In this document: piece after piece, positions 1-64,000 of the stretch
Numbering within the stretch: the first letter of the stretch is position 1
How the letters are laid out: each line of letters starts with the position of its first letter
Assembly: GCA_030550025.1 (NCBI GenBank)
Contig: JAUQQC010000001.1
Location: forward strand, 248,001-312,000
Length of the DNA: 64,000 nt
Direction of reading: 5' to 3'
Source: Acidobacteriota bacterium
GTDB taxonomy: Bacteria > Acidobacteriota > Blastocatellia > HR10
Notes under the pieces: generated by a model
What the model saw: only the letters and a program-made list of their open reading frames with translations
The model's database searches: none
What the model was told of the DNA's origin: nothing
Program-made: the position numbers and the translations under genes

Positions 1-1
1 T

Positions 2-205
2 CACGCTCTGCGCGCCTGGGACGAGGGCGCCGATTTCCGAGAGTTGGTGCGCGCCGATCCCGAGATCCGCGCCCGATTGGCCCCTGAGGAGCTCGAGGCC
101 CTCTTTCGCGTGGATCGCGCGCTGCGCCATGTGGATGCGATCTTCCGTCGCGTCTTCGGCGAGGCGGCTGCCGGACCGGAGCGCGAGAGGGAGCGACTTT
201 CATGA
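2..205 (+). CDS. purB: Adenylosuccinate lyase, C-terminal end (partial)
   Basis: The window opens inside this gene and only the last 67 residues are visible. The tail carries the adenylosuccinate lyase C-terminal pattern: L-R-H-V-D-x-I-F-x-R-V-F close to the end, preceded by a W-D-E-G-x-D-F-x-E-L stretch. The enzyme removes fumarate at two steps of purine synthesis (SAICAR to AICAR, adenylosuccinate to AMP). Its TGA overlaps the purS ATG in an ATGA, so translation is probably coupled to purS and purQ. The call rests on a short fragment plus this context, which is typical for purB-purS-purQ order. Confidence 0.85.
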   Translation, partial: HALRAWDEGADFRELVRADPEIRARLAPEELEALFRVDRALRHVDAIFRRVFGEAAAGPERERERLS

Positions 206-456
206 GAGCGACCGTTCACGTCCGATTGAAGAAGAGCGTCCTCGATCCTCAAGGTCAGGCGATCCATCACGCCATCCGGACCTTGGGATACGAGAGCATC
301 CGCGAGATCCGACAAGGGAAGTACTTCGAGATCGAGCTGGAAGATGACGTCTCGCCGGAGCGCGCGCGTGCGCTCTTGGAGCAGCTCGCGCGCGATGTGC
401 TCGCCAATCCCGTGCTCGAAGAATATTGGGTCCAGATCGAGGAGGAATCGGAATGA
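202..456 (+). CDS. purS: Phosphoribosylformylglycinamidine synthase, PurS subunit
   Basis: This 84-residue protein has the usual PurS size and sequence layout: a beta strand of the type R-A-T-V-H-V-R-L-K, a conserved D-P-Q-G, then I-x-x-A-x-x-x-L-G-Y and an I-R-x-G-K-Y motif. PurS bridges the PurL synthetase and the PurQ glutaminase and is needed in organisms with split PurL. It overlaps purB (ATGA) and purQ (ATGA), so the three are co-translated. A purL gene does not follow in the window and must lie elsewhere. Confidence 0.93.
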
Positions 457-1157
457 AGTTCGGCGTCGTCGTCTTTCCCGGTTCCAATTGCGATCACGAT
501 GCCTATCACGTCATCAGCAAGGTCCTCGGACAACCGGTCGATTTCATCTGGCACGAGCAGACGACGCTCGGCGAGTACGACGCGGTGATTCTGCCCGGCG
601 GGTTCTCCTATGGGGACTATCTGCGGGCGGGAGCGTTAGCCCGCTTCAGCCCCATCATGGGCGCCGTGCGGGAGTTCGCCGCGCGCGGCGGCTTCGTGCT
701 CGGCATCTGCAACGGCTTCCAAATCCTCTGCGAGAGCGGCCTTCTGCCGGGTGCCCTTATGCGGAATCGCGGTCGTCGGTTCCTCTGTCAATTCGTGCAC
801 GTGCGCGTCGAGGCGACCGATACTCCCTTCACGCATCTCTATCGGCCGGGCCAGGTACTCTATCTCCCGATCGCCCATGGGGAAGGGAACTACTACTGCG
901 ATCCGGAGACGCTCGCCGAACTGCGCCGCGAGCATCGCATCGTCTTTCGCTATTGTGATGCCAACGGGCGAGTGACCGAGGCTGCGAATCCCAATGGCTC
1001 GCTCGACAACATCGCGGGCATTTGCAATCGGGAGCGGAACGTCTTGGGGATGATGCCGCATCCCGAACGCGCTGCGGAGGAGATCCTCGGCAGCTCCGAT
1101 GGCCGCGCGCTCTTTCAATCACTCGCGCTCGTGCTGGCGGCGATGGCGCGCGAGTGA
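453..1157 (+). CDS. purQ: Phosphoribosylformylglycinamidine synthase, glutaminase subunit PurQ
   Basis: PurQ hydrolyses glutamine and passes ammonia to PurL in the fourth step of purine synthesis. The protein has 234 residues. The class I glutamine amidotransferase nucleophile lies in G-I-C-N-G-F-Q (Cys86), the early P-G-S-N-C-D-x-D motif is present, and the His/Glu part of the triad sits in M-P-H-P-E-R near the C-terminus. I take the ATG at 453, which overlaps the purS stop (ATGA). A longer in-frame reading from 426 would add nine non-conserved residues. It ends the purine run; the next gene is unrelated. Confidence 0.95.
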
Positions 1158-1176
1158 GCGCGCGCGTCATTGAACC

Positions 1177-2067
1177 ATGGCCGCGCGCTCGATGGAGAGG
1201 ACGAAGCGCCAACCCAAGGGTCGCCCGAAGATCGGACTGGTCCTCGGTGGGGGAGGGGCTAAGGGCTTGGCCCATATCGGCGTCCTGAAGGTTTTGGAAG
1301 AGGCTGCGATCCCTATTGACCTGATCGTCGGGACGAGCGTCGGGGCATTCATCGGAGGGGCCTACGCCAGCGGCGTCTCCATTGAGCGGATGATCGAGAT
1401 GGCGCACCGCATCCGCTGGAGCGACCTCGGGCGATTCCGACCTTCACGACTCGGCCTGCGCGACGGACGTCGCATGGAGGCCTTCATCCGCGCGCATTTT
1501 CCCGTCACGCGTTTTGAGGAGCTTCGGATCCCGCTCGCCGTCGTCGCCACGGAGATCGCGACCGGACAGATGCGCGTCTTCACCACGGGCGATCTCGCCT
1601 TCGCCATCCGTGCCAGTTGCGCCATCCCAGGCTATTTCACTCCCGTCCTTGATGCGGACGGTCGGATGCTCGTGGACGGCGCCGTCGTCGCCAATCTCCC
1701 GACGCTCGTGGCCGTAACGCTCGGAGCCGAGCGCGTGATCGCCGTGGACGTGAACGCGTATCCGATTATGGAGACGCCGCCCCGCAACGCCTTCCAGATT
1801 TACACACAAGCGCTCGCTATCCTCTCTTTCACCGCGCAATCTCACATGGCCGAGCATGCCGATGTGCTCATCTCGCCCGACGTCGCAGCATTCTCTTGGG
1901 ACGAGTTGGAACGCGCCGACGAGCTGATTCGAGCCGGGGAGGAAGCGACCCGCAAGCGCCTGCCCGACTGTCAAGCGTTGCTGCGGCGAAAGCGCGAGGG
2001 CTTCTTCCGGCGACTCCGCCAAGCGCTGCTCATCGCGCGTCATCGCGCCGTCCCGTTGCGGCGATGA
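1177..2067 (+). CDS. Patatin-like phospholipase (RssA/YchK-type)
   Basis: A 296-residue patatin-family serine hydrolase. It shows the glycine-rich oxyanion loop G-G-G-G-A-K-G (residues 24-30), the nucleophile elbow G-T-S-V-G (Ser54) and the catalytic D-G-A (Asp167). These give the Ser-Asp dyad of bacterial patatins, which act as lipid acyl hydrolases. No signal peptide or membrane segment is visible, so it is probably cytoplasmic or peripheral. The C-terminal third is Arg-rich and not recognised. It begins 19 nt after purQ and could be read from the same message. Its physiological substrate cannot be told from the sequence. Confidence 0.88.
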   Translation: MAARSMERTKRQPKGRPKIGLVLGGGGAKGLAHIGVLKVLEEAAIPIDLIVGTSVGAFIGGAYASGVSIERMIEMAHRIRWSDLGRFRPSRLGLRDGRRMEAFIRAHFPVTRFEELRIPLAVVATEIATGQMRVFTTGDLAFAIRASCAIPGYFTPVLDADGRMLVDGAVVANLPTLVAVTLGAERVIAVDVNAYPIMETPPRNAFQIYTQALAILSFTAQSHMAEHADVLISPDVAAFSWDELERADELIRAGEEATRKRLPDCQALLRRKREGFFRRLRQALLIARHRAVPLRR

Positions 2068-2125
2068 GGGGGAGCGTCCGCTTGCCTCTCTCGCGTCGGC
2101 TGTAATATATTGACCGGGGCGGACG

Positions 2126-2389
2126 ATGCGGATCAAGCGGGCGGATGTGATCTTTGCTGGATTCGTCTTGAGTGTCATCCTTTTCCTCGTGTTTCTCTCC
2201 ACAAGACCACGTGTTGCCCCCTCTCCCTTGCCGCGAGATGATGCGCATCACGCGGCGCGAACTCGATCGGAGTGTCTGGCGTGCCATGATCCGGAGGATC
2301 CGGCAGCGCCCCGTCCGCTGCGTCCGTCCCATCCGCAAAAATGGCGAGATGCGGCATTCGCGTGTACGAATTGTCATTCACGCGAGTGA
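2126..2389 (+). CDS. Small membrane-anchored protein with two CxxCH haem-binding motifs
   Basis: An 87-residue protein with an N-terminal hydrophobic anchor (about residues 9-25), then a short periplasmic part holding two c-type haem motifs, C-L-A-C-H and C-T-N-C-H, about 40 residues apart. The second lies only five residues from the C-terminus. This is the layout of a very small dihaem cytochrome of the multihaem/NapC-NrfH type, so electron transfer at the outer face of the inner membrane is likely. An AT-rich -10-like element sits at 2103-2111, giving a very short leader. I do not recognise a named family. Confidence 0.7.
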   Translation: MRIKRADVIFAGFVLSVILFLVFLSTRPRVAPSPLPRDDAHHAARTRSECLACHDPEDPAAPRPLRPSHPQKWRDAAFACTNCHSRE

Positions 2390-2416
2390 AGTCCTGAAGT
2401 CCAAGGAGGGAGAGCT

Positions 2417-3997
2417 ATGGCGAAAGCGAAACCAGCGATCGCTCGAACGAAAACGGCGAAGGGGGCGCCGGCGATTCGGACGGCGGCCGCTCCTCGCTTC
2501 TCCAACTACATCAATGGGGAGTGGGTTCCTTCGGTCACCGGGGAATATTTCGAGAACCGGAATCCGGCCGACACGCGCGACCTCATCGGTCTCTTCCCGA
2601 AGTCGAACGCCGAGGATGTGGCGCGCGCCGTGGCGGCCGCGCGCGAAGCGTACGAGAAGTGGCGATTGGTCCCCGCGCCCAAGCGGGCGGAGATCATGTT
2701 CCGCCTGGGGGAGATTCTGATCCGACGCAAGGAGACCTTCGCGCGCGAGATGACGCGCGAGATGGGGAAGATCCTCAAAGAATCGCGCGGGGATGTGCAG
2801 GAGGCCATTGACATCTGCTATTTCACAGCCGGCGAAGGGCGTCGCCTTTACGGGCAGACGACACCTTCCGAACTGCCGAACAAATTCGCCATGTCCGTAC
2901 GCATGCCCGTCGGCGTGTGCGCGATCATCACCCCGTGGAACTTCCCCATGGCGATCCCCGCCTGGAAGCTCATGCCCGCGATCCTCTGCGGCAATACGGT
3001 GGTGATGAAACCGGCCACGGACACCCCCCTGTCGGTCTACAACCTCGTGAAAGCGTGCGAGGAAGCCGGCGTCCCCCCCGGCGTCGTCAATCTCGTGACC
3101 GGTTCGGGATCGAGCGTGGGCACGCCGCTCATGACCCATCCCGATGTGCGCTTGGTCTCCTTCACGGGCTCGACCGAAGTGGGCCGGAAAGTCTCCGAGG
3201 CGTGTGCCCCCTCCTTCAAGAAGTGCAACCTGGAGATGGGGGGGAAGAACGTCATCATCGTCATGGACGACGCCAATCTAGATCTGGCCGTGGATGGCGC
3301 TATCTGGGGCGGATTCGGCACGAGCGGACAACGCTGTACGGCCTCCAGCCGCATCGTCGTGCACAAGAAGGTCTACAAGAAGTTCCTCACGCAATTCGTC
3401 GAGCGGGCGCGCGCCCTGCGCGTCGGCAATGGGCTGGATGAGCGTACCGAGATGGGGCCGATCATCAACGAAGCCCAGGTGCAGTCCATCCTCCACTACA
3501 TTGAGATCGGGAAGAATCAAGATCGTGCCAAGCTCATGTGCGGCGGAAATCGGCTGACGCATGGGGAGTACGCTTATGGATACTTCATCGAGCCCACCGT
3601 CTTCGCCGATTGCCACCCGGATATGGTCATCTGCCAGGAGGAGATTTTCGGGCCCGTCGTCTCCGTGATCCCCTGCAACTCCTTGGAAGAGGCCATCCAG
3701 ATCGGTAACAACGTGCGCTACGGGCTCTCTTCGGCCATCTATACGCAGGACATCAACAAGGCGTTCATCGCCATGCGCGAGATGTACACGGGGATCTTCT
3801 ACGTGAACGCGCCCACGATCGGTGCCGAGACGCATCTGCCATTTGGGGGGACGAAGGAGACCGGGAATGGGCATCGCGAGGCGGGTGTGCAAGCGCTCGA
3901 GCTGTTCACCGAATGGAAAGCCGTCTATATTGACTACAGCGGCCGATTGCAGCGGGCGCAAATTGACACGGCCGAATTGAGCGCGATCCCGTCCTGA
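2417..3997 (+). CDS. NAD(P)-dependent aldehyde dehydrogenase
   Basis: A 526-residue aldehyde dehydrogenase, slightly longer than usual because of an Ala/Lys-rich N-terminal extension of about 25 residues. The landmarks are present: N-F-P-M-A in the coenzyme-binding region, F-T-G-S-T-E-V-G, the general-base Glu in L-E-M-G-G-K-N, and the catalytic Cys307 in G-Q-R-C-T-A. E-E-I-F-G-P-V and P-F-G-G-T-K follow. It oxidises an aldehyde to the acid; the exact substrate is open (succinate-semialdehyde and aminoadipate-semialdehyde dehydrogenases look similar). A clear AAGGAGGGAG site precedes the ATG. Alanine dehydrogenase follows after 97 nt, suggesting amino acid catabolism. Confidence 0.93.
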
Positions 3998-4014
3998 TGC
4001 GATCGCGCGAGATC

Positions 4015-4073
4015 CCGCCGAGGGGAGCACCAGACGATCCGCAGATATGCGGGTCTGAAGCCTCCCCCGGCGG
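4015..4073 (+). promoter_or_regulatory. Long bulged hairpin between the aldehyde and alanine dehydrogenase genes
   Basis: The 59 nt fold into one extended stem. CCGCCG pairs with CGGCGG, an A bulges at 4021, and GGGGAG (4022-4027) pairs with CTCCCC (4062-4067). An inner stem AGAC plus CCGC (4032-4042) pairs with GCGG plus GTCT (4049-4056). No U-run follows, and the alanine dehydrogenase ribosome-binding site begins only about 10 nt later. It may be a terminator for the upstream gene, an mRNA-stability element or a cis-regulatory leader of ald. Confidence 0.55.
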
Positions 4074-4094
4074 GCGCATCATGAGGAGGCGCTC

Positions 4095-5210
4095 ATGATC
4101 ATCGGCGTTCCGAAGGAGCTCAAGCCGGATGAGTATCGCGTCGGCCTCGTCCCGGCCGGCGTGAAGGCGCTCTGTGAGGAAGGGCATACGGTCTACATCG
4201 AGGCTGGCGCTGGAGAAGGTAGCGGCATCTCCGATCAAGAGTACGAGGATGCGGGGGCACATATTCTGGAAGACCCAGCCGAAGTCTGGGCGCGCGCCGA
4301 TCTGATCATCAAAGTGAAAGAGCCGATCCCAGTCGAGTACGAGCGCTTGCGGGAGGGACAGATCCTCTTCACCTATTTGCATCTGGCGCCCGCTCCGGAG
4401 TTGACGCGCGAGTTGCTTCGACGCAAGGTCACCGGGATCGCTTATGAGACGATCACCGATAACGATGGGCGGTTGCCGCTCCTCACCCCTATGAGCGAGG
4501 TAGCCGGTCGCATGGCCGTGCAGGTCGGCGCGACCTATTTGCAGAAGATCCACGGCGGGCGCGGCGTTTTGCTGGGCGGCGTCCCTGGCGTTCTGCCGGC
4601 GAAGGTCGTCATCCTGGGCGCGGGCGTCGTCGGCACCAACGCCACACGCATCGCCGTCGGCATGGGCGCGCAAGTGACCGTCATTGACCGAAACCTCGAC
4701 CGGCTTCGATACCTCGACGATATCTTCGGGAGCCAGATTCGCACGCTCGTCTCGAACACGTACAACATCTGGAACGCCATCGAGAACGCGGATCTGGTCA
4801 TCTGCGGCGTCCTGATCCCGGGAGCCGCCGCACCGAAACTCATCACTCGCGAGATGCTCTCCTGCATGCACAAGGGAGCCGTCATCGTGGATGTCTCCGT
4901 GGATCAGGGCGGATGCGTCGAGACCTCGCGCCCGACAACGCACAGCGATCCCGTCTTCTTCGTGGACGACGTCTTACATTATTGCGTCACGAATATGCCC
5001 GGCGCCGTCCCGCGCACGTCCACATTCGCGTTGACGAACGTGACGCTCCCGTATGCCTTGAAGCTCGCCTCGCTCGGGTTCCAGGCCGCTATTCGTTCTG
5101 ATCCGGGTTTGCGAATGGGCGTCAACACGTACCGAGGATACGTCACCCATCCGGCTGTCGCCGAATCCCAGGGGTTGGAGTATACGCCCCTTGAGGAGAT
5201 CGGATTTTGA
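4095..5210 (+). CDS. ald: Alanine dehydrogenase
   Basis: A 371-residue protein of the usual alanine dehydrogenase length, with no interruption. It begins with the family start M-I-I-G-V-P-K-E. The substrate-binding Lys and His lie in I-K-V-K-E-P and Y-L-H-L-A, the nucleotide-binding loop is G-A-G-V-V-G-T-N, and [11 protein letters not shown] is diagnostic. The enzyme reversibly deaminates L-alanine to pyruvate and ammonia with NAD. A GAGGAGG ribosome-binding site sits 5 nt before the ATG. Its place after an aldehyde dehydrogenase suggests use of amino acids as carbon and nitrogen sources. Confidence 0.96.
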
Positions 5211-5270
5211 TCGGCGCGAGGCGGCGGAGCCCATTGAGCGATCCATATGTGAGTTGGAGGGGGTGAACGT

Positions 5271-5912
5271 ATGTGGAAGAATTCGCTCAGCCGTGTCTTA
5301 TGTATCGCGTTGGGAACTGTCATGGTGAGTTCCCTCACGATTTGGTCTCAGGAGGTCCCTTCGGTGAAACGGTTTCGGGGAGGCGGTCGGTTGTTCTTCA
5401 AACGCGTGGAAGTCGGTGCTTCGAAAGTGATTCGCCTCTCCTTTGAAGGAATGGCTGAGGAGGATCTCATCGTCATTCGGAGCCGTGGAAGGGAGATGCA
5501 AATCGTTGGAGGCGTTTATCACGGTCCGCGCATTCGACGCGGAGCGCTGACACCGAACGCCCCTCTTGAGTCTCTCTTCCCTCTGCAGTACGCCCCCTTG
5601 CCGGAAGAGGTGGTACACGTGAATGGGACTCAGGTGGAATTCAAACGTCCGGCTACGTTGTCGGGAATCGTCTTCTTCGACATTTCGGTGCCGGAAAGGG
5701 CTCGGGTACATCTGGTGGTCAATGGTCGTTCGCTTCTCGATGCCCAGGTAAGTGAGCTTGCGTTCTCCAAAGGCCAATTGGGCATTGGATCAAAGGGAGT
5801 GCCGGAGACGATGTGGCGAGCGGCATTTCCCGAAACGTCCGAAGTCGTTCCGCTGGCGGCGCCAGGGGAATATGCCGTGGCCTTTCACCGATTGACGGTG
5901 CGTAAACGGTGA
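5271..5912 (+). CDS. Secreted protein of unknown function
   Basis: A 213-residue protein with a probable signal peptide (cleavage near residue 26, after S-L-T-I-W-S-Q). The mature part is predicted to be mainly beta strand and contains no catalytic motif I can name. GGAGGGGGTGAACGT precedes the ATG. Its stop overlaps the GTG of the next small gene in a GTGA, and that gene encodes a TonB C-terminal-like fold. The two together have the size and order of one TonB-like periplasmic protein and may be a natural split or a sequence frameshift. Confidence 0.6.
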   Translation: MWKNSLSRVLCIALGTVMVSSLTIWSQEVPSVKRFRGGGRLFFKRVEVGASKVIRLSFEGMAEEDLIVIRSRGREMQIVGGVYHGPRIRRGALTPNAPLESLFPLQYAPLPEEVVHVNGTQVEFKRPATLSGIVFFDISVPERARVHLVVNGRSLLDAQVSELAFSKGQLGIGSKGVPETMWRAAFPETSEVVPLAAPGEYAVAFHRLTVRKR

Positions 5913-6109
5913 ATCCAGAGGTCGCACCGGGGGAGATGGTGCACGCAATCCTCGTGATTGATGAGAACGGGCGCGTCGTCCGCGTTTTCGCTTTCGCCAA
6001 CGGTCAGCGCGATGTGCGAACCGAACAGCAATTGCAGCAGTGGGAGTTCGAGCCTTTCATCGTCAAAGGCGAGGCGGTTCGAGTCGTCACGACGCTCACG
6101 ATCCGATAG
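5909..6109 (+). CDS. TonB C-terminal-like small protein, coupled to the gene before it
   Basis: The 66-residue product resembles a TonB C-terminal domain: a strand ending in I-D-E-N-G-R-V, then a helix ending Q-Q-W-E-F-E-P-F, then G-E-A-V-R-V-V-T-T-L-T-I. This matches the V-D-x-x-G-x-V ... W-x-F-x-P ... G-x-P-V pattern of energy transducers. It lacks its own signal peptide or membrane anchor. The GTG start overlaps the stop of the upstream secreted protein, so it is either translationally coupled or the frameshifted C-terminus of that protein. As an isolated cytoplasmic peptide it would make little sense. Confidence 0.5.
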   Translation: MNPEVAPGEMVHAILVIDENGRVVRVFAFANGQRDVRTEQQLQQWEFEPFIVKGEAVRVVTTLTIR

Positions 6110-6682
6110 CGTGGCTCCGATCCACACAAGGCCACCGGCTACGGAGAAAGCTCATCAGACTACCGTCCCATACCTGCTTTTGCCACCGGGTGAGCTTTCC
6201 CGTCACTTCCGCCTTTTGATTGAGGAAGGTCGTCAACCCGTCGTTCAACCGGTGGGTCCGGGCGCACAGACGGAGAAAGAAGAGTCGCATCGAGCGGCTC
6301 GGCTTTAAGGTCCTGAAGCCGCTGAAGCAGAGCAAGAGGCGCTTCCTGGATACAGGCAACTCCCCGTTGAGAACATCCTGGACGAGGGAATCAATCCATA
6401 GGCAGCATAAGATGCGGCGTTCTCAAAGGCAGCCGTTGAGCGATAAGGCTTGGGCGGTGCCTCAGCCTTTCACCGACGTCCTTCATCTCTTCTCGCGAGA
6501 TGGAGCACACGTGCGCTCGATTCCCGTGCGCGATCTCGGTCCCTTGAAAGCCGTGGGGTGGGACGAATTCCTCTGCTTCGTGCGGAGCGTCGGGATGGCG
6601 GGAGGGACTCGGACAGAAGTCGTTAAGGCGACTCTTCGCAGAGCTTGCGCGCGTCAGGATGGGTCCATCCCTGCGGGATCTC
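6110..6682. other. Non-coding or decayed stretch, 573 nt
   Basis: No gene here is convincing. An open frame on the plus strand (6220-6696, 158 codons) has no ribosome-binding site, odd composition and no recognised motif. On the minus strand a shorter frame (6096-6359) contains a basic, helix-rich segment loosely resembling a transposase fragment, but I cannot name a family. The stretch separates the TonB-like genes from the convergent TonB-dependent receptor and may be a decayed gene. Confidence 0.4.
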
Positions 6683-6725
6683 GGGCATCGCCCTGAGCGG
6701 GCCATTCGCGCCCAGGGCGATGCCC
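6683..6725 (-). terminator. Perfect 13-bp inverted repeat after the TonB-dependent receptor
   Basis: GGGCATCGCCCTG at 6683-6695 is exactly complementary to CAGGGCGATGCCC at 6713-6725, with a 17-nt loop that can pair further. It lies 6 nt beyond the receptor stop codon. No U-run follows, so it would be a Rho-assisted or mRNA 3'-end-stabilising hairpin rather than a classical intrinsic terminator. Confidence 0.6.
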
Positions 6726-6731
6726 TTCAGG

Positions 6732-9626
6732 TCAAAAGTTCACCTTCACGCCCAGCTTGAACAAGCGCGGGGCGACGATCACCGCCGGTTGGCCGAGCGC
6801 GGCGCCCACGGCCTCGATCTCCGCCGTCGTCGTGTTCACGTTGCCCATGTTGAAGATATCGAGCACCGGTTCGATCCGCCAGCGCTCGCCAATGCCGAAG
6901 ATGCGCGAAATGCGGATATCGAGAAGGTTCACGTTCGGCAAGCGCACCGTTCCGCGTTCAACCAGATCGATCGCCTGGCTGACTTGCGTCAGGTCCGGGA
7001 TGTGCGTTCGGGTCACCGTGAAGATGCGGCGCAATGGATAACCAGTGAAGTGCTGGAAGTTCCCGCTCACCTCGAAGCCCCAGGGGAGTTGGTACGTCCC
7101 AGCGAGCTTGAAGATGTACGGCGAATCGTTGCCCACGATGCCCTTTCGGTTGATGTTGAAGTTCGGATTGTTCAAATCGTCGAATCCGAAGACGAGGTCG
7201 CCGCGGAATGCGCCGCGTTCGCGTCCGATGGTCAATCCCCCGAGCAATTGCCAGCGCTGGGACATTCGCTTCATGAAGGTGATATCCACGCCGTTGTATT
7301 CGCTGTCCAGCTCCTTGAAGTTCGTCAGCAGGAAATCCACGCGGCCGCGCGTCGCCGGGTCTTGATTGTAGACGGTGATCGTCTGTCCGGCGAAGGGGGC
7401 CGGCAGATTCGCCGGGAGCGTGAGCCGGACGGGGATGTACGCCGACGGTGGGACGGCCACGTTCGCTCGTCCGACTTGCCGCCGATTATCGCGATGCCAG
7501 GCCGTGATGGAGACGACGAGGTCGCGATAGATTTGCTGTTGGATGCCGAGCGAGTACTCCCACGAATAGGGTCGCTCCAGATTCGGATCCATGCGCGTCG
7601 TCAATCCGCCGACGAATCCCGGGCCGGGGCCGATCTCGTCCAGTTGGGCGAGGCCATCGCCGTTGCGATCCGTCCAGCTTCGGGTCTCGACGCTCAAGCC
7701 GAGCGGATTCACGCTCACCGGATAGGCCATCCCGACATTTTGCAGGTAGCGGCTGGCGCTCGCCTTAAGGACCGTTCGCCCTGTGCCCGTGATGTCCCAG
7801 GAAAGTCCCAGTCGCGGCGCCCAATCTTTGAAGTTCGGGACATCGCGAATCTCCGGGAATCTCCGCTCGGGGACGAACGTCCCGGCCGCCGAGCGTTGTG
7901 GCGGAATCACGCCGAGGGCGTATTCGTATCGCAGGCCCAGGTTCAGCGTGAGCCGTCCACGAATGGTCCAGGCGTCTTGAACGAACCATGCGAATTGATG
8001 GAGATAGTTCGCCTGCTCGATCGGCGTGTTATAGACTCGCACGAAAGCCGGACGGCCGTTGTCGAAGATCAGACCGTGATCACCGTTCATCGTGTAAATC
8101 TGGCGGAAGAGGCTGCGCATGAATTGGATCCCGAACTTGAAGCTGTGCGCTCCGCCAAGCCCCGTCGTCACATACGAGGCCGCCGAATCAATGGAGATCC
8201 GGTAGTTCGGGTTCACGTAGTTATAGAGCGCGGCGTTGCTGCGGGTCGAGAGCGTGATGTCTTCTTTCATGATGTCGGTCGGCTTGACCTCCTTTTGATA
8301 CCGCAGCGGGAAGACGATGTGCATGCCAGCGATCCCAGAATCAATGACCCATTTCGCCGAGGGCGTATAGGTCCATTTGATGTGCGCACTGTATCCGGGC
8401 TGGTCTTGCAGCCAAGAGGCTTTGTCCTCGATGAAGAACGGCGGGGTATCGCGCCGGTGGAAGCGATTCTTCTCGTTACGATTGTACATGAACGAGAGCC
8501 GGTGCTGCGCGCTCACCTGCCAGGTCACTTTGGCCGACGCGTTGCGGATGCGGTTGTCGTCGATCGCTTGCGTCTCATCGGGATTGAACGCGCCGGAGAC
8601 GAGTTGATCCACTCCCCATTGGCGCAGGGAGACGAACCACCAGAGTTTATCCTTGATGAAAGGGCCACCGACATTGCCGTTGAGATCGTAGACGTTCTTG
8701 ATGGGATTGCCGGCCTTCACGTCAGGGCGCTGTCGGAGTCGCGCCGGCACGCGCGCCAGCAGCTTCTCCCGCAGCTCTGGCGTCACATTGTTCGCTTGCA
8801 TCGCTTCGGTCGCGCCGATGAAGAGGATGGAGCCGTGGATCTCATTGCCGCCATCTTTGGTCACCATATTCATGTAGACGCCCCCTTGCGAGATCTCCGC
8901 CGGGAGAGCGCCGACCTGGTAGTTGACCTCTTTGAACATCCCCGCATCGTAGTAGATGGCCGTGGCGCCTCCGGTACTCCCGGGCCAGTTGATCTCCAGA
9001 CCGTCAATGGCGAACTTCTTGTCGCTGTCTCGTGAGCCGTGGACCGTCAGCGCGTACTGCTGCATTCCCTCCGTCCCTCCCACATCGAAGCGGCCGGAGG
9101 CGACGCCCGGGACCATGCGGGCGAGCACCCATGGGTCGCGCGGATTCGGAATCCGTTCGAGGATGTCTTGGGAGATCACCGTCTGCGTCACGACGTTGCT
9201 CGTGTCAATGACGGGAGACTCCCCGCTGACGGTGATGACTTCGACGACCTCCCCCACGTCGAGTTGGACGTTAACCGTCGCTTGAAAGGCTGAGGTGATG
9301 ACGATCCCCTCCCGGACATGGGTCTTGAAGCCGGGATGCTCGAAGCGCAGCGTATATTCGCCCGGCTTCAGGTCGAAGAACTTGTAGTAGCCATTCTCAT
9401 CAGTCTTCACCGTACGTGGACCGCCGATGAGCGCGGGCCCGCTCACGGTGACGGTGACGCCGGGCAGGACCGCCCCCTTGGCGTCTCTCACGGTCCCAGC
9501 GATCGAGCCCACTTGCACTTGGGCGAAGCCGACCACCGTCATGCTGAGCACCAAGATGAAACTCACGAGGATTGGGAGCGTGGCCAATGGAGTTCTCTTC
9601 AGGTGGCGAAGTGCACTTGCCCTCAT
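6732..9626 (-). CDS. TonB-dependent outer-membrane receptor with carboxypeptidase-regulatory domain
   Basis: A 964-residue outer-membrane protein. The signal peptide ends near V-V-G-F-A-Q (about residue 37). A carboxypeptidase-regulatory-like beta-sandwich follows (I-A-G-T-V-R-D-A-K-G-A-V-L-P-G-V-T-V, about 43-125), then a plug domain and a long beta barrel ending in F, as outer-membrane barrels do. The start is set by a TAAGGAGGAGG site before the ATG at 9626. Such receptors import oligopeptides, glycans or metal complexes, powered by TonB. It is the last of four minus-strand genes including a secreted amidohydrolase and a Tat-exported M24 homologue, which suggests uptake of peptide-like substrates. 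The ligand is unknown. Confidence 0.92.
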   Translation of the reverse strand: MRASALRHLKRTPLATLPILVSFILVLSMTVVGFAQVQVGSIAGTVRDAKGAVLPGVTVTVSGPALIGGPRTVKTDENGYYKFFDLKPGEYTLRFEHPGFKTHVREGIVITSAFQATVNVQLDVGEVVEVITVSGESPVIDTSNVVTQTVISQDILERIPNPRDPWVLARMVPGVASGRFDVGGTEGMQQYALTVHGSRDSDKKFAIDGLEINWPGSTGGATAIYYDAGMFKEVNYQVGALPAEISQGGVYMNMVTKDGGNEIHGSILFIGATEAMQANNVTPELREKLLARVPARLRQRPDVKAGNPIKNVYDLNGNVGGPFIKDKLWWFVSLRQWGVDQLVSGAFNPDETQAIDDNRIRNASAKVTWQVSAQHRLSFMYNRNEKNRFHRRDTPPFFIEDKASWLQDQPGYSAHIKWTYTPSAKWVIDSGIAGMHIVFPLRYQKEVKPTDIMKEDITLSTRSNAALYNYVNPNYRISIDSAASYVTTGLGGAHSFKFGIQFMRSLFRQIYTMNGDHGLIFDNGRPAFVRVYNTPIEQANYLHQFAWFVQDAWTIRGRLTLNLGLRYEYALGVIPPQRSAAGTFVPERRFPEIRDVPNFKDWAPRLGLSWDITGTGRTVLKASASRYLQNVGMAYPVSVNPLGLSVETRSWTDRNGDGLAQLDEIGPGPGFVGGLTTRMDPNLERPYSWEYSLGIQQQIYRDLVVSITAWHRDNRRQVGRANVAVPPSAYIPVRLTLPANLPAPFAGQTITVYNQDPATRGRVDFLLTNFKELDSEYNGVDITFMKRMSQRWQLLGGLTIGRERGAFRGDLVFGFDDLNNPNFNINRKGIVGNDSPYIFKLAGTYQLPWGFEVSGNFQHFTGYPLRRIFTVTRTHIPDLTQVSQAIDLVERGTVRLPNVNLLDIRISRIFGIGERWRIEPVLDIFNMGNVNTTTAEIEAVGAALGQPAVIVAPRLFKLGVKVNF

Positions 9627-9763
9627 TTCTTCCTCCTCCTTAGTTTGGTTTCGCTTTGGATTCGGGGCGCGGAGGACCCTTCTCGGCAGGGATTCCACGC
9701 GCCGAAAAATGATCCGACCTCCGAAAGCCCAAATGGCTCTTTCCCCTCGCGATCGCATGCCTT

Positions 9764-11413
9764 CTATCGCGAGCTTCGCGAAGCCGAATTCGATTCTGGC
9801 ACTTGGCGCCGCTTGGCTTCTGCGACCATGCGCGCGACATCGGCCAGAAGCTTCTTCGCGTCGTAAATGATCCCATCTTTGATCGTGTATTTCACGCCAC
9901 CGACGCGTTCGACTTTGCGCGTTTGGTCATTGAGCCGAAGGGCTCCGGTGCCGTAGAGGACCTTCAGGTTCTGGATCGGATTCTCATCGACGAGAATCAG
10001 ATCCGCGAGCATACCCGGGCGGATGACTCCGAACTCGATCGGTTTCCCCTTGGGCTTGAAGAGCGCTTCTGCTCCCCACAAGGTAGCCGAGCGAATGACT
10101 TCCAGCGGATGAAACCCCGCCTCTTGCAGTAGCTCCAGCTCGCGGACGTAATCGAAGCCATAGAGCTTGAAGATGAATCCGGAGTCGGAGCCGGTCGTCA
10201 CGCGTCCGCCCCGATTCTTGTACTCGTTCACGAAGGTCATCCACAGGCGATAGTTGTTCTTCCACTCGATCTCGTCCTGCGTCGTCCAGTAGAAGAAGAA
10301 CGAACCATGAGCTTCGCGGTTGGGCTGATAGAACTCCCAGAGCGACGGGAGGGTGTACATATCATGCCATTCGGCACGCATGGCACGCATGAGATCGCGA
10401 CTCGCCTCATAGATGGCGAACGTCGGATCGAGCACGAGCCCGAGCCGGATCAATTCCTCTATGACCGCGTTCCACTTCGGGCTTCCCGGTGGGGCCGCTT
10501 GTTTCCACAAGCGTCCGGCCTGCCCGAAGCGATGCTGTTCGTCATTGTAGTTGTAGTCGTAGGGGAAATCTTGAATCGTGCGGTCCACAAGGAGTGCTTC
10601 CGGCAATCCGTACCAATGTTCGAGCGTCGTCAGCCCCAAGCGCGCGGCATCCAGGGCATTCATCCGCGCCACGCCCGTCTGCGCCAGATGCGCGGCCGTT
10701 CCAAGTCCGTGCTTCTTCGCTTCGTCAATGAGCGCGGCCATGATCTCGGGATCGTAGGCCGTGAGCTTGAAGCCGTCCACGCCCTTCGCCGCAGCCCATC
10801 GGACGTACTCGCGCGCCAGCTCCGGCGTGGTGATCGGGCCGCGATCCCACCCCATGCCCGGGCGGACGTAGACGAAGATACGCGGGGCGACGATCTGATT
10901 CTTCGCGCTGCGTTCCCGTTCGCGTAACGTCCAGTCCACGCCATTGCCGGAGCCCGGATCGCGAACGGTCGTAATCCCGTGGGCCATCCACAGCTTGTAG
11001 ACATATTCGGCCGGCGTACCTTGTGCGACGCCGCCGATATGTCCATGGAGATCCACGAATCCGGGCAGGACGTACATGCCGTGCGCATCAATCTCGCGCG
11101 TCGCGCCCTGCGGGCGACCGGCTTCGCGGATCGGGACTCTCGGATACCCGACGCTGCGAATCTCCTTGATGCGGTTCCCCTCGATGACGATATCGACAGG
11201 GCCGATGGGCGGCGCGCCCGTCCCATCAATGAGCGTCGCGCCGCGAATGATCAATCGCTCGAACGGCCCTTCTCCCTCGTCTGGCCGCCGATCCGGCGCC
11301 GGCGGAACGCTGCGCCGCTCCTGTGGCGCCGTCTGCGAGAGGGCGGAGAGGGTCGTCCCCCAAAGCGCGAGGATGAGCCAGACGATCCATTGCCGTCTTC
11401 CGCGATGCCACAT
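9764..11413 (-). CDS. Secreted amidohydrolase (imidazolonepropionase-like)
   Basis: A 549-residue member of the metal-dependent amidohydrolase superfamily. The N-terminal hydrophobic segment (W-I-V-W-L-I-L-A-L-W) is a signal peptide. The metal-binding H-x-H appears in F-V-D-L-H-G-H, a Lys candidate in G-F-K-L, later His residues in A-A-H-L-A and L-E-H-W, and the final Asp in T-G-S-D-S-G-F. These are the ligands expected for a TIM-barrel amidohydrolase acting on peptide-like or cyclic amide bonds. GAGGAGGCGAACG places the start at 11413; the longer frame adds 18 residues. It lies between the M24 gene and the TonB-dependent receptor. Confidence 0.85.
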   Translation of the reverse strand: MWHRGRRQWIVWLILALWGTTLSALSQTAPQERRSVPPAPDRRPDEGEGPFERLIIRGATLIDGTGAPPIGPVDIVIEGNRIKEIRSVGYPRVPIREAGRPQGATREIDAHGMYVLPGFVDLHGHIGGVAQGTPAEYVYKLWMAHGITTVRDPGSGNGVDWTLRERERSAKNQIVAPRIFVYVRPGMGWDRGPITTPELAREYVRWAAAKGVDGFKLTAYDPEIMAALIDEAKKHGLGTAAHLAQTGVARMNALDAARLGLTTLEHWYGLPEALLVDRTIQDFPYDYNYNDEQHRFGQAGRLWKQAAPPGSPKWNAVIEELIRLGLVLDPTFAIYEASRDLMRAMRAEWHDMYTLPSLWEFYQPNREAHGSFFFYWTTQDEIEWKNNYRLWMTFVNEYKNRGGRVTTGSDSGFIFKLYGFDYVRELELLQEAGFHPLEVIRSATLWGAEALFKPKGKPIEFGVIRPGMLADLILVDENPIQNLKVLYGTGALRLNDQTRKVERVGGVKYTIKDGIIYDAKKLLADVARMVAEAKRRQVPESNSASRSSR

Positions 11414-11470
11414 CGTTCGCCTCCTCGTTCTGTTGATTCGGATGACGCGAGTCCCGTCATTCTCCACGGC

Positions 11471-12850
11471 TCAGAGTTTCAGCCAGCACCATTCGCGCGT
11501 GAGTGGCGTCTGATTGAGCGCCACGCCGCGCTCGCGCGTCACAAGAACGCAATTGGAATGGTTGTAGCCGAATCCGCCTTCGGGATTGTAAAGCCCCGGC
11601 TCGTTGCTGAACATCATCCCTTCTTCAAGGACCGTGTCGTCGCCCGGGGCGATATACGGCGCTTGATGCCCTTCCATGCCTTGGCCGTGCGCCGGTCGGT
11701 GATAGATATAACGCTCAAGCCCGGCGCGCACGGCGATCTCTAAGACCTTCTCAGCGACCTCCTGGCAGCGGACGCCCGCCTTGCTGAGCTCTTGTTGTTT
11801 GAGGACCATCTCCGTATGCACGTCCCACATCTTCCGCTGGAGATCCGTCATCGGCTCAATGTGCAGGGCGCGATAGCCCTCTCCCCCGTAACCGCCAATC
11901 GTGATGACCGCGGCGATCTGGACGGCCTCGCCCCGTCGAATCCGCGCGTAGAAGAACTGGTTCGGATGCGGATAGGCCGTCGCGACGCCCGCGCGACAAC
12001 TGAAGCGGAGATTCACGCCGACGGCATCATGAGGGCGTCCGGTAGGTTGCAGGAGCCGCATCAGCTCGTGCGTGGCGAATTCTTCGGTCCGATGGCGCAC
12101 CTCGAAGTCGGTCGCGTCCGTCCCGCGCTGGAGGATATAGTCGCGGGCGAAAGCGAGCATCCGATCGTGCAAGGCGATCGCCTTGCGCGTCAGCTCGATC
12201 TCCTCGGGGGTCTTGATCATCCGCATGCGAAGCAAGACGTCCCCGGCCACTTCAAACCGCGCTTCGGGCAAGGCCTCCTGCATCCGCTTCATCGTCGTCG
12301 GCCCCACTTCCTCCTCGATGCCTAGGCGCGCTCGTCCGAATCCGCGCTTGGCCAACCCCTTGAGCATCCACTGGAGAAGGTCGGCCTTTGGCCCCGCCTT
12401 GTACGCGAGCGCGTTGAATGGACCGGCATGCGGATAGTCGAAGTACCACTCCCCCTCTTTGATCCACCACGTGTTGACGAGGTCCTTATCCAGACCCGGA
12501 TAGAAGAAGACGGGCTCTCCGCGCGCCGGGACGAAGAGCCAGAACGGTCGTTCCGTCGTCGTATGAAAGAGACCGGAGACGTAGATGATGTTCCACCGAT
12601 CCTTCAGGATGATCCCATCCAACCCTCGCTCGGTCAATTTCTCTTGAAGTCGCCTCACCGTTTGCCGATACCAGCTCTCCGACAGGCGAAACGGCGGCGA
12701 AAGCGGAGTGACTTGGGGGACCGGCTCGCGCAGGTGATTCCCTCCGGCGAGAGCGAGGTCTTCACGTGGTTCGAAAAAGCGCATCGCGGGTCCGAGCGAT
12801 GCGGATACGCCCAAAGAAGTCAGAAAGGCTCGTCGTGTCAAACGTTGCAT
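11471..12850 (-). CDS. Tat-exported M24 (pita-bread fold) homologue with degenerate metal site
   Basis: A 460-residue protein with a twin-arginine signal (R-L-T-R-R-A-F-L-T-S-L, residues 3-13) and a creatinase/prolidase-type architecture: an N-terminal domain (about 60-200) and a C-terminal pita-bread domain. His and one Glu ligand remain (H-G-Q-G-M-E-G-H and S-N-E-P-G). The two usual Asp ligands are replaced in I-A-A-V-I-T-I-G-G-Y-G-G-E-G, and the last Glu of G-x-R-x-E-D is lost in G-Y-N-H-S-N-C. So it probably lacks the dinuclear metal site of Xaa-Pro peptidases and may act like metal-free creatinase, or have no catalytic role. It has its own promoter upstream. Confidence 0.85.
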   Translation of the reverse strand: MQRLTRRAFLTSLGVSASLGPAMRFFEPREDLALAGGNHLREPVPQVTPLSPPFRLSESWYRQTVRRLQEKLTERGLDGIILKDRWNIIYVSGLFHTTTERPFWLFVPARGEPVFFYPGLDKDLVNTWWIKEGEWYFDYPHAGPFNALAYKAGPKADLLQWMLKGLAKRGFGRARLGIEEEVGPTTMKRMQEALPEARFEVAGDVLLRMRMIKTPEEIELTRKAIALHDRMLAFARDYILQRGTDATDFEVRHRTEEFATHELMRLLQPTGRPHDAVGVNLRFSCRAGVATAYPHPNQFFYARIRRGEAVQIAAVITIGGYGGEGYRALHIEPMTDLQRKMWDVHTEMVLKQQELSKAGVRCQEVAEKVLEIAVRAGLERYIYHRPAHGQGMEGHQAPYIAPGDDTVLEEGMMFSNEPGLYNPEGGFGYNHSNCVLVTRERGVALNQTPLTREWCWLKL

Positions 12851-12889
12851 AGATGACCCCCCTTGATGCCTCGATTTCGAGCGATCGAG

Positions 12890-12919
12890 AATATATTCTT
12901 CCCTCCGGGAAGGTGTCAA
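12890..12919 (-). promoter_or_regulatory. Sigma-70-type promoter of the M24/amidohydrolase/receptor genes
   Basis: Read on the minus strand, TTGACA (plus coordinates 12914-12919) is followed by an 18-nt spacer and TATATT (12890-12895). The -35 is a perfect consensus. The start codon is about 40 nt downstream, with AAGGGGGG as ribosome-binding site. Confidence 0.75.
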
Positions 12920-12954
12920 GCGGAAGACTCTTGCTCTTCCCTTAGGATGGGGCA

Positions 12955-13794
12955 TCACGGGATAGATAGGGACCTCCGCTGTCGGATGGCGTGAGCGGTG
13001 CGTCGGGCCTGTTCCCGCACGGCCTCTGGCCACTCCGAACCGGCTCGCGCGTAACGTTCGATTTCGGGGAGGTCTTCCTCCCGCCCGATGAAGTAAAGCG
13101 CGCGCAGAGCTTCGTAGACCTGTTGGCTCTCAGGCGCGAGCCAGAGGATCACATCTCCGGCGCGCACGCCCGCTCCACCGGTGATGAGCAAGCGTTCGAC
13201 GCGTCCCGGCCAAGGCGCGCGCACATCCACCTGGCGTCCATCCGCACGGCGAATTCGGGCCAGTAGCGTCTCCGTCCGCACATCGTCCCCAAGGGAGGTG
13301 CTCACTGTGACCGTGCCTTCCTCCGGGGCGCGAATCGGTTCGGAGCGAAGCATCTGCTGAATCTCCGAACGCCCGCTCTCATCTCCGAAGCGCACCAGGC
13401 CAAGCGCTGCGTTGCGTCGCACCATCGGGATCGGGTCGTTCAACAAGCGCTTGAGTGCACGATGGAAGTCCGCGGAGCGATTGTCCTGCCCCATCACCCA
13501 AGCCGCCATCAAGCGGATCTCCGAGCGCGGATGCTCAGCGAGGCTCACGATCTTCGGATACCACTGTCGAACCGAGGGATCGCCACGTAGGATCCGATCG
13601 GCGATCTGCGAGAGGGCGTGTTGGATATGGCGCGGCTTTTCCTCATCGTTGAGATAGCGTTCGATCTGCCGATCCGTGAGCGGGCGTCCGAACCACGTCA
13701 GGTACCACGTCAGAAACGGAACGAGGAGGAAGAGGAAGGCCAGTAGGATCATCAGCAGGATCGACCGCGGACGTTGCGTCATCGGCGCCCTCAT
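12955..13794 (-). CDS. Membrane-anchored HEAT-repeat protein with an inserted lipoyl-like domain
   Basis: A 279-residue protein. One transmembrane helix (about 11-33) is followed by HEAT repeats (about 45-150; L-M-A-A-W-V-M-G, V-R-R-N-A-A-L-G-L-V-R-F-G-D). Next comes a barrel-sandwich hybrid segment (about 155-228) with A-P-W-P-G-R-V-E-R-L and G-V-R-A-G-D-V-I-L-W-L as in HlyD/biotinyl-lipoyl domains, then more helical repeat to the end. The hairpin has no Lys, so it is not a biotin or lipoate carrier. AAGGAGGAGGAGAG sets the start. A scaffold role at the inner membrane, perhaps for an envelope complex, is likely. I know of no family with this exact order. Confidence 0.7.
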   Translation of the reverse strand: MRAPMTQRPRSILLMILLAFLFLLVPFLTWYLTWFGRPLTDRQIERYLNDEEKPRHIQHALSQIADRILRGDPSVRQWYPKIVSLAEHPRSEIRLMAAWVMGQDNRSADFHRALKRLLNDPIPMVRRNAALGLVRFGDESGRSEIQQMLRSEPIRAPEEGTVTVSTSLGDDVRTETLLARIRRADGRQVDVRAPWPGRVERLLITGGAGVRAGDVILWLAPESQQVYEALRALYFIGREEDLPEIERYARAGSEWPEAVREQARRTAHAIRQRRSLSIP

Positions 13795-14090
13795 GTCTCT
13801 CCTCCTCCTTGGATCGCGCTTGGAAGGGGGAGTGTACCGAGGACTTCCGCTTCGAGCAAGGGATGAGCGAGTATCTCTCACCTTGAGCTTTGCCTTGATG
13901 CCTTATCGCTTGCCCAGGCTCCGTCCCAGGGGGAAAGAAAGGGATGTCGGAAGCCGACGCCTTCAGACGCCGAGATAGCTCAACCCAAGTGGACTGCTGA
14001 CCGGAGCAGCACTGGTCGGTACCGCAGCTCTCCTAAGGCACCGTTGCTGTTAGCGTCCACCTATTGAGCTCTCAAGTGGGTAGCATAGCC
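13795..14090. other. Intergenic region downstream of the Kelch-repeat gene
   Basis: No gene seen in 296 nt. Near 14000-14030 there is a match to the Kelch repeat unit (CTGGTCGGTACC against CTAGTCGGTACC in the last full repeats), possibly a trace of a deleted fifteenth repeat. The HEAT/lipoyl gene promoter should lie at the low-coordinate end, but I could not assign boxes with confidence. Confidence 0.4.
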
Positions 14091-17000
14091 CTACGTTGTT
14101 CCCCTTACGGCGCAGTACCGACCCCCAGTGTTGGTGATACCTGTGGAGATATCCGTAGAGGTGTACCCGCCCCAGATGATCATCTCCGTCCCCGTCCAAA
14201 CCGCTGTGTGAAAGAACCGGGCCAATGGGGCGTTGACCGTACTAGTCGGTACCCAAGTGTCCGTCACCGGGTTGTAACGGCCTCCCGTGTTGTTGAAGGA
14301 GTTTAAACCATCCCACCCGCCCCAGACGATCATCTCCATCCCTGTCCAAACGGCCGTGTGGAAAGACCGGGCTGAGGGAGCATTGGTCGCGCTGGTTGAT
14401 GTCCACGTGTCCGTCGTCGGATTGTACCGACCTCCGGTGTTGGTAAACGGCACTCCTCCCCAAATGATCATCTCCACTCCTGTCCAAACGGCCGTGTGGA
14501 GCTCTCGGGCTGAAGGGGCATTGACCGTGCTAGGCGATGTCCACGTGTCCGTCGCCGGATTGTACCGACCCCCAGTATTGAAGTAATTCGAGCCATCCCA
14601 TCCACCCCAAACAATCATCTCCGTTCCCGTCCAAACGGCCGTGTGGGCAGATCGAGTCGTAGGAGCGTTGACCGTGCTGGTTGGCATCCATGTGTCTGTT
14701 GCCGGATTGTACCGTCCCCCGGTGTAGAGGTAGTTCAACCCATCCCATCCACCCCAGGCAATCATCTCCGTTCCTGTCCAAACCGCTGTGTGGGCAGATC
14801 GAGCCGTAGGAGCATTGGTCGTGCTCGTTGGTATCCACGTGTCCGTCGCCGGATTGTACCGACCCCCAGTATTGAAGTAATTCGAGCCATCCCATCCACC
14901 CCAAACGATCATCTCCGTTCCCGTCCAAACGGCCGTGTGAACGGATCGGGCCGCAGGAGCGTTGACCGTGCTGGTTGGCGTCCACGTATCTGTTGCCGGA
15001 TTGTACCGTCCTCCGGTGTTGGTAGATGGCGCTCCTCCCCAGATGATCATCTCCGCTCCTGTCCAAACGGCCGTATGGGAGGTCCTAGGAGCAAGAGCAT
15101 TCGGCATACTTGGAATCGTCCACTTGTCCGTCGTCGGATCGTACCGTCCTCCATTGTTGAGGCGGCCTACAGAGGTGTTCCCACCCCAGACGATCATCTC
15201 CGTTCCCGTCCAAACGGCCGTGTGGTTAGACCGAGCCGTAGGGACGTTAGCCGTGCTGATCGGCATCCAGGTATTCGTTGCCGGGTTGTACCGTCCCCCG
15301 GTGTTAAGGTAGGTAGAGCCATCATATCCACCCCAGATGATCATCCTCGTCCCCGTCCAAACGGCTGTGTGGCCGTCTCGAGGCGAAGGGGCAATGATTG
15401 TGCTGGTCGGCAGCCATCTGTCCATTGTTGGGTTGTATCGTCCCCCGGTATTGATACGACCTGTAGAGGTGTTCCCACCCCAGACGATCATCTCCGTCCC
15501 CGTCCAAACGGCCGCATGATTGCGCCGGGCCGAGGGAGCACCGGTCGTGCTGGTAGGCATCCACGTTTCTTTTGCCGGGTCGTACCGTCCACCAGTGTTA
15601 AGGTAATTAGAGCCATCCCATCCACCCCAGACGATCATCTCCGTCCCCGTCCAAACCGCCGTGTGACCGTACCGGGCTGAGGGAGCCTTGGCCGTACTGA
15701 TCGCCATCCACGTGTCCGTCGCTGGGTTATACCGACCTCCGGTATTGGTATTGGGATACCCGCCCCAGACGATCATCTCTGTCCCTGTCCAGACTGCTGT
15801 GTGGTTAGACCGAGCCTCGGGGGCATCAGCCGTGCTAGTCAGTGTCCACGTATCCGTTGCCGGGTTGTACTTTCCCCCGGTGTTAGTATTGGGTTGCCCA
15901 CCCCAGACGATCATCTCCGTCCCCGTCCAAACCGCCGTGTGACCGTACCGGGCCGAAGGGGCGTTGGTCGTACTGGTTGGCGTCCATGTGTCCGTTGCTG
16001 GATTGTACCGATCTCCTGTGTTGGTAGGCGGTGCTCCTCCCCAAATGATCATCTCCGTCCCTGTCCAAACCGCCGTGTGGCCCACTCGAGGAGCAGGGAC
16101 ATACGCCATGGTGATTGGCGTCCACGTGTCATCCACACAGGGTGCTGCTGTCACCCTTGGTAGCTCTAGCCGATAAACCTCCCCATGTGCCTTCGGCTCA
16201 TACGCTCTCCCCACCTCCGACCACCACGCCTCCAGAGGCTTCTTGGGCCACTCTACCGTCGCCACTACCAAGCGGTTATCCGCCACCTCCAAGATAGCTG
16301 CCACTAAAAAGTGGTCCGGTTCTTCCCAAAGTGGACTCACCTCCCCAACGGGCAGTCGGCTCGTCAAGGACGTGCTCCCGGATGGGCCTAACTCCGCCGG
16401 AGCCTCAAGCCAAGACGGCGCTCTATTGATAGGGCCAGCGCTCAACCAGCGAGCCAGACGACCGACCGCTTCCAACCATTCCCCTTCATCCAGCTCTAGG
16501 ACAGACCAACCGCTTGGGATCCCTTTAAAGGAGCGTCCGTTCCATTTTACTCCTCCGTTCCTTCTCCTCACCACCCATTCCGCCTCCTGATACTGCCCAC
16601 TTAACCCCCTCAACTGATGCACCGAAAGCCGACTCCCGTATCTCGCTAGCTCGGCCTCGATGGCTCGTCTTTGCGATCCGTGAATCCGCTCATCATACGC
16701 ATACTGACTTCGCAAAAACCGCTCCACTAGTATTGGCCTCGCCACACACTCTCCCACCAAGTACCCATCGCTTCCTAACGCTGCCCACAGCGCCCGAAGC
16801 CGCTCAGGCGCCTTGCTCGACCGCGCCATCCGCTCTAGCTCTGCCCGAATGTTGGATTCCGTAATCCGGATTCCCCACAGCACCTCAAGCGCCGTCTCCT
16901 TCCTCAACAGGTCCTCCACTTTCTTCCGGCTGACTGCCTTCGGCAGAACCTCTTCTAGCAGCGGCTTGGGCTGTCCGTTCTCACTTGGCCATATCCGCGC

Positions 17001-17246
17001 CCGCCAGTAAAACTCCTGGATGATCCGCTCGCAGGCCACCCGGTCCTCCAGGGTGAGAGGAGCCGATGGCCGAAATCTCCCCGCTTCAAGGGCCGCTTTC
17101 CCATCCCAAACCCAGGGGAAGGGGATCCCCATCCACATCAGAGCCAGCAGGAGCCCAACTGTCTCCCATTGGCGAAGTCTCCACGACAGCCGCAACCGCC
17201 TCAGGATCATGACCGACATCCTTTTGTGAGTCTTAACGGCGGACAT
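14091..17246 (-). CDS. Large protein with 14 tandem Kelch-like repeats
   Basis: A 1,051-residue protein. The N-terminus has a hydrophobic segment (about 25-45; signal or anchor), followed by about 340 residues without recognisable domain. Fourteen tandem repeats of 45-50 residues then run to the C-terminus. Each reads approximately R-x-x-H-T-A-V-W-T-G-T-E-M-I-V-W-G-G, a spacer, N-T-G-G-R-Y-N-P-A-T-D-T-W, and x-T-S-T-x-N-A-P. This is a Kelch/galactose-oxidase-type beta-propeller pattern, enough for two seven-bladed propellers. GAAGGAAGCA precedes the ATG at 17246. Codon use is less GC-rich than its neighbours, hinting at transfer. A surface binding role is inferred; no catalytic residue is seen. 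Confidence 0.85.
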   Translation of the reverse strand: MSAVKTHKRMSVMILRRLRLSWRLRQWETVGLLLALMWMGIPFPWVWDGKAALEAGRFRPSAPLTLEDRVACERIIQEFYWRARIWPSENGQPKPLLEEVLPKAVSRKKVEDLLRKETALEVLWGIRITESNIRAELERMARSSKAPERLRALWAALGSDGYLVGECVARPILVERFLRSQYAYDERIHGSQRRAIEAELARYGSRLSVHQLRGLSGQYQEAEWVVRRRNGGVKWNGRSFKGIPSGWSVLELDEGEWLEAVGRLARWLSAGPINRAPSWLEAPAELGPSGSTSLTSRLPVGEVSPLWEEPDHFLVAAILEVADNRLVVATVEWPKKPLEAWWSEVGRAYEPKAHGEVYRLELPRVTAAPCVDDTWTPITMAYVPAPRVGHTAVWTGTEMIIWGGAPPTNTGDRYNPATDTWTPTSTTNAPSARYGHTAVWTGTEMIVWGGQPNTNTGGKYNPATDTWTLTSTADAPEARSNHTAVWTGTEMIVWGGYPNTNTGGRYNPATDTWMAISTAKAPSARYGHTAVWTGTEMIVWGGWDGSNYLNTGGRYDPAKETWMPTSTTGAPSARRNHAAVWTGTEMIVWGGNTSTGRINTGGRYNPTMDRWLPTSTIIAPSPRDGHTAVWTGTRMIIWGGYDGSTYLNTGGRYNPATNTWMPISTANVPTARSNHTAVWTGTEMIVWGGNTSVGRLNNGGRYDPTTDKWTIPSMPNALAPRTSHTAVWTGAEMIIWGGAPSTNTGGRYNPATDTWTPTSTVNAPAARSVHTAVWTGTEMIVWGGWDGSNYFNTGGRYNPATDTWIPTSTTNAPTARSAHTAVWTGTEMIAWGGWDGLNYLYTGGRYNPATDTWMPTSTVNAPTTRSAHTAVWTGTEMIVWGGWDGSNYFNTGGRYNPATDTWTSPSTVNAPSARELHTAVWTGVEMIIWGGVPFTNTGGRYNPTTDTWTSTSATNAPSARSFHTAVWTGMEMIVWGGWDGLNSFNNTGGRYNPVTDTWVPTSTVNAPLARFFHTAVWTGTEMIIWGGYTSTDISTGITNTGGRYCAVRGTT
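14096..16095. repeat. Fourteen in-frame 135-150 bp tandem repeats (Kelch units)
   Basis: The repeats encode the propeller blades of the Kelch-like protein and are highly alike at DNA level: a core such as ATCATCTCCGTCCCCGTCC recurs in nearly every unit. Unit length varies with an insert (W-D-G-S-N-Y type) between the W-G-G and the T-G-G-R-Y. Such similarity favours recombination and copy-number change. Confidence 0.9.
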
Positions 17247-17455
17247 TGCTTCCTTCTCCCACAGGTCGAAGGTGAGCAGCCATCCACGTCCGAGGAAAGC
17301 TATTTTACGGTCCCACCAGTCGCCGTCAACATGCAAATTTGTGAGCCCGCTCAGCTGTTGGAGCTCTCGAGGGATGGGCTGCAGCCCCTTGAAACTCGAG
17401 GGCCGGGGGGGCTGTTACATCATGCCAATACGGTCCAAGGACCCGAACGCGGGAT

Positions 17456-17485
17456 TTGCCCGCGCGGCGCCAGGATTGATACAAT
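17456..17485 (+). promoter_or_regulatory. Promoter of the CusF-SCO gene, likely leaderless
   Basis: TTGCCC (17456-17461), an 18-nt spacer and TACAAT (17480-17485). Transcription should begin near 17492, two or three nt before the ATG at 17495. No Shine-Dalgarno sequence is possible in such a message. Confidence 0.65.
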
Positions 17486-17494
17486 TCGCGCCCT

Positions 17495-18358
17495 ATGAGG
17501 CGAACGCGTGGTGTGGTGGCGATCGGGCTTGTGCTGGCGCTTTGGCTCGTCGGGTGTCGGGAGCGGGCCTCCCGCACGTATGCGATCAAAGGGCGCGTCG
17601 TCGCCGTCGCTGCTAATCGGCAATCGGTCACGCTCGCGCACGAGGAGATCCCTGGTTACATGAAGGCGATGACGATGCCGTTCCCCGTCAAAGATCCACG
17701 CGTGCTCGAAGGGATCGAACCTGGGGATGAGGTCGAAGGGGAGTTGGTCGTCACTGAAGAGGAGGGATGGATCGCTCGCTTGCGCGTCCTGAGGAAGGGC
17801 GAGCCACAGCCGCTCGATCAATCCAAGGCTATGCCCATCGAGTACTTGCTTAATCCGGGAGATGATGTCCCCGACATCACGCTGGTGGATCAGGAGGGAC
17901 GCACGTTTCGACTCGGCGACTGGCGCGGTCGGACGATCGCCCTCACGTTCATTTTCACCCGCTGTCCCTTTCCGAATTTCTGTCCGCTGATGAGCCGCCG
18001 CTTCGTCGAGGCACAGGAGGCTCTTCGGAGGCGACGGCCCGAATGGCTCGAAGGCGATCGCGTGCGGTTTCTGACGCTCAGCTTCGATCCCGAGTACGAT
18101 ACACCGGCCGTGCTGAAGGCTTACGGCGAACGTTGGAATGCGGATTTCCGTCATTGGACGTTCGCCACGAGCCCAGTTGCCGAGATGGCGCGCTTCGGCG
18201 CGAGCTTCGGGCTCTCGTTCTGGACCGAAGGGGGGACGATCAATCACAATCTCGCGACGGCGGTGATCCGTCCCGATGGGAAGTTGCAGAAGGTCTTTCG
18301 CGGCAACGAGTGGACGGCGCTCGACCTGGTGCAGGAGATCGAAGCGGCCACGCGGTGA
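17495..18358 (+). CDS. Copper lipoprotein: CusF-like domain fused to SCO1/SenC domain
   Basis: A 287-residue lipoprotein: the signal peptide ends at a lipobox L-V-G-C (Cys about residue 21). Residues about 30-110 form a CusF-type copper-binding domain with H-E-E-I-P-G-Y-M-K-A-M-T-M-P-F. Residues about 125-285 are an SCO/thioredoxin-like domain whose cysteines lie in T-R-C-P-F-P-N-F-C-P, a C-x5-C spacing instead of the usual C-x3-C; the copper-ligand His is in I-N-H-N. SCO proteins deliver copper to the CuA site of cytochrome oxidase. The fused CusF part probably loads or stores the copper. The gene stands alone, convergent with the glycosylase gene. Confidence 0.9.
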   Translation: MRRTRGVVAIGLVLALWLVGCRERASRTYAIKGRVVAVAANRQSVTLAHEEIPGYMKAMTMPFPVKDPRVLEGIEPGDEVEGELVVTEEEGWIARLRVLRKGEPQPLDQSKAMPIEYLLNPGDDVPDITLVDQEGRTFRLGDWRGRTIALTFIFTRCPFPNFCPLMSRRFVEAQEALRRRRPEWLEGDRVRFLTLSFDPEYDTPAVLKAYGERWNADFRHWTFATSPVAEMARFGASFGLSFWTEGGTINHNLATAVIRPDGKLQKVFRGNEWTALDLVQEIEAATR

Positions 18359-18370
18359 GCCCGGTGCGCA

Positions 18371-19327
18371 TCAACGCGTCGCGTCTTCCGAGCGCGAGCG
18401 GCTCAGGACGTAATCCCGCACTTTCTTCAAGTCCTCCCAAGCTTCGCGTTTTCGCTCGGGCGCGCGCAGCAGGAAGGCCGGATGGAACGTCGGTAGGACC
18501 TTCGTCCCATGCGCGTCGAAGAATCGCCCGCGAATTTGGCCAATAGGCGCCTTCGTCCCCAGGAGCGACTGTGCGGCGATGGCGCCGAGCGCGACGACGA
18601 CATCGGGCTTGATCACACGGATCTTGCGAAAGAGGAACGGCTCGCACGTCGCGATCTCATCGGGTTCGGGCGTGCGGTTGCTCGGCGGGCGACACATGAC
18701 GACGTTGGTGATGTAGACCTCTTCTCGTCGAAAGCCCATGGCTTCGATCATGCGATTCAGAAGCTGGCCCGCGCGACCCACGAACGGACGTCCTTGCGCG
18801 TCTTCTTCTGCCCCCGGGCCTTCGCCAACGAACATGATGCGCGCGCGCGGATCGCCTTCGCCGAAGACGATCGTCGTGCGCGATCGATGGAGCTTGCAGC
18901 GCGTGCATTCGCCGATGTCGGCGCGAATGTCGTCCAGCGTGCGGTCTGCGATCGGCGGCGCCGTAGAGGGGAGCGGAAGATCGCCAAAGAGCGCCGGCTG
19001 CTCCGCGGCGCGTTCGGGCTGCCTTTCGACCGAGTGTACAGAACGCCGCTTGCCCGCCATAAGCTCTTCCTCCTTCGGCGTTTCTCCCTCGACCGTCGCC
19101 TCGGGGGCTTCGCGAGGCGAAGTCGAACGTTCCCAAGCGTTCTCCTCGTCGCCCACGGTCATTGAAGAGGAGTGGGCGCGTTCGCGCCATTCCGGCAAGA
19201 GGTCGCGCGAGGCCGAGCCTTCCTCCACATGCGTCGCGCCCAACTCCGCGAGATACCGAAGATACGCGCGCACGTCTCGGATCAGTTCGATCGCGCGAGA
19301 TCGCAGGTCGCGATCCGTTGCGTGCAT
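18371..19327 (-). CDS. Type 4 (iron-sulfur) uracil-DNA glycosylase
   Basis: A 318-residue protein. The first about 115 residues are a poorly conserved charged extension. The rest is a type 4 uracil-DNA glycosylase, which removes uracil from DNA. Four cysteines for a 4Fe-4S cluster are visible: C-T-R-C, V-V-M-C-R-P-P and A-T-C-E-P-F. The active-site motif G-E-G-P-G-A-E-E-D and the C-terminal H-P-A-F-L-L-R are intact. GGGAGGTGAAGGG before the ATG at 19327 fixes the start. Such enzymes are common in thermophiles and other bacteria lacking family 1 UDG. Confidence 0.93.
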
Positions 19328-19371
19328 CCCTTCACCTCCCGCCATCTCCGCGTGCGATCCACGAGGCGAAG

Positions 19372-20619
19372 TCAGCGCGAACGTTCCCCTCTTTCCTCGG
19401 AGCGTCCACGCTGTGCCAGAAGCTCTCGCACGCGATCGAGGATGCGCATGGCCATCTCGTACTTGGACATCCGTGGCAGTTGGACGACGTGCCCCTCGCG
19501 GTCCAAGAGCCAGCCCGCATTCTCGTCGGCCGCGAATCCCGTCTCCGTGCTCGCAGCATCATTGACGACGATGAGATCGAGGTTCTTCTCGATGAGCTTC
19601 TGCCGTCCGTGTTCGAGATGGGCTTCCGTCTCGGCGGCGAATCCGACGAGCAGGCGCGATCCCTTTCGTCGCCCGAGCTCGGCCAGGATGTCGGGCGTGC
19701 GCTCAAGCGCCAGCGTGAGATCGGCCTCGGCCTTCTTGAGCTTCGCCGTGGAGAACGTCTTGGGCCGATAGTCGGCTACGGCGGCGGCTTTGAGGACGAT
19801 CGTCGCTCGCTCCATGTGTGAGAGGACGGCGCGATACATCTCCTCGGCGCGGCGTATGAAGATCGTCTCGGCGTCCGGAGGGGGGGACAGCGCCGTCGGC
19901 CCACTGATGAGCGTCACCTGGGCGCCGCGAGCGAGCGCGGCGTGGGCCAGCGCGTATCCCATCTTGCCCGTCGAGCGATTGGTCAGATAGCGAATCGGAT
20001 CGAGATCTTCGCACGTGGGGCCGGCGGTGATCAGGACGTGTTCGCCTTCCAGATCGCGAACGTATGGGCGGGCGGCCAGGATCACCAGGGCCCGCGCGAC
20101 GATCTGCTCGGGCTCGGCCAAGCGGCCTTCGCCCTCAACGCCGGAGGCGAGATACCCCCGCTCAGGGGGAATGATGGCGACGCCCCGACGCCGGAGTTGG
20201 GCGAGATTCTCCTGTGTCGCCGCGTTCTCCCACATCTCGACGTCCATGGCCGGGGCCAACAATACCGGGCAGCGCGCCGAGAGATAGAGCGTCGCGAGGA
20301 AATCGTCGGCCAGGCCGTGGGCGAAGCGAGCCAACGTGTGCGCCGTCGCCGGAGCGACCAGCAGCAGATCGGCCCAGCGCGCCATCTCCACATGCCGGAC
20401 GACGATGTTCGCACCCGGCTCGAACATCTCGACGACGACCGGATGGCGCGAGAGCGCTTCGAAGGTCACGCGGCCAACAAAGCGCGTCGCCGCGCGCGTC
20501 AGCACGACGCGCACCTCGGCGCCGCGTTGCTGGAGTTGGCGTAGGATCTCCGGCGCCTTGTATGCGGCGATGCCCCCGGTGACGCCGAGGATGACGCGAT
20601 ATGAGCGATCCAAACTCAT
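19372..20619 (-). CDS. coaBC: Bifunctional phosphopantothenoylcysteine decarboxylase / phosphopantothenate-cysteine ligase
   Basis: A 415-residue CoaBC of normal length, making 4'-phosphopantetheine for coenzyme A. The N-terminal flavin decarboxylase half (1-190) starts [10 protein letters not shown] and has A-P-A-T-A-H-T. The catalytic motif reads P-A-M-D-V-E-M-W (Asp in place of the usual Asn), and the usual active-site Cys loop reads [10 protein letters not shown]. The ligase half has I-T-A-G-P-T and N-R-S-T-G-K-M-G. The ATG at 20619 overlaps the gmk stop. rpoZ, often found between gmk and coaBC, is absent. Confidence 0.94.
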
Positions 20620-21257
20620 GAGGCCTCCGCGCGGTCTGAGCTCTCGAACGTATGGAGGACCCGTCGAATGTCCTCCTCCAGGCGCTCTCGGCGGTGGCGC
20701 TCGGCGAGAATGATCGCTTCCAGTAGAGCGAGCGCCTCTTCCAGTCGGTCGTTGATGATCACGTAGTCGAAGTCTCGATAGTGCTGCACTTCTTCGCAAG
20801 CGATGGTCAGGCGATGCTGCAAGCTCGGCCAGGCATCGGTCTTTCGCGCGCGCAGCCGCTCGGTCAGCACCTCTCGTGATGGCGGGAGGATGAAGATGCT
20901 CACCAAAGGCAGCGAGAGCTTCCGGAAGGCCGCCGCCCCCTGCACGTCAATGCTCAGGATCACATCGCGCCCGGCCTCAAGCTCCCGCTCGATCGCCACG
21001 CGCGAGCGCCCGTAGAAGTACCCGTAGACCTCCGCCCATTCGATCAACTCCCCGGCCTCGCGCATGCGCTCGAATTCCCGCCGGGAGACGAAGTGATAGT
21101 CTCGCCCTTCGACTTCCGTCGGCCGCTGCGGGCGCGTCGTGTACGAGACCGAATAGACGAGATTGGGCACACGCGCGATCACGCGATTGACGAGCGTGGA
21201 CTTCCCCACGCCCGAAGGGCCGGAGACGAGGAAGAGCAATCCCTGCTTATTCGACAT
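20616..21257 (-). CDS. gmk: Guanylate kinase
   Basis: A 213-residue guanylate kinase, converting GMP to GDP with ATP. The P-loop is G-P-S-G-V-G-K-S-T. The GMP-binding region has S-Y-T-T-R-x-x-R-x-x-E and the following Y-H-F-V. I-D-V-Q-G-A is intact. The gene lies in a tightly overlapping row, yicC-gmk-coaBC, a conserved bacterial order. Its ATG overlaps the end of yicC by 11 nt. Confidence 0.96.
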   Translation of the reverse strand: MSNKQGLLFLVSGPSGVGKSTLVNRVIARVPNLVYSVSYTTRPQRPTEVEGRDYHFVSRREFERMREAGELIEWAEVYGYFYGRSRVAIERELEAGRDVILSIDVQGAAAFRKLSLPLVSIFILPPSREVLTERLRARKTDAWPSLQHRLTIACEEVQHYRDFDYVIINDRLEEALALLEAIILAERHRRERLEEDIRRVLHTFESSDRAEAS

Positions 21258-22125
21258 TTTGCACCTGTTCGCGCAATTTCTCGATCTCGGCCTTGATGGC
21301 GAGCGCCCGCTGGGCGAGCGCGACGTTCCCAGCTTTCGCCAGGATCGTGTTGATCTCGCGCTGCATCTCTTGGAAGAGGAAGTCGAGGCGCTTGCCGACA
21401 GCCCCCTCTTCCTCCAGGAGCTCGCGACCTTGAGCGAGATGGCTGCGCAGTCGGGCGATCTCCTCGCTGATGTCGGCGCGATTCACAAAATGAAGGATTT
21501 CCTGCATGACGCGCGTTGGGTCCAAGGGAAGCTCGCGCGCCCATTCGCTCAGGCGCTCGGTGAGTCGCTGACGGTACACCTCCGGCAACGCCCTCGCCTC
21601 CTGTTCGATCGCGCTGAGGTGATCGGTGATGAGCGCGAGCCGGGCGAGCAAATCCCGACGAAGGTGCGCGCCTTCGGCCGCGCGCATCTCAGCGAGCGCG
21701 CGCAGGGCGTCTTCAGTGACGGCTTCGAGTTTCTCGGCGAGCGCCGGAGGGATCTCTACCGGCGGGCGCGGCCGCAGCAGGTCCCGCACCTGCAGAAGGG
21801 CATTGATGTCCACCTCTCCCGAGAGGCCGAATTCATCTCGGATCTGGCGCAAGGCCGTCACATAAGCCATCACGAGCGGACGATTGATCTCATAAGTGAG
21901 CCACGCGGGCGTCGCCGGCGTGAATTCCACCGTGAAGACGATGCGCCCGCGCTCAAAGCGCTCCTGAATCTTCTTCCGCAACACGGATTCCCACGCCCCG
22001 AGCGCTTCGGGAAGACGGACGTGGATCTCCAGGAAGCGATGGTTCCCACTGGAGACCGTCGCCCGCAGCGAGAAATCCTCGCCTTCGTAAGCGGCACTGC
22101 CATATCCGGTCATGCTGCGCACCAT
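21247..22125 (-). CDS. yicC: YicC-family endoribonuclease
   Basis: A 292-residue YicC/YloC protein, starting with the family signature M-x-x-S-M-T-G-Y-G. The C-terminal DUF1732 part ends in a helix with K-A-E-I-E-K-L-R-E-Q-V-Q-N-V-E, also typical. YicC proteins act in stress survival, and recent work assigns endoribonuclease activity to the family. The gene starts 7 nt after the stop of the exporter gene upstream and runs into gmk. I choose the ATG at 22125. An upstream extension to 22251 lies inside the exporter gene. Confidence 0.92.
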   Translation of the reverse strand: MVRSMTGYGSAAYEGEDFSLRATVSSGNHRFLEIHVRLPEALGAWESVLRKKIQERFERGRIVFTVEFTPATPAWLTYEINRPLVMAYVTALRQIRDEFGLSGEVDINALLQVRDLLRPRPPVEIPPALAEKLEAVTEDALRALAEMRAAEGAHLRRDLLARLALITDHLSAIEQEARALPEVYRQRLTERLSEWARELPLDPTRVMQEILHFVNRADISEEIARLRSHLAQGRELLEEEGAVGKRLDFLFQEMQREINTILAKAGNVALAQRALAIKAEIEKLREQVQNVE

Positions 22126-22132
22126 CGTCACT

Positions 22133-24058
22133 TCACTCGGAGAGGACTTCGGACAGTTGAGGGGCGAATTGGCGCTCGTAGAGGCGGCTGTAAAGGCCAC
22201 CGCGCCGGAGCAATTCGGCGTGCGTGCCCTCTTCGACGATCGTTCCGCCATCTAGGACGACGATGCGATCGGCGCGACGGACGGTCGAGAGCCGATGCGC
22301 GATGACGATGACCGTGCGCCCGGCCATCAGGTTGAGCAAGGCCTGCTGTACGCCGTGCTCGGATTCCGCATCGAGCGCTGACGTCGCTTCATCCAGGATC
22401 AGGATGGGCGCGTCCTTCAAGATGGCGCGGGCGATGGCGATCCGCTGGCGCTCCCCCCCGGAGAGACGAATGCCGCGCTCACCGATCACCGTCTCGTAAC
22501 GTTCGGGCAGCTCCTGGATGAAATCGTGCGCCAGCGCCGCGCGCGCCGCTCGCTCGATCTCCTCCGGCGTGGCTTGCGGTCGTCCGTAGGCGATGTTATG
22601 CCGCACCGTGTCGTTGAAGAGGATGACCTCTTGGGTGACCAGAGCGATCAGGTGGCGCAGCGAATCCAAACGAACGTCGCGGATGTCCACTCCGTCAATG
22701 AGGATGGCGCCTTCGGTGACGTCGTAGAAACGCGGCAGCAGCTTCACCAGCGTCGTCTTCCCGACGCCGCTCATCCCCACGATGGCGACCATCTCCCCGG
22801 CGCGAATGGTCAAGTTCACGTTCCGCAGGACGTATTCCTCGGCATCGGGGTATCGGAACGAGACGTTGCGGAATTCGATCTTCTCGCGAAAGCTCGTGAG
22901 CGCGATCGCGTGAGGCCGATCCACCAACTCCGTGTGGGTGTCGAGCAACGCGAAGACGCGCTGGCAGGCGGCGAGCGCATGTTGCAGGGCATTCTGAATG
23001 CGGCTGAGCTTCCGCACGGGGTCGTAGAGGCTGAAGAGGAAGAAGAGGAAGACGAAGAACTCGCCCGGGGTCATCTCGCGCCGGGCGATGATCCGTTGAG
23101 CGTAGAGGATGAAGCCGGAGGCCGCGACGATCCCAATCAGCTCGATGATCGGCGGGGAGAGCGCCGCCGTGCGCGCCGCTTTCAAAACGGAGCGCATGAC
23201 CGCATGCGCGGCGCGCCGAAAGCGCTCCGATTCCAGAGCCTCGGTCCCGAACGCCTTCACGACGAGATTGCCCGAGAGCGTCTCCTGTGCGACGTTCAGG
23301 ATCTGCTCATACCCCTCTTGCACGCGCCGCCCCGTGCGTCGCAGGTGGCGCCCGAAGTAAACCGTCGCCTGATAGACGAGCGGTCCCAACGCGAGCGCGA
23401 GCAGCGCCAGCTTCCAGTTCAGCTTGAAGACGATGGCCAAGAAGACGATGAGCGTGAAGGATTCGCGCAGCGCGTCCGTGAGCGTGCGCGAGACGGCCGT
23501 CTCGATCTTCTCGACGTCGTTGACCAAATGTGAGGTGAGCACGTTCGCCGGATAGCGCGAGAAGAAGGGGGCCGATTGTCGCAGCAGATGTTCGTAGAGC
23601 GCGCATCGGAGATCGAAGACGGCTCGTTGCCCGATCCGCGCCATGAGGTAATTGGAGAAGAATTCCGCAGCCCCCTTGGCCATTGTGATCAGGATCATCA
23701 GGGCTGCCAACAGATACCAGCTGCGCTCGCTCTCCAGGGGAAGGTAGCGATGGAAATCCACGAGATTTTTCGCCCGGGGAGCCGTGGCGACAATGCCGCT
23801 TGAGGCGAGCAGGCCATCGGAGATCGGGACGAGCAAGCTCCGCAACGCCCCTTCGAGCACGGCCACAGCATTCATCAGGAAGAGGGCCAGCACGAACACC
23901 CCCCAGTAAGGGCGCACGTAACCGAGGAGGCGGAAGAATTCCCCCCATCTGCCCGCGCGTGGGGCAACCTCTCCCCACGATCCATCAGAGTGCGCGGGCA
24001 CAGAGGCCGCATTCAGTCCAGACCACGATCCTTCGTTGCGCGAAGGGGCGACGCTCAT
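22133..24058 (-). CDS. MsbA-like ABC exporter (fused permease and ATPase)
   Basis: A 641-residue half-transporter. About six transmembrane helices lie between residues 45 and 345. The nucleotide-binding domain (about 390-630) has Walker A G-M-S-G-V-G-K-T-T, signature L-S-G-G-E-R-Q-R, Walker B I-L-I-L-D-E-A-T-S-A-L-D and the switch His in I-A-H-R-L-S. It dimerises in the inner membrane and exports lipids or drugs; lipid A or another glycolipid is the most likely cargo for this length and type. It overlaps the aminotransferase gene upstream by 4 nt. Confidence 0.92.
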   Translation of the reverse strand: MSVAPSRNEGSWSGLNAASVPAHSDGSWGEVAPRAGRWGEFFRLLGYVRPYWGVFVLALFLMNAVAVLEGALRSLLVPISDGLLASSGIVATAPRAKNLVDFHRYLPLESERSWYLLAALMILITMAKGAAEFFSNYLMARIGQRAVFDLRCALYEHLLRQSAPFFSRYPANVLTSHLVNDVEKIETAVSRTLTDALRESFTLIVFLAIVFKLNWKLALLALALGPLVYQATVYFGRHLRRTGRRVQEGYEQILNVAQETLSGNLVVKAFGTEALESERFRRAAHAVMRSVLKAARTAALSPPIIELIGIVAASGFILYAQRIIARREMTPGEFFVFLFFLFSLYDPVRKLSRIQNALQHALAACQRVFALLDTHTELVDRPHAIALTSFREKIEFRNVSFRYPDAEEYVLRNVNLTIRAGEMVAIVGMSGVGKTTLVKLLPRFYDVTEGAILIDGVDIRDVRLDSLRHLIALVTQEVILFNDTVRHNIAYGRPQATPEEIERAARAALAHDFIQELPERYETVIGERGIRLSGGERQRIAIARAILKDAPILILDEATSALDAESEHGVQQALLNLMAGRTVIVIAHRLSTVRRADRIVVLDGGTIVEEGTHAELLRRGGLYSRLYERQFAPQLSEVLSE

Positions 24059-25188
24059 GGTAACTGCGCCACGACTTCGACGATCTCCTCCAGCGTGTTG
24101 TACAGATGAGGGGAGATGCGCAACCGTCCCAAACGCGCCGAGACGATGATCCCGCGCTGCTCCAGCCGCGCGGCCAGCTCCTGGGCTGAGAAGCGCGGGT
24201 GCGTGAAGCAGAAGATGCCGGAGGTCTCGCCCGGGCGCCGCGAGCTGACCACCCGATACCCTTTCGCCTGGAGCCGCTCACACAATTCTCGCCCGAGGAC
24301 GGCCAGATGCTCCTCGATCCGTGAGATCCCCACCTCGAGCAACAACTCGACCGAGGCACCGAGTCCACAGAGGCCACAGACGTTGGACGTCCCCGATTCA
24401 AAACGGAGCGCTCCCTCGCGATAGGTGAGATCGTAGGTCAGCTCCTCCGCCAGGATCGAATCCCTCCAATTTCGCACGGACATCCACCCGACGAGCATCG
24501 GCTCCAAGCGGTCGAGCACCCGCGACGAGACGTAAAGGATGGCTGCGCCTTCTGGGCCGAGCAGCCATTTATGGCCATCGGCCGCGAACGCGTCCACGTG
24601 GAAGCGTTCGACATCGAACGGAAGCGCGCCGAGCCCTTGAATGGCGTCCACGACGAAGAGGATGTCCCGCCTTCGGCAAAACTCTCCCAGTCGTTCCAAG
24701 TCCATGCGGAATCCGCTGGCGAATTGGACGAAGCTCACGGCGAGCACGCGCGTGCGGCGATCCACGAGCGCGAGTAGGTCCTCCAGCTCAATGCGCCCAT
24801 CGCGCTCCGGCGCCAGACGCAGCTCGACGCCATAGGTCCGAAGCCGCATCCACGGATAGACGTTGGCTGGGAATTCGCATCCGGCCGTGACGACATTCTC
24901 CCCCTCTCGCCACCGGAGCCCATTGGCGATGACCGAGAGTCCATCGGAGGTGTTGCGCATGAAGGCGATCTCCTCGGGGCGCGCGTTCACCAAGCGAGCC
25001 ACGTGCTGGCGCGTTCGCTCGATCGCCTCCCACCATTCGGCCACCTTCACGGTCCCATGTCGCATGACCTGCTCGGCTTGGCGCGTCATCGCTTCGACCG
25101 TCGGTCGAGGCAAGGGCGAGATGGCGGCATGGTTCATGTAAATGTAGCGCTCTGTGACCGGGAAGAGTTGTCGGATCGCGTCGTTCAT
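24055..25188 (-). CDS. PLP-dependent aminotransferase, class V (cysteine-desulfurase-like)
   Basis: A 377-residue class V aminotransferase fold protein. The PLP Lys is in A-A-D-G-H-K-W-L-L-G-P, preceded by the cofactor-binding Asp in F-V-V-D-A-I-Q-G. The N-terminus holds M-N-H-A-A-I-S-P-L-P, common in isopenicillin-N-epimerase-like and SufS-like proteins. The loop Cys typical of cysteine desulfurases is not evident, so an aminotransferase, epimerase or lyase role is more likely. It overlaps both neighbours by 4 nt (TGA/ATG), so it is coupled to the asparaginase-type gene upstream, pointing to amino acid metabolism. Confidence 0.88.
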   Translation of the reverse strand: MNDAIRQLFPVTERYIYMNHAAISPLPRPTVEAMTRQAEQVMRHGTVKVAEWWEAIERTRQHVARLVNARPEEIAFMRNTSDGLSVIANGLRWREGENVVTAGCEFPANVYPWMRLRTYGVELRLAPERDGRIELEDLLALVDRRTRVLAVSFVQFASGFRMDLERLGEFCRRRDILFVVDAIQGLGALPFDVERFHVDAFAADGHKWLLGPEGAAILYVSSRVLDRLEPMLVGWMSVRNWRDSILAEELTYDLTYREGALRFESGTSNVCGLCGLGASVELLLEVGISRIEEHLAVLGRELCERLQAKGYRVVSSRRPGETSGIFCFTHPRFSAQELAARLEQRGIIVSARLGRLRISPHLYNTLEEIVEVVAQLP

Positions 25189-26219
25189 GTCCCCTCAAGT
25201 CGAAAACATGGTCGAACGACTCCGACGACCATGCCTCGATGATTTTTCACCTCTCCGCTGTAGTAGGCCGATAGCTTATCAAGGGCTGCGCCCTCGAGCA
25301 ACCTAAGCTGTCGCAAGACCTCCAGCACGACGAGATTCCGGGCGCGGCGCTCATCGCCGTCCTCGATCTTGATGGCGATGCCCGCCCCTTCGGGAAACCG
25401 TGAGCATGGGAAAATGCCGAGCGCATAGATGCCTTCGGCGCCGGCTTTGGCGAGCACGCGCCCGCCGGTCTCGCGCAGGAGATCGGTATCCAAGCGACGG
25501 CGTGTCCCGCCCACCATCTCCGGATACTCGCGCATGGCGCGCGTGACCTCGGCGATCGCAGCGCACAAGGGCGCTTCGAGGCCAGCGGCCTCCGGATTCG
25601 CCAGACGGGCGTAGGCCAGCGCCATGCGCTCCAACGGGAGCGCGAACGTGGGCGCACTGCAGCCGTCCACTCCGATGCAAATCTCCGACACGGGCAGATC
25701 CACCAGTCGCGCGAGCGTTCGCCGAATCTCCTGTTGAACGGGATGCTCGGGATCGAGGTAGCGCTCGATGTCGCTCTGCCAGAACCGGGCGAGCGCGAGC
25801 ATCCCGGCGTGTTTGCCCGAGCAGGCGTTATGTAACGGCGTCACGCCCTCTGGACCTAAGCATCGCGCCGTCTCCACGTCGAAAGGGGGATGGAGCCCGC
25901 ACTGAAGCGCCGACTCGTGGAGGCCGATCTTCCGAAGGAGCTGCGCAACCGTCTCTACATGCTGCAGTTCACCACTGTGGGAGCCACAGATGAGAGCCAA
26001 CTCCCGTGGCGTGATCCCGAAATGGCGCACGGCGCCACTGGTCACCAACGGCAGCGCTTGAATCGGCTTGGCCGCCGAGCGCAAGTAGGTCACGAAGTGG
26101 GGATCTCCGAGGTTGAAGAGCTTCCGCCCGTGCGGATCAGAGACGACGAGCATCGCGCGATGGCGCGATTCCATAAGAGAGCCTCGCATGACTTCGACGA
26201 CCACCGGCGCCGCATCCAT
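25185..26219 (-). CDS. L-asparaginase II family protein
   Basis: A 344-residue protein of the thermolabile L-asparaginase II family (Rhizobium etli AnsA type, unrelated to E. coli AnsB). Family landmarks are V-E-V-x-R-G, E-S-x-H-R at the N-terminus, R-S-A-A-K-P-I-Q-A-L-P, C-G-S-H-S-G-E, N-x-C-S-G-K-H-A-G-M and G-V-D-G-C-S-A-P-T-F. It should hydrolyse asparagine or a related amide. The start is uncertain: ATG at 26219 gives the conserved length; a second ATG at 26270 adds 17 residues. It is transcribed divergently from the AmiE-NamZ fusion. Confidence 0.9.
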   Translation of the reverse strand: MDAAPVVVEVMRGSLMESRHRAMLVVSDPHGRKLFNLGDPHFVTYLRSAAKPIQALPLVTSGAVRHFGITPRELALICGSHSGELQHVETVAQLLRKIGLHESALQCGLHPPFDVETARCLGPEGVTPLHNACSGKHAGMLALARFWQSDIERYLDPEHPVQQEIRRTLARLVDLPVSEICIGVDGCSAPTFALPLERMALAYARLANPEAAGLEAPLCAAIAEVTRAMREYPEMVGGTRRRLDTDLLRETGGRVLAKAGAEGIYALGIFPCSRFPEGAGIAIKIEDGDERRARNLVVLEVLRQLRLLEGAALDKLSAYYSGEVKNHRGMVVGVVRPCFRLEGT

Positions 26220-26378
26220 CGGCAGAAGGGTACCAAACCCATTCGGAGACGGCAAGGAGAGTCGAAGCATCCCCCCACGTGGGCGCGCATTTCGCGTCGC
26301 GAGCGGTTGCGTGCGGACGAGGGCATTCGGTATCTTCCGGCTCTCGAATGAGTCAGCTCTTCGTCGGGGAGGAGGACG

Positions 26379-28775
26379 ATGACGCGATGGGTGCGGGGTT
26401 TGGGCATGAGCCTGATACTCGGCTTGAGCAACACGGGGGTCGGTGCTCCGACGCCGCGTCAGATGGACGCTCCGCTGCCGATCGTCTCCCCGGAGACGGT
26501 CGGGATGTCGGCGCGACACCTGGCGCGCATCGAGGAGGTCGTCCAGGAGGCGATCGCGCGTCGGCAGTTGCCCGGCGCCGTCATCCTCGTCGCGCGTCAG
26601 GGGCGCATCGTCTATTGGCGAGCGTTCGGCTACCGCGCTCTGGAGCCTGAGCGGATTCCGATGACCCGCGATACCGTTTTCGATCTCGCCTCGCTCACGA
26701 AGGTCGTGGCCACTGCTACCTCGGTGATGCTCCTGGTCGAACGCGGGAAGATTCGGTTGGGCGATCCCGTCGCTCGCTATATCCCCGAATTCGCGCAAAA
26801 CGGAAAAGAGCGAATCACCATCGAACACCTGCTCCTGCATCGTGGTGGACTCATCGCCGACAATGACTTGGCTGATTATCGCGATGGTCCGGAGAAGGCG
26901 ATGGAGCGGATTTACGCGCTGGGGACGGTCGCCGAGCCGGGCACACGCTTCATCTACAGCGACGTCGGGTACATTGTGCTCGGCGAACTCGTGCGCCGCG
27001 TCTCGGGCCAGCGTTTGGACGAATTCGCTCGCGAGAATATCTTCCGTCCCCTTGGCATGACGGAGACGACGTTCACCCCCACCGGGGCGCTGCGCCAGCG
27101 GTGCGCGCCCACGGAACGCCGCGAAGGGCGATGGATGCAAGGCGAAGTGCATGATCCGCGCGCCTATGCCCTGGGCGGCGTCGCTGGTCATGCCGGCCTC
27201 TTCTCGACTGCGCGCGATCTGGCCATCTATTGTCAGATGATCCTCAACGGTGGGGGATTTCGCGGCGTGCGCATCCTCAGTCCATTGGGCGTGCGACGCA
27301 TGGTGGAGAGCCGCGGCCTCCCGTTTCAGGAGATGCGTGGTCTTGGATGGGACATCAACACCGGCTACTCCTCCAACCGCGGCGATCTCTTCCCAATCGG
27401 ATCCTTCGGCCACACAGGGTTCACGGGGACGTCGTTCTGGATCGATCCGACGAGTCAGACGTTCGTCATCTTTCTGAGCAATCGCGTCCATCCGGATGGT
27501 CGCGGCGATGTGACGTCGTTGCGCGGACGCGTGGCCTCGATCGTCGCGGCGGCGATCCAGCGCCCGCCCCTGCCGGAGTTGTGGCCCACTCCGCTGACGA
27601 TCCAGCGGGAAGTCGAGCGTCTTCGCGTTCGGGAGAGTCTCGAGACGGCCACCGTGCTCAACGGCATTGACGTCTTGCGCCGCGATGGCTTTCGCCTGCT
27701 CGAAGGCCGACGCGTCGGAGTGATCACGAACCATACGGGACGCGCTCGCGATGGGACGAGCACGATTGATCTGTTGGCGCGTGCCCCCACTGTGACGCTT
27801 GTGGCGCTCTTCAGTCCCGAACACGGCTTGCGCGGACAGGCCGACGAACCCGTGGGGGATACGGTGGATGAGAAGACGGGACTCCCCGTCTACAGCCTCT
27901 ACGGGCCGCGGCAACGACCGACGGCCGAAATGCTTCGCGGTCTGGATACGCTCGTCTTCGACATCCAGGATATCGGCGCACGGTTCTACACGTACATCAC
28001 GACAATGGGATATGCCATGGAAGAAGCCGCCGCGCGCGGGATCCGCTTCATCGTGCTCGATCGCCCGAACCCGATCAACGGGCAGGACGTGGAAGGTCCT
28101 GTGGCCGATCCCGACGCGCTCTCGTTCACGGCGTATCATTCGATCCCCATCCGGCACGGGATGACGATCGGCGAGCTGGCGCTCCTGTTCAATGCGGAAC
28201 GAAAGATCGGGGCTGATCTCCACATCGTGAGGATGGAGGGGTGGAAGCGCGAGTACTGGTTCGATCAAACCGGACAAGAGTGGGTGAATCCGTCGCCCAA
28301 CATGCGGAGCCTCACGGCGGCAGCGCTCTATCCGGGTATTGCGCTTCTGGAGACGACGAACGTCTCCGTGGGGCGGGGAACGGATCGGCCCTTCGAGCTG
28401 TTCGGGGCGCCGTGGATGGACGGACGACGCGTGGCCGAAGAGCTGAATCGGCGCGGGATCCCCGGCGTACGCTTCGTTCCCATTCGGTTCACTCCCCGGG
28501 CGAGCACGTTCGCTGGAGAGGAGTGTGGAGGTGTGGCCATCATCATCACTGAACGCGCGGCGGTGCGACCGGTGCGCCTGGGAATCGAGATCGCCGTCGT
28601 CTTGCACCGGCTGTATCCTGAGACGTGGCGGATCGACGCCTTCGGACGTTTGCTCGCTCATCGCCGAACGTTGGAGTTGCTCAAAAGTGGCGCCGATGCC
28701 GATACGATCGAACGCGCGTGGCAGGCGGAGTTAGAGCAATTCCGACACATCCGCCAGCGGTATCTGCTCTATTGA
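26379..28775 (+). CDS. AmiE-like (beta-lactamase fold) and NamZ-like (DUF1343) fusion, muropeptide recycling
   Basis: A 798-residue secreted protein joining two enzymes. After a signal peptide (about 1-23), residues about 40-400 are a serine beta-lactamase-fold hydrolase with S-L-T-K (S-x-x-K) and Y-S-D-V-G-Y. Residues about 425-798 are DUF1343, with G-V-I-T-N-H-T-G, S-P-E-H-G-L-R-G, F-D-I-Q-D-I-G-A-R-F-Y-T-Y and R-P-N-P-I-N-G. In Bacillus subtilis, neighbouring genes encode AmiE (MurNAc-L-Ala amidase, beta-lactamase fold) and NamZ (exo-N-acetylmuramidase, DUF1343). The fusion would trim peptidoglycan fragments in the periplasm. GGGGAGGAGGACG precedes the ATG. Confidence 0.88.
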   Translation: MTRWVRGLGMSLILGLSNTGVGAPTPRQMDAPLPIVSPETVGMSARHLARIEEVVQEAIARRQLPGAVILVARQGRIVYWRAFGYRALEPERIPMTRDTVFDLASLTKVVATATSVMLLVERGKIRLGDPVARYIPEFAQNGKERITIEHLLLHRGGLIADNDLADYRDGPEKAMERIYALGTVAEPGTRFIYSDVGYIVLGELVRRVSGQRLDEFARENIFRPLGMTETTFTPTGALRQRCAPTERREGRWMQGEVHDPRAYALGGVAGHAGLFSTARDLAIYCQMILNGGGFRGVRILSPLGVRRMVESRGLPFQEMRGLGWDINTGYSSNRGDLFPIGSFGHTGFTGTSFWIDPTSQTFVIFLSNRVHPDGRGDVTSLRGRVASIVAAAIQRPPLPELWPTPLTIQREVERLRVRESLETATVLNGIDVLRRDGFRLLEGRRVGVITNHTGRARDGTSTIDLLARAPTVTLVALFSPEHGLRGQADEPVGDTVDEKTGLPVYSLYGPRQRPTAEMLRGLDTLVFDIQDIGARFYTYITTMGYAMEEAAARGIRFIVLDRPNPINGQDVEGPVADPDALSFTAYHSIPIRHGMTIGELALLFNAERKIGADLHIVRMEGWKREYWFDQTGQEWVNPSPNMRSLTAAALYPGIALLETTNVSVGRGTDRPFELFGAPWMDGRRVAEELNRRGIPGVRFVPIRFTPRASTFAGEECGGVAIIITERAAVRPVRLGIEIAVVLHRLYPETWRIDAFGRLLAHRRTLELLKSGADADTIERAWQAELEQFRHIRQRYLLY

Positions 28776-28993
28776 GCGCGCCTGACGAACGGGCCTCGCG
28801 CTTCCTTCGGGAGCTGTCCCAACACTGGCTCTGACGTCTTGCGTCCGCGTTCGGTGCGGTCGCAGTCCGCATCGGGGCGCATTGGGAGCGAGCGTGCGCC
28901 TTCACAGCAAGCAAGTTGAGTGTTCCTGCGGCTCTCGCATTCCTGGGGGCGACAGCTCGCTCTTTCCACGGGAGCGCCATCGTCGGGAGAGGA

Positions 28994-30616
28994 TCACTCG
29001 GTCTCACCGCGAAAGATGGCCGGGAGAGTCAGCAGCAGGATTTTCACATCGAGCCAGAGCGACCAGTGCTCGATGTAATAGAGGTCCAACTCGACCATGC
29101 GCTCGAAGGGAAGACGATTCCGCCCACTCACTTGCCAGAGTCCGGTGATTCCAGGCTTCACCTCCAGTCGTTTTCGATGCCAGCTCGAATAGTGTTCGAC
29201 CTCGTAAGGGATGGGGGGGCGCGGCCCGACCACGCTCATCTCGCCTTTGAGGACGTTGAGGAATTGCGGCAGCTCATCCAAGCTCCAGCGCCGAAGCCAT
29301 CGTCCGATGCGCGTGATGCGGCGATCGTTCGGGACCTTCCCGTAAAGCACCCGACGGGCGTCATCCGGTTGACGTTCGCTCTCCAGGCGCGGCGCGTTGA
29401 TGGCCGGGGCCACGCGGAGCGATCCGCGAATCAATTGGGTCATCATCGCTCGGTGGGGTTGTTCGTCCGCATCGGCGCGCATCGTGCGGAATTTGTAGAG
29501 CGTGAAGAGGCGTCCGTCCATGCCGACGCGCTCTTGGCGAAAGAGGATGGGACCGCGCGAATCGAGCTTGATGAGCACAGCGATGAGCAGCAACAGCGGG
29601 CCGAGCAGAATCAGGGCCAGAAGCGCGATGGTCACGTCAAAAGCGCGCTTGAGATAGCGATTGGGACCGCGCAGAGGCTCCTGGAAGAGCTTGATCATGG
29701 GGAGCACGCCGATCTGATCGAGCTCCGTCTTGCTGGGGAGGCAACTCAGGAGGTTCGGCACGACGCTGAAGGCGACGCGGCTCGTGCGCCAGCAGCGCAA
29801 GATCGTCTCAAAGAGCAGGTCCGGGTTGAGCGCCGGGTCGGTGATGAACACCTGCTCGATGCGAAATTGGCGAACGATCTCCGGCAAATCCTCGACGCGC
29901 CCTATGCGGAGGGAGGGAGGGGAGGACGTCTTCCCCGGTACGGGGGAGGTCGAGAGCACACCCACGATGCGATAGCCCAGTTGCGGCTTCGCCCGCATCT
30001 CGGAGAGGCAGAGCTCGGCCAAATCCCCCTCGCCGACGATCACCGCCGGAATGAGGTTGTAGCCGCGCCGCCGGGCCAGAACTTGCGCTCGGCGCACGAA
30101 CGCGCGCACGCCGAGCACGACGAGCGTGAGCAGCCCCCAATGCAAGAGGAAGATGCCGCGCGAGTACGAGAATTCGCGAAATTCGAAGATGCCACGATAC
30201 ATGAAGGCGAGGACGATTAAGACGAAGGAGGTCATCGTCGTCGCCCGCAGCACACCGAACGCATCTTCGACCCAGGAGAACGCTCCCTTGAGCGCGTATA
30301 ACCGCGCCGACCGTAGCCAGAGGAAGAGCGGAAGAGGAGTTATGAGACAGATCTCCAGATACGGTCGAAACGCCTCCAGCGCGAGTGTCCGCACCAACTC
30401 GCGCGGATGCGCGAGAGCGAGGAGATCGCCGGCCGTTGGCGGCCACGGGATATAGCGTAGGCGATAGGCGAGCAGAAACGTCCCCCACGCGAGCGCGGCG
30501 TCCACAAGGCCAAGGAGCCCTTGAATGACCGTGAGGGGGAACGCTCGCGGGATCGCGCGCGGCCCTGTCCCTCTTCCCTTCGATCTCGCTTGTGGGGCGT
30601 GTGCGACACCAGCCAC
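28994..30616 (-). CDS. Polyprenyl-phosphate sugar-1-phosphate transferase (WbaP/WcaJ type)
   Basis: A 540-residue initiating enzyme of surface-polysaccharide assembly; it puts the first sugar phosphate on undecaprenyl phosphate. Four or five transmembrane helices and a Rossmann-like CoA-binding-type domain fill residues about 20-310. The catalytic half (about 340-540) has the bacterial sugar transferase signatures [34 protein letters not shown] and L[11 protein letters not shown]. The GTG at 30616 lies 7 nt after a TATAAT box, so I take it as the start of a leaderless message. Confidence 0.9.
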
Positions 30617-30623
30617 GAGCGTG

Positions 30624-30653
30624 ATTATATTCAGACGGTCATCGGGCGCGCAA
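30624..30653 (-). promoter_or_regulatory. Promoter of the sugar transferase gene, leaderless
   Basis: On the minus strand: TTGCGC (plus coordinates 30648-30653), an 18-nt spacer, TATAAT (30624-30629). The GTG start codon begins at 30616, where transcription itself should begin. There is no Shine-Dalgarno sequence. The box partly overlaps the end of the glycosyltransferase gene. Confidence 0.65.
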
Positions 30654-31889
30654 ATCCGCGGCGCTTCGTCGGCCCACGCGCGCCATGAGGGTGCCGTAGA
30701 GTTGCTCGATCGTCTCGACCATGTGCTTCCACGAGAAATGCATGTGGACGCGCTCGCGTCCTCGTCGTCCCATCTCGCGTGCTCGATCTGGATGGGCGAG
30801 CAAGAATCCAATGGCCTCGGCGAGCTTCTCGGGTTCGCGTGGGGGAACGAGCAATCCCGTCTCCCCTTCCACGACGACTTCCGGCACGCCGTCCACGTGC
30901 GTGGCGACGACGGGACGCGCTGCCGCCATCGCTTCCAAAATCGAAAACGGCATGCCTTCGTAAAGGGAGGAGAGGACGAACACATCCATCGCCGCGAGGA
31001 GACGCGGCACGTCCTCGCGGTATCCCGTGAAGCGGACGCTCGCGCGCAGCCCTCGAGCTTCGACCAGCTGTTCCAGCTCGGCGCGGCGTTCGCCTTCGCC
31101 GATGATGAGGAACTGGGCGTCGGGAAATCTCTGACGCAGCAAGGCCGCCGCCTCGATGAAATCCTCCGTCGCCTTCTGGAGCGAGAGACGTCCGACCGTT
31201 CCCACAATGGGTGCGCTCGCGTGCAGTCCGAATTCCGCGGCCACCGAAGCGCGCATCCCTTCGGTGGGAAAATCTTCGACGCGAATGCCGTGCGGGATGA
31301 CCCTGAGCTTTCCTGGGACGATCGGATAGTTGGCGAGCGCTCGGCGCCGATTCGTCTCCGAGTCCACGAGCATGACGTGTACGCACCGATAGGCGAGCCA
31401 CAGCGCCAGTCGTCCCTTCCACGTATAGACGTTCGGGGGGATCGTCGGCAGATGGTTTGTGGCGATCCGCACGGGAATGCCCGCGAGCGTCGCCGCTAAG
31501 ATGGCGTACCGACAGGCGAACGGATGATGGAGATTGAAATGAGCGATGTCCGGCTGATGCGTTCGGAAGAACGTGATGAGGGCAGGCACGTGCTGTGGGC
31601 GTTCGCCGGGCAACGCGTGGAGGCGAAGTCCTGCCTGATGCGCCCATCGGAGCAACGGCGCAAGCGCTTCCGTTTGCGGGCAGACGAGGCTCACGTCCCA
31701 CGCTTCGCGATCCAAGCCCTCGATGATCTCGCGAACGTAGGCTTCCGCCCCTCCCCAGGAGCGACTCTCCAAAACATACATGAGCGCGGGCCTTGGCGCT
31801 GCCTCTGCCGCCGCCCTTCGCCGAGCGCGAGATCGGCGCGCGACATCACCTACCGTTGGGGACGCATCTTCGCGCGGGCGGTTCACCAT
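30639..31889 (-). CDS. Glycosyltransferase family 4
   Basis: A 416-residue GT-B retaining glycosyltransferase. The N-terminal half opens with S-W-G-G-A-E-A-Y-V. The C-terminal half has G-R-L-S-L-Q-K and the donor-binding E-G-M-P-F-S-I-L-E-A-M-A-A (E-x7-E), as in GT4. It should transfer an activated sugar during polysaccharide or lipid-linked glycan synthesis at the cytoplasmic face. I take ATG 31889, 4 nt after the methyltransferase stop; ATG 31922 would overlap that gene. The sugar transferase follows directly. Confidence 0.9.
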   Translation of the reverse strand: MVNRPREDASPTVGDVARRSRARRRAAAEAAPRPALMYVLESRSWGGAEAYVREIIEGLDREAWDVSLVCPQTEALAPLLRWAHQAGLRLHALPGERPQHVPALITFFRTHQPDIAHFNLHHPFACRYAILAATLAGIPVRIATNHLPTIPPNVYTWKGRLALWLAYRCVHVMLVDSETNRRRALANYPIVPGKLRVIPHGIRVEDFPTEGMRASVAAEFGLHASAPIVGTVGRLSLQKATEDFIEAAALLRQRFPDAQFLIIGEGERRAELEQLVEARGLRASVRFTGYREDVPRLLAAMDVFVLSSLYEGMPFSILEAMAAARPVVATHVDGVPEVVVEGETGLLVPPREPEKLAEAIGFLLAHPDRAREMGRRGRERVHMHFSWKHMVETIEQLYGTLMARVGRRSAADLRAR

Positions 31890-31893
31890 CGCT

Positions 31894-32829
31894 TTATTCT
31901 GATTCGCGCGCTTTGTGCGCATAGACCTCAAGCCCTCCGGCGTACGCCAAGGGTGAGAGCAAGAGCTTGTGATGAACGATGACGGTCCACCGCACGACGC
32001 GTCGAGCGATCGAATAGAGGAACCAAAACGGCGTTCGACGGTCATGCCGATCGCCCAAATGCTGGCGCGCGCGCGCGATCCCATCTTCGAGCCATTCCGG
32101 GGCTCGGTAGTCGGGGGCGATGGCCCGGATCCGGAGCACTTGGAAGCCGCAGGCGACGAGCAAGCGCAGCAACGTCTCCGCCGTGAAGAAGTTCAGATGT
32201 TCCGGCGGCTTGAACTCCTTCCAGAGCGCAGGGGCTCGTTGCACGAGGCGGTGTCCGGCATTCGGCGTCGAGAGTGCAAGCAACCCTCCAGGGCGCAGCA
32301 ACCGATAGAAGCGCTGCAGCTCGGCGCGTGGATCTGGGACGTGCTCCAGATATTCCCAGAGCGTGATGACGTCGAACGTACGCCCCTCTCGAAGAAGGAG
32401 CTCGGGCGAAGAGACGACGCGGCATCCCGTGAGTCGTTCGGCCTCATGGGCCGCCTCCGGTGCGATCTCGATGCCCGACACCTCCCATCCGCGTTCTTGG
32501 GCGACTTTGAGGAAGATGCCGATCGCGCATCCGACGTCCAGGAGCGTGCCTCGGTCTACGTAGCATTCGATCACCGACAGACGCTCGCGCGCCTGCGCTT
32601 CCCAGAAGGAGCGTAGAGCCGCATAGTCCGCATAGCCCAACGGGCCCTCGCTCCGAAAATACGCCGGATCGGTATAGAGCGCACGCAGGGTTGCCGGGTC
32701 CGGAGTGGGATGAACGAAGAGGAAGGAGCACGCGGCGCATCGCACGATCCGGTATCCGTCCTTCTCCAGGAACGGCACGAAGCGATCGCTGCCGCACACG
32801 GCGCATGCGCGCTCCATAGGGCGGATCAA
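31894..32829 (-). CDS. Class I SAM-dependent methyltransferase with N-terminal zinc ribbon
   Basis: A 311-residue methyltransferase. The N-terminus has C-A-V-C and C-A-A-C pairs spaced as a zinc ribbon (about residues 9-35). The SAM-binding loop is L-L-D-V-G-C-A-I-G, with I-T-L-W-E-Y-L-E-H-V-P-D-P as the family's later motif. These proteins often methylate glycan or glycolipid precursors and sit in polysaccharide clusters, as here. The TTG start at 32829 overlaps the stop of the upstream dehydrogenase (TTGA); ATG at 32817 is the alternative. Confidence 0.88.
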   Translation of the reverse strand: MIRPMERACAVCGSDRFVPFLEKDGYRIVRCAACSFLFVHPTPDPATLRALYTDPAYFRSEGPLGYADYAALRSFWEAQARERLSVIECYVDRGTLLDVGCAIGIFLKVAQERGWEVSGIEIAPEAAHEAERLTGCRVVSSPELLLREGRTFDVITLWEYLEHVPDPRAELQRFYRLLRPGGLLALSTPNAGHRLVQRAPALWKEFKPPEHLNFFTAETLLRLLVACGFQVLRIRAIAPDYRAPEWLEDGIARARQHLGDRHDRRTPFWFLYSIARRVVRWTVIVHHKLLLSPLAYAGGLEVYAHKARESE

Positions 32830-33722
32830 GAAGCGCCTTCTTCCGGCGCCAGGCCAGCCATCTCTTCCAAGACTTTGAGGACGGCCGAGTAGTCCTCTTC
32901 GCCGAAGCCGCGAGCTGTTGTGGCGACGAAGAGTTCGCGAATGACCCCGAAGACCGGCAACGGGACGTTCGCGCGTCGCGCGGCTTCAAGGAGTAGGTCG
33001 ACATCCTTCAGCATGTGCCGAGCGTAGAAGTTCGGGCGGAAGTCCCGATCGCGCATCGTGCGCCCTTTCGATTGATACATCGGGGCGTTCAAGGCCGAAG
33101 CTTCAAGGATTTCGAGAAGACGCGTGGGCGTGATCCCAACGCGGCGGCCGAAGACAAAGGCCTGCGCGAGCGTGAGGATCATGCTGGCGATGAACGAATT
33201 GGCGATGAGCTTCATGTGTGTCGCTTGGGTGATCCGCTCGAAATACCAGATCCTCTGTCCGAGCGCGCGCAGGACGGGTTCGCACCTCTCGTACCCTTGG
33301 CGATCCCCGCCCACGAAAATCAGAAGCGTCCCCTCGGCGGCATGTCGCCAATTCCCCAGAACCGGCGCATGCAGGAAGATCGCGTCGTGCTCGCGATAGG
33401 TGCGCTCCAGGTCTTCCACCGTGCGCGGTGCCACGGTGCTCATGTCCACGTGAATCGCTCGTGGCCGAATTCCGCGCAGCACTCCTTGCGGGCCGCGCGC
33501 GACGTCCTCCAGAGCGTCGGAATCCGAGACCATCGTGATGAGCACCTCGCTGCGACGTGCGACGGCCTCGGGCGAGTCGGCCCAGTGCGCTCCCCGCGCA
33601 AGAAGCGGCTCTGCCTTCTGCGGCGTGCGGCTGAAGACCGTCATCGCGTATCCGGCGCCCAGAAGGCGTTCGGCCATCGGACGCCCCATGATGCCCAGAC
33701 CGATGAAGCCAATGTCGCGCAT
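32826..33722 (-). CDS. NAD-binding beta-hydroxyacid dehydrogenase (3-hydroxyisobutyrate dehydrogenase family)
   Basis: A 298-residue dehydrogenase starting M-R-D-I-G-F-I-G-L-G-I-M-G-R-P-M, the N-terminal Rossmann signature of this family. D-M-S-T-V is the substrate-binding segment, and the catalytic Lys is in M-K-L-I-A-N-S. Members oxidise 3-hydroxyisobutyrate, tartronate semialdehyde or succinic semialdehyde analogues. GGAGGG precedes ATG 33722. Position at the head of a glycan-related operon is unusual for a valine-degradation enzyme, so the substrate is open. Confidence 0.9.
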   Translation of the reverse strand: MRDIGFIGLGIMGRPMAERLLGAGYAMTVFSRTPQKAEPLLARGAHWADSPEAVARRSEVLITMVSDSDALEDVARGPQGVLRGIRPRAIHVDMSTVAPRTVEDLERTYREHDAIFLHAPVLGNWRHAAEGTLLIFVGGDRQGYERCEPVLRALGQRIWYFERITQATHMKLIANSFIASMILTLAQAFVFGRRVGITPTRLLEILEASALNAPMYQSKGRTMRDRDFRPNFYARHMLKDVDLLLEAARRANVPLPVFGVIRELFVATTARGFGEEDYSAVLKVLEEMAGLAPEEGAS

Positions 33723-33809
33723 GAGTCCCTCCTCGCGAGATGAATCACGCTCCCCACGTGTGGAACATCTTAAGATCGGCGCGTTCCGAAGGCAAGGAGG
33801 GCAGTCGAG

Positions 33810-33838
33810 TTGCTCATCTTCCGATCTCCCCCTACAAT
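33810..33838 (+). promoter_or_regulatory. Promoter of the Ser/Thr kinase gene
   Basis: TTGCTC (33810-33815), a 17-nt spacer and TACAAT (33833-33838). Transcription would begin near 33845, giving a leader of at most about 25 nt to the ATG at 33871 and about 5 nt to the ATG at 33850. Confidence 0.65.
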
Positions 33839-33870
33839 TAGGCGGGAGGATGCGGAGCATCGTGAGGGGG

Positions 33871-35928
33871 ATGATCGGAAAGACGCTTGGACACTACAAG
33901 CTCCTGGAGGAGCTGGGACACGGGGGCATGGGGACGGTCTACAAAGCGCGCGATCTGGCGTTGGATCGGATCGTCGTCGTGAAAGTCCTCTCGCCCGATC
34001 TCATGGCGGATGCGGAAGCCCGACGTCGCTTCTGGCGGGAAGCGCGATTGGCTTCGGCCCTGGATCACCCCAACATCTGCACGATCTATGGGATCGAGGA
34101 AGCCGAGGGGTATTCGTTCATCGTGATGCAATATATCGAGGGGAAGACGTTGAAGAAATTGATTGGCGGGCGTCCCCTCCGGTTGGAGGGCTTGCTCTCC
34201 ATCGCGTTACAAGCCGCGGACGCGTTGGCGACAGCTCATGCGCAAGGGGTCATCCACCGCGACATCAAGTCGGCCAACATTATGGTGACCGAACGCGGAC
34301 AGGTCAAAATCCTCGACTTCGGGTTGGCGAAACTCATCGAACGATCTCGTGGAGTGGAGGCGACGGCCGAGTTGACGCAGGTGGGAGCGACGCTTGGGAC
34401 GCCCTCGTACATGTCGCCGGAACAGGCGCGGGGCGAGCGCGTGGATCATCGGAGCGACATCTTCTCCTTTGGCGTCGTGCTCTACGAGATGGCTACTGGA
34501 CGTGTGCCGTTCAAGGGAGAGAGTCGCGTGGAGACCATGCATGCCGTCATTCACGAACGGGCTCGATCGGTGCGCGAGCTGAACCCTCGGATCCCTCCTT
34601 CTTTGGCGGCGATCATCGAGCGAGCCATTGAGAAGGATCCGAATGACCGGTATCAAACGATGGCGGATCTGCTCGCAGATCTCCGGTCGGTAGCCGTCGA
34701 AGCGGGACTTGTGGCGCGCGTGCCGGATGGTGTGCTGGCGCCATATGTCCCTGCCGGTCAGCTCACGCGCCTTCGGGCGTGGTGGCAAAGACTTCGATGG
34801 TTCACCGAGCGAGGACGCCGCGAGCGTACCTCCCCGAGCGATGCGCGCGCGTCCGCGAGCGTGGAATTCTCGCTCATCCAAGGGCCGCGGCGCGCATTGG
34901 CCATCCTTCCGTTCCGCAATCTGAGCGGTCATCCTGAGGATGAGGTCTATAGCCGCTCCCTGGCGGAGCATTTGACGACCGAACTGGCGAAGTTCAAGAC
35001 GGTGACCGTTCGCTCGGCGAGCCTCCTTGGGGGAGAGGGAGATCGTCTCGAAGACCCGCGTCGGATCGGACGGCGGTTGCAGGTCGATGCGGTGCTCACG
35101 GGCGCCGTCTTCCGGTCGGGAGAGCGCGTGCGCGTGACCGCGCAACTGCTGGATGCGCGAAGCGGCGACATCCTCTGGAGCGAGAAGATCGACTCTCAGG
35201 TCGAGGATGCCCTCGCGCTTCAGGATCGCATCTCGCAGAAGGTGATCGAGGGGTTGACGGCGGGGGCGGCGCCGGTCAATCCGTTGGAATTGGTGCGCGA
35301 TGAAGACGAGGCCGTTCGGACCGATGCCGTGCGCATGCTCGCGTTCTCGCGCGATCCGCGGGCGATCCCGGTGCTTGTGGAAATGTTGGCGGATCCCAGC
35401 CTCGCGGTCAAGGCGGCCGCCCTGGAGGCGCTTGTGCGAAAGGGAAGCGCGGCCGTCGGGCCGACGATCGAGCGTTTGACGGAGGCGCTGGATGCTGGGG
35501 ATGTCGTGACGGCGCGCTTCGCGGCGAAAGCGCTCGGATTGATCGGCGATGCGACGGTCGCCCCGGTGCTCCGCGAATTGTTGGCCAGTGAGGATCGGTT
35601 TGTCGTCGCCGAGATCGCGCTGGCCCTTGGCCGGCTGCGGGATCACGAGGCGGTGCCTCGGCTTCTGGAGATGCTCGCGATCGAGGACCGGAATGTGCGC
35701 TTCGCCATCGTCTCCGCGCTAGGGCAGATCGCCGATCTTCGGGCGCGCGCAGTACTGGAGGACTGTTTGCGAGATGACGATGAGGGCGTGCGGGCGCAAG
35801 CACGATGGGCGCTTGCGCGCCTTCGGCGAGCGTCTGGCGCATGGGAGAATCCTCCCTGTTCTCGCGGCGAGGGTGAGGTGCGGTCGGCCAAGGATCGGGA
35901 TCGCGTGGGGCCTTCACCCGTGCCGTGA
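33871..35928 (+). CDS. Ser/Thr protein kinase with TolB-like domain and HEAT repeats
   Basis: A 685-residue protein. Residues about 9-275 are a Hanks-type kinase: G-H-G-G-M-G glycine loop, V-V-K-V Lys, H-R-D-I-K-S-A-N catalytic loop, D-F-G and S-P-E-Q-A-R. After a basic linker, residues about 340-465 match the TolB/FlgO-like domain (L-A-I-L-P-F-R-N-L-S). HEAT or PBS-lyase-like repeats run from about 480 to 655. No clear membrane helix is seen between kinase and TolB-like part. It diverges from the glycan operon. I choose ATG 33871 (M-I-G-K-T-L-G-H-Y-K); ATG 33850 adds seven residues. Confidence 0.9.
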   Translation: MIGKTLGHYKLLEELGHGGMGTVYKARDLALDRIVVVKVLSPDLMADAEARRRFWREARLASALDHPNICTIYGIEEAEGYSFIVMQYIEGKTLKKLIGGRPLRLEGLLSIALQAADALATAHAQGVIHRDIKSANIMVTERGQVKILDFGLAKLIERSRGVEATAELTQVGATLGTPSYMSPEQARGERVDHRSDIFSFGVVLYEMATGRVPFKGESRVETMHAVIHERARSVRELNPRIPPSLAAIIERAIEKDPNDRYQTMADLLADLRSVAVEAGLVARVPDGVLAPYVPAGQLTRLRAWWQRLRWFTERGRRERTSPSDARASASVEFSLIQGPRRALAILPFRNLSGHPEDEVYSRSLAEHLTTELAKFKTVTVRSASLLGGEGDRLEDPRRIGRRLQVDAVLTGAVFRSGERVRVTAQLLDARSGDILWSEKIDSQVEDALALQDRISQKVIEGLTAGAAPVNPLELVRDEDEAVRTDAVRMLAFSRDPRAIPVLVEMLADPSLAVKAAALEALVRKGSAAVGPTIERLTEALDAGDVVTARFAAKALGLIGDATVAPVLRELLASEDRFVVAEIALALGRLRDHEAVPRLLEMLAIEDRNVRFAIVSALGQIADLRARAVLEDCLRDDDEGVRAQARWALARLRRASGAWENPPCSRGEGEVRSAKDRDRVGPSPVP

Positions 35929-35966
35929 GAACGGAGCGTTGTGCCGCTGGACGACCGCGATCATCT

Positions 35967-36950
35967 ATGAGGGATTTCGAATCGCCGCTCTTCATCGGCG
36001 TGGACATCGGCCGGACGATTCGCGCCGCGCTCGTGGATGAGACCGGGCGCGTTTGGCTGCAGAGTCGCGTCTTGGCCGAACGGCGCGATCCGCGCGCATT
36101 CCTCCGGCAAGTGATCGCCGTGCTGTGCGCGCTGCGCGATTCCGAGACAGCGCGAGGGCGCGTCGCCGCCATCGGGATCGGATGGCCAGGATTGGTCGGT
36201 CGGCAGACGCCACGGATCGCGCTGGCTTCACACCTGGTAGACGTGACCGAGTGTGACGTCTACGGAGAGATTCACGAAGCGCTCGGGGTGCCGCTCGTCT
36301 TCGAGAACGAAGCGAATGCGGCGGCCTATGGCGAATGGGCATGTGGGGCTGCTCGGGGGCTTCAGGACGTGTTCTACGTGACGATCGGGACGGGCATCGG
36401 CGCCGCGCTCATCCTGGGCGGACGTTTGCAACACGGTGCGCATGGGTTCGCCGGAGAATTCGGGCATGTGAAGGTCGAGTGGGGGGGGATCGAATGCGGC
36501 TGCGGCGGGCGCGGCTGCTTGGAGACGCTCGCCTCCGGCCCCAACATCGTGCGGCGCGTGCGCGAGCGGCTCTTCTCCGATCCCACGTTCTCGCTCTCCC
36601 CTCTGGCCGTGCAAATGGAGGGCACGCTGACTGTCCCTCAGATCGTTCAAGCCGCACTGGATGGGGATGAGTTGGCGCGCGCCGTGCTTCGAGAGACGGG
36701 GCGATATTTCGGCCTGGCCATCGCCAACGTCCTGAATCTGCTCGACGTCGAGATGGTCTGTTTGGGGGGGCCGGTCATGTTGGCTGGTGAGATCTTGCTC
36801 GACGCTGTCCGAAAGGAAGCGCGAAGGCATACCCTACGCGTGATCTTCGAGGGATGTCGTTTCACGATCGGGGCGCTTGGACAGGACGCGGGCATCATCG
36901 GTGCGGCCTTGCTCGCTCGCGATGCCGTCGCCGCGATGGCCGGCCCATGA
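35967..36950 (+). CDS. ROK-family sugar kinase or regulator
   Basis: A 327-residue ROK protein without an N-terminal DNA-binding domain, so most likely a sugar kinase (glucokinase or N-acetylhexosamine kinase type). The phosphate loop reads G-V-D-I-G-R-T (Arg where G-G-T is usual). E-N-E-A-N-A-A-A-Y-G-E, G-T-G-I-G-A-A and the zinc-type motif I-E-C-G-C-G-G-R-G-C-L-E are intact. A GTG at 35925 overlapping the kinase stop is an alternative start. The genes after it act on amino compounds, so its substrate may be an amino sugar, but that is a guess. Confidence 0.85.
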   Translation: MRDFESPLFIGVDIGRTIRAALVDETGRVWLQSRVLAERRDPRAFLRQVIAVLCALRDSETARGRVAAIGIGWPGLVGRQTPRIALASHLVDVTECDVYGEIHEALGVPLVFENEANAAAYGEWACGAARGLQDVFYVTIGTGIGAALILGGRLQHGAHGFAGEFGHVKVEWGGIECGCGGRGCLETLASGPNIVRRVRERLFSDPTFSLSPLAVQMEGTLTVPQIVQAALDGDELARAVLRETGRYFGLAIANVLNLLDVEMVCLGGPVMLAGEILLDAVRKEARRHTLRVIFEGCRFTIGALGQDAGIIGAALLARDAVAAMAGP

Positions 36951-37025
36951 ACGCTCTTGGTGCGGAGATCATTCTGGTGATGCCTGCGCTCTCATGCGCG
37001 AGAACGATCACGAAAGGAGGAACAT

Positions 37026-38018
37026 ATGCCGCTACGCATCATTCAATATGGCGTCGGACCGATCGGAAGCGCCATTGTGCGCGTGCTCTTGGAACGGACG
37101 GGCGCGACGATCATCGGCGCTATTGACATCGCCGCCGATAAAGTCGGGCGCGATCTCGGCGAAGTCGTCGGCGCATCTCCGCTCGGCGTCCTCGTGTCGG
37201 ATCGCGCCGATGAGGTCCTCGCGCGAAAGGCCGACGTCGTCGTCCATTCCACGTCTTCATATTTCGAGCAAGTCTTCGACCAATTGCTCGCTTGTGTGCG
37301 AGCGGGGGCGCATGTCGTCTCGACGTGCGAGGAACTGGCCTATCCGTTCCGCAAGTATCCCGAACTGGCCCGTCGTTTGGACGAGGAGGCAAAAGCCGCC
37401 GGAGTCGCCGTGTTGGGGACCGGCGTGAATCCGGGCTTCGTAATGGACAAATTGGTGCTCACGCTGGCGACCGTATGCCAGCGCATCGAGCGCGTCTTCG
37501 TTCGGCGCGTAGTAGACGCCTCGCAACGTCGGCTCCCCTTGCAGCGGAAGATCGGCGCCGGGATGACGGTCGAAGAATTCCGCGAGGCCGTGGAGGCAGG
37601 GCGCATCCGCCACGTCGGCCTTCCGGAATCGGTCGCGCTGATCGCCGACGGATTGGGCCTGGAGGTGGAGACGATCTCGGAGACGATCGAGCCGATCCTC
37701 GCCGAAGCGGATGTGCGGACCGAATACCTCCACGTGCGAGCGGGGCAGGTCGCGGGCGTGCGGCAGATCGGTCGTGGGCTCGCGGGCGATCAAGAGCGCA
37801 TTCGTCTCGATCTGCAAATGTACGTGGGCGCTAAAGAGCCCATGGATGAGATTCGCTTCTTCGGGACGCCGGATCTCTGCGCGCGAATCCCAGGAGGGAC
37901 ACATGGGGATCTGGCGACGGCCGCCGTCGTCGTCAATTCGATCCCGCTGCTGGTGCAAGCGCCGCCCGGATTGCGAACGGTCGTGGATCTCCCGGTGCGA
38001 TTCGCGGCGACCTTCTGA
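37026..38018 (+). CDS. DapB-fold dehydrogenase, 2,4-diaminopentanoate dehydrogenase-like
   Basis: A 330-residue NAD(P)-dependent oxidoreductase. The N-terminal Rossmann motif is Y-G-V-G-P-I-G. H-S-T-S-S-Y-F and G-T-G-V-N-P-G-F follow, and the C-terminal half resembles 2,4-diaminopentanoate dehydrogenase (ornithine degradation, Ord) more than DapB. GAAAGGAGGAACAT gives a strong start. The next gene is a D-amino acid transaminase, so a pathway for unusual or D-configured amino acids is plausible. The natural substrate is unknown. Confidence 0.85.
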   Translation: MPLRIIQYGVGPIGSAIVRVLLERTGATIIGAIDIAADKVGRDLGEVVGASPLGVLVSDRADEVLARKADVVVHSTSSYFEQVFDQLLACVRAGAHVVSTCEELAYPFRKYPELARRLDEEAKAAGVAVLGTGVNPGFVMDKLVLTLATVCQRIERVFVRRVVDASQRRLPLQRKIGAGMTVEEFREAVEAGRIRHVGLPESVALIADGLGLEVETISETIEPILAEADVRTEYLHVRAGQVAGVRQIGRGLAGDQERIRLDLQMYVGAKEPMDEIRFFGTPDLCARIPGGTHGDLATAAVVVNSIPLLVQAPPGLRTVVDLPVRFAATF

Positions 38019-38054
38019 AGTCGGAGGGGCGCCATGCGCGAGAAGGAGGAGAGT

Positions 38055-38909
38055 ATGTCGGAAGGATTGGTATGGCTCAACGGAGAGCTTCTGGATTTCG
38101 CCTCGGCGAAGGTTTCCGTCGAGGACCGGGGCTTTCAATTCGGCGATGGGGTCTACGAGGTCGTGCGCGTCTATCAGGGGAAGCCCTTCGCTTTGATGGA
38201 GCATCTGCAACGATTGCAGCGCAGCGCGAGGGAGATCGAATTGCCATTGCCGCTCTCGCTCGCAGAGTTGGCCGCGGCGGCCGAGAACCTCATCGCGCGC
38301 GCTGGGATCGCTGAAGCCGAGCTCTATCTTCAGCTCACGCGGGGGGTAGCGCGCCGCAACCACCTCTTCCCGCCGGACACGCCTCCGACGCTCGTGATGA
38401 CCGTGCGGCATGTGCGGCTCATCCCGCCGGAACTGCGCGAGCGTGGGATTCGCGTCCTCACGGTGCCGGACGAGCGCTGGGCGCGTTGCGACATCAAGTC
38501 CATCTGTTTGCTCCCGAACGTCCTGGCGAAGGAACGGGCCCATCGCGCAGGAGCGTTCGAGGCGCTCTTCGTGCGCGACGGGTTGGTCATGGAAGGGACA
38601 AGCAGTAATGTCTTCGCTTGGACGGGGGAGGAGCTGGTGACGCCGATCGCCGACCATCGTATCCTCTCCGGCATCACGCGAGGCTTCGTCCTACAGTTGG
38701 CCCGGCAGCACGGCTACCGCACCGCGGAACGCGATCTTCCGCTGGCGGAACTCCGATCGGCACGCGAGGTGATCATCGCCGGCACGGTCACCGAGCTTCT
38801 GGCCGTCATCGCGATTGATGAGGAGCCGGTGGGGGAGGGGAAGCCCGGCCCTCTCTTCCGGCAGCTCTATGCGGCTTACCGACAGATGATCGCCGAGCGC
38901 GTGCGCTGA
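38055..38909 (+). CDS. dat: D-amino acid transaminase (class IV aminotransferase)
   Basis: A 284-residue fold-type IV PLP enzyme. E-D-R-G-F-Q-F-G-D-G-V-Y-E is the class IV N-terminal signature. The PLP Lys lies in C-D-I-K-S, and L-L-P-N-V-L-A-K, then E-G-T-S-S-N-V-F, are typical of D-alanine transaminase more than of IlvE. It would make D-Glu or D-Ala for peptidoglycan, or recycle D-amino acids. GAAGGAGGAGAGT precedes the ATG at 38055; an ATG at 38034 lies upstream but without a site. Confidence 0.88.
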   Translation: MSEGLVWLNGELLDFASAKVSVEDRGFQFGDGVYEVVRVYQGKPFALMEHLQRLQRSAREIELPLPLSLAELAAAAENLIARAGIAEAELYLQLTRGVARRNHLFPPDTPPTLVMTVRHVRLIPPELRERGIRVLTVPDERWARCDIKSICLLPNVLAKERAHRAGAFEALFVRDGLVMEGTSSNVFAWTGEELVTPIADHRILSGITRGFVLQLARQHGYRTAERDLPLAELRSAREVIIAGTVTELLAVIAIDEEPVGEGKPGPLFRQLYAAYRQMIAERVR

Positions 38910-38999
38910 AGAGCGCGATCGCATCTGATTCGGATTGTCCGGCCGCCCTTCGATGATGGGGAAGCCTTGTGGGGGTGACCCTTCTCGGCGGCGGAACGC

Positions 39000-40145
39000 T
39001 CACTCGGCGTGAATCGGCTTCTGGCGTTCGCGCAGGAACGTCCCCGCCCGACGATTCTTCACGGCCAGGACTTCACTCACAATTGAGATGGCGATTTGCT
39101 CCGGGCCTTCGGCGCCAATGTCCAGCCCCACCGGAGCATAGAGCTTCTGCACCTCTTCCGGACGCAACTCGATCCCTTGCTCGCGCAGGTTTCGCAAGAG
39201 TAGCTCGCGCCGTTCCTTTGGGCCCAGCAGGCCGATGTACCCCACCGGACTCTTGAGCAACCACGCCAGCAACTTCGCGTCCACATGGAAGTTGTGCGTG
39301 AGTAGGACGACAAACGTTCCCGGCGTGAACGTGAGATGCTCCGGCGCCTCCTCCGGAGGAGCCAAGATCAAGCGATCCGCCCAGGGGAAGCGGTCCGACG
39401 TGACGAACTTCGGCCGATGGTCCACGACCGTGACGCGAAAGCCCGCCTCTTTCGCGAGTCGAACCAGCGGGACAGCATCAGCCCCAGCTCCGAAGACGAC
39501 GATCGGTGGAGGGGGAAGGAAGCAATCAACGAAGACGCGCACGGCTTCGGTCCATGAAGCGTGTTCGCCGCCAAGCTGCGCGGGATCATAGATCAATGTC
39601 TTCGACCGCCCTGAGGCCAGGAGGGCGCGGGCATCGCGCTCGACCGCGTCATCGAGCGCCACATCGCCGAGCGTCCCCAAGGGCGACCCTTCAACCGGAA
39701 TCAGGCGTTTCGCCCCCAGCTTCAGCCCGGAGTTCTCCGGAGCACCGACGAGCGTCGCCAGCGCGACCGCGCGCTCGTGCTCGAGCATCTGCCGCGCGCG
39801 CTCCAGATACGGTTGCACGAGCGGGAGCGGCTCGATGAGCACGTCAATCTTACCGTTGCACCCCATCCCAAAGCCCCATATCAGTTCATCCTCGCTTGTG
39901 AGGTCATACCGCCTGAGGACGGGTTCCCCACGCTCAAGCACGTGGCGCGTCCATTCCAGGACATCGCCTTCCAGACAGCCGGCGCTGATGCTGCCGATCA
40001 GCTCTCCCTTTGGGGTGAGCAGAAGCTTCGCTCCCTCCCGCCGATAGGCTGATCCTTCCACGTGAACGACCGTCGCGAGGGCTGCTGGCTCTCCGGCCGT
40101 ACGCCCTTCCTCCAAGGCGTGCAAAATATCGCGCAGTTCCTTCAT
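39000..40145 (-). CDS. XdhC/CoxI-family molybdenum-cofactor maturation protein
   Basis: A 381-residue two-domain XdhC/CoxI protein. The N-terminal domain has A-T-V-V-H-V-E-G-S-A-Y-R-R-E-G-A and a G-C-N-G-K-I-D-V-L segment. The C-terminal Rossmann domain has F-G-A-G-A-D-A and H-N-F-H-V-D. XdhC binds molybdenum cofactor and helps its sulfuration and insertion into xanthine-dehydrogenase-type enzymes. The molybdenum hydroxylase operon lies 2.3 kb away on the opposite strand and is its obvious client. Confidence 0.92.
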   Translation of the reverse strand: MKELRDILHALEEGRTAGEPAALATVVHVEGSAYRREGAKLLLTPKGELIGSISAGCLEGDVLEWTRHVLERGEPVLRRYDLTSEDELIWGFGMGCNGKIDVLIEPLPLVQPYLERARQMLEHERAVALATLVGAPENSGLKLGAKRLIPVEGSPLGTLGDVALDDAVERDARALLASGRSKTLIYDPAQLGGEHASWTEAVRVFVDCFLPPPPIVVFGAGADAVPLVRLAKEAGFRVTVVDHRPKFVTSDRFPWADRLILAPPEEAPEHLTFTPGTFVVLLTHNFHVDAKLLAWLLKSPVGYIGLLGPKERRELLLRNLREQGIELRPEEVQKLYAPVGLDIGAEGPEQIAISIVSEVLAVKNRRAGTFLRERQKPIHAE

Positions 40146-40260
40146 AGGCGCCTCTCAACCCCGCTCTCTCGCGCGGAGGTCCATTGTAAATTGTGCTCAT
40201 CGCCGGAGCAAGATGCGATTCGGTCGAGCCGCCCTCACCACAGGACCCAGCGGGAAGCCC

Positions 40261-41517
40261 TCACTTGGACCGCGCGCGATTCCACTCGTAAAGCGTCATG
40301 AGGCCCGTAAGGGTCAGAAGCCCTATCCCGAGCGCGCGGTAAAGCACAGGCAACGTCAACGCTGCCGCGAGGCGTCCCAAGCCGATCACCGCGATCGCTT
40401 GCGTGGCGAACAGCAGCGACCACGCGAGACCACCCGTGCGGCCTCGAAGGTGTGTCGGAGTTCGTTCTTGAACGAGCGTTTGGGCCGGGACGAGCAACGC
40501 CGCAGCCGCCATTCCCATCAGAAGCGCGCCGATGAGGACTTCGATTACGCGGGTGAGCGCGGTCATTCCGATCAATCCGATCCCGATCATGGCGGCGCTC
40601 GCCCGAATGAGCGCCAGGCGTGGGACGGCCTGTGCGTATCGGCCCACGAGCCAAAAGCCGATTACGGCACCTAGGCCCAGCGCCGAAAGGAGCAGGCCGA
40701 AGTCACGCGGCCCAGCGCGCAGGACGTCGCGCACATAGATGACGCCGAACACATTGACGGCGTTCGCGATCACGATCATCGCCATCGCGAGGCTCATCAC
40801 CGAAAGGAGCGTTCGATCGCGCACGAACCTGTCCAGGGCGTGATGCAGATCGCGCCACAAGGAGTGAGATCGGCGTGCCGCCGACGCCTCCAGACTCGGC
40901 GGGAGGCGGGATAGGCAGAGGGCTGAGAGAACAAAGCTCGCACCGTTCAGGGCGAAACAAAAGCGCTCTCCAAAACGCGCGATCACAGAACCGGCCAGGA
41001 GTGGAGCGATGATGCCGTTCATCTGCTGCGTCTGAGCGCTGAGGGCGTTAGCGGTTACGAGCTCTTCGCGTTTCACCATGGCGGGGAGCAACGTCAATTG
41101 CGCGGAGAGGAAGAAACACGTGGCGCATCCGGTCAGCAGGAAGATCGGATAGAGGAGATCTGGCTCCCACACGAACCAGAGAAGAAACATCGCGCTCGCT
41201 CGAAAGCCATCGGCGGCGATCATCACCCTTTGCGGATTGGTGCGATCCACAATGGCTCCGGCGAGCGGGAAGATCAAGGCCAAGGCGAGGAAAAAAAGAG
41301 CTGCCATCCCCCCGAGCTCTCCCATTGAGAGCTTGAAGCGGAACCCACCGAAACTCACGAGGGCGAACATCGCCAACCAGCTTCCCAATCCGCTCACGGT
41401 TTGTGCCAACCAGAGAGTTCGGAAATGGCGATTGCGTAAGACATCCCGGATGGGCTTTCGCTTGCTCACCGCAGGCCGCTCTGGAGCAACCCATTGAGGA
41501 GGTCTTGTGCTGTCCAT
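40261..41517 (-). CDS. MFS exporter (EntS-like)
   Basis: A 418-residue major facilitator protein with about twelve transmembrane helices. It has the MFS loop motif A-G-A-I-V-D-R-T-N-P-Q-R between helices 2 and 3 and a short charged N-terminus. It resembles the MFS_3 group of small-molecule exporters (EntS-like). ATG at 41517 is preceded by a tRNA-Gln gene, so an upstream in-frame extension is impossible. Cargo unknown; the nearby molybdenum enzyme operon does not by itself define it. Confidence 0.87.
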   Translation of the reverse strand: MDSTRPPQWVAPERPAVSKRKPIRDVLRNRHFRTLWLAQTVSGLGSWLAMFALVSFGGFRFKLSMGELGGMAALFFLALALIFPLAGAIVDRTNPQRVMIAADGFRASAMFLLWFVWEPDLLYPIFLLTGCATCFFLSAQLTLLPAMVKREELVTANALSAQTQQMNGIIAPLLAGSVIARFGERFCFALNGASFVLSALCLSRLPPSLEASAARRSHSLWRDLHHALDRFVRDRTLLSVMSLAMAMIVIANAVNVFGVIYVRDVLRAGPRDFGLLLSALGLGAVIGFWLVGRYAQAVPRLALIRASAAMIGIGLIGMTALTRVIEVLIGALLMGMAAAALLVPAQTLVQERTPTHLRGRTGGLAWSLLFATQAIAVIGLGRLAAALTLPVLYRALGIGLLTLTGLMTLYEWNRARSK

Positions 41518-41542
41518 CGTCAAGAGCCGGTAATGAAAATGG

Positions 41543-41614
41543 CTGGGAGCCAGGGATTCGAACCCCGATTCGCGGATCCAGAGTCCGCTGTCCTGCCTGT
41601 TGGACGAGCTCCCA
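41543..41614 (-). tRNA. tRNA-Gln (CTG)
   Basis: On the minus strand the 7-bp acceptor TGGGAGC/GCTCCCA is perfect. The D-arm, a 5-bp anticodon stem GCGGA/TCCGC with loop CTCTGGA (anticodon CTG), and the T-arm with TTCGAAT are all present. CCA is not encoded. Confidence 0.95.
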
Positions 41615-41628
41615 GCTTCGAGTTTTTC

Positions 41629-41658
41629 ACTATAGCGAGGGTCCGGCGAGGTTGTCAA
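41629..41658 (-). promoter_or_regulatory. Promoter of tRNA-Gln
   Basis: Minus strand TTGACA (41653-41658), an 18-nt spacer, TATAGT (41629-41634). The mature tRNA starts about 15 nt downstream of the -10 box. Confidence 0.8.
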
Positions 41659-41746
41659 GAACCACTTCCCGCGCACCAGGGGGCATGAGGTTCTCTGTCA
41701 TATGGTGAGCGTTCCCGACCGACAGGGCTATTCCCTCCCCCGCCCA

Positions 41747-41775
41747 TTGACGATCCACGGGACGTCGGATAAACT
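41747..41775 (+). promoter_or_regulatory. Promoter of the TetR/molybdenum hydroxylase operon
   Basis: TTGACG (41747-41752), a 17-nt spacer and TAAACT (41770-41775). The ribosome-binding site GGAGGA starts at about 41793. It would transcribe the regulator and, by overlap, the whole operon. Confidence 0.7.
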
Positions 41776-41807
41776 CTCACCGACCTTCTGACCGGAGGAT
41801 TGAAAAA

Positions 41808-42485
41808 TTGAACAAACGGTCAAAATCCCTCAGGAGGAGGGATCGAGTCGAGCGGACGCGGCTCGAGATCCTGCGATGCGCCGCCGAGGCATTTCGGCGA
41901 AACGGCTTCTCGGCGACGACGATGGATGAAATCGCACGGCGGCTGCACATGACGAAGGGGAATCTCTACTACTACTTCAAGAGCAAGGAGGAGATCCTTT
42001 ATTTCTGCCAAGATTATTCGCTCGATCTGTTGCTCGCGCGATTGGAGGAGGTGCGCAGCAGTGGCGCGCCTCCCAATGAGCAGTTGCATCGGTTGATCCG
42101 GGAGCAAGTGAGCATCATCCTCGATGAGCTGAAGGCCTCGGCCATGCACACCGATTTCCAGATGCTCTCTCGACGTCGACTGGCGAAGATCATTCAGAAG
42201 CGCGATCGGTACGAGCGCGGGCTTCGGGAGATCATTCGAGAGGGGATGGAACGAGGGGTCTTTCGGAAAGGGGATCCGAAGCTGCTTGGCTTCGCGATCC
42301 TCGGAGCGATCAACTGGACGGTTCGGTGGTTCTCCCCGCAGGGGCCGCTGTCGGCGCAAGAGATTGGCGAAGCATTCGCCGATTACCTGGTCCGAGGTTT
42401 ACGGGCAGACCAGGCTGATCCCGAAACGATGGAGTCGCGGGAGGGAGAGGCTCATGGATGTGCGTCTCCTCACACTGAACGTTAA
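41808..42485 (+). CDS. TetR/AcrR-family transcriptional regulator
   Basis: A 225-residue TetR regulator. The DNA-binding helix-turn-helix lies at about residues 17-65: R-T-R-L-E-I-L-R-C-A-A-E-A-F, then G-F-S-A-T-T-M-D-E-I-A, then G-N-L-Y-Y-Y-F-K-S-K-E-E. The ligand-binding part resembles FadR/PaaR-type regulators that sense acyl-CoA, which would suit a 4-hydroxybenzoyl-CoA-reductase-like operon, but that is inference. The start is a TTG, 8 nt after GGAGGA. Its end overlaps the small subunit gene by 32 nt, so it is first in the operon and may autoregulate. Confidence 0.88.
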   Translation: MNKRSKSLRRRDRVERTRLEILRCAAEAFRRNGFSATTMDEIARRLHMTKGNLYYYFKSKEEILYFCQDYSLDLLLARLEEVRSSGAPPNEQLHRLIREQVSIILDELKASAMHTDFQMLSRRRLAKIIQKRDRYERGLREIIREGMERGVFRKGDPKLLGFAILGAINWTVRWFSPQGPLSAQEIGEAFADYLVRGLRADQADPETMESREGEAHGCASPHTER

Positions 42486-42957
42486 CGGCGAGCAACATAC
42501 GCTCGCTGTGCCCGTATGTAAGACGTTGCTCGAGGTCCTGCGCGAGGACCTGCATTTGACGGGGACGAAGCACGGGTGCGAGCTTGGGGAATGCGGCGCG
42601 TGCACGGTTCTCGTGGATGGGGAGCCCATTTTATCCTGCTTGGCGCTTCCCATTGAGCTTGAGGGCCGTGAGATCCTCACGATCGAAGGGCTCATGGAGG
42701 GCGGGCGTCCGCATCCGTTGCAGATCGCCTTCGCCGAAATGGGGGCCGTGCAGTGTGGGTATTGTACGCCAGGCGTCGTGCTCTCGGCTAAGGCCCTGCT
42801 GGATCGGAATCCCATGCCGACGCGGCAGGAGATCGCAGAGGCGCTCTCGGGGAACCTCTGCCGCTGTACGGGATACATCCAGATTCTGGATGCCGTGGAG
42901 CGAGCTGTGGCGTGGGTACGAGAGAGGCGTTTGATTTTGGAGGAAGGGCGATCGTAA
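42454..42957 (+). CDS. Molybdenum hydroxylase, [2Fe-2S] small subunit
   Basis: A 167-residue small subunit with two [2Fe-2S] clusters. The plant-ferredoxin-type cluster has C-E-L-G-E-C-G-A-C and a later Cys in S-C-L-A-L. The helical domain has Q-C-G-Y-C-T-P-G and C-R-C-T-G-Y. It passes electrons between the molybdenum and FAD subunits. GAGGGAGAGG precedes ATG 42454. Length and motifs match CoxS, HcrC and XdhC-type small subunits. Confidence 0.95.
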   Translation: MDVRLLTLNVNGEQHTLAVPVCKTLLEVLREDLHLTGTKHGCELGECGACTVLVDGEPILSCLALPIELEGREILTIEGLMEGGRPHPLQIAFAEMGAVQCGYCTPGVVLSAKALLDRNPMPTRQEIAEALSGNLCRCTGYIQILDAVERAVAWVRERRLILEEGRS

Positions 42958-42969
42958 GGAGGAGCGGCG

Positions 42970-45360
42970 ATGGCCTTTGAGATCATCGGTAAGCCGCTGC
43001 CGAAAATAGATGCGCTCCCGAAGTGCACGGGAGAGACACGCTATGCGGACGATCTGCAGTTACCGCGTATGCTCTATGCGAAGATCCTGCGCAGCCCGCA
43101 TGCGCATGCGCGCATTCGGCGGATAGAGGTGAGCCGAGCGCGGGCGCTGCCGGGCGTCCATGCCGTCCTCACCGGGTGCGATCTCCCGACCCGCTTCGGG
43201 ATCTTGCCGGTCAGTCAGGATGAAGAAGCCCTCTGCGTGGAGAAAGTGCGATTCGTGGGTGATCCCGTGGCCGCCGTGGCTGCCACTGACGAATGGATCG
43301 CCGAAGAGGCCCTCCGGCTCATCGAAGTCGAATATGAACCGCTGCCCGCCCTTTTGACGTTGGAGGAGGCGCTGAGGGAGTCTTCCGTGCGCATTCACGA
43401 CTACGGGGACGGACCGAATATCCATAAGATGGTCTCGTTGGAGTTCGGCGACGTGGAGGAAGGATTTGCTCAAGCGGACTATGTGCGCGAGGACATCTTC
43501 TTCTATGCCGGAAGCACGCACCTGCCATTGGAACAGCACGCCGCTGTAGCGCACTATGGGCCGGATGGGAAGCTCACGCTCTGGAGCAGTACACAGACGC
43601 CCCACTATGTACATCGCGCTCTGGCGAAGGTACTTGGGTTACCCCCCAGCCACATTCGCGTGATCGCTACGCCGGTCGGTGGGGGATTCGGCGGCAAGAG
43701 CGAGCCGTTCTCGCACGAGATCGTCGTGGCGAAATTGGCCATGCTGACCGGTCGTCCGGTGAAGATCACGCTCACGCGCGAGGAGGTCTTCTACGTACAT
43801 CGGGGGCGTCATCCCGTGCTGATGTGGATCCGGACGGGGGTTCGGCGCGACGGGACGATCACGGCCATGCACGTCCGATCGTTTCTGGACGGGGGGGCCT
43901 ACGGCAGCTATGGCGTCGCGACGACGTATTACACAGGCGCCTTGCAGACGGTCACCTACAAGATCCCGCGCTACAAGTTTGAAGGCGTGCGGGTCTTCAC
44001 GAACAAGCCGCCCTGCGGCCCGAAACGTGGGCATGGGACGCCGCAGCCGCGCTTCGCCCTGGAAGTCCACCTGGACAAGATCGCCGAGGACCTCGGGCTC
44101 GATCCCGTCGAGATGCGCCGGCGTCAGATCGTCGAAGCACCATCGCTCACGGTGAATTGGTTGCGGATCTCCAGCTGCGGACTCCGCGCGTGCATCGATC
44201 GCGTCGTCGAGGCGTCGGGATTTCGTGAGAAGTTTCGGCGCTTGCCCTTCGGACAGGGAGTGGGGTTCGCCTGCAGCGCCTATTTGAGCGGCGCTGGCTT
44301 GCCGATCTATTGGAACGATATGCCCCATTCGGGCGTGCACATCAAAATCGATCGTGGAGGGGGGGTGACTGTCTTCTGTGGGAGCACGGACATCGGGCAG
44401 GGATCCGATTCCATCTTGGCGTACATCGTCGCCGAGGTCCTGGGAATCCTCCCTCAAGATATTCGCGTGGTGACGGCGGATACGGATCTGACGCCGGTGG
44501 ATTTAGGCAGTTATTCGAGCCGTGTGACCGTCATGACTGGGAATGCGGCTGTGGAAGCGGCGGAGAAACTCCGGCGGTTGCTCTTTCGCGCGGCGGCTGA
44601 GCGACTCGATGTCCCTGAGGAGCAGCTTATGGCGCGCGCGCGACGCATCTTCGATCGAGCCGATCCGCAGCGCGGGCTCGATTTCGCCGAAGCCGCACAG
44701 CTTGCCGAAGCGCGATTCGGGACCTTAGGAGCTGTTGGCAGCTACAAACCGCCGCAGTCGCCCAGACGATATAAGGGGGCGGGCGTGGGGCCGTCGCCGT
44801 CCTACAGCTATTCGGCATGCGTGGTGCAGGTGGATGTGGATCCCGAGACCGGTTTCGTTCGGGTCGAGAAGGTGTGGATCGCTCATGACGTCGGGCGCGC
44901 GATCAATCCACGCTTGGTCGAAGGGCAAATTCATGGGAGCGTCTACATGGGGTTGGGCGAAGCGCTCATGGAAGAGCAAACCTTTCGCTCACGTCTCGGC
45001 TTGCATAAGGCGCCTTCGATGCTCGACTACAAGAGCCCGACACCGCTGGAGATGCCCGAGGTGGAATGCTTTTTGATCGAGGCCGAGGATCCGAACGGCC
45101 CGTTCGGGGCCAAGGAAGCCGGACAAGGCCCGTTGCTCCCGATCCCTCCGGCCGTCGCTAATGCCGTCTATGACGCCGTCGGCGTGCGCATTGATGAGTT
45201 GCCCATTACTCCGGAGAAAGTGCTCCGAGGGTTGAACGACAAAGCGCGCGGAGGATCGGGTCGCGTCGGTCCGAAGTCCATCCCATCGCTCGCGTGGCCG
45301 GAGCCGATTCGCGTCGAGCCTCCACCGGAGTGGCGGGATGTCCCGACGCGTTCTTCATGA
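42970..45360 (+). CDS. Molybdenum hydroxylase, molybdopterin large subunit (4-hydroxybenzoyl-CoA reductase-like)
   Basis: A 796-residue molybdopterin subunit of the xanthine dehydrogenase family. G-G-G-F-G-G-K, then N-K-P-P-C-G-P-K-R-G-H-G-T, then G-S-T-D-I-G-Q-G-S-D form the cofactor pocket. The C-terminal active-site loop reads F-G-A-K-E-A-G-Q-G-P-L-L-P: where xanthine dehydrogenases have the catalytic Glu (G-x-G-E), this has Gln719. The closest resemblance I can see is to 4-hydroxybenzoyl-CoA reductase alpha subunits. It is the middle gene of a small-large-FAD operon, 12 nt after the small subunit. Substrate unknown. Confidence 0.93.
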   Translation: MAFEIIGKPLPKIDALPKCTGETRYADDLQLPRMLYAKILRSPHAHARIRRIEVSRARALPGVHAVLTGCDLPTRFGILPVSQDEEALCVEKVRFVGDPVAAVAATDEWIAEEALRLIEVEYEPLPALLTLEEALRESSVRIHDYGDGPNIHKMVSLEFGDVEEGFAQADYVREDIFFYAGSTHLPLEQHAAVAHYGPDGKLTLWSSTQTPHYVHRALAKVLGLPPSHIRVIATPVGGGFGGKSEPFSHEIVVAKLAMLTGRPVKITLTREEVFYVHRGRHPVLMWIRTGVRRDGTITAMHVRSFLDGGAYGSYGVATTYYTGALQTVTYKIPRYKFEGVRVFTNKPPCGPKRGHGTPQPRFALEVHLDKIAEDLGLDPVEMRRRQIVEAPSLTVNWLRISSCGLRACIDRVVEASGFREKFRRLPFGQGVGFACSAYLSGAGLPIYWNDMPHSGVHIKIDRGGGVTVFCGSTDIGQGSDSILAYIVAEVLGILPQDIRVVTADTDLTPVDLGSYSSRVTVMTGNAAVEAAEKLRRLLFRAAAERLDVPEEQLMARARRIFDRADPQRGLDFAEAAQLAEARFGTLGAVGSYKPPQSPRRYKGAGVGPSPSYSYSACVVQVDVDPETGFVRVEKVWIAHDVGRAINPRLVEGQIHGSVYMGLGEALMEEQTFRSRLGLHKAPSMLDYKSPTPLEMPEVECFLIEAEDPNGPFGAKEAGQGPLLPIPPAVANAVYDAVGVRIDELPITPEKVLRGLNDKARGGSGRVGPKSIPSLAWPEPIRVEPPPEWRDVPTRSS

Positions 45361-45370
45361 TGGGGGGGCC

Positions 45371-46363
45371 ATGCTTCGTCTTCCGCCATTTCGATACTTC
45401 GCACCGCGATCACTCGATGAAGCGCTCCGGATCTTGAGCGACCATGGTTCGGAAGCGCAGATCGTCGCCGGGGGGACGGATCTCTATCCCAAGATGAAAC
45501 GACGACAGATTGAACCGCGCGTTCTCGTCAGCGTGCGGCGCATTCCCGAATTGTCGCGCATCGTGTGGGCGACGCATGGTGGGGTGACGCTGGGGGCCGG
45601 CGTCACGCTCGCGCGCGTGCTCGCGTGTGAGGACTTGGCGATCGCATATCCAGCCCTCGCTCGCGCTTGCGCTGTGATCGCTCATCCGCCGATTCGTTCG
45701 ATGGGGACGATTGGTGGCAATCTGTGCATAGATACGCGATGCACCTATTACGACCAGACGTTCTTCTGGCGCGAAGCGCTCGGATTCTGTTTGAAGAAAG
45801 GGGGGGCGATTTGCCCTGTCGCGCCAGGGGGAACACGATGCTGGGCGGTCTCTTCGTCCGATGGAGCGCCGGTGATGATCGCTTTGGGCGCCGTGCTTCA
45901 TCTCATCGGGCCGCATGGGGAACGGACGATCGCTGCTGAAGAGTTCTATCGCGATGACGGGATTCAGTATCTGGCTAAGGCGCCTGAGGAGGTCCTCGTC
46001 GAAGTGACGCTCCCACGCGAGGACGGATGGAAGAGCACGTATTGGAAGCTGCGCCGGCGGGGAGCCATAGATTTTCCCGTTCTAGGTGTCGCTGTAGCTG
46101 TGCGTATGGAATCGGGACGATGCCGAGACGCGCGCATTGTCCTCGGGGCCGTCGGGTCGTGTCCGAAAAGGATTCGTGAAGCTGAGAACATTTTAGAGGG
46201 AAATCGGCTTGAGCCGGACGTCATCGAAGGCGCCGCACACGCTGTCTCTCGCGCGATCCGCCCGCTCGATAATGCCGACTTCCTTCACCTCTACCGCAAG
46301 AGAATGGCCTCGGTTTTCACCCAACGCGCTTTGCGCGAGCTGACTGACCCCCCTCCTCGCTGA
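45371..46363 (+). CDS. Molybdenum hydroxylase, FAD subunit with four-cysteine (4Fe-4S) insertion
   Basis: A 330-residue FAD subunit (CoxM/HcrB family). FAD-binding motifs are V-A-G-G-T-D and S-M-G-T-I-G-G-N-L. It then has an insert containing Cys124, Cys140, Cys148 and Cys157 (C-T-Y-Y-D-Q, G-F-C-L-K-K, A-I-C-P-V and T-R-C-W-A-V-S-S), plus Cys119. Standard xanthine dehydrogenase FAD subunits lack this loop. 4-hydroxybenzoyl-CoA reductase beta has it and binds a [4Fe-4S] cluster there. ATG 45371 is 10 nt after the large subunit stop; a GTG at 45338 overlaps it. Confidence 0.93.
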   Translation: MLRLPPFRYFAPRSLDEALRILSDHGSEAQIVAGGTDLYPKMKRRQIEPRVLVSVRRIPELSRIVWATHGGVTLGAGVTLARVLACEDLAIAYPALARACAVIAHPPIRSMGTIGGNLCIDTRCTYYDQTFFWREALGFCLKKGGAICPVAPGGTRCWAVSSSDGAPVMIALGAVLHLIGPHGERTIAAEEFYRDDGIQYLAKAPEEVLVEVTLPREDGWKSTYWKLRRRGAIDFPVLGVAVAVRMESGRCRDARIVLGAVGSCPKRIREAENILEGNRLEPDVIEGAAHAVSRAIRPLDNADFLHLYRKRMASVFTQRALRELTDPPPR

Positions 46364-46367
46364 GAGA

Positions 46368-46397
46368 TTGTCTGGGGTGTGAATGTCGTGTCATAAT
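46368..46397 (+). promoter_or_regulatory. Promoter of the coiled-coil gene
   Basis: TTGTCT (46368-46373), an 18-nt spacer and CATAAT (46392-46397), followed by an AGGAGGA ribosome-binding site and the ATG at 46427. Confidence 0.6.
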
Positions 46398-46426
46398 TGA
46401 GCGGAGCGCTCAGGAGGACGACGCCA

Positions 46427-47641
46427 ATGCGGGAAGAATTCTTGGAGCTTCTGCGGACAGATCGTGCCTTTCGCGATGAGGTGCGCCGTCACCTTCTGAC
46501 GGAGGAGCTGTTGGCGCTTCCCGTCGCATTTGAACGATTGATGGCGCTCGTTCAAGAGTCGGTGGCTATGCTCGCCAGACTTGCTGAGGTTGTCCAGCAT
46601 TTGGCTGAGGCGCAGGTGCGGACGGAAGAGCGCGTGGGTCGGTTGGAAGAGCGGATGGGACGTGTCGAAGAACGGGTGGGACGGTTGGAGGAAGCCATGG
46701 CGCGGATGGTGGAGGCGCAGGCGCGGGCGGAGGAGCGGATGGCGCGGATGGAAGAAGCGATGGTGCAACTGACGGAAGCGCAGCGGCGGGCGGAGGAGCG
46801 GATAGGGCGGTTGGAGGCTGTTGTGGAGCAGTTGGCGGAGGCGCAGCGGCGGACGGAGGAGCGGATAGGGCGGTTGGAGGCTGCTGTGGAGCAGTTGGCG
46901 GAGGCGCAGCGGCGGGCGGAGGAGCGGATAGGGCGGTTGGAGGCTGTTGTGGAGCAGTTGGCGGAGGCGCAGCGGCGGGCGGAGGAGCGGATAGGGCGGT
47001 TGGAGGCTGCTGTGGAGCAGTTGGCGGAGGCGCAGCGGCGGGCGGAGGAGCGGATAGGGCGGTTGGAGGCTGCTGTGGAGCAGTTGGCGGAGGCGCAGCG
47101 GCGGGCGGAGGAGCGGATGGCGCGGATGGAGGAAGCGATGGCGCAACTGACGGAGGCGCAGGCGCGGACGGAAGCCCGTGCGGAAGAGCTGGCTCGAGCC
47201 TATATCCGTATGCAGGAGGTCATGCAATCCCTAGCCCAACAGGTAGGCCAGCTCAGCCAGCAGGTTGGACGATTGAGCGATGTGGTAGGGTTCGCGTTGG
47301 AGGATTTGGCTCGCGAGGTAACTCCTGCTTATTTGGCGCAACACTATGGCATTCGCGTGGAAGGGCTTGAACGGAGATTCTTCATGATCGAGGATCAAGA
47401 GATCGAGATTGATCTCTATGGCGAGGGATGGCGAGATGGCGAGCAGATCGTTGTGCTTGGAGAAGTTCGCAGTCGGATTTACGGACGCGATGTGGAAGCT
47501 GTTGTGCGTCGAGCGTCTGAGCTGAGGCCCCAGGTCATCGGGACGCCCGTCGTCGTGCTATTTGGATTTGTCATTCATCCTTCTGCTAAGGAGGTCGCCC
47601 AGCGATTAGGAGCCATCGTGATCTCCTCTTCCGGCCGATGA
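46427..47641 (+). CDS. Long coiled-coil protein with PD-(D/E)xK-like C-terminal domain
   Basis: A 404-residue protein. After an N-terminal helical part (1-50), residues about 55-290 are a continuous coiled coil made of [18 protein letters not shown] repeats of 21 residues. The C-terminal about 115 residues are compact: H-Y-G-I-R-V, then E-I-E-I-D-L-Y-G, then V-L-G-E-V-R-S, then V-V-L-F-G. This follows a PD-(D/E)xK nuclease fold of the DUF3782 type, with Arg where the catalytic Lys of E-x-K usually lies. Such proteins are found mainly in cyanobacteria and thermophiles and have no established function. It has its own promoter and stands alone. Confidence 0.8.
46791..47105. repeat. Five near-identical 63-bp tandem repeats in the coiled coil
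   Basis: Units begin at 46791, 46854, 46917, 46980 and 47043. Each starts CGGAGGAGCGGATAGGGCGG and encodes 21 residues, three heptads. Units differ only at a few bases (ctg/ttg for A/V; one A/T). The sixth unit at 47106 is diverged. The identity implies recent duplication. Confidence 0.93.
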
Positions 47642-47842
47642 CTTTAGAGGACTGGAAGAATTGCAGGGGTAGCCACCCCGGAAAATCTCCACCTGGCGAG
47701 CGACCTGCAATCAACCCCCTCTGCTCCTAGTTGGAATAAGGTCCAAGGATGGGTTCCGGATTCACCTGACCGCTTCGGAAGTGATAAGGGGAGAGCGTCG
47801 GCCGATCACACGGGGGCGTTGGAATATCCGAATTGAGCGTGG
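47642..47842. other. Intergenic region before the tRNA pair
   Basis: No gene seen. It contains a small hairpin, GGGGT pairing with ACCCC, near 47668-47681 downstream of the coiled-coil gene; with no U-run it is at most a weak 3'-end element. Confidence 0.4.
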
Positions 47843-47914
47843 AGGCGGCGCTGGGATTCGAACCCAGGTATCGAGGTTTTGCAGACCTCCGCCTTACCAC
47901 TTGGCTACGCCGCC
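47843..47914 (-). tRNA. tRNA-Cys (GCA)
   Basis: Minus strand acceptor GGCGGCG pairs with CGCCGCC, D-arm and T-arm (GGTTCGAATCC) are intact, and the anticodon loop reads TCTGCAAA, giving GCA. The discriminator is T, as expected for tRNA-Cys. CCA is not encoded. Confidence 0.95.
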
Positions 47915-47923
47915 TCGGCCAAA

Positions 47924-47953
47924 ATTATAATCGGCGAAGGCTCAAATTTTCAA
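47924..47953 (-). promoter_or_regulatory. Promoter of tRNA-Cys
   Basis: Minus strand TTGAAA (47948-47953), an 18-nt spacer, TATAAT (47924-47929) just upstream of the tRNA. Confidence 0.75.
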
Positions 47954-47954
47954 C

Positions 47955-47975
47955 CGCCCGCTTTTTCGTCGGGCG
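47955..47975 (-). terminator. Hairpin between tRNA-Gly and tRNA-Cys
   Basis: CGCCCG (47955-47960) pairs with CGGGCG (47970-47975) around a 9-nt loop. On the minus strand it follows tRNA-Gly and could end its transcript before the separate tRNA-Cys promoter. Confidence 0.5.
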
Positions 47976-48028
47976 ATTCGTCAGGACCCGAGTTCTGACA
48001 GTCAGCCTTCGCCGATTCTATGAATCCC

Positions 48029-48103
<75 letters not shown>

Positions 48104-48117
48104 TCACGCCGCGATTA

Positions 48118-48145
48118 ATTTTACCCACTCCTCTGTCTATGTCAA
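48118..48145 (-). promoter_or_regulatory. Promoter of tRNA-Gly
   Basis: Minus strand TTGACA (48140-48145), a 16-nt spacer and TAAAAT (48118-48123), about 15 nt before the mature 5' end. Confidence 0.75.
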
Positions 48146-48346
48146 GAGGGGCGGCGAAATAAGCCGGTGGACGCGAGGGGGCGCTCGGTCATCGTCGGTC
48201 ACGGGGATCGAGTTACGGGCAGGCGCTGGTTGGCGGCTCTCATCGGTTAGGATTCTCGTCTTGAGGGTGAAGCGCTCGCTTGATTCTTCTTTGTCTCTGC
48301 GCGTAGAATACGCCACTTGAAAAAGAGGAAGGCGTGGGAGGTAGCA

Positions 48347-49708
48347 GTGACGTCGTCGCAAAAGGGATGGAGCGAGCGCTCATGGCGGGCGCATCGCGCT
48401 GCACGATGGACATGGCCATTGATCTTTTTACTCATGGTGGGGGGTATGAATCCGACTCTTTTGGAAGCTCAAGACGTCTCTCGTGATGCTCGCCTCACGC
48501 AAGCCGTCGAGCAATTGCGCGAGCGGCTCATCGCCTGGCGGCGAGATTTTCACATGTATCCGGAGCTCTCGAATCGCGAGGAGCGCACTTCGCGCGTTGT
48601 AGCCGAGCATCTTCGCCAACTCGGCTTGGAGGTGCGGACGGGGATCGCCCGGCACGGGGTTGTGGCGCTCTTGAGAGGAGCCTTGCCTGGTCCGGTGGTC
48701 GCTTATCGCGCGGATATGGATGCCTTGCCGATCGAAGAGACTATCGAGGTCCCCTATAAGTCCCGGAACCCGGGAGTGAAGCACGCTTGTGGGCACGACG
48801 CGCACACGGCAATCGGGTTGGGCGTAGCGACCGTTCTCAGTCAAATGCGCGATCGTTTGCGTGGGACAGTGAAGTTCCTCTTCCAACCGGCGGAAGAAGG
48901 GCCTCCTCCAGGCGAAGAGGGGGGCGCGCGGTTGATGATCAAGGAGGGCGCGTTGGAGGACCCACGCCCGCAGGCGATCTTCGGCTTGCATGTTGATCCT
49001 CGCGTAGACGTGGGGAAGATCGCGTATCACATCGGACCGGCCATGGCGTCAGCCGATCTCATCGAGATCACGATTCGCGGGAAGAAAGTGCATGGGGCGT
49101 ATCCCCACGAAGGCGTGGATGCCTTGGTCATCGCGGCTCATGCCGTCACGGCGCTCCAGGTGATCCGCAGCCGGCGTGTGGATACGTTTCAGCCCTTTGT
49201 GCTTACGCTCGGGAGCATCCATGGGGGAAATCGGCACAACATCATCACGGACGAGGTGAAGCTGCAGGGGACGCTGCGCACGCTCGATGAGAAGGTTCGC
49301 GCCCAAGTGATCCAGATGATGCATCAAACGCTCAAAGGGGTGACCGAGGCGCTGGGTGGGTCGTATGAGCTGAAGGTCGAAGAAGGCGCGACCGTGACCT
49401 ATAACGATCCTCGCCTGGTCGAGGAGACGCTTCCGACGCTCCGGCGCGTGCTCGGCGAAGGGAATCTCGTCACGCCGCGCCCTCATATGGGGGCCGAAGA
49501 TTTCAGCTATTACGCGCGTGTGGCCCCCGGCTTCTTCTTCTTCCTCGGCGTGCGGAATGAAGCCAAGGGGATCAACGCGATGATCCATACGCCGGAGTTC
49601 GATCTGGATGAGGACGCCCTCCCACTGGGCGTGAAGGTGGCAGCGAGCATCCTGCTCGATTATCTGGAGCGGCATGCTGCCCCTTCCGCACAAGGGGGGA
49701 ACTTGTGA
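48347..49708 (+). CDS. Secreted M20-family amidohydrolase (amino-acid N-acyl hydrolase type)
   Basis: A 453-residue M20D metallohydrolase, related to hippurate and IAA-amino acid hydrolases. A hydrophobic signal segment ends near T-L-L-E-A-Q. The metal ligands are visible in R-A-D-M-D-A-L, H-A-C-G-H-D-A-H-T and P-A-E-E-G, and the last His in H-M-G-A-E-D-F. It removes acyl or aminoacyl groups from amino acids, probably in the periplasm. I choose the GTG at 48347, 4 nt after GGGAGGT; a TTG at 48317 would add ten residues. The next gene follows closely. Confidence 0.9.
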   Translation: MTSSQKGWSERSWRAHRAARWTWPLIFLLMVGGMNPTLLEAQDVSRDARLTQAVEQLRERLIAWRRDFHMYPELSNREERTSRVVAEHLRQLGLEVRTGIARHGVVALLRGALPGPVVAYRADMDALPIEETIEVPYKSRNPGVKHACGHDAHTAIGLGVATVLSQMRDRLRGTVKFLFQPAEEGPPPGEEGGARLMIKEGALEDPRPQAIFGLHVDPRVDVGKIAYHIGPAMASADLIEITIRGKKVHGAYPHEGVDALVIAAHAVTALQVIRSRRVDTFQPFVLTLGSIHGGNRHNIITDEVKLQGTLRTLDEKVRAQVIQMMHQTLKGVTEALGGSYELKVEEGATVTYNDPRLVEETLPTLRRVLGEGNLVTPRPHMGAEDFSYYARVAPGFFFFLGVRNEAKGINAMIHTPEFDLDEDALPLGVKVAASILLDYLERHAAPSAQGGNL

Positions 49709-49739
49709 CCGGCGACGGGACGGATCGCGAGGGGGAGAG

Positions 49740-50225
49740 ATGAGCACATCGTCGCTCGTAGAATTGGCCCGAGCGTACATCGAACAGGAACAGTCGCGAA
49801 GACGGGAACAGGCCGAAGCGCGGGTTCTTCCCATCCGCAAGCGGCTCACGGCCGAGGGGGAATTTCGCCTCGTTCATCCCGGCGTGGTTTGGGAGGCGTG
49901 CCAGACGTGGCTCGATGAGACGCGACGCTTCGGCCGCGATGTTGTAGCTCATGTCGTACAGCATCCCCAAGCGCTGTCGCTTTTGGAACAGCCGGACGAC
50001 GTCGAAGACTTCCGCCGATTTATCGCCGAGTGGCTCGCGCGCGAGTTGGAGGAATACATCATGCCCAACTGCCTGGCGTTTATGAAGGAGCGAGGCATCC
50101 ACGTGGAGCAGGAGGTGCGCATCGTCCGGCATCGCGCCGAGATGGCTATCGCCCAGATGACCAAGGAGCTGCTCGCGCAGATCCATTTGGCGACTCGGCG
50201 CGTGCCCGCGGCCTCGTCGCGATGA
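49740..50225 (+). CDS. Conserved-looking hypothetical protein, all-helical
   Basis: A 161-residue protein I do not recognise. It is hydrophilic, predicted mostly alpha-helical and has no signal peptide, membrane segment, metal motif or repeat. The N-terminus (residues 8-30) is Glu/Gln/Arg-rich and could form a short coiled coil. GAGGGGGAGAG directly before the ATG supports translation. It starts 31 nt after the M20 gene and is convergent with the VTT genes. Confidence 0.65.
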   Translation: MSTSSLVELARAYIEQEQSRRREQAEARVLPIRKRLTAEGEFRLVHPGVVWEACQTWLDETRRFGRDVVAHVVQHPQALSLLEQPDDVEDFRRFIAEWLARELEEYIMPNCLAFMKERGIHVEQEVRIVRHRAEMAIAQMTKELLAQIHLATRRVPAASSR

Positions 50226-50247
50226 ACGGGAATACCGGGCGCGCATC

Positions 50248-50808
50248 TCAAGAGCGCCGCCCCCTCACAAGGAGGACGACGATCACCAAAGCGGCGATGC
50301 CGAGGAGCAGCCATGGGGAAGCGCGCTTGATGATAGACATCGCCGCCGATCCGAATCGCGCGGCCAAATATCCCTCCAATCCATAGCGCGCCAGACGTCC
50401 CAGCAGAACGCCCGCGAGGAATCGTTCGCGCGATATCCCGAGGATCCCGGCCATCACGATCGTCGGCTTCGCCGGAAATGGTGGGGGGAGGAAGACGGCA
50501 AGAGCAATGGCCAGAAGGTCGTATCGGTCGAGGAATCGGCGGAGCTGCTCTTGCCGGGAGAAGGAGAGGCGTGCGAGCAGTCGCTCGCCCGCTCGTCGCG
50601 TGAGCGTGTAGAGGACGAGGCATCCCAAGGTCGATCCGAGCGTCGCCGCTCCCGCGTACAGGGAGGCTCGCGCGGGATTCCACGCAGAGAGGAGTATCAG
50701 AACGCCATCCGGACCTCCGGCCAGCGGGATCATCGCGGAGTCGAGGAAAGCGATCGCGAAAAGGCCCACTGGACCAAGAGCGCGTAGGGTTTCTCCCATA
50801 GCCTTCAT
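50248..50808 (-). CDS. VTT-domain (DedA/SNARE-associated) membrane protein, second copy
   Basis: A 186-residue integral membrane protein with about five hydrophobic helices. It starts like its upstream neighbour (L-G-P-V-G-L-F-A-I-A-F-L-D-S), then has F-L-P-P-P-F-P-A-K-P and G-R-L-A-R-Y-G-L-E-G. These follow the VTT/DedA layout; VTT proteins act as lipid scramblases or flippases, some for undecaprenyl phosphate. Its ATG overlaps the stop of the upstream paralogue (ATGA), so the two are co-translated and may form a heteromer. Confidence 0.82.
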   Translation of the reverse strand: MKAMGETLRALGPVGLFAIAFLDSAMIPLAGGPDGVLILLSAWNPARASLYAGAATLGSTLGCLVLYTLTRRAGERLLARLSFSRQEQLRRFLDRYDLLAIALAVFLPPPFPAKPTIVMAGILGISRERFLAGVLLGRLARYGLEGYLAARFGSAAMSIIKRASPWLLLGIAALVIVVLLVRGRRS

Positions 50809-51467
50809 GCGCGCTGACGCTCGCGACTCGAAGGGAGCGGATTCGCCGTCGGGGAAAGACTCGGGTCCTCGGCGAACAGTGGCGCGCGTCGTCGGAGCAC
50901 GCGCGCGATCCCATAGCCGATCACGACGATCGCTCCGATTCCGAGCGCGATCGTGATCCCATGTTCGCGCATGTATCGCAGGATAGCGTGCCCATAGAGC
51001 AAAGCGAGAATCCCTTCGACGTAATATCGCGCGGATCGCGCCAGTAGGATCGTCAGCATGAACTTCGCGCGCGGATACCGGAGCGCTCCGGCCGTCGCGA
51101 CGAAAATCTTGAAGGGGGTTGGCGGGGGACACAACGCCGGGATGAGCAGCGCGAGGGCTCCATATCGCGCATAAAACTGCTCGACTCGACGCACTTTCTC
51201 AGGCGAGAATCGTCGGCGCAGGAATGCCTCCCCGCCCGCGCGGGCGAGCGTGTAGAGGAGGAGACACCCGAGAACGGATCCTGTGGCAGCGAGCAATGGC
51301 CAGTAGAGCACCTCCGCCGGATGGTGGAGGATGCGCGTGACGACGATCACGTCATTGATCTCCGGGATCGAGAGGAGCGAAGAATCAAGCACGGCGATGA
51401 GGGTCATCCCCACTGGGCCTAACTCGAGAAGCGCGTCCTTGAGCGCCTCCAACATTCCACTTAACAT
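50805..51467 (-). CDS. VTT-domain (DedA/SNARE-associated) membrane protein, first copy
   Basis: A 220-residue integral membrane protein, paralogous to the gene after it. It shares L-G-P-V-G-M-T-L-I-A-V-L-D-S, C-P-P-P-T-P-F-K and A-R-S-A-R-Y-Y-V-E-G. The C-terminal tail is charged and cytoplasmic. The first helix carries an acidic pair (E-I-N-D), where its paralogue has G-G-P-D. Likely role as for other VTT proteins, in moving lipid carriers across the inner membrane. Confidence 0.82.
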   Translation of the reverse strand: MLSGMLEALKDALLELGPVGMTLIAVLDSSLLSIPEINDVIVVTRILHHPAEVLYWPLLAATGSVLGCLLLYTLARAGGEAFLRRRFSPEKVRRVEQFYARYGALALLIPALCPPPTPFKIFVATAGALRYPRAKFMLTILLARSARYYVEGILALLYGHAILRYMREHGITIALGIGAIVVIGYGIARVLRRRAPLFAEDPSLSPTANPLPSSRERQRA

Positions 51468-51586
51468 GGTATCCGCTCCACAGCCGTTGATCGGCGAAAG
51501 TGGGGATTCTAACTGCCTGTGCCGGAGCTGTCAAAAATCAGTGGAGAGTTGACGTCTCCGCGCGCGGTCGAGTATCGTTTGGGCCT

Positions 51587-52381
51587 ATGCTGGAGGGAAA
51601 GAAAGGGATCATCTTCGGCGTCGCGAACAGGCGGAGCATCGCGTGGGCCATCGCCCAACGCTTCGATGAGGCAGGCGCTCGGCTCGCGCTGACGTATCAG
51701 AACGAGCGGCTTGGGGAGAACGTGCGCGAATTGGCGGCGACCTTGCAGCATCCCCCTCTGGTCCTCCCCTGCGATGTGACCGAGGAGGGACAGATCGAGG
51801 CCGTTTTCGACGCGCTCGCTCGCGAATTCCAGCAGCTCGATTTCCTCGTCCACTCGATCGCGTTCGCTCCGCGTGAGGATTTGGAAGGAGCGTTCCTCCA
51901 TACGTCGCGAGAGGGGTATCGAGTCGCCCATGAGGTCAGCGTCTATTCGCTCATCGCCGTGGCGCGTCGCGCGGCTCCGCTCATGGCGGAACGCGGCGGG
52001 AGCATCGTCACGCTCACTTATCTGGGCAGTGAGCGCGTGATGCCGGGATACAACGTCATGGGCGTCGCCAAAGCCGCGCTCGAATCCACGGTGAAGTATC
52101 TCGCCGCCGAGTTGGGGCCCCGTGGGATTCGCGTCAACGCGCTCTCGCCTGGTCCGATCAAGACGCTCGCCGCCAGCGGCGTCCCCGGCTTCTCCCGCAT
52201 GCTGCGGCATGTGGCGCAGACCGCACCGCTTCGGCGCAATACCGATCCGGCCGAGGTAGCCGATGCCGCCCTCTTCTTCGTGAGCCCGCTCTCGCGGGGC
52301 ATCACTGGGGAGATCCTCTTCGTGGATGGCGGCTATCACATCATGGGGATGACCGTTGCGGAGTCCGCAGGCGAAGAGTGA
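51587..52381 (+). CDS. fabI: Enoyl-[acyl-carrier-protein] reductase (NADH)
   Basis: A 264-residue short-chain dehydrogenase. The FabI N-terminus is G-V-A-N-R-R-S-I-A-W-A-I-A, and the catalytic residues are in Y-N-V-M-G-V-A-K-A-A (Tyr-x6-Lys). S-I-A-F-A and G-P-I-K-T-L-A-A-S-G are diagnostic of FabI over other SDRs. It carries out the last reduction in each round of fatty acid elongation. ATG 51587 is chosen because the sequence before it does not match the family; no strong ribosome-binding site is seen. Confidence 0.94.
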   Translation: MLEGKKGIIFGVANRRSIAWAIAQRFDEAGARLALTYQNERLGENVRELAATLQHPPLVLPCDVTEEGQIEAVFDALAREFQQLDFLVHSIAFAPREDLEGAFLHTSREGYRVAHEVSVYSLIAVARRAAPLMAERGGSIVTLTYLGSERVMPGYNVMGVAKAALESTVKYLAAELGPRGIRVNALSPGPIKTLAASGVPGFSRMLRHVAQTAPLRRNTDPAEVADAALFFVSPLSRGITGEILFVDGGYHIMGMTVAESAGEE

Positions 52382-52503
52382 GCGGGCCGCTTCGCGGGGC
52401 ATCGCCAAGAAGGTGAGGAGATGCTCTCCTGCGAGCCGTCTCCCCATGAATAGCGGTCCTATGAGCTGAGGAGGCATGACCTCAGCCCGTATCGGGAAGC
52501 CCA

Positions 52504-53181
52504 TTATCGCAGGTATTTGCCGAAGAATTCCAAGGTTCGCCGCCAGGCGTCTTCGGCCGCTTCTCGATTATACACTTCCGGCCGCGTGTCGTTGAAAAAC
52601 GCGTGATCCACCCCCGGATAGATGTGGATATCGGCCGTCTTCCCGAGCTGCTTCAACTGCGCTTCCAATTGGCGCACCGACTCCGGCGTCACGAATTGAT
52701 CCCGCTCCGCGTAAATGCCGAGCATGGGCGCCTGCAGCTTCTCCAGCTTCGGTTTCACATTTGGATGCCCGCCATAGAAGACGACGCACGCGCTCACCTG
52801 GGGGTTCTCACATGCCGCATAGAGCGAGAGGGCTCCGCCCATGCAAAATCCGATCGTGCCGACCTTCTTCGGTTCGACCGACGGATGGGCGAGCAGATAT
52901 TGGATCGCTCCGCGCAGCTCCTTCTCCGCCTCATCGATCCGAAGAGCCATCATGAGTTTCCCTGCTTCATCTGGGGACTTCGTCGTTTGGCCGTGATAGA
53001 GGTCCGGAGCCAGAGCGACGTATCCGGCCGCCGCGAAGCGATCGCACACGTCCTTGATGTGATCCACCAATCCCCACCACTCTTGGATGACAACGACGCC
53101 CGGGCCCTTTCCTGCCGGGAGCGAGAGATACCCCGACGCCGTCTTCCCGTTGGCCGGGAATTCGACCATGTGTCCTGCCAT
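52504..53181 (-). CDS. Dienelactone hydrolase family protein
   Basis: A 225-residue alpha/beta hydrolase. The nucleophile is Cys in G-F-C-M-G-G; the Asp is in A-E-R-D-Q-F-V; and the His is in V-D-H-A-F-F-N-D. The oxyanion-side Q-E-W-W-G-L is also conserved. In well-known members it hydrolyses dienelactone in the chlorocatechol pathway, but most genomic homologues have unknown substrates. GGAGGGA before the ATG supports the start. No aromatic-degradation genes adjoin it. Confidence 0.92.
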   Translation of the reverse strand: MAGHMVEFPANGKTASGYLSLPAGKGPGVVVIQEWWGLVDHIKDVCDRFAAAGYVALAPDLYHGQTTKSPDEAGKLMMALRIDEAEKELRGAIQYLLAHPSVEPKKVGTIGFCMGGALSLYAACENPQVSACVVFYGGHPNVKPKLEKLQAPMLGIYAERDQFVTPESVRQLEAQLKQLGKTADIHIYPGVDHAFFNDTRPEVYNREAAEDAWRRTLEFFGKYLR

Positions 53182-53354
53182 CGGTTCCCTCCAATTCGGA
53201 AATGATCCTCACCGGACGAAGGTGAAGTTATAGCGGCCCGCGATCGCGGGCGTCAAGCGCGCGAGAGAGAGAAGCCATCCTTTGGTGTCGTCCTCATCCG
53301 GTCCCGAATCTTCCGCTTGCTCCACGGCTCCTCTTGGGACATGATACTCAACCT

Positions 53355-53840
53355 ATGGCGGCCGGAGTATTTCATGCGGTGACCGCAGTGGTGCTCGTGC
53401 TGACGATCCTCTGTCTGGGGGTGAACGCGCTCGGATGGATTCGGTTGCGGGCGCTCGCGCGCGTGGTCTCGGGCGCGCGGGCAGCGCTGGCTCCGCGCGA
53501 GATCGAACAGCTCGGTCAATTGACCGGATTGATTCGTCTGGAAGCCGTGTATTTCACACTGCTTCTCCTTTACGCGCTCGCTTATCCGGGCGTGCTCGCG
53601 TGGGGACCCGTCCTCTTCGTCGTCCTCTATCATTGGCTCGGATGGGCGGCCAACGAGTGGACGCATACGACGGCGCGCGCCGTCGCTCGCTTGCGACGAG
53701 ATCCGACGCCCGCTCCTTCCTTTCGCGCGCGGGCGCGCACGGCGCTCGCCGTGATCGGCGCGCTTGATGTCCTTGAAGCGGCCGTTCTCCTCTATATCAT
53801 CCTGGCGCTCGCCGGATCGCTGCGTCATGCGAGCGCGTGA
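53355..53840 (+). CDS. Small four-helix membrane protein of unknown function
   Basis: A 161-residue protein with four predicted transmembrane helices (about 5-25, 59-78, 82-100, 130-155). Between helices 1 and 2 lies a charged loop; a W-A-A-N-E-W-T-H segment follows helix 3. I do not recognise a family. ATG 53355 lacks a clear ribosome-binding site; a TTG at 53334 is possible. The final 14 nt overlap the start of the alkyltransferase-like gene. Confidence 0.6.
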   Translation: MAAGVFHAVTAVVLVLTILCLGVNALGWIRLRALARVVSGARAALAPREIEQLGQLTGLIRLEAVYFTLLLLYALAYPGVLAWGPVLFVVLYHWLGWAANEWTHTTARAVARLRRDPTPAPSFRARARTALAVIGALDVLEAAVLLYIILALAGSLRHASA

Positions 53841-54258
53841 AGAGCGGGACGTGAGAAGAAGCGAGCCGTCCTCTCGAAAGATTCGAGGGCGATGCTTCGC
53901 CGAGATCTATCGCCTCGTGCGGCGCATTCCGCGCGGACGCGTGGCGTCGTACGGCGATATTGCGGCGCTCTGCCGAGCGAACGTTTCGGCGCGCGTGGTG
54001 GGATGGGCGCTCGCCGTCTGCCCTTCGGACGTCCCCTGGCATCGCGTCGTCAATCGCGATGGACGCTTGACCATCGGTCGGCGCGCCCTCTGGTTGCAGC
54101 ACCTTCAGCGCGATCTCCTGCGGGCTGAAGGCGTCACTTTCCTCGCCCAGGATCAAGTGGCGATCGAGGCCCATCGGTGGCGACCGCGCCGTAGGAGACC
54201 TTCCTTCGTGATGGGGGTGTCTCTTGAAAAATTTCCCGCCGCCACAGATTTCCGTTGA
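53827..54258 (+). CDS. Alkyltransferase-like DNA-repair protein (ATL, MGMT fold)
   Basis: A 143-residue relative of O6-methylguanine-DNA methyltransferase. The DNA-binding helix and wing are recognisable: I-P-R-G-R-V-A-S-Y-G-D-I-A, then G-W-A-L-A-V-C-P. The reactive Cys motif P-C-H-R-V is P-W-H-R-V-V here. The substitution of Trp for the acceptor Cys is the mark of ATL proteins, which bind alkylguanine and flag it for nucleotide excision repair instead of repairing it directly. The C-terminal basic tail is lineage-specific. It is translationally coupled to the membrane protein before it. Confidence 0.88.
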   Translation: MRAREERDVRRSEPSSRKIRGRCFAEIYRLVRRIPRGRVASYGDIAALCRANVSARVVGWALAVCPSDVPWHRVVNRDGRLTIGRRALWLQHLQRDLLRAEGVTFLAQDQVAIEAHRWRPRRRRPSFVMGVSLEKFPAATDFR

Positions 54259-54327
54259 AAAGCGGCGCAAAGTTTGTCATGCTTAGACGTTTGGCAAAGA
54301 TGACGGGACGGGAACGAAAAACGGAGG

Positions 54328-55728
54328 ATGGCGTACCTGCGGAAACTCGATCTGGCCATCGAGTCGGCGCGCAAATTGGCGCGCATTGGGGCGAGCACCA
54401 ATCTCGTGAATTTGCTGCGCAAGATGAGGCCGGCCGACGTCGCCGTCATCTTCGGGAACCTCACCGATGGTGAGCGGCTCTTCGCCCTCCGCTCCCTGCT
54501 CAGGCAAGATGGGGACTTCGTGGCCTCGACTTTGAGCGAGATGCCGCCGGAGGAAGCGGCTTCGCTTCTGGCTCATCTGGAACCGGAGACGATCGCCGAC
54601 CTCCTGCAGAAGATCCCCGTGGACGATGCCACCCAGATCACCTCCAAGTTGCCCCAGGGGTTGGTCGAGCGCGTGCTGGAATTGATGCACATCGCCCGGT
54701 CGGTGGACGTCGTGGATCAGCTCCAGTTCGAGGAGAACACGGCCGGGCGCATCATGAACCCACATGTCTTCGCGCTGCAGGAAGACATGACCGTCGGCGA
54801 GGCCATCTCCACGCTCCAGCGTAAGAGCGATGAGCTGGAGATGGTCTTCTACCTCTATGTCGTGGACGATCGCCATCATCTGGTCGGAGTGGTGAGCCTG
54901 CGTCAGCTCCTGCTCAATCCGCCGAGCACGCCCTTGCGCAAGATCATGTCCACGGATGTCATCAGCGTGCACACGAGTACGGATCAGGAGGAAGTCGCGC
55001 GCGTCGTCTCGAAGTACGATCTCATGGCCGTCCCCGTCGTGGACGATGAGAACCGGCTCGTTGGGATCGTGACCGTGGACGACGTGATCGACGTCTTGCA
55101 GGAGGAGCTGACGGAGGATTACTTCCGCATGGTCGGGTCGGATGCGGCGGAGCTGGAGCGACGGACGCCCGGGGAGATCGCTCGATTGCGCTTGCCGTGG
55201 CTTTTGATGACGGTCCTCATCGAGCTGATCGCTGGTGTCGTCATCCATCGGTTTGATGACACATTGGGGACGGTCATCCTCCTGGCATCGTTCATGCCGG
55301 TCATTCAGGCCATCTCCGGGAACACAGGGTTGCAATCGGCGACGATCGTCGTGCGAGGGCTCGCGACGGGGCATATTAGCTTGAAGGATTGGTGGCGTCC
55401 CGTTTGGCGGCAGCTTCGGACGACGCTGATCTTGGGGGCGATTTTGGGCCCGCTCATCTTCTTCGTCGGCGGCTTCTGGCACGGATGGCAGCGCATGGCC
55501 GAGCGTGGGACGTGGTTCGATCCTGTCTTCGGATTCGTCGTCGGATTCTCGATGTTCGTCGCCATCAATCTCTCGGGGGTCGTGGGGACGGTGATCCCCA
55601 TGCTCTCGAAGCGCTTGGGCTTCGATCCTGCGTTGACAGCCGGCCCCTTCGAGACGGCGTTTCAGGATGTCGTGAGCGTGACCATCATGCTCGGATTGGC
55701 GACGTTGCTTCTGCAGTGGATGGCGTGA
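54328..55728 (+). CDS. mgtE: Magnesium transporter MgtE
   Basis: A 466-residue MgtE channel, full length. It has an acidic N domain (about 15-140; L-L-R-K-M-R-P-A-D-V-A, L-P-Q-G), two CBS domains (about 150-275) that sense cytoplasmic magnesium, and a five-helix membrane pore (about 290-466) with the selectivity segment S-G-N-T-G-L-Q-S. It conducts Mg2+ down its gradient and closes when intracellular Mg2+ is high. The start is at 54328; the purine-rich ACGGAGG lies directly against the ATG. Confidence 0.95.
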   Translation: MAYLRKLDLAIESARKLARIGASTNLVNLLRKMRPADVAVIFGNLTDGERLFALRSLLRQDGDFVASTLSEMPPEEAASLLAHLEPETIADLLQKIPVDDATQITSKLPQGLVERVLELMHIARSVDVVDQLQFEENTAGRIMNPHVFALQEDMTVGEAISTLQRKSDELEMVFYLYVVDDRHHLVGVVSLRQLLLNPPSTPLRKIMSTDVISVHTSTDQEEVARVVSKYDLMAVPVVDDENRLVGIVTVDDVIDVLQEELTEDYFRMVGSDAAELERRTPGEIARLRLPWLLMTVLIELIAGVVIHRFDDTLGTVILLASFMPVIQAISGNTGLQSATIVVRGLATGHISLKDWWRPVWRQLRTTLILGAILGPLIFFVGGFWHGWQRMAERGTWFDPVFGFVVGFSMFVAINLSGVVGTVIPMLSKRLGFDPALTAGPFETAFQDVVSVTIMLGLATLLLQWMA

Positions 55729-55758
55729 GGACGTCGCGTGGCTCCCGCCGCGCGCACC

Positions 55759-56253
55759 TTATCTCCCGATCTCCGCGCAGATCTCGAGCGTCTCCCCGAT
55801 GATCACCAACTCATCGAATCCTTCGTGAAAGGAGGGGGGAGATCGGTGCAGTTCCACCAGCATGCGGTGTAGGGCCGCTTCGGGGACCACGCGCTCGCGC
55901 TCGCGATTGCGCTCTTGGCAGATGCGGAGCGGCACATTGAGCCAGTAGCCGATGATCCATCGGACGCCATTCTCGCGCAGCTCGCGAATCGTCAGGCGGC
56001 GGAACTTCGGGTTGATGTTCGTGGCATCGTAGATGACGTTGCGTCCGGCGCGCACGGCAGCCAACAGGTTCGAGCGAGCGAGACGGAAGACGCGCGCGGC
56101 CTCCCCTTGGATGGCTTCATCGCCATAGAGATGCTTGCGAATCTCATCGGAGCTGACGATCGAAGCTGGCGCGTATTGCTCGGCCAGGCGTCGCGCGAGC
56201 GTGCTCTTGCCGGAACCGGGAAGCCCGATTAAAATGTGCGCGCTCGGTCGCAT
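55759..56253 (-). CDS. P-loop kinase-like ATPase (AAA_33 type)
   Basis: A 164-residue P-loop protein. Walker A is G-L-P-G-S-G-K-S-T near the start, with an I-V-S-S-D-E-I-R-K segment, and Y-D-A-T-N as the Walker B-like site. Such small proteins resemble polynucleotide kinases, zeta-toxin-like kinases or gluconate-kinase-like enzymes; the substrate is not determined. GGGAGGGACG precedes ATG 56253. A TATAAT at 56293-56298 (minus) may serve as its -10. It faces glgB divergently. Confidence 0.82.
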   Translation of the reverse strand: MRPSAHILIGLPGSGKSTLARRLAEQYAPASIVSSDEIRKHLYGDEAIQGEAARVFRLARSNLLAAVRAGRNVIYDATNINPKFRRLTIRELRENGVRWIIGYWLNVPLRICQERNRERERVVPEAALHRMLVELHRSPPSFHEGFDELVIIGETLEICAEIGR

Positions 56254-56324
56254 CGTCCCTCCCGACCGTTGGGCCGAGCCGATGAGATGGGCATTATATT
56301 CGGGCTTCATGAGGCCTCGCCAGT

Positions 56325-58529
<2,205 letters not shown>

Positions 58530-58554
58530 GTCGCCTTTGGGGAAGGAGGGAGAG

Positions 58555-58968
58555 ATGAAGGCGCACACCGAGTATCTGGAGTTCCACACGAAAAAGCGAC
58601 GCGAGTACCTCAACATCACGCGCGAGGTCGAACGCGTCGTCCAAAAGAGCGGGATTCGGGAGGGCATGGTCCTGGTCTCCGCCCTCCATACGACGGCGGG
58701 CGTTTATCTCAACGACGACGAGGAAGGGTTGCTCCACGATCTCGATGAGATGTTAGAGAGGATCGCTCCGTATGGCGCGCCTTATCGCCATCACGCCACG
58801 GGTGAGGACAATGGCGACGCGCATCTGAAGTGTCTGCTCATTCATCATCAAGTCATCGTGCCGGTGACCAACGGGAAGCTGGACTTGGGGACGTGGCAAC
58901 GAATCTTCTATGCGGAGTTCGACGGGCGCCGGCGCAAGCGCGTGGTGGTCAAGGTCATCGGGGAATGA
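58555..58968 (+). CDS. YjbQ-family protein (secondary thiamine-phosphate synthase fold)
   Basis: A 137-residue YjbQ/UPF0047 protein. Family landmarks are [23 protein letters not shown], and [19 protein letters not shown]. Some members have thiamine-phosphate synthase activity; the physiological role is unsettled. GGAAGGAGGGAGAG is a strong ribosome-binding site for ATG 58555. It follows glgB by 25 nt and may be on the same message. Confidence 0.93.
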
Positions 58969-59018
58969 ACGGCTTCGCTCGCGCCACCGCAGAGCCCAAT
59001 CCCCACGCTCATCTCGCA

Positions 59019-59047
59019 TTGCCGTCGGGCCGGGCGAGGGTTACAAT
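59019..59047 (+). promoter_or_regulatory. Promoter upstream of the PP2C signalling genes
   Basis: TTGCCG (59019-59024), a 17-nt spacer and TACAAT (59042-59047). It gives a leader of about 160 nt before the GTG at 59213, unusually long for this window. Confidence 0.7.
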
Positions 59048-59157
59048 TCCACCGTCGGATTTGTGAGCTCGGCTTCTGAGAGTGAGTAGGCGAAAGGTGA
59101 TCACGCGGGCAGTGGCGTGAAGGAGACGCGTCGCTCGGCCTAGGCGAATGAAGACGA

Positions 59158-59173
59158 CCCCTTTCGGAAGGGG
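59158..59173 (+). promoter_or_regulatory. Stable leader hairpin before the PP2C gene
   Basis: CCCCTT (59158-59163) pairs with AAGGGG (59168-59173) around a TCGG tetraloop. Flanking GACGA and TCGTC can extend it. It lies in the transcribed leader about 40 nt before the GTG. Confidence 0.5.
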
Positions 59174-59212
59174 CCAAGACGATTCGTCGGGGAACTCAGC
59201 ACGGGAGTCGAT

Positions 59213-60583
59213 GTGAGCGCGACGGCCAAACAGTTCAACCGAGGACGCTACGGCCTCGTCTCGGATCGAGGGTTGAACCCCCGCCGCCCGGTGAACGAGG
59301 ACAGCTACGTGGTGTTGGAAGACGCGGGCGTGTTCGCCGTGGCCGATGGCGTAGGAGGACAGAATGCCGGGGAGATCGCCAGCCAGATGGCGATGGAAAT
59401 CCTCCGCCACCATTTCTCCCGGAGAACGCGCGGCGACCGCATGCGGTATTTGGAGCAGGTGATCGCGTATCTGAACGGCGCGCTTCGTGAGATGGCGATG
59501 AGTGAAGAATCGCTGAGCGGCATGGCCACGACGCTCGCCGTGCTCTTGTTGGAGCCGCGACATGCGATCCTCTGTCACATTGGCGATAGCCGCATCTATC
59601 GCTTCGTCGCGGGGAAGCTCCATCGCGAGACGATTGATCATACGCTCGTCGAAGCCGAGCATCTGGGCGGACTCTCTATCCTCGAATACACGAAGAGATA
59701 TGTCCTTACGCGCGCCTTGGGCATTGACGAAGAGGTCATTCCCGATGTGAAAAAGATCGGACTTGAGCCGGGTACGGTCTTCCTGTTGTGCACCGATGGG
59801 ATCACGCGCCATGTGACTGATGAGGAATTGCAGGACCTCTTGGTGCACGAACCGGATCCGCAACGGGTCTGCGATCAGCTTCGGGAATGGTGTTACGAGC
59901 GGGGGGCGCGTGATAACTTCACCGCCATCGTCGTGCGCGTGGACTCGGTACCCTCGCGTCCGGGGAAGGGCGCGATCGGAAACAGAGGGAAGGAACGAGA
60001 GCACATGGGCAAATCGTCGGCGGCTTCGCCAATGCCGTCAGTGGGGTCGCAACCGCAGGATGCGTTGGAGGAGCGGACCGTTCCTCTCCCGGAGTCGGCG
60101 CAATCGCTCGTCGCACGCTTTCGGCATTTCGGTCGCACCTATGGGGTGGCGATCCTCATGGCGTTGCTCGGTGCCCTCGTGATTTTCATCGCCGGGATGA
60201 CTGTCGAACGATGGCGGGTAGAGAGGACTGCTCCTCCGCCCTTGATGAGCGAACGCGCTCATGCGTATTTGGATCGTGCGATCGAAAGATTTCGCGTTGG
60301 TCACTACGCCGAGGCCGAACGAATCTTAGAGGAGGGGATGCGGTTGGAGTCGCCCGACAGCTTAACTCATCATTGGCTGGGGCGGGTTCGCTTCGCCCTT
60401 GGCAAATATCGCGCGGCGGCCGAGAGCTTCGCGCGCGCGGTGGAGCTTGGGGGGTGGGAGGAGGATCTGCTCTTCGCTGCAGCCGCCTGGCACGCGGCCG
60501 GGGAGCTGGAGCGGGCCCGCGAGTTCCTGCAACGATATGCTCGATCGGTCGCCGGGAGTCGAGAATCGGCGGGGAATCCATGA
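59213..60583 (+). CDS. Membrane PP2C-type protein phosphatase with C-terminal TPRs
   Basis: A 456-residue protein. Residues about 10-245 are a PPM/PP2C Ser/Thr phosphatase: V-N-E-D-S-Y, V-A-D-G-V-G-G, I-G-D-S-R-I-Y, C-T-D-G-I and G-A-R-D-N-F-T, all metal-binding Asp present. A linker leads to one transmembrane helix (about 305-330). About 110 periplasmic residues follow, with two or three tetratricopeptide repeats (Y-A-E-A-E-R-I-L-E-E-G). It should reverse the action of Ser/Thr kinases such as the one 25 kb away. The start is a GTG; an in-frame ATG is not available. Confidence 0.9.
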   Translation: MSATAKQFNRGRYGLVSDRGLNPRRPVNEDSYVVLEDAGVFAVADGVGGQNAGEIASQMAMEILRHHFSRRTRGDRMRYLEQVIAYLNGALREMAMSEESLSGMATTLAVLLLEPRHAILCHIGDSRIYRFVAGKLHRETIDHTLVEAEHLGGLSILEYTKRYVLTRALGIDEEVIPDVKKIGLEPGTVFLLCTDGITRHVTDEELQDLLVHEPDPQRVCDQLREWCYERGARDNFTAIVVRVDSVPSRPGKGAIGNRGKEREHMGKSSAASPMPSVGSQPQDALEERTVPLPESAQSLVARFRHFGRTYGVAILMALLGALVIFIAGMTVERWRVERTAPPPLMSERAHAYLDRAIERFRVGHYAEAERILEEGMRLESPDSLTHHWLGRVRFALGKYRAAAESFARAVELGGWEEDLLFAAAAWHAAGELERAREFLQRYARSVAGSRESAGNP

Positions 60584-60660
60584 GCGGTGGCGTGCGAAAC
60601 CGCGCGAGAGCGTTCGGCGGCGATCCTGAGAGTGCGCGGAGGGCGTGAGGGGAGGCGGCG

Positions 60661-61992
60661 ATGACGTTCCAGAGCGAGTGGACCTTTGACCTGCAGCGGT
60701 GCCTGGATGCGGCGGGGAACCTCTTGCCTCCGGAGCGCGTCCCCCTGGAGGCGTTGCTCGATCCGCAGCGGCTTCTGCAGGCGCAGGCGTATTTGAGCGA
60801 GATCACGCAGATGGAGGCTTCCGTCTACCTTTACGATGAGGCGTCTCCGCAGCCGATCCATCCCGATGCCGCGCCGATGTGTGTGCGGTCGCCGCTTTGT
60901 CGGGAGCTGAACGCGCTGAAGGATGCGACGACGGGCCTCTCGCGATGTCTGCGGGATACATGGCACGCATCGCTGCACGCGATGCGGCGGCGGCAACCGG
61001 TCGTGGCCGATTGCGTCGGCGGGCGGAGGACGCTATGGAGCTGCCCCATCCTTCTGAGCTGCGAGGGCCGCACCTATCCGAAAGCCGCCCTCACCGTGGC
61101 AGCCTTCCCCATCGAGAACTTCTTCGCGAGCGGGGTCCTGGAGGCGCTCTTCCCCGATGGAAATCCCGCTCTTCGAGAGAGCCACGAATGGGCGCGGAAG
61201 TTAGCCCTGGCGAGCGAGCGGTTGGGCCATGTGCGGGAGTTGGCTCGACTCATGGCCGATACGTTCTCCGTGGAGATCTCCGTGCGATACGAGTTAGCGC
61301 GTCAGTCCCTGCAGAGCTCATCCCGCATGGCGGAACACTTCTCCGCTTTGGCGGAAAAGCTCTCGCAGATGGCGCATGAGATCAACAATCAACTGACGAG
61401 CATTCATCTTCATGCCCATCTAGCGCGCCAATTGGTCGAAGCTCCCGACGTCCAGGAATCCCTCGAGCTGATCAAGCGGGAAGCGCGCTCGGCCATTGAA
61501 GCCGTGCGAGCATTGACGCGGTACGCCCGCCAGGCCTTAGCTCCCGGGAGAGATCAGATGGAAGGTCGCGATCTCTCGGTCGAAAAGGCGGCCGAACCAC
61601 CCGCCGAGTCGAGGAGCATCCTCGTTGTGGATGATGAGAGACCGATCGCCGAATTGATCGCGCGCGCGCTGCGGGCGGCCCATTACGATGTGGACATCTC
61701 GCTGGATGGAGAGACGGCGCTCTCCATGATCGAGCGGAAACGCTACGATCTGATCATCGCTGATCTTCGTATGCCGGGGATTGGGGGGATGGAGCTGTAC
61801 GAGCATTTCCAGCGTGCCGATCCTTCCATTGCACGTCGCATAGTCTTTCTGACAGGAGACGTCCTGAGCGAAGAGGCGCTCGCTTTCCTTCGCGAGACGG
61901 GGAGTTTGCGCTTGCCGAAGCCCTGCACGTTGGAGGAATTGCTGGCGCTAGTGAGGGCCGGGTTGGAGCGGAGCGAATCATCGGCTTCTTAG
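60661..61992 (+). CDS. PocR-like sensor, histidine-kinase H-box and receiver, without ATPase domain
   Basis: A 443-residue signalling protein. Residues about 15-200 look like a PocR ligand-binding domain, with the Cys/His pattern P-M-C-V, P-L-C-R-E-L, S-R-C-L-R-D-T-W-H and V-A-D-C-V-G-G. Residues about 225-300 are a dimerisation/phosphotransfer helix pair with His239 in Q-M-A-H-E-I-N-N-Q-L. No HATPase domain (N, G1, G2 boxes) is present. Residues about 320-435 are a receiver: V-V-D-D, Asp368 in I-A-D-L-R-M-P, F-L-T-G-D and L-P-K-P. It may be a phosphorelay protein fed by another kinase. GGCGTGAGGGGAGG precedes the ATG. Confidence 0.85.
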   Translation: MTFQSEWTFDLQRCLDAAGNLLPPERVPLEALLDPQRLLQAQAYLSEITQMEASVYLYDEASPQPIHPDAAPMCVRSPLCRELNALKDATTGLSRCLRDTWHASLHAMRRRQPVVADCVGGRRTLWSCPILLSCEGRTYPKAALTVAAFPIENFFASGVLEALFPDGNPALRESHEWARKLALASERLGHVRELARLMADTFSVEISVRYELARQSLQSSSRMAEHFSALAEKLSQMAHEINNQLTSIHLHAHLARQLVEAPDVQESLELIKREARSAIEAVRALTRYARQALAPGRDQMEGRDLSVEKAAEPPAESRSILVVDDERPIAELIARALRAAHYDVDISLDGETALSMIERKRYDLIIADLRMPGIGGMELYEHFQRADPSIARRIVFLTGDVLSEEALAFLRETGSLRLPKPCTLEELLALVRAGLERSESSAS

Positions 61993-62045
61993 GCGGATCG
62001 ATGGGCGCGTCCGTGCTAGAGAAGTCGTGAAGGAGGGAGAGAGGA

Positions 62046-63152
62046 ATGCGACGGGGACGTCAGGTGTTCGCCCTGGCGGAACGCAAGCGGCAGAGAGGCG
62101 CGTTCGCGGAAGCGTTGGATCTCTATCGCGAAGCGCAGCGCGCGTTCGCGCGCGAAGGAGACGAACGAGGGCTCATGGAGTGCGCGCTGGCGCAAGGGCA
62201 TTGTCTGCGACTCCTCGGACGATTCCGGCAGGCCCGGCGCGCGTATCGGCGCGCGGCGCGCCTGGCGCGCGAGTTCGGCGCAGATCAGAGCGTGGCCGAT
62301 GCGCTCGTCGGAGAGGGGATGGCTGCGCGAGCGCTCGGGGAATTGTCCGGGACCCTTCGCCTCTTTCACGAAGCCGAGCGCTTGTATCGGAGCTGGGGAG
62401 ATGCTCTCGGGCGCGCGTATCTTTTGTGGGCGCGCGGAGGAACGTTCCGCCTGCAGGGCGATCTACGCGCTGCCTATCGGAGCTTCCACAAAGCGTGGCA
62501 GTGGTACGAGCGCGCGGGAGATCGCGTGGGCGCCGCTTACGCCTTGTGCGGGCTCGGCGGCGTCTCGCGCGTGATGGGGCGATACACCGCCTCGTTCGAG
62601 TTCTATACGGAGGCGAACGATCGGTTCCGACGCCTGCGCGACACATTCGGCCGCGCGTATTCCTTCTGCGGCATCGCCAACGCGCATCGGATGCGAGGGG
62701 AATACGAGCGCGCCCTTGAGTTCTTCGGTCAGGCGACGGCGCTCTACCGCGCGATCGGCGATGAGGTGAGCTATGCCTATACGCTCTGGGGCGAAGCGAC
62801 GGCCTATAAGATGCTCGGCCTCCATGAGCGCGCCCGCGCGGGTTTCCGCGAGGCCGGTCGGCTCTTCCGAAAGACGCGCGATATGCGGGGGAGGATTTAC
62901 GTGTGGCTCGGAGAGGGTGAGCTTCGCTTGCTTCATGGCAGGCCGAAGCAGGCCGAGCGCCATTTCCGCATGGCGCTGGAGACGGCACGCCGGTTCGGAT
63001 TCCGCTTGGAGGAACTTCACGCGCGCCTCTTCCTTCAGTTGCTCCGACGAGAGAATGGGCGATCGGTCTCCTTCGATCCCCTCATTCGGAGATACCGCGC
63101 TTTGGGGACGACGTTTTTGCGCAATCCTTCGCTTCCCCTGAATCTGCCTTAG
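62046..63152 (+). CDS. TPR protein
   Basis: A 368-residue all-helical protein made of about eight tetratricopeptide-type repeats in a row. Examples are A-F-A-E-A-L-D-L-Y-R-E-A-Q-R-A-F and R-A-L-E-F-F-G-Q-A-T-A-L-Y. Many units share a conserved G-x-A-Y-x-L-x-G-x-G pattern. No signal peptide, membrane helix or extra domain is visible, so it is a cytoplasmic scaffold or ligand-binding sensor. It starts 53 nt after the DHp-receiver gene, with GGAGGGAGAGGA before ATG 62046, so it probably shares its operon and signalling role. Confidence 0.85.
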   Translation: MRRGRQVFALAERKRQRGAFAEALDLYREAQRAFAREGDERGLMECALAQGHCLRLLGRFRQARRAYRRAARLAREFGADQSVADALVGEGMAARALGELSGTLRLFHEAERLYRSWGDALGRAYLLWARGGTFRLQGDLRAAYRSFHKAWQWYERAGDRVGAAYALCGLGGVSRVMGRYTASFEFYTEANDRFRRLRDTFGRAYSFCGIANAHRMRGEYERALEFFGQATALYRAIGDEVSYAYTLWGEATAYKMLGLHERARAGFREAGRLFRKTRDMRGRIYVWLGEGELRLLHGRPKQAERHFRMALETARRFGFRLEELHARLFLQLLRRENGRSVSFDPLIRRYRALGTTFLRNPSLPLNLP

Positions 63153-63169
63153 TGCGATCGCTTCTCCCT

Positions 63170-64000
63170 TCAGCGGGATTGAGGAGAGCGATCCGTGGGG
63201 ATCGAATCTCTGGCTCCCACTGTGGGGGAGAGAGGGAGTTCGATGACGAACGTCGCCCCCTGGCCTTCTTCGCTGAGGGCGTAAATCTCGCCCCCATGTT
63301 CCTTGATGATCCCATAGCAGATGGAGAGCCCGAGGCCAGTCCCGACTCCCGGAGGCTTCGTCGTGAAAAACGGGTCGAAGATACGCGAGAGGTGGGAAGC
63401 CGGAATGCCGGGGCCGTCATCGGTGAAGCGAATTTCGATCGCTTCCTGAGAGGAGCCTTCGCCGCTCGATCGTTTCACGCGCGTCTCGACAAGGAGCGTC
63501 CCGTGCCCGCGCGCTTGTCGGACAGCGTGTTCCGCATTGAGGATGATGTTGGAGAAGACTTGTTCGAGGAGGTTGCGATCCGCCCAGATGCGAGGGAGAT
63601 CCGGCGCGAGATTCATGACCACGCGAAGCGGGCTCGAGGGCGTGCGCGCGCGATATGCATCGAGCGCAGCGCGAAGAGCGTCGTTAACGTCCATGGCGAT
63701 CTTCTCTGGGCGATAGAAGCGGGCGAAGGCGAGCAAGTTCTGGACGACCTTCTTCGCGCGCTGCGCCTGCTCGATGATCGTCCGGAGGTCGTGCCGTGCG
63801 CTCTCACTCATGGGCTCGTGGGCGAGCAGCAGCTCAGCATATCCGAGCACGCTAGTGAGCGGGTTATTCAACTCGTGCGCGATGCCCGAGACGAACTGTT
63901 CGAGGGCGGCGAGCTTCTCGGCCTGAAGACGTCGCTCAAGGGGCGACCGTTCGCCTCCTCCACCGCTCAGGATCATGCACACGGCCGGCTTCCCCTCGTA
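63170..64000 (-). CDS. Sensor histidine kinase, C-terminal part (5' end beyond the window)
   Basis: The window ends inside this gene; 276 C-terminal residues are seen and the frame stays open to base 64000. The residues nearest the edge look like the end of a PAS domain. The H-box is G-I-A-H-E-L-N-N-P-L, the N-box N-I-I-L-N-A-E-H-A, then D-D-G-P-G-I, F-F-T-T-K-P and G-T-G-L-G-L-S-I. So it has the complete kinase core, of the NtrB/HisKA type. It is convergent with the DHp-receiver operon, with 17 nt between the ends, and could phosphorylate that protein. Confidence 0.93.
   Translation of the reverse strand, partial: YEGKPAVCMILSGGGGERSPLERRLQAEKLAALEQFVSGIAHELNNPLTSVLGYAELLLAHEPMSESARHDLRTIIEQAQRAKKVVQNLLAFARFYRPEKIAMDVNDALRAALDAYRARTPSSPLRVVMNLAPDLPRIWADRNLLEQVFSNIILNAEHAVRQARGHGTLLVETRVKRSSGEGSSQEAIEIRFTDDGPGIPASHLSRIFDPFFTTKPPGVGTGLGLSICYGIIKEHGGEIYALSEEGQGATFVIELPLSPTVGARDSIPTDRSPQSR

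Follow-up and report, generated by a model that had tools for sequence, protein, structure and literature searches.

The window analyzed here, a 64,000-nucleotide stretch of an Acidobacteriota genome, carries an open reading frame of 798 residues without internal stop (26379-28775, forward strand) whose translation joins a serine beta-lactamase-fold domain to a complete NamZ (DUF1343) module. The gene, its parts and its divergent neighbor are as follows:

26379..28775, + strand: AmiE/YfeW-like serine hydrolase-NamZ fusion gene, 798 aa (open frame; Pfam; 75 full-length relatives)
26379..26450, + strand: putative signal peptide, residues ~1-24 (by eye; hydropathy 1.61; residues 1-28 with pLDDT <50)
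26532..27509, + strand: serine beta-lactamase-fold domain, residues 52-377 (PF00144, 268.6 bits, cut-off 27)
26691..26702, + strand: S105-L-T-K108, presumed nucleophile motif (S-x-x-K; no change at S105, T107 or K108 across 76 rows)
26955..26963, + strand: Y193-S-D195 motif (no variation at Y193 or D195 across the 76 rows; E. coli YfeW has YSD too)
27411..27419, + strand: H345-T-G347 (H345 and G347 invariant in the 76-row alignment)
27576..27638, + strand: interdomain linker, residues 400-420 (pLDDT <50 for most of 400-420)
27714..28313, + strand: NamZ N-terminal domain, residues 446-645 (PF07075, 284.7 bits, profile 1-202 of 203)
27819..27821, + strand: E481 of the SPEHG motif, presumed catalytic Glu (the same in all 76 rows; 4K05 and 4JJA align with Glu here as well)
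28326..28772, + strand: NamZ C-terminal domain, residues 650-798 (PF20732, 170 bits, profile 2-152 of 152)
25185..26198, - strand: L-asparaginase II gene, divergent neighbor outside the system (PF06089, 368.7 bits, residues 822-1150 of a long minus-strand frame)

A chance origin of the fusion domains is excluded by their Pfam E-values (8e-50 to 4e-85) and by the existence of 75 full-length relatives at 48-90% identity, across which the presumed catalytic residues are invariant. The gene is overlain by an antisense frame of 1158 residues at 25185-28661 (- strand), which was rejected as a real gene on two grounds. Its family match, to L-asparaginase II, is confined to the C-terminal part (from about 26198 downwards), and over the overlap its GC by codon position (0.77/0.49/0.67) mirrors that of the fusion (0.67/0.49/0.76) and differs from the values of the asparaginase part (0.70/0.47/0.75). 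A promoter and terminator scan of 26150-28990 returned no promoter-like sites and one terminator-like site, no excess over shuffled sequences.

An earlier note on this DNA had read a signal peptide, an S-x-x-K beta-lactamase-fold domain and a full DUF1343 domain in these 798 residues, and the signal-like start and the Pfam results confirm that layout. The protein start, MTRWVRGLGMSLILGLSNTGVGA, resembles a Sec signal by eye. A crude rule of our own making (highest mean hydropathy of any 12-residue stretch preceding the domain, limit 1.6) was passed by 82 of 85 fusion frames, a count that may be too high because the whole open frame upstream of the domain is scanned; the window copy is among them, with a value barely above the limit. 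On the strength of such a start, the fusion protein would be exported to the periplasm of a diderm.

Membership of the C-terminal half in the NamZ/DUF1343 family follows from the two Pfam domains, both full-length and over cut-off. Its closest solved relatives, by sequence as well as by fold, are the Bacteroides fragilis DUF1343 proteins 4K05 and 4JJA (TM 0.90 and 0.86 by target), which share the PEHG motif and differ in being single-domain proteins. We take E481 of this motif to be the catalytic Glu of the NamZ domain. Loss of the presumed DUF1343 active-site residues, named in the earlier note as evidence that would count against its reading, was not seen in any of the 76 rows. In a tree of NamZ sequences the fused group requires two label changes, where the labels "exported" and "cytoplasmic" were assigned by eye to the standalone copies, nine of which (planctomycete) lack a hydropathy figure.

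The fusion is not special to the window genome, as a survey across genomes, which the earlier note had proposed, makes clear. Every one of the 80 best relatives in one genome collection is a fusion, and most of them belong to Acidobacteriota, Planctomycetota and Verrucomicrobiota; that all are fusions is partly by construction because relatives were ranked, among the matches listed, by likeness to the whole fusion. Together with the genomes of the same class that carry the same design, they rule out an oddity of this one genome. The two-domain AmiE-like/NamZ design is in fact already known and common in related bacteria: a DDPept-DUF1343 architecture (PF00144-PF07075), represented by YP_439122.1 and identical to the window fusion in its domain pair and their order, is tabulated in a 2008 survey (PMC2605481, in the part available). 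A Burkholderia savannae plasmid protein of 797 residues also has this architecture and is named "exo-beta-N-acetylmuramidase NamZ domain-containing protein" at NCBI. We found no functional study of the architecture in the literature searched. Some frames in the class and the phylum exceed 1,200 residues (up to 1695 in the phylum), lengths being counted from stop to stop; a triple fusion with GH3 was considered for these and dropped when the one class frame inspected (G201, 1210 residues) proved to be an ordinary fusion after a long open stretch.

The genomic surroundings in relatives point to the catabolism of N-acetylmuramic acid (MurNAc). Class relatives have LysR, BadF kinase, MurQ, SSF symporter and GH3 genes as neighbors of the fusion; the GH3 gene scores 167.2 bits against the NagZ model, below the cut-off of 207. 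The flanks available for the 80 best loci include SSF in 29, MurQ in 26 (one of them weak), BadF in 20 and GH3 in 7. Of 25 class genomes, 17 have a MurQ above cut-off, and in 6 of these it sits no more than 10 kb from the fusion; 8 of the 12 class loci where MurQ is close belong to a single genus, and some regions were chosen after the clustering had been seen. The link to MurNAc catabolism, taken as a mark of an AmiE, was found in relatives and not in the window's own genome: no MurQ, SSF, kinase or NagZ gene lies beside the fusion there or in three relatives of the genus or family. The partners are present in the own genome away from the fusion, with a MurQ of 381.5 bits (above cut-off), a GH3 gene, and BadF kinase and SSF genes that adjoin each other, a diaminopimelate decarboxylase-type gene and a SIS gene.

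The natural comparison is with Bacillus subtilis, where the gene ybbC is the one now called namZ. In B. subtilis the order of action is reportedly NagZ-AmiE-NamZ. The earlier note had described AmiE and NamZ of that organism as separate neighbors, and they are indeed encoded by separate genes of one cluster, except that NagZ lies between them (gene order amiE-nagZ-ybbC, or ybbE-ybbD-ybbC, in a cluster with murQRP; PMC5061867, in the portion available). The same two activities would be expected in both systems, along with MurQ-based use of MurNAc (PMC5061867, same portion); B. subtilis has three separate genes and the PTS transporter MurP, whereas here there is one chain, with an SSF symporter and a BadF kinase in relatives. 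RmNag3 of Rhodothermus marinus likewise combines a peptidoglycan-type exoglycosidase, a beta-lactamase-fold domain and a signal peptide, but its glycosidase is GH3 rather than NamZ and its lactamase domain is C-terminal, so that the order is reversed (PMC6987092, as far as the available text goes).

We think it likely that the fusion is an exported enzyme that removes the peptide from MurNAc ends and then releases the MurNAc, which would be recycled by way of symporter, kinase and MurQ. NagZ would first remove the terminal GlcNAc from the non-reducing end of peptidoglycan fragments. The N-terminal serine hydrolase, acting through an acyl-enzyme with S105, K108 and Y193, would strip the stem peptide from the MurNAc so exposed, and the C-terminal NamZ domain would then free the bare sugar. 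MurNAc would be imported by the sodium symporter, phosphorylated by the BadF-type kinase, and converted by MurQ to GlcNAc-6-phosphate. We infer export, both activities, the order of the steps and uptake from the domains, conserved residues, genome partners and clustering in relatives that were observed. The periplasmic pairing of exo-muramidase and amidase put forward in the earlier note is the best reading, given the full NamZ profiles, the invariant residues and the clusters with MurQ, symporter, BadF and NagZ. The coupling of the two steps, which was part of the same proposal, is not borne out by the predicted structure, in which the linker has very low confidence; we make no claim on channeling between the domains because the pTM is 0.57. 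If the proposal is correct, the fusion would combine in a single chain two consecutive steps on the same sugar. Although ordinary in its lineage, it would mark a widespread MurNAc route in Acidobacteriota and Planctomycetota, consisting of fused amidase-muramidase, sodium symporter, sugar kinase and MurQ, in a class where no AnmK profile match was found in 25 genomes and an own genome where none was found for AmpG.

The N-terminal domain, "AmiE" in the earlier note, resembles E. coli YfeW (PBP4B; 35% identity over 344 residues, 188 bits), itself no assayed amidase. YfeW is a single-domain protein, and PF07075 has no match in the E. coli control genome; its gene lies directly 3' of murQ-murP in the same operon. 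The motifs DxASxTK, YSD, GxVHD, GHAGLFS and GHTG are common to YfeW and the fusion domain, and the set is incomplete in AmpC, in AmpH and in four of five other lactamase-fold paralogs of the own genome. Class C enzymes have K-T-G where the fusion carries H345-T-G347, and the domain stays far below the class C beta-lactamase models (best score 56.2 bits against a cut-off of 415, NF033085). Against the PBP4B model NF002968 the domain scores 200.8 bits, below the curated cut-off of 385, and for that reason it was not filed as PBP4B. A tree of lactamase domains places YfeW beside fused domains with weak support (69/53); the fused domains do not form one clade (their label needs three changes), and the tree has long branches, with 10 of 23 inner branches open.

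These data also bear on what else the domain might do. Its nearest solved folds and sequences are esterases, EstG (7u1b) and a family VIII enzyme (4ivi), and serine hydrolases of the lactamase fold change substrate easily. The domain could then be an esterase of this type acting on a wall or envelope substituent such as a sugar O-acyl group, with NamZ still an exo-muramidase and the fusion coupling de-esterification to MurNAc release. We regard this as unlikely, since the domain has all the YfeW motifs, GxVHD and GHAG among them, and since the next model after PBP4B, an esterase-type hydrolase, reaches 95 bits. The ranking of solved folds does not decide between amidase and esterase, because no AmiE-type structure was among the matches listed. 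Somewhat less probable still is that the domain acts as a D,D-carboxypeptidase or endopeptidase in the manner of the low-molecular-weight PBPs and shortens stem peptides, with NamZ removing the sugar. The name of the nearest NCBIfam model, penicillin binding protein PBP4B, and the annotation of AmpH, which has the same fold, as a D,D-carboxypeptidase/endopeptidase would favor it, but the VHD and GHAG motifs are missing from AmpH, and the clusters contain MurNAc catabolism genes. Furthermore, trimming would leave MurNAc bound to peptide, a substrate that, to our knowledge, NamZ should not accept. It is very improbable that the fusion acts on foreign peptidoglycan, in scavenging or predation, instead of in own-wall recycling: haloarchaea have no murein of their own, and some of their plasmids carry the same two families adjoining NagZ and AnmK, but the window organism is a bacterium, presumably with its own peptidoglycan, and the two roles are mutually compatible. 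Of a Burkholderia gene and a haloarchaeal gene compared here, only the former is DUF4015, and the latter has no Pfam family.

The unexpected part of the system lies outside the window, in a standalone, probably intracellular NamZ with an altered presumed active site. In 48 of 62 standalone NamZ sequences examined, Gln replaces the presumed catalytic Glu (motif FGPQHG...QDNM[IV]E); since this Q-type is defined by its Gln, the informative result is that nearly all other conserved residues are kept. By the hydropathy rule (limit 1.6) the Q-type is mostly signal-less. It was found in all 21 fusion-bearing class genomes checked, and directly 3' of the fusion in nine planctomycete loci, which argues against a decaying copy. 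One could tentatively envision a system of two NamZ proteins, although we hold it to be rather less than an even bet, in which the exported E-type fusion frees MurNAc outside and the Q-type works inside, as a phosphorylase or as a binder or sensor of MurNAc-GlcNAc. The Q-type may be a disaccharide phosphorylase in which phosphate stands in for the lost base, yielding MurNAc-1-phosphate, or it may be a protein that binds or senses the disaccharide. Either role would be new to the biochemistry of the NamZ family and would connect the turnover of the wall with UDP-MurNAc salvage. The neighbors of the Q-type gene are mostly unrelated housekeeping genes, with sugar-salvage genes in few lineages only; in four loci they include an AmgK-like kinase and a MurU-like nucleotidyltransferase, which a MurNAc-1-phosphate product, and hence the phosphorylase reading, would suit.

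The earlier note had placed a lactamase fold and a full DUF1343 domain in one 798-residue chain (P0001), and this was confirmed by the open frame and by Pfam domain matches above cut-off. The features of this two-domain gene (the fusion) and of the frame opposite it are:

26379-28775, plus strand: fusion gene, single open frame, 798 residues
Residues 52-377 of the fusion: beta-lactamase-fold domain, far above the Pfam cut-off
Residues 446-645 of the fusion: NamZ_N, far above the Pfam cut-off
Residues 650-798 of the fusion: NamZ_C, far above the Pfam cut-off
25185-28661, minus strand: antisense open frame, 1158 residues, covering the whole fusion save its last 114 bases

The start of the protein resembles the signal peptide that had also been claimed, although its hydropathy is barely above the limit of a crude rule (1.61 vs 1.6). 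The C-terminal part of the antisense frame is a divergently oriented L-asparaginase II gene with a start near 26198; codon-position GC over the overlap favours the plus strand, and the antisense frame is likely an over-long one. The neighbours on both sides (asparaginase, class V aminotransferase, ABC transporter, YicC, sugar transferase and glycosyltransferase) lie on the minus strand, and the fusion gene is therefore probably transcribed alone.

P0001 was aligned with those of the best 80 relatives that are full-length, 75 in number and at 48-90% identity; the five omitted are four loci incomplete in the record and L073, which is broken in frame. S105, T107, K108, Y193, D195, H271, H345 and G347 are invariant in the first domain, and E481, H482, D528, Q530, D531, R535, Y537, D561, R562, N564, E599, E658 and R666 in the second. 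E481 is the Glu of the PEHG motif, presumed to be catalytic as is reported for B. subtilis NamZ, and alignment shows it in two proteins of known structure as well, 4K05 and 4JJA. The check for loss of DUF1343 active-site residues found this presumed catalytic residue kept in every aligned row. An AlphaFold2 model (mean pLDDT 91.6, pTM 0.57, with pLDDT below 50 at residues 1-28 and most of 400-420) is read as two well-defined domains joined by a flexible linker, and is neutral on channelling. The best solved Foldseek match of the fusion is 4K05, a DUF1343 protein (TM 0.90 by target), and those of the first domain are EstG (7u1b) and family VIII esterases.

Among serine hydrolases, the top NCBIfam model for the first domain is PBP4B/YfeW (200.8 bits, under its cut-off of 385); the runner-up scores 95 bits, and no class C beta-lactamase model exceeds 56.2. 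Pairwise identity to E. coli YfeW is 35% across 344 residues, and the two proteins have in common the motifs DxASxTK, YSD, GxVHD, GHAGLF and GHxG, a set that is incomplete in AmpC, in AmpH and in four other lactamase-fold paralogues compared from the window's own genome (a fifth, L109, was left out). The set is not rigid, since the Burkholderia savannae fusion deviates in three of the five motifs and two haloarchaeal serine hydrolases deviate in two (YSC, GNAG). The placement of YfeW in the lactamase-domain tree is weakly supported (69/53), and in E. coli K-12 yfeW lies directly after murQ and murP. The AmiE-NamZ interpretation of the earlier note is partly supported, the likeness on the amidase side having been measured against E. 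coli YfeW.

We consider it quite probable that the fusion is an exported two-step enzyme acting on end MurNAc. The lactamase-fold domain would act first, as an amidase on end MurNAc, followed by the NamZ domain as a muramidase, and the two steps would alternate with NagZ. The released MurNAc would then be taken up, phosphorylated and passed to MurQ. The murTKQ route of T. forsythia, with free MurNAc uptake, a kinase and an etherase, is a published example (PMC10465942, PMC7670621).

In class relatives (genomes of the comparison set are given G numbers and loci L numbers), the neighbours of the fusion are LysR (family c5), a BadF/BcrAD-type kinase (BadF; c4), MurQ (c1), a sodium symporter (SSF; c2) and a GH3 protein (c3), identified from Pfam and NCBIfam matches of the G025 copies. 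MurQ lies within the fetched stretch at 12 of the 20 fusion loci examined outside the window, eight of the 12 being from one genus and several regions having been chosen because the coincidence was already apparent. Two loci (L122, L138) have some other cluster genes near the fusion and no MurQ in the stretch fetched, and six of the 20 have no cluster gene there at all, including those of G201, G210 and G207, from the genus and family of the window organism. A less biased count comes from the 25 class genomes drawn, where MurQ scored above cut-off in 17; in six of these (G025, G038, G075, G086, G105, G204) no more than 10 kb separates it from the fusion, where by our own arithmetic well under one would be expected by chance, and in the other 11 the two genes are on separate contigs. 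Among the best 80 of at least 535 loci, with flanks of at most 4 kb that are often cut, SSF is near the fusion in 29, MurQ in 26 (mostly planctomycete records; the match at L038 is weak, 28% identity), BadF in 20 and GH3 in seven.

The window's own genome (98.7% complete) has the components of a MurQ-type route, yet these are scattered over contig 2 (a GH3 gene of the type seen in the cluster), contig 3 (MurQ, 381.5 bits) and contig 23, where about 118 kb from the fusion several genes are grouped:

L153:2864-10758, contig 23: amino-sugar type cluster (two SSF, decarboxylase-type, BadF, SIS/GlmD-like and LysR genes)

One of these SSF proteins shares 55% identity with its counterpart in the G204 cluster, the diaminopimelate decarboxylase-type gene matches TIGR01048 above cut-off (320.2 bits), and the GlmD-like SIS gene is under cut-off. 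Profile searches gave no match to AnmK in 25 class genomes (the control matched five of 14 named genomes) and none to AmpG in the own genome (the control matched five, above cut-off in two).

The fusion architecture is not new, because it is widespread, the domain pair was already tabulated in 2008 (PMC2605481), and one such protein is already named after NamZ by NCBI. No functional study of it was found in the literature searched. A genome-collection scan confirmed at least 535 relatives, and all of the best 80, which were retained, have both domains in one frame. The record titles of these 80 mostly name Acidobacteria, Blastocatellia, Planctomycetes or Verrucomicrobia; two are proteobacterial (L069, L085), and a few say just 'bacterium'. 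The closest is 'Bacterium HR10' (88% identity in the scan, 90% in the alignment), unclassified at NCBI. NamZ_N matched in 150 of 199 phylum genomes drawn. Among the 31 class genomes placed with a NamZ match, the fusion is confirmed by both domain matches in 21 and indicated by frame length only in three (G149, G202, G205), while six have a shorter frame only and G209 a contig-end fragment. The survey of domain fusion proposed in the earlier note finds it common in the class. At least 80% of the query was covered in 12 plasmid records, including Burkholderia and Cupriavidus. The start of the fusion gene in Burkholderia savannae is overlapped by a gene for a putative glycosyl hydrolase of family DUF4015 (L150:6595-7872), a possible further partner. 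One 'Bacteriophage sp.' record of 7.6 kb, sampled from human faeces (MT837132.1, 2869-5240; H16), aligns in two pieces to 89% of the fusion, and is perhaps bacterial DNA inside a phage collection.

Two leads are worth pursuing, a standalone NamZ paralogue with Gln at the E481 column (Gln-type) and a haloarchaeal cluster. The standalone copies of the class group with others in a clade of 20 rows (100/99), separate from the fused copies, and 19 of the 20 rows have Gln at this column, the exception (L009) branching outside the main clade. A wider comparison covered 62 loci and 63 NamZ rows, of which 62 are standalone (one a contig-end fragment) and one is a fusion. Here the column holds Gln in 48 rows and Glu in 15; the Gln-type makes up 48 of the 62 standalone rows, with the signature FGPQHG...QDNM[IV]E. 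Two copies are:

L112:8454-9614, plus strand: Gln-type NamZ, own genome, contig 10
L135:13453-14697: Gln-type NamZ, from the window's order

In all 48 rows position 643 is Pro and the P491 column holds Glu, and all retain P480, H482, D528, R535, D561, R562, E599, E658 and R666. This new Glu could take over from the one that was lost, and the Gln-type may then be an ordinary muramidase. By the crude hydropathy rule, a signal-like stretch is absent in 46 of the 48; Glu is kept in 11 standalone rows that also lack one (one a contig-end fragment), and signal absence therefore does not imply Gln. Each class genome in which the fusion is confirmed (21) also carries a Gln-type copy, as do five class genomes examined that have no fusion frame (G051, G063, G096, G123, G197), and so the Gln-type is not dependent on the fusion.

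The Gln-type gene directly follows the fusion in nine planctomycete loci (L035, L039, L041, L042, L046, L047, L057, L064, L066), with MurQ and BadF beyond it in most. At L189, L193, L195 and L196 it adjoins an APH-family kinase and a nucleotidyltransferase. Among NCBIfam models AmgK came out top for the kinase, with scores of 128.4 and 104.8 bits in the two copies compared (cut-off 550); for the nucleotidyltransferase MurU took second place, at 87.3 and 99.8 bits (cut-off 250), outscored by a mannose-1-phosphate guanylyltransferase model. At L135 and L167, from the window's order, it adjoins SSF and BadF clusters. Its neighbours elsewhere are unrelated, being Obg, a nucleotidyltransferase, a SPOUT methyltransferase and a DksA-type protein in the own genome.

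Eight of the 12 best plasmid matches are haloarchaeal records. The terms NamZ, DUF1343, NagZ and Halorussus are absent, by term search, from the main text of a 2025 PLoS Biology paper on archaeal peptidoglycan hydrolases (PMC12352652). All four plasmids opened (L148, L149, L160, L161) have serine hydrolase and DUF1343 genes in one stretch, together with a creatininase-family gene, and three of the four also have NagZ and anhydro-MurNAc kinase. From its gene content, the cluster is a possible peptidoglycan-scavenging pathway. The Halorussus limi copies of the cluster genes were confirmed by Pfam, and its cluster includes an Amidase_2 protein with a twin-arginine-like start.
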